Source of the DNA: Bacteroidota bacterium | Lineage (GTDB): Bacteria; Bacteroidota; Bacteroidia; Flavobacteriales; Crocinitomicaceae | NCBI GenBank assembly: GCA_029558435.1 | Contig: JAKQEZ010000092.1 | Span: 1 to 10,423 of the forward strand | DNA: 10,423 bases | Direction of reading: 5' to 3' | The notes under the pieces: generated by a model | Seen by the model: the letters and a program-made list of their open reading frames with translations, nothing else | Database searches by the model: none | What the model was told of the DNA's origin: nothing | Position numbers and translations under genes: made by a program | Shown: positions 1 to 10,423 of the stretch, piece after piece | Numbering within the stretch: position 1 is the first letter of the stretch | Layout of the letters: the number at the start of each line of letters is the position of its first letter

Positions 1-2
1 CC

Positions 3-16
3 AAACGTTAGCGGGC
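3..16 (+). repeat. 3' outer core of an attC-like element (left part outside window)
   Basis: The sequence AACGTTAGCGGGC (4-16) has the same AACGTT start as the right-hand cores at 2029-2040 and 10355-10366, so it is probably the closing core of another attC-like palindrome that lies mostly upstream of the window. GTTAGCGGGC (7-16) is exactly complementary to GCCCGCTAAC at 1869-1878. After one mismatch the pairing continues for four more bases, giving 14 of 15 for 7-21 against 1864-1878. It would mark the left boundary of block 1. Only the edge is visible, so the call depends on comparison with the two complete elements. Confidence 0.5.
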
Positions 17-23
17 ATTATAA

Positions 24-194
24 AAAAATACAGAGAGACAAAAAAAGTACATATGTAATGTTTGTGGATATGATGAAAGTTTTGGTGATTATTTAGATGT
101 GTATTTTCGGTCATGTTTTAAAAAATACAGAAATGGTTCTATTAGGGCTGAACACCCGCATGACAATGTGGCCATACCGCAAAAGAATAAGTAA
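24..194 (+). pseudogene. Short coding-like remnant without start codon, with a CxxC motif
   Basis: One frame stays open from an in-frame TAA at 21-23 to the TAA at 192-194, about 56 codons, and reads like real protein. It starts with a YICNVCGYDE segment holding a CxxC pair typical of a zinc-ribbon half, followed by an aromatic and charged stretch. The frame has no ATG; the only plausible alternative start, a GTG at 99-101, falls after the CxxC motif. It may be the 3' remnant of a small zinc-binding protein that lost its 5' end when the left boundary formed. It is too short to assign to a family, and chance openness in AT-rich DNA cannot be excluded. Confidence 0.3.
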
Positions 195-218
195 TAAAAC
201 TTTTAAATCTAAATCACT

Positions 219-713
219 ATGAAAAAGACTAAATCACTTGCTGCACTAATGACATTTACATTCATTTTTGTAGGTGTTATCTCATGTTCCGAGGAACAAG
301 GTTTAAAGAACGAAGAAGTTTTTGCATCAGTTGTAATCCCGGATAGTTACAAAAATAGCTCCCCAAATGGGCGGACTTCATCTGCGACAGAGGAGATTAT
401 TAGAGATATAACAGTAACTACCACGAGCGGAGAAGTTGTTCATGGAAAAGTAAAACTGACAATACCAACAGAAGGTGACGGTTTAGTCGGATTCGAGATA
501 ACACAGAATATATTCGACCAAACTGAACTCACTCCTACATTTTGGGCAGATGGAGTGGCAAAACAAAACAATGCTGGTAGAATTGCAGGTATTGGAGAAT
601 GCCTTTCCGGTTGCCAAGACATACCAAAGGGCGAAGGAAGAGGCTGGTGTAAGGCTGGTTGCTGGGTCGAATTAGCAGCTACGGTTGCAATTGTAATTAT
701 TGCTGTTGCTTAA
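219..713 (+). CDS. Predicted lipoprotein with twin CxxxC motif and hydrophobic C-terminus
   Basis: The 164-residue product begins with MKK and a hydrophobic stretch ending in the lipobox V20-I-S-C23, so it should be exported and lipid-anchored at Cys23. Residues 24-60 are polar and low in complexity. Residues 60-115 look like a small beta-rich domain (repeated T/V alternation). The tail is distinctive: C128-x3-C132, a Gly/Lys-rich linker, C144-x3-C148, then a hydrophobic segment of about 15 residues (150-164) that ends the protein. The paired CxxxC motifs could form two disulfides across a helical hairpin, and the tail could insert in a membrane. I do not recognise the family. Neither a signalling nor a membrane-active peptide role can be assigned. 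A strong terminator follows 7 bp after the stop, so it is probably transcribed as a single gene. Confidence 0.8.
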   Translation: MKKTKSLAALMTFTFIFVGVISCSEEQGLKNEEVFASVVIPDSYKNSSPNGRTSSATEEIIRDITVTTTSGEVVHGKVKLTIPTEGDGLVGFEITQNIFDQTELTPTFWADGVAKQNNAGRIAGIGECLSGCQDIPKGEGRGWCKAGCWVELAATVAIVIIAVA

Positions 714-720
714 TTATAAT

Positions 721-754
721 AGAGTCAGGCTTGCATAAGCCTGACTCTTTTTTT
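721..754 (+). terminator. Strong intrinsic terminator
   Basis: A perfect 12-bp stem (721-732 with 737-748) closes a GCAT loop and runs into an uninterrupted T-tract (748-754). It lies 7 bp after the lipoprotein stop codon. The T-tract ends at the base before the ATG of the next gene (755), so that gene has no leader free of the hairpin. Confidence 0.92.
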
Positions 755-1867
755 ATGAAAAAGGTACTCTGCTTCGTTTATACTTTCATAGGAATCTCAT
801 CCTGCTTCGGTCAATACAGATTGACTAAGACTGTTGTGGATGCATCAACTAACAAAGCAATACAGTTTGTAAATGTAACCCTAACTAGAAACCAACACAT
901 TGGGACAATTACTAATGAAGACGGATTATTTACTTTATACCTCGAAAATAAATCGGATTCAATTGAGGTCTCTCATATCGGATATAATAAAATTCGACTC
1001 ACTTTAGACTATAGCGGTGATACCATTCGCCTCAATAGCTTTGCCACGATTCTTGATGAGGTAACAATTAGCAGCATGTCAGCAACACAAGTTATGGTAA
1101 AGGCAATTCAAAACTTAGAAAATAATCACTCTGTTGAACCCGTTACATACAAAGCATTTGTCAGAATAGTCGAGTACCCTCAAGACACAAGTGAAATACA
1201 CATCTTTGAAGAACACTCAATAACTATTCATCAAACAAAGGATAGTAATTCGAAATTTAAGATAGAAAAAACAAGAGTGAATGCATTCTCTGAGGCAGGC
1301 GAAAGGAGACTAAAAGATTTAAGATTGATAAATATGGTCAGTGTATATGCTGACAATATTTTTAGATACCAAGACGACTTCTTGAAAAGAAGAAAAATAA
1401 AAAATTACAATTATAGGTTTCTTGAGAACCTAGTAAACGACTCCAGTATTTATGCAATTGAATGTAGATTAAAGGCTGACACTTCAATTATTTCAGCTAA
1501 ACTATTTATTGATAAAAAAACATTTGCCGTAAGTAAACTTACTAAGTATTATAAAAATGAAATTGGTCTCTACGACTTTACCGACATCAATTTTAGACAA
1601 CATGGTGACAAGTGGTACCTGTCAAATTCATTTCGTCATTTCAAGAATAGTATTTACTCACGATATGGTGACAAAAAAAATAATTACACAGACAGAGTTT
1701 GTAGTTACACTGTGACTAATGAATCTAATAACCTTAAAGATTTTAAAAGCACAGTAAATATCTTCGCTGAGCCAATTAAAAGACACAAGGGAAATTTTGA
1801 CGATGAGTTCTGGGGCCAACAAAATCACTTACCAATACCAAGTTGGATAGAAATAAGATTGAGATAA
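755..1867 (+). CDS. Secreted protein with N-terminal carboxypeptidase-regulatory-like domain
   Basis: The start at ATG 755 gives 370 residues and a clear signal peptide (MKKVLCFVYTFIGISSCFGQ). It could be cleaved by signal peptidase I before Q20, or lipidated at the Cys of ISSC. A longer reading from a TTG at 659 would run through the preceding gene and the terminator and is rejected. Residues about 22-105 fit the carboxypeptidase-D regulatory-like beta-sandwich (CarboxypepD_reg-like) common in Bacteroidetes envelope proteins: a V-x-D-x-x-T start, an FVNVTL strand, GTITNEDGLFTL, an IEVSHIGY strand and a closing LDEVTIS. The remaining 265 residues are not recognised; they resemble the outer-membrane-associated domain that often follows this module, rich in Lys, Tyr and Asp. 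The stop codon lies one base before the attC-like palindrome. The function is unknown, but envelope location is likely. Confidence 0.82.
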   Translation: MKKVLCFVYTFIGISSCFGQYRLTKTVVDASTNKAIQFVNVTLTRNQHIGTITNEDGLFTLYLENKSDSIEVSHIGYNKIRLTLDYSGDTIRLNSFATILDEVTISSMSATQVMVKAIQNLENNHSVEPVTYKAFVRIVEYPQDTSEIHIFEEHSITIHQTKDSNSKFKIEKTRVNAFSEAGERRLKDLRLINMVSVYADNIFRYQDDFLKRRKIKNYNYRFLENLVNDSSIYAIECRLKADTSIISAKLFIDKKTFAVSKLTKYYKNEIGLYDFTDINFRQHGDKWYLSNSFRHFKNSIYSRYGDKKNNYTDRVCSYTVTNESNNLKDFKSTVNIFAEPIKRHKGNFDDEFWGQQNHLPIPSWIEIRLR

Positions 1868-1868
1868 C

Positions 1869-2040
1869 GCCCGCTAACAGCGTGCTTGTGCAATGGCCGG
1901 GTTCGCAGCTGCATTAAACATTCGGTTTCATTATATACATTTGTCACGGTGGACAATTTACAACTGGTCGGGCTTGTCGGGCTATCGCCCTTAACAAGCC
2001 CTCCTAAACCGGCCACTGCACAAGCACCAACGTTGGCAGC
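1869..2040 (+). repeat. attC-like large imperfect palindrome 1
   Basis: This is a 172-bp imperfect palindrome. The outer cores GCTAAC (1873-1878) and GTTGGC (2032-2037) can pair with one wobble. Inside, the arm at 1882-1903 matches the reverse complement of 2006-2027 at 20 of 22 positions. Short unpaired spacers separate core from arm (AGC on the left, CAAC-type on the right). The central 100 bp is variable and has its own hairpin. The order core, spacer, long stem, variable loop, stem, spacer, core beginning GTT is that of integron attC sites, which are recombined as folded single strands. The left core belongs by complementarity to block 1 and the right core to block 2. The cores deviate from RYYYAAC/GTTRRRY, so the link to integron integrases is inferred. 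Confidence 0.65.
1970..2001 (+). repeat. Nested hairpin in the variable centre of palindrome 1
   Basis: GGGCTTGT (1970-1977) pairs with ACAAGCCC (1994-2001), and within it GGGC (1979-1982) pairs with GCCC (1987-1990) around a TATC loop. No T-run follows, so a terminator role is unlikely. It could form the terminal structure of the folded element. Confidence 0.55.
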
Positions 2041-2180
2041 AAGTGTAAAGGACGACCCGACAACAACAAACAGACGACTAAAAACGATAAAAAAGTAAAC
2101 CATTTTGACAAGTGACCAAGGACATAGAAACGATATTACAAACGTACAACAAGTAAGCCGACACTCATTGCCGACCCTAT

Positions 2181-2224
2181 GTTTTTTATTTTTTTCCCAC
2201 CACACATTTTTTAAAAACAATTTT
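2181..2224 (+). repeat. Subterminal inverted repeat, left copy
   Basis: Two exact words, GTTTTTTATTTTTTT (2181-2195) and ATTTTTTAAAAACAATTTT (2206-2224), recur as reverse complements in the same order at 10115-10129 and 10083-10101. The gap between the words is 10 bp here and 13 bp in the right copy. The left copy starts about 149 bp from the block start; the right copy ends about 109 bp from the block end. The words are AT-rich, which lowers their weight, but order and placement are consistent. Confidence 0.55.
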
Positions 2225-2247
2225 AGCCAGCCGCACAAATGGCACAT

Positions 2248-2290
2248 TTGGTTTTGCCCGACACACAAAGCCAATGCTTCGCAAAACCAA
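2248..2290 (+). repeat. Hairpin upstream of hsdR
   Basis: TTGGTTTTGC (2248-2257) is exactly complementary to GCAAAACCAA (2281-2290), with a 23-base loop. A second small hairpin, CAAATG (2236-2241) with CATTTG (2245-2250), overlaps its left edge, so the two could be alternatives. It may be a remnant of another recombination-site palindrome or an RNA structure in the leader; no regulator is known. Confidence 0.45.
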
Positions 2291-2301
2291 AAGAGCCATT
2301 T

Positions 2302-2334
2302 TTTGCCAACGCACCGACAAAAAACCGTATTTTG
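2302..2334 (+). promoter_or_regulatory. Possible Bacteroidetes-type promoter for the hsd operon
   Basis: A TTTG box (2302-2305) and a TATTTTG box (2328-2334) are 22 bp apart. This is close to the Bacteroidetes sigma-ABfr pattern TTTG-N19-21-TAnnTTTG, though the second box is one T short. Transcription would start about 15-20 bp before the hsdR ATG. The region is AT-rich, so chance matches are easy. Confidence 0.25.
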
Positions 2335-2357
2335 ACAAATTATTTTATGACGAGTAA

Positions 2358-4760
2358 ATGAGTGATAAAACTAAACATATTGACGACCACGACAGCGAAG
2401 CGGACACTTGCCGAAAGGAAGTGTTGCCCAAACTGTATGATAGCCAATGGGCTGATGAACTGATTCTTGAACAAAGAACATTCACAGACGGAAAAATTAT
2501 TGTGATAGGAAGAAAAGCAAGAAGAAAAAAAGCGAAACGCTTTGACTACTTGCTCCGCTATTCACAAAACTTTCCGATTGCAATTGTAGAAGCAAAGAAA
2601 AAATACAAGTCGGCTGCTGACGGCATCCAACAAGCAAAAGACTATGCTCAAATACTCGGACTTAAATTTGCCTACTCGACAAATGGAACTGAAATTTTAG
2701 AATTCGATTTTATCACAGGACTTGAAACCAAAATTTCAAAATACCCAACACCGACAGAGCTTTGGAACAGATTAAACCAAGCCGAACCAATAAAGCCCGA
2801 AATTCAAGAAACATTTTTAAAACCTTTCTTTGCTACAAGTGGCAAAGAAGTTAGATACTATCAACGAATTGCAATTAACCGAGCAGTTAAAGCAGTTTTA
2901 GAAGGAAAGAAAAGAGCTTTATTAACTTTAGCAACAGGAACAGGAAAAACAACAGTTGCTTTTCAAATCATTTATAAACTTTGGAATAACCGTTGGAATA
3001 CAAAAGGAGAACACCGCAGACCAAAAGTTTTATTCCTTGCCGACAGAAGTATTTTAGTTACAGACCCACACGCCAAAGATTTTGCAGTTTTTGGTGATGC
3101 AAGATGTTTAGTTCCCGAAGAAGGATTGCCAAGCAGCAGAGAGGTTTATTTTTCTACTTACCAATCTTTAGCAGAGGACAGCAACAGGGCAGGAGCATTT
3201 AGGAAATTACCGAAAGACTTTTTTGACCTAATCGTAATTGACGAGTGCCACAGAGGAAGTTCATCAGACGACAGTAATTGGAGAGTTATTTTAGATTACT
3301 TCAATACATCTGTTCAAATTGGTTTAACTGCTACGCCATTAAGAGACGACAACAAAGACACTTACGCATATTTTGGAAACCCGCTTTACATATACAGTTT
3401 AAAACAAGGTATTGAGGACGGATTTTTAGCTCCTTATTTGGTTCATCGAGTAGTTACTGAAACAGATGCAACAGGTTTCAGACCCGAAGAAGGACAATTG
3501 GACGATAACGGAGAATTAATTCCTGACGGAATTTATACAACTCCTGATTTTGAGAATACACTCTCCTATTTGCCAAGAACAAAAGCTGTTGTAAAACACC
3601 TTTACAACTTTATGTTGAAATACGGACGGTTTGATAAAACCATTGTGTTTTGTGTAAACCAAGAACACGCAGACCAATTCCGTAGAGAAATAAGCAACTT
3701 AAATACAGATTTAGTTCAGCAATATCCCGATTATGTTGTTCGGATTGTTTCAGAAGAAGGCGACATTGGAAAAGGGCATTTAGGCAGGTTTATGGACATT
3801 GACGAACCAATTCCAGTAATCGTAACCACTTCAAAATTATTGAGCACAGGTGTTGATGTTCCAACTTGCAAAAACATTGTGATTTTCAGAACAATCAACT
3901 CAATGACCGAATTCAAACAGATTGTTGGACGAGGCACAAGAGTAAGAGAAGACAAGGAAAAATTGTTCTTCACCATTTTAGATTATACAGGAAGTGCAAC
4001 AAGAAATTTTGCCGACCCTGACTTTGACGGAGAACCACCACTAATAACCGAAGATGAAATTGACGGAGACGGAAATATTATTGATGGTGATGAATGGACA
4101 CCAGACCCACCAACAGACGAGCCAGAAGATTGGGAAGATGATGACGACACAGACGAGCCACCAACAGGCGGAGGCGGTGGAGAATCAAGACGAAAATATT
4201 ATATCAGTGAAGGAACTGTTTCAATTGTTGCCGAAAGTGTTCAGATTTTAGATGTCAACGGCAAACTAAGAACAGTTCAGTTTACGCAATACGCAAAAGA
4301 ACAGATAACAACACTGTTTCCTTCAATGAATGATTTCCTTAGCAAATGGAATGACTTACAAGAACGACAACACATTTTAGATGAATTGGAAAACAACGGA
4401 ATTTCTATTGACCAATTAATGGAAATAACCAAACACCAAGATGTTGACCCGTTTGACTTGCTATGCTTTGTTGCCTTTGATTTAAAACCATTGACAAGAA
4501 AACAAAGAGCCGATTTGTTGAAGAAAAATAAACCTGACTTTTTTGCTCATTACAGCGAAAAAGCCAAAGAGGTTTTGAATTTGATTTTAGAAAAATATGT
4601 TGACTATGGTTTAAATCAAATCAGACCCGACATTATTTCGGTTGAGCCAATTGCACAACAAGGCAACCCAATAGAAATAGTAAATGAATTTGGTGGAATA
4701 GACGAATTCAAAAAAGCAATTGAAGAATTACAAACCCTGCTATATGCAGAAGCAGCATAA
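2358..4760 (+). CDS. hsdR: Type I restriction enzyme, R (endonuclease/translocase) subunit, EcoEI type
   Basis: This 800-residue motor and nuclease subunit would cut unmodified DNA after ATP-driven translocation. The N-terminal PD-(D/E)xK nuclease shows D63, E78-A-K80 and the following QAKDYA helix (92-97), a type I restriction hallmark. Superfamily 2 helicase motifs follow: ATGTGKTT (192-199), DECH (295-298), GLTATP (322-327), STGVDVP and QIVGRGTR (521-528). Residues about 565-611 form a striking acidic, Pro- and Gly-rich linker with DDDD and GGGGG runs. The rest matches the EcoEI R C-terminal domain that contacts the methylase. Length is normal for this subfamily, and no frameshift or missing catalytic residue is seen. 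hsdM starts 8 bp after the stop. Confidence 0.96.
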   Translation: MSDKTKHIDDHDSEADTCRKEVLPKLYDSQWADELILEQRTFTDGKIIVIGRKARRKKAKRFDYLLRYSQNFPIAIVEAKKKYKSAADGIQQAKDYAQILGLKFAYSTNGTEILEFDFITGLETKISKYPTPTELWNRLNQAEPIKPEIQETFLKPFFATSGKEVRYYQRIAINRAVKAVLEGKKRALLTLATGTGKTTVAFQIIYKLWNNRWNTKGEHRRPKVLFLADRSILVTDPHAKDFAVFGDARCLVPEEGLPSSREVYFSTYQSLAEDSNRAGAFRKLPKDFFDLIVIDECHRGSSSDDSNWRVILDYFNTSVQIGLTATPLRDDNKDTYAYFGNPLYIYSLKQGIEDGFLAPYLVHRVVTETDATGFRPEEGQLDDNGELIPDGIYTTPDFENTLSYLPRTKAVVKHLYNFMLKYGRFDKTIVFCVNQEHADQFRREISNLNTDLVQQYPDYVVRIVSEEGDIGKGHLGRFMDIDEPIPVIVTTSKLLSTGVDVPTCKNIVIFRTINSMTEFKQIVGRGTRVREDKEKLFFTILDYTGSATRNFADPDFDGEPPLITEDEIDGDGNIIDGDEWTPDPPTDEPEDWEDDDDTDEPPTGGGGGESRRKYYISEGTVSIVAESVQILDVNGKLRTVQFTQYAKEQITTLFPSMNDFLSKWNDLQERQHILDELENNGISIDQLMEITKHQDVDPFDLLCFVAFDLKPLTRKQRADLLKKNKPDFFAHYSEKAKEVLNLILEKYVDYGLNQIRPDIISVEPIAQQGNPIEIVNEFGGIDEFKKAIEELQTLLYAEAA

Positions 4761-4768
4761 AATAAAAA

Positions 4769-6370
4769 ATGGCAAAGACGAAAAAAGAAAAAGCACCGAA
4801 GAAAGCAGCGAAACCAGTTGTCATTGAAACACCTGCACAGCGTTTAAGTGGCATTATAAAAACGTGCAGAAACATTATGCGTAAGGACAAAGGTATGAAC
4901 GGTGATGGAGACCGTTTGCCAATGTTGACTTGGATAATGTTTTTAAAATTTTTGGACGACAACGAAAATTTGCAAGAAGTAAACGCACAACTTGAAGGAA
5001 AAAAATACAAATCAGCCATTGCAGAACCTTACCGTTGGAGAGATTGGGCGAAAGACAAAAATTTGACAGGTGATGATTTATTAGCTTTTGTAAACAACGA
5101 GAAAGTAAAACTTGCAGACGGCAAAGAACGAACAGGTTTATTCTACTATTTACGAGCATTGCAAAGTGAAACAGGAGCAGAACGAAAAGACGTAATTGCA
5201 ACCGTTTTTAAGGGCGTTACAAACCGAATGATTAACGGTTATTTGCTTCGTGACATCATCAATAAAATTGACGAAATACATTTTACAAGCAACGAAGAAC
5301 TAAACTCACTTTCACATTTATACGAAAGCATCTTAAAGGAAATGAGAGATGCCAGTGGTGATGCAGGTGAATTTTATACTCCTCGTCCAGTTGTGAAATT
5401 TATGGTTGAAATGCTTGACCCCAAAATTGGCGAAACAGTTTTAGACCCTGCTTGTGGAACAGGCGGTTTCTTGGTTGAAGCATTTGAACATTTAAAAAAA
5501 CAAGCCAAAACTGTAGAGCATAAAAAACTACTGCAAGAAAAATCAATCATTGGCGGTGAAGCAAAACCACTTCCCTATTTGCTATCACAAATGAACTTGT
5601 TGCTTCACGGATTGAACTACCCGAAAATTGATAGTGGTAACAGCTTGCGTTTTCCTTTAAAAGATATTGGTGACAGTGAAAGAGTTGACATTGTATTAGC
5701 AAATCCACCATTTGGAGGCGAGGAAGAAAAAGGAATTTTAAACAACTTTCCTGACGACAAACAAACTACCGAAACAGCATTACTCTTTTTGCAACTGATA
5801 ATGCGAAAACTAAAACGCAAAAAGCCAACACAAGAAGGCGGCAGAGCCGCCATTGTTGTGCCTCACGGAACTTTGTTTGCCGATGGTATCGCAGCAAGGG
5901 TAAAAAAACAATTAATTGAAGACTTTAATCTTCACACTATTGTAAGATTAGGCGAGGGAATTTTCGCTCCCTATACAGATATACCTTGTAATCTATTATT
6001 CTTTAAACAAGGAGAGCCAACAAGAAATATTTGGTATTACGAATTGTTACCACCTGCTGATAAAAAGAAATACAGCAAAACAAAACCCATACAATTAGAA
6101 GAATTTGACGAACTGAAAAAATGGTGGACTAAGCGAATAGAGAATGATAATGCTTGGAAAGTAAGCGTTGATAAAGTTGTTCAAATTGATGAAAATGGGA
6201 AACTAATTAATGTGAACTTGGATTTAAAAAATCCAAATCGAAAAAATGAATTTGATTTTAAAGAACCAATTGAATTAGTGGCTTCAATTTTAGGCAAAGA
6301 AAAACGTGTGTTTCAATTGTTAAATGAGATTAGTGAAACAATTAATTTTAAAGTTGCAAATGAAGCATAA
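4769..6370 (+). CDS. hsdM: Type I restriction-modification system, M (N6-adenine methyltransferase) subunit
   Basis: The 533-residue subunit would transfer methyl groups from S-adenosylmethionine to adenine N6 in a complex with HsdS, protecting self DNA and forming the core of the restriction complex. It opens with a Lys/Ala-rich tail (1-18), then the HsdM N-terminal helical domain (about 25-165). The catalytic domain contains GEFYTPR (200-206), motif I DPACGTGGF (226-234) for cofactor binding, and motif IV NPPF (312-315), the catalytic signature of N6-adenine enzymes. The C-terminal part (about 440-533) is helical and typical of HsdM contact with HsdS. It is intact. It overlaps hsdS by 11 bp, suggesting translational coupling. 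Confidence 0.96.
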   Translation: MAKTKKEKAPKKAAKPVVIETPAQRLSGIIKTCRNIMRKDKGMNGDGDRLPMLTWIMFLKFLDDNENLQEVNAQLEGKKYKSAIAEPYRWRDWAKDKNLTGDDLLAFVNNEKVKLADGKERTGLFYYLRALQSETGAERKDVIATVFKGVTNRMINGYLLRDIINKIDEIHFTSNEELNSLSHLYESILKEMRDASGDAGEFYTPRPVVKFMVEMLDPKIGETVLDPACGTGGFLVEAFEHLKKQAKTVEHKKLLQEKSIIGGEAKPLPYLLSQMNLLLHGLNYPKIDSGNSLRFPLKDIGDSERVDIVLANPPFGGEEEKGILNNFPDDKQTTETALLFLQLIMRKLKRKKPTQEGGRAAIVVPHGTLFADGIAARVKKQLIEDFNLHTIVRLGEGIFAPYTDIPCNLLFFKQGEPTRNIWYYELLPPADKKKYSKTKPIQLEEFDELKKWWTKRIENDNAWKVSVDKVVQIDENGKLINVNLDLKNPNRKNEFDFKEPIELVASILGKEKRVFQLLNEISETINFKVANEA

Positions 6371-7505
6371 TTGGATAGAAACTTCGCTTGGAGAATTACT
6401 CAAATTAAATGTAGACAGTGTTGACGTAAATGCTCAACCTGAATTCCATTTTGCAGGTGTTTATTGTTTTGGAAATGGTCTATTTGAAAAAGGATATCAG
6501 AATAACGAAACATCATACAAAACATTTAATCGTTTACACAAAAATCAAATTGTAGTTAGCAAAGTAAAAGGCTGGGAAGGTGCTATTGCATTAGTTACAG
6601 ACGAATTTGAAGGAATGTTTTTATCACCAGTCTATCCAACATTTGAATTAATTTCTGACGAAAAAGCCAATTTGAAATTCATTCACTATTATTTACAACA
6701 AGAACAGGTTTGGCAGCAACTCTTAGACAATTCAAAAGGAATCGGAGCAAGACGAAATTCAGTTTCAGAAGAACAATTTTTAAAACTAAAAATCAATCTG
6801 CCAGATAAACGAATACAAAATGCTTTAGTTTCAAAGATTGAATTAATTCAAGCCAAAGTAGAAGAAATAAAACAATTACGGTTAGAAATGGAAAAGGAGA
6901 TTAATGATCTACGATACAATCTCTTTATCAAACTACAAGAAAAATATAATTCAATTAGAATTGGTGATTTTTTAATACCACAAAATAGAAGTGTGACAAT
7001 CCAGCCAAATATTATTTATAAGCAAGTAACTGTAAGTGGGAATCACAGAGGTGTTACACTTAGATGCAAAATTAAAGGCAGTGAGATTGGGTCAAAACAA
7101 TACTTAGCTAAAGAGGGTGATTTTATAATTTCAAAAATTGATGCTAGAAATGCCGCAATGGGAATGATTTCAAAAGAACTTGATGAAGCGGTAGTAACTG
7201 GCGATTTTCCATTATTTGGATTTAAAGAAATTATTAACCCATTGTTTTTTTATCATTTTTCAAATACACCATTTTTTGATATGGCTTGCAAAGAAGCAAG
7301 CGAAGGAACAACAAACAGAGTTAGGTTAAAAATGGATAGGTTTTACAACATTCAAATTCCTTTACCACCAAATGAAGAACAAAATAGAATAGTTGAATTA
7401 CTTGAAAAGATGAATAAAATAAAACAATCACATAAGGAACAAGAAGCAGAATTAAAACAACTAATGCCAAGTTTGTTGAACAAGGCTTTTAAAGGAGAAT
7501 TATAA
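6360..7505 (+). CDS. hsdS: Type I restriction-modification system, S (specificity) subunit
   Basis: HsdS reads the two halves of a bipartite target. The ATG at 6360 is preferred over 6324 because the protein then begins MKHNWIETSLGELL, the usual W-x-x-x-x-LGE entry into the first target recognition domain, and overlaps hsdM by only 11 bp. This gives 381 residues. Recognition domain 1 covers about 1-160. A central conserved coiled coil (about 163-195, Glu/Lys/Leu-rich) sets the spacer. Recognition domain 2 covers about 200-345 and contains the KEGDFIISKIDARNAA segment typical of such domains. A C-terminal coiled coil ends in LMPSLLNKAFKGEL, a common HsdS ending. Both halves are present, so the gene appears functional. 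The recognition sequence cannot be read from the protein by eye. No inverted partial hsdS copies that would allow shuffling are in the window. Confidence 0.93.
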   Translation: MKHNWIETSLGELLKLNVDSVDVNAQPEFHFAGVYCFGNGLFEKGYQNNETSYKTFNRLHKNQIVVSKVKGWEGAIALVTDEFEGMFLSPVYPTFELISDEKANLKFIHYYLQQEQVWQQLLDNSKGIGARRNSVSEEQFLKLKINLPDKRIQNALVSKIELIQAKVEEIKQLRLEMEKEINDLRYNLFIKLQEKYNSIRIGDFLIPQNRSVTIQPNIIYKQVTVSGNHRGVTLRCKIKGSEIGSKQYLAKEGDFIISKIDARNAAMGMISKELDEAVVTGDFPLFGFKEIINPLFFYHFSNTPFFDMACKEASEGTTNRVRLKMDRFYNIQIPLPPNEEQNRIVELLEKMNKIKQSHKEQEAELKQLMPSLLNKAFKGEL

Positions 7506-7520
7506 AAAAGAATTATTGAA

Positions 7521-8402
7521 ATGGGGAAGAAAATTGGAGATGTAAAGTTTGAATTAACGCAGGTTTATAAAACCTATGCGGAACAATTGCAACTTGCTGC
7601 AAATGTTTCAGACTTTTTACTTGATAGTGCCAATATAAATTCCGCAGGGCAACAAGTTGAAGGCAGTTTAAGAGTTCTGCTTAAAAACCTACTTCCTGAT
7701 AGAGTTTCGGTTACACAAGGGCATATTGTAGATAAAAAGGCGAATGTTAGCTATCAACAAGATATATTAATTACAGAAAGCTTTTATACAAAAAGCTTAA
7801 TTCGTTCTCTTGATGGAACTGAATTTTATCCAGTTGAAGCAATCTTTGCTTGTGGTGAAGTGAAAAAAACTTGGTCGCAATCAAAGCTAGAGGCTGCTAT
7901 AAAATCTATAAAGAGAAATAAAGATGATTTACAGAGAACAAAAATTCCATCAAACCAAATTCAAACAGGTTCTAATTTTATTCAGCTAAGCGATAATATT
8001 TCTACAAACCCATTCAGAAACCCTCTGTTTTGCTTTACATTTTCTGTTGATTATGACAACACTTACAATGAAAAGAAAATAGCAGAAATCTATAGTGATG
8101 ATGCTAATAAGCCTTATTTACCCAACATTTCAGTTATCCTGAATAGAGGCATTATTGTTTGCGTTGATAAAGAAAAATTAGGCACGGGAATTATAGAAAT
8201 CAAACTCTATCCTGAATTTAATAAAGCTGACGATAAATGCTCTTGGGTAATGCTTAGATTAAATCCCGAAGAAAATCTTGCATATCTAATCTTTATGCTA
8301 ACTCAACACATTAATGACACTATTTTAGAAAAAGTATCAGCAATGGAGTATGGTAGTTCTATGATTGAAATTTCAAAATCAAATATTTTCCCGATAAAAT
8401 AA
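7521..8402 (+). CDS. DUF6602-like protein, putative PD-(D/E)xK nuclease fold
   Basis: This 293-residue protein starts 15 bp after hsdS. The N-terminal half fits the DUF6602 pattern: a helix, then QQVEGSLRVLLKNLLPDR with E47, a G-H-I-V-D strand, QQDILI with D81, PVEAIFACGEVK with E113-V-K115, and a Lys-rich helix. E47, D81, E113 and K115 are arranged as in PD-(D/E)xK nucleases, which suggests, but does not show, a metal-dependent DNA cleavage site. The C-terminal half (about 150-293) is mixed alpha/beta without recognised motifs. DUF6602 genes are uncharacterised; the position directly behind hsdS, in the same orientation, points to a defence role. It could also be an inactive DNA-binding member of the fold. 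Confidence 0.7.
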   Translation: MGKKIGDVKFELTQVYKTYAEQLQLAANVSDFLLDSANINSAGQQVEGSLRVLLKNLLPDRVSVTQGHIVDKKANVSYQQDILITESFYTKSLIRSLDGTEFYPVEAIFACGEVKKTWSQSKLEAAIKSIKRNKDDLQRTKIPSNQIQTGSNFIQLSDNISTNPFRNPLFCFTFSVDYDNTYNEKKIAEIYSDDANKPYLPNISVILNRGIIVCVDKEKLGTGIIEIKLYPEFNKADDKCSWVMLRLNPEENLAYLIFMLTQHINDTILEKVSAMEYGSSMIEISKSNIFPIK

Positions 8403-8407
8403 GAAGA

Positions 8408-9478
8408 ATGAAACTAGAAAATTTAGAAATAATCAAATTGACCGTTCACAAAATATTTGGGAGGTCTAAAACGGTTGCTGAAGCTTATGCTGGTGAGTGT
8501 AAAGAGCTTGTTAAATTAGGTTCGGAAGGAATGGATATTCTAAAGAGTAGAATAAGCTCTTGCATAAATCATAAATCAAAATTCTATGAACTTGACTTAG
8601 TCGAAGAAGGTGAAAATTCATTTTTTGATTTGCAAGCCCCATTGTGGGGTTCAAGAGAGCCAAAGTTTTTAAAAATCTCGCAATCAATTGCTGATAAAGC
8701 AGCAGAAGCACATAAAAATGCAAATATTCCAGACGGCTTATTAATGGTTGTTGAAGCTAAAATTAGCACGTTCAAGACTGTAATCGTTGTTAAGGCAGAA
8801 AAATCAGACGCCTTTTCAATGAAAGGAACTGATTTACAACTTGTAAAAGATATTTTCTTGTCATCGGATAAAACTCTTTACAAAGTAGGTTTTTTCCTAA
8901 AGAGAATTGAGGATAAAGAGGGAAAAAATTCTTACAAGTATTTCGTATATGATGATGCTTTCTCACCATCTAAAGGTGATTTAGCTCATTATTTTTACAA
9001 TACTTTCCTAGGACTATCCACTGAAAAAAACAGCAAATTACTTACTAATAAGTTTCATAGAAGTTTATCGGGTTTTATTCAAGACCATATTGATTTTGGA
9101 GATAAATATGAATTACTTAGAACAATTGATAGAGCCTTCATAGACCCTAATAGAAAATCAATAAATGCTACTGATTTCAAGGACTTTTTTCCTGATGAGT
9201 TGCACCCATTATTTCATTCTCAAATTGTAGAAGAATTTCCAAATGCTTTTATTAAAGACAATTCAATTACTACAAGTATTGACACTAAGAGAATTGCACT
9301 ATCGGAATCAACTACTTTACTTTTAAGAAATGCTCCAGATGGAATTATCACAGGTAACACAGCGAATAAAACAGATATGGCAAAACTGAGAGCAACAATA
9401 GATTCAGGTAATTTGACTCAGAACTATAATTATGCTTTAATTCCGTCAGCAGTACCAGTAAAACAAAGTGAAAATTAA
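8408..9478 (+). CDS. 37-kDa nucleoid-associated-like protein (YejK/NdpA family)
   Basis: The 356-residue protein begins 5 bp after the previous stop codon. Several segments line up with the NA37/YejK family as I recall it: PDGLLMVVEAK (108-118), followed by a hydrophobic strand, and in the middle (about 192-225) a block equivalent to the FFMDFLGASE region of YejK, here HYFYNTFLGLSTEKNSKLL. A C-terminal domain with IDTKRIALSESTTLLLRN and an ending resembling the family's last strand follow. E. coli YejK is found with the nucleoid and binds DNA. Here the gene is part of an apparent R-M operon, so it may bind phage DNA or help the upstream nuclease-like protein. The similarity is judged by eye and is distant; the DUF4868 family (KwaB of Kiwa) is an alternative to test. 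Confidence 0.65.
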   Translation: MKLENLEIIKLTVHKIFGRSKTVAEAYAGECKELVKLGSEGMDILKSRISSCINHKSKFYELDLVEEGENSFFDLQAPLWGSREPKFLKISQSIADKAAEAHKNANIPDGLLMVVEAKISTFKTVIVVKAEKSDAFSMKGTDLQLVKDIFLSSDKTLYKVGFFLKRIEDKEGKNSYKYFVYDDAFSPSKGDLAHYFYNTFLGLSTEKNSKLLTNKFHRSLSGFIQDHIDFGDKYELLRTIDRAFIDPNRKSINATDFKDFFPDELHPLFHSQIVEEFPNAFIKDNSITTSIDTKRIALSESTTLLLRNAPDGIITGNTANKTDMAKLRATIDSGNLTQNYNYALIPSAVPVKQSEN

Positions 9479-9489
9479 TAGCATTCAGA

Positions 9490-9738
9490 ATGAGTCAAAA
9501 CTTACAAATATTACTTGGACTACTAACACTAATTTCGGTTGTTGGTGGTTTTATTTATTGGCATTTTAAGACAGTAAATAGCTTTAAAGACCAAGTTAAT
9601 GACCTGAAAATGCAAATGAAGGATTTGGAGCATAGAGACAATTTGCAACAGCAGACAATTGACCAGTTAAAGGATTTATTTCCTATTCTAAAAGATGCGG
9701 TTGAAATAATTCAAAACCAAAAAAGAATAAAGAAATGA
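9490..9738 (+). CDS. Small membrane-anchored coiled-coil protein
   Basis: This 82-residue protein starts 11 bp after the nucleoid-associated-like gene. Residues about 5-26 form one transmembrane helix (LQILLGLLTLISVVGGFIYW), probably leaving a short N-terminus outside or in the periplasm. The remaining 55 residues are charged and heptad-like (Lys, Asp, Gln and Leu), predicted coiled coil, and end in a basic KRIKK tail. No enzymatic motif is present. It overlaps the next gene by 4 bp (ATGA), so the two are probably translated together and may form one membrane complex. It is unrecognised; the layout resembles small anchors or scaffolds of membrane-linked defence systems, which is inference. 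Confidence 0.72.
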   Translation: MSQNLQILLGLLTLISVVGGFIYWHFKTVNSFKDQVNDLKMQMKDLEHRDNLQQQTIDQLKDLFPILKDAVEIIQNQKRIKK

Positions 9739-9989
9739 GCAACACAATAGACTTTCAACGACTTTCCTACTTAGGTGATAGGCTTAGGGCAGGTCTTGCA
9801 ACAAAGCAAGAGAAAGATGAGTATATGCTCATTCTTTACAGAAACGGAAAAATCACTAAACAGCAATACAATGAGTATTTAGCTAACGCAAATAAATCAA
9901 ACACAGACGAAATTGTTAATGCAGCTTTAGCAGTTGGAGCAGTTTTATTAATTGGATATTTGATAAGTGAAATGTTTAAGAGTAAATAA
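9735..9989 (+). CDS. Small protein with C-terminal transmembrane helix
   Basis: The 84-residue product starts inside the stop codon of the previous gene (ATGA overlap). Its N-terminal half is charged and helical, with the segment KITKQQYNEYLAN (about 40-52) resembling the short helical hairpins of SHOCT-like modules, which often sit beside a membrane helix. Residues about 59-80 (VNAALAVGAVLLIGYLISEM) form one transmembrane helix, followed by a short FKSK tail. Tail-anchoring would leave the helical part in the cytoplasm, while its partner is anchored at the N-terminus. It is the last gene of the block; noncoding repeat sequence begins right after the stop. The family is not recognised. Confidence 0.7.
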   Translation: MSNTIDFQRLSYLGDRLRAGLATKQEKDEYMLILYRNGKITKQQYNEYLANANKSNTDEIVNAALAVGAVLLIGYLISEMFKSK

Positions 9990-10077
9990 TGCCAACGCTA
10001 TTTGCAAGCACATTGCCAAAGCCGCACAAGCCCAAGCACAGACCAAAGCTTTGTCAAAGAGCTTGCAAAGCCAACGC
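9990..10077 (+). repeat. Partial attC-like remnant behind the last gene
   Basis: The segment opens TGCCAACGCTATTTGCAAG (9990-10008), closely resembling the left arm of palindrome 2 (TGCCAACAGCGGTTTTGCAA, 10232-10251). TTTGCAAGC (10001-10009) is exactly complementary to GCTTGCAAA (10061-10069), and the word GCCAACGC occurs at both 9991-9998 and 10070-10077. CAAAGCTTTG in the centre is a perfect palindrome. No matching GTTGGC core closes it, so it looks like a decayed or half site rather than an active one. TGCCAAC is also complementary to the block's start, so the block may once have ended here. A transcription-terminating role is possible, but no T-run follows. Confidence 0.4.
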
Positions 10078-10082
10078 AGAGA

Positions 10083-10129
10083 AAAATTGTTTTTAAAAAA
10101 TTTCCCATCCCTTCAAAAAAATAAAAAAC
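10083..10129 (-). repeat. Subterminal inverted repeat, right copy
   Basis: This is the reverse-complement partner of 2181-2224: AAAATTGTTTTTAAAAAAT (10083-10101) and AAAAAAATAAAAAAC (10115-10129) match exactly, with a 13-bp gap. A further 10-bp inverted word links 10198-10207 with 2095-2104 (GTAAACCATT on the left). Together they give the block partly mirrored ends. Confidence 0.55.
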
Positions 10130-10229
10130 GCAACGCACAACCCGACACAAAAAGACAAATAAGCAAACAGACAATGACACTTAAACCAAACATTGACAAT
10201 GGTTTACAAGGACGGACGACAGAACACCA

Positions 10230-10366
10230 GCTGCCAACAGCGGTTTTGCAAAAGTGGCGGTGCAGTGCTTCGTATGACAGTGAAGTGGTTAATCAAAATT
10301 TAGTGCTTCGATTGAAGTTTAGTGCTGAAAATCGCCACCTTCGCAAAGCCGCAAAACGTTGTAAGC
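10230..10366 (+). repeat. attC-like large imperfect palindrome 2
   Basis: This 137-bp element has the same plan as palindrome 1. The left core is GCTGCCAAC (10230-10238). The arm at 10240-10259 pairs with 10333-10352 at 17 of 20 positions, all three mismatches being transitions. The right core is AACGTTGTAAGC (10355-10366). The centre is unrelated in sequence to that of palindrome 1 and contains the direct repeat AGTGCTTCG (10264-10272 and 10302-10310). The two elements thus share outer ends (GCYAACAGCG on the left, AACGTTG and AGCAAG on the right) but not their interior, the signature of a family of structure-recognised recombination sites. The right core would open the next block. Confidence 0.62.
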
Positions 10367-10423
10367 AAGCCTATTAGACAACACATCAACCATAAACAGA
10401 CAAACAAATAATCGACCTTTGAC
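10358..10423 (+). mobile_element. Start of a third candidate cassette (continues beyond window)
   Basis: After the core GTTGTAAGC (10358-10366) comes AC-rich sequence with GACAACA (10377-10383) and AAACAGACAAAC (about 10394-10405), resembling the first 45 bp of the R-M block (GACAACAACAAACAGACGAC, 2058-2077). No gene begins within the window. If the cassette model holds, GCTTACAAC should close this block downstream. Confidence 0.35.

What the first reader, a model, noticed from the sequence alone, without database searches (positions are those of the whole stretch)
7..10366. Two adjacent blocks each close with a core complementary to their own start: integron-like cassette logic
Block 1 starts GTTAGCGGGC (7-16) and its closing palindrome starts GCCCGCTAAC (1869-1878). 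Block 2 starts GTTGGCAGC (2032-2040) and its closing palindrome starts GCTGCCAAC (10230-10238). The end sequences differ between blocks but match within each block. That is what is seen when circular cassettes with a folded site (attC) insert one after another. An ordinary transposon would not give block-specific end pairs in tandem. The cores deviate from the integron consensus, and one block carries seven genes over about 8.3 kb, so this may be a divergent or undescribed cassette system of Bacteroidetes.
Basis: partly seen in the sequence, partly recalled or inferred. Interest (0 to 1): 0.85.

Follow-up and report, generated by a model that had tools for sequence, protein, structure and literature searches.

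The report
Unrecognised gene-cassette system of Bacteroidota
The window holds two movable gene cassettes of an integron-like system that is common in the bacterial phylum Bacteroidota, appears to run on a different recombinase from known integrons, and also carries antibiotic-resistance genes such as tet(X).

Summary
Each block begins GTTRNNN... and ends in the complement of its own start, followed by a folded site. The sites belong to a structured family (13 of 15 predicted pairs show compensatory changes) found in 88 of 198 sampled Bacteroidota genomes. Of 307 distinct blocks, 225 match their own far end at all six bases after GTT, against 15 of 477 for the two sides of one site. Shared cassettes sit in different contexts, with homology ending 2-7 bases past the start of the next GTT in six of nine re-aligned pairs. 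Arrays start beside a tyrosine recombinase: in 25 of 25 neighbourhoods with sites the nearest site points away from it, and 22 of 25 first cassettes begin within about 320 nt, at an attI-like site. It lacks the ~40-residue insert of integron integrases and has an N-terminal, possibly HARP-like domain. Eleven canonical integron stretches give no match to the site model. Resistance plasmids carry such arrays. Nothing was tested at the bench, and the window has no recombinase.

The parts
1..6 (+). last bases (CCAAAC) of the site that closes the preceding cassette, cut by the window edge
   Evidence: sites of the family end in ..AAC before GTT; read directly
7..2031 (+). cassette 1 (from GTT to the last base before the next GTT)
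   Evidence: start/end complement of 10 bases
219..713 (+). 164-aa lipoprotein-like peptide, no Pfam family at E 0.01
755..1867 (+). 370-aa protein with a CarboxypepD_reg-like domain
   Evidence: PF13715 E 6e-11
1864..2046 (+). folded site 1 (attC-like): R'' 1869-1878, stem arms 1882-1908/2001-2027, R' GTT 2032-2034
   Evidence: 61.1 bits
2032..10357 (+). cassette 2, 8.3 kb
   Evidence: start/end complement of 9 bases; no internal site at E 0.01
2233..2314 (+). leader hairpin shared with cassettes of other genomes
   Evidence: 42 places in 37 loci (some loci overlap); the 37 places in a locus with a site all have the array's orientation
2358..4760 (+). HsdR-like type I restriction subunit
   Evidence: PF04851, PF08463
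4769..6370 (+). HsdM-like N6 methylase
6324..7505 (+). HsdS-like specificity subunit (a later ATG at 6360 is a likely start)
   Evidence: PF01420, two stretches
7521..8402 (+). DUF6602 protein
8408..9478 (+). NA37-like nucleoid-associated protein
   Evidence: E 6.3e-7
9490..9738 (+). 82-aa small protein
9735..9989 (+). 84-aa small protein
10224..10372 (+). folded site 2 (attC-like): R'' 10230-10238, R' GTT 10358-10360
   Evidence: 127.6 bits
10358..10423 (+). start of a third cassette (GTTGTAAGCAA..), cut by the window edge
   Evidence: read directly; fits the start consensus

Best explanation
The window is a piece of a cassette array of an integron-type system of Bacteroidota. Shown by comparison: each block is one cassette, bounded at GTT and closed by its own folded site; cassettes occur singly in different contexts; arrays start at an attI-like site beside a tyrosine recombinase of a distinct family (N-terminal domain + SAM-like + catalytic domain, no IntI insert). 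Inferred: this recombinase excises cassettes as circles by recombination at the AAC/GTT junction of two sites and inserts them at attI or between cassettes, working on the folded single strand of the site. Inferred with less weight: its N-terminal HARP-like domain helps it recognise the folded DNA, in place of the I2 helix of IntI. Cassette 2 ships a whole type I restriction-modification system with accessory genes.
For: Start/end match: 225 of 307 blocks 6/6, against 15 of 477 within one site; shuffled ends mean 5.6, max 14 in 2000 shuffles (Fisher p 7e-105, blocks not independent). Consecutive sites in one orientation 323 of 325. A 2,622-bp cassette 100% identical in Cecembia rubra and a Flavobacteriales MAG with unlike neighbours; in six of nine re-aligned pairs homology ends 2-7 bases past the start of the next GTT, and begins 1-47 bases before the cassette's own GTT, in the conserved arm of the preceding site. 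Stem covariation: 104 cells changed on both sides, shuffled mean 34.6, 0 of 500 shuffles. Recombinase beside arrays: 25 of 31 neighbourhoods have sites, and in all 25 the nearest site points away (p 6e-8). First-cassette start matching its own end within -30..+320 nt of the recombinase: 22 of 25, against 35 of 596 with other loci's ends. Recombinase with the N-terminal part in 32 of 87 site-bearing and 2 of 73 site-free genomes (p 3.6e-8). R204, K229, H294, R297, H320, Y329, which I read as the catalytic residues, are invariant in 23 rows.
Against: No recombination was observed; everything is comparative. The window has no recombinase and its genome is not held. 82 of 307 blocks do not match 6/6. 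55 of 87 site-bearing genomes lack a recombinase with the N-terminal part at E 1e-70 (weak hits, drafts, or arrays without recombinase), and 6 of 31 recombinase neighbourhoods show no site. Site 2 as a whole does not fold better than its shuffles. The HARP resemblance rests on weak scores: Pfam HARP in 4 of 25 members, best 6.4e-5, while DUF5710 matches 7; PDB profile E 0.036; Foldseek E 0.097.
Confidence: 0.88

Rival explanations
1. The blocks are ordinary cassettes of a canonical integron (IntI type), here a cluster of attC sites without its integrase.
For: Same logic of cassette, folded site and attI; canonical IntI does occur in the phylum as sampled here (28 of 149 genomes of the class of an Ignavibacteriales genome, 20 of them also in the phylum sample).
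Against: 0 of 30 genomes with these sites have an IntI over the family cut-off. Ten canonical IntI neighbourhoods (138,778 bases) and the class 1 integron of R751 give no match to the site model at E 1. Of the 20 IntI-bearing genomes that were also in the sample, 5 have a site match; the whole sample has 88 of 198. The cores are GTTRNNNG, with C at the sixth base in half the cassettes, not GTTRRRY (the canonical consensus is recalled). The reverse test, a canonical attC model on these sites, was not run.
Confidence: 0.05
2. The palindromes are intergenic repeats or terminators, and the matching ends come from a shared consensus, not from cassette movement.
For: The site's arms are well conserved in sequence, and much of the GTT flank is a consensus (GTTR...G).
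Against: The match sits in the variable bases and belongs to the block, not to the site (0.86-0.88 against 0.28-0.39 at the fifth to seventh bases). Near-identical blocks occur in unlike contexts with breaks at GTT.
Confidence: 0.02
3. Xer/dif-type modules (as the pdif modules of Acinetobacter plasmids): cellular XerC/D move the blocks at double-stranded sites.
For: Xer-like recombinases are relatives of this one, and weaker recombinase hits that I read as Xer-like occur in the genomes searched.
Against: The sites are covarying hairpins of about 120-150 nt in one orientation (323 of 325 neighbours). Arrays abut a dedicated recombinase and start at a fixed place beside it. That dif sites are 28 bp and that pdif modules alternate in orientation is recalled, not tested.
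Confidence: 0.05

Closest known systems
Integrons (IntI integrase, attI, attC cassettes), including CALINs
   Same: Recombinase gene, attI-like site, head-to-tail arrays of cassettes, folded sites with R boxes whose halves belong to neighbouring cassettes, junction at GTT, C-terminal SPLD-type motif of the recombinase
   Different: Recombinase lacks the ~40-residue IntI insert with the I2 helix and has an extra N-terminal domain. Core GTTRNNNG, not GTTRRRY. The site model does not match canonical integron stretches. Median block 856 bases, 95th percentile 5.1 kb. Nearest array co-directional with the recombinase in 19 and divergent in 6 of 25.
Integron-like subgroup of tyrosine recombinases (PMC8138268, passages seen)
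   Same: That paper says the insert is not fully conserved in its integron-like subgroup, so members of the present family may already sit in it by sequence
   Different: The passages seen name no folded sites, arrays or Bacteroidota system for the insert-less members
xerD-tet(X) modules of Empedobacter, Chryseobacterium and Acinetobacter (PMC7473080 and PMC11194056, passages seen)
   Same: The recombinase upstream of tet(X3) on an Acinetobacter plasmid matches this family over residues 81-347, and tet(X3) begins at the same GTT start as a tet(X) cassette of a Riemerella plasmid
   Different: PMC7473080 describes an xerD opposite in direction to tet(X14), reports no integron next to it and leaves its role open; in the plasmid read here both genes run the same way. 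Whether the recombinase genes of those two papers belong to this family was not tested.
pdif (Xer) modules
   Same: Resistance-gene modules bounded by tyrosine-recombinase sites
   Different: No folded site and no dedicated recombinase at an array end (pdif features recalled, not tested here)

Membership tests
Integron | Cassettes bounded at GTT with start and end complementary within a cassette, not within a site | tested here: met
   225 of 307 against 15 of 477
Integron | Folded imperfect palindrome (attC) conserved in structure | tested here: met
   covariation 0 of 500 shuffles; 13 of 15 pairs with double changes
Integron | attC core GTTRRRY / RYYYAAC (consensus recalled) | tested here: not met
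   fifth base T or C in half and sixth base C in half of 307 starts
Integron | Tyrosine recombinase at the head of the array | tested here: met
   25 of 31 recombinase neighbourhoods have sites, the nearest pointing away in all 25; 55 of 87 site-bearing genomes show no such recombinase
Integron | IntI-specific insert (I2 helix) in the catalytic domain | tested here: not met
   14 profile positions where IntI4 has 57 residues; gap in all 11 family rows displayed against IntI1; TIGR02249 over cut-off in 0 of 30
Integron | attI beside the integrase | tested here: met
   22 of 25 own starts within -30..+320 nt, 35 of 596 with foreign ends; A at -8 in 22 of 22 flanks
Integron | Recombination of the single-stranded folded site, cassette promoter Pc, circular cassettes | not testable with these tools
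   needs bench work
IntI clade | Placement inside the IntI clade of the tree | tested here: not met
   9 IntI form a clade (support 100) without any of the 31 family members; monophyly of the new family itself unresolved (support 32)
HARP domain (N-terminal part of the recombinase) | Sequence and fold match to the SMARCAL1 HARP domain | tested here: inconclusive
   top hit in PDB profile search (E 0.036) and Foldseek (E 0.097, prob 0.87); Pfam HARP in 4 of 25 members
pdif modules | Recombination by cellular XerC/D at dif-like sites | not tested
   features recalled only

The most novel reading that the evidence does not exclude
Bacteroidota have a second, independent lineage of integrons, phylum-wide and also on phages and resistance plasmids, whose recombinase recognises folded single-stranded sites without the I2 helix, using a HARP-like fork-binding domain instead. 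It is the natural home from which tet(X) and other resistance genes were mobilised, and a living outgroup or intermediate for the origin of IntI.
Probability: 0.4. Interest if true: 0.95.

Novelty: new variant of a known kind. Interest (0 to 1): 0.88.

Why it matters
IntegronFinder 2.0 (PMC9024848, passages) reports, for Bacteroidetes proper, only lone integrases and one complete integron in Salinibacter, besides those of Chlorobi and Ignavibacteriae; a review (PMC8618304, passages) lists Bacteroidota among phyla with integrons. Here sites of a different family are in 88 of 198 sampled genomes of the phylum, with up to 90 in one genome. If it works as it looks, a main route of gene exchange in a major phylum has gone unnamed. 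It would explain how tet(X), OXA, estT and lnu genes are stacked in Riemerella, Empedobacter and Sphingobacterium plasmids, and bears on the open question whether the xerD beside tet(X) mobilises it (PMC7473080, passages). It also makes testable whether the I2 helix is needed for folded-site recombination; the study of IntI origins names the lack of intermediates as a limit (PMC7790495, passages).

Tried and rejected

Novelty searches in print: (open-access PMC text only; subscription journals and preprints not covered). None of the listings or passages seen describes this system, but PMC8138268 notes insert-less members in an integron-like subgroup.

Full report
1. Observation. The four end sequences are at the stated coordinates, with exact complementary runs of 10 and 9 bases. 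Block 1 (7-2031) carries a lipoprotein-like peptide and a CarboxypepD_reg protein. Block 2 (2032-10357) carries seven genes: HsdR, HsdM and HsdS of a type I restriction-modification system, a DUF6602 protein, a NA37-like protein and two small proteins. The window begins with the last bases of an earlier site and ends in the start of a third cassette.

2. The sites are a family. BLAST of site 2 (window 10190-10423) against plasmids hit 10 records: 7 Bacteroidota plasmids and 3 E. coli records with short matches. Of 106 of these genome stretches put through the later model, 104 gave a match. An alignment of 33 sites shows an invariant AACAGC left core and AACGTT right core, a stem GCGGTTTTGC/GCAAAGCCGC with a common T.G pair, and variable outer stems. 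RNAalifold finds 15 pairs, 13 with changes on both sides. With the structure I named, 90.5% of cells pair (72.7% in shuffles), 104 cells changed on both sides (34.6 in shuffles), and 0 of 500 shuffles reach the observed values; register slides fall to 46% or less. The structure was drawn from these rows, so the slides lean its way. The covariance model R1 built on it scores the two window sites at 127.6 and 61.1 bits and nothing else in the window at E 0.01; both were in the training set. Folded as DNA, site 1 beats all 200 shuffles but site 2 does not.

3. Spread. R1 matches in 30 of 30 genomes picked because they had a pattern match, with 1 to 90 sites each, and in 88 of 198 genomes drawn evenly from the phylum at E 1e-6. 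That sample includes its centre G015, which was chosen for having sites, and only 15 candidates per genome were scored.

4. Cassette logic. From 537 aligned model matches (A2, A3, A5, A6; some searches found 153, 87, 189 and 244 matches, of which at most 150 per call were aligned) I kept 525 after dropping overlapping hits; 19 could not be anchored. After removing duplicates there were 477 distinct sites and 307 distinct blocks. In 225 of 307 blocks the six bases after GTT equal the complement of the block's own end; 252 match at five or six. The two sides of one site match 6/6 in 15 of 477. Shuffled block ends give 5.6 on average and 14 at most in 2000 shuffles. The contrast lies in the variable bases (fifth to seventh base: 0.86-0.88 own, 0.28-0.39 same site). 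The eleventh base matches in only 0.3% of blocks: starts read A there, ends mostly G (complement sense). Consecutive sites share orientation in 323 of 325 cases.

5. Movement. 28 pairs of blocks align over more than 85% of both lengths; the 12 with differing context were printed, some of them from overlapping loci of one genome. Nine pairs were re-aligned with 600-base flanks. In L186/L122 (Cecembia rubra and a Flavobacteriales MAG) identity is 100% from 26 bases before the cassette start to one base past the next GTT. In L183/L035, L212/L211, L005/L005 and L007/L005 homology ends 3-7 bases past the start of the next GTT and begins 1-16 bases before the cassette's own GTT. L203/L203, a tandem duplication, ends 2 past. 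L183/L182 runs 24 bases past it. L008/L005 and L205/L076 are diverged and give broken alignments. So the boundaries hold closely where sequences are recent.

6. Recombinase. The best integron-integrase (TIGR02249) hits skip profile positions of about 180-239, and none of the 30 genomes passes the cut-off. I fetched 30 neighbourhoods of the top hits from 28 of the 30 genomes; G003 and G011, with Xer-level hits only, were left out. I added one plasmid. In 25 of 31 there are sites, the nearest 0.5-4.3 kb away, and in all 25 it points away from the recombinase; 6 show no site in the fetched stretch. The nearest array is co-directional in 19 and divergent in 6. A start matching the first cassette's own end lies within -30..+320 nt of the recombinase in 22 of 25, against 35 of 596 with other loci's ends. 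These 22 flanks share A at -8 (22 of 22) and T at -7 (18 of 22), as in GTATATTTACTA|GTT: an attI-like site. Across genomes, a family recombinase that includes the N-terminal part (profile start at 35 or less, E below 1e-70; one has a stop inside) is in 32 of 87 site-bearing genomes and 2 of 73 site-free ones (p 3.6e-8). I examined 87 of 88 site-bearing and 73 of 110 site-free genomes. So many site-bearing genomes show no such recombinase.

8. Separation from canonical integrons. IntI over the cut-off is in 28 of 149 genomes of the class of G228, 20 of them also in the phylum sample, of which 5 have a site match. Ten such neighbourhoods (138,778 bases) and R751 give no R1 match at E 1. The reverse test, a canonical attC model on these arrays, was not run.

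9. Resistance genes and phages. On the Riemerella plasmid pRCAD0416RA-1 the model finds 13 sites, all in one orientation, among aadS, ere(D), tet(X), lnu(I), OXA, estT, APH and erm(F) genes. Sites after tet(X) copies there and after tet(X2) of Sphingobacterium are followed by different next cassettes. On an Acinetobacter tet(X3) plasmid a family recombinase that lacks the N-terminal part (match 81-347) precedes tet(X3), whose start GTTATGTGCCAT equals that of a Riemerella cassette. By eye, a left arm of a site follows the gene and is then cut off; the model finds no full site there. PMC7473080 (passages) leaves the role of the xerD beside tet(X) open. An IMG/VR contig with terminase, portal and head genes carries an array (L139). 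Another carries a shorter family recombinase, an attI-like start (read by eye) and an array (L132); structural phage genes were not among the five of its proteins scanned.

10. Judgement. It works like an integron. As a member of the integron family two defining features were tested and not met (IntI insert, GTTRRRY core), so I file it as a new variant: an integron-type cassette system with its own recombinase lineage. The enzyme, the strand used and the role of the N-terminal domain are inferred.

Noticed in passing
window 2233-2314: A leader hairpin (GCACAAATGGCACATTTGGTTTT...AAAACCAAAAGAGCCATTT) recurs in 42 places of 37 loci (some overlap); the 37 places with a site in the same locus all have the array's orientation, 24 of them within 350 nt after a cassette start. 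Role unknown (promoter, insulator or recombination aid).
   Followed up: partly
window 2181-2224 and 10083-10129: Leader and trailer of cassette 2 hold an inverted repeat of 19 and 15 exact bases 7.9 kb apart; both stretches are also similar to cassettes of other genomes, which could let cargo be exchanged by homologous recombination.
   Followed up: partly
L132 6886-12330; L139 7501-11363: IMG/VR contigs with arrays of short cassettes; L132 also has a family recombinase and an attI-like start, with its larger ORFs opposite to the array; L139 carries terminase, portal and head genes.
   Followed up: partly
L232 6001-8260: The recombinase beside tet(X3) in Acinetobacter matches the family without its N-terminal part, with tet(X3) placed like a first cassette and its site cut after the left arm.
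   Followed up: partly
L178, L179, L182, L183, L193: Recombinases of about 480-580 residues with longer N-terminal parts that seem to hold repeated copies of the N-terminal domain.
   Followed up: no
L009 8995-10311; L006 15618-16934: Group II intron reverse transcriptases lie near sites of this family on two plasmids.
   Followed up: no
G133: A genome with several copies of the recombinase including the N-terminal part but no site match listed; it may use a diverged site family.
   Followed up: no
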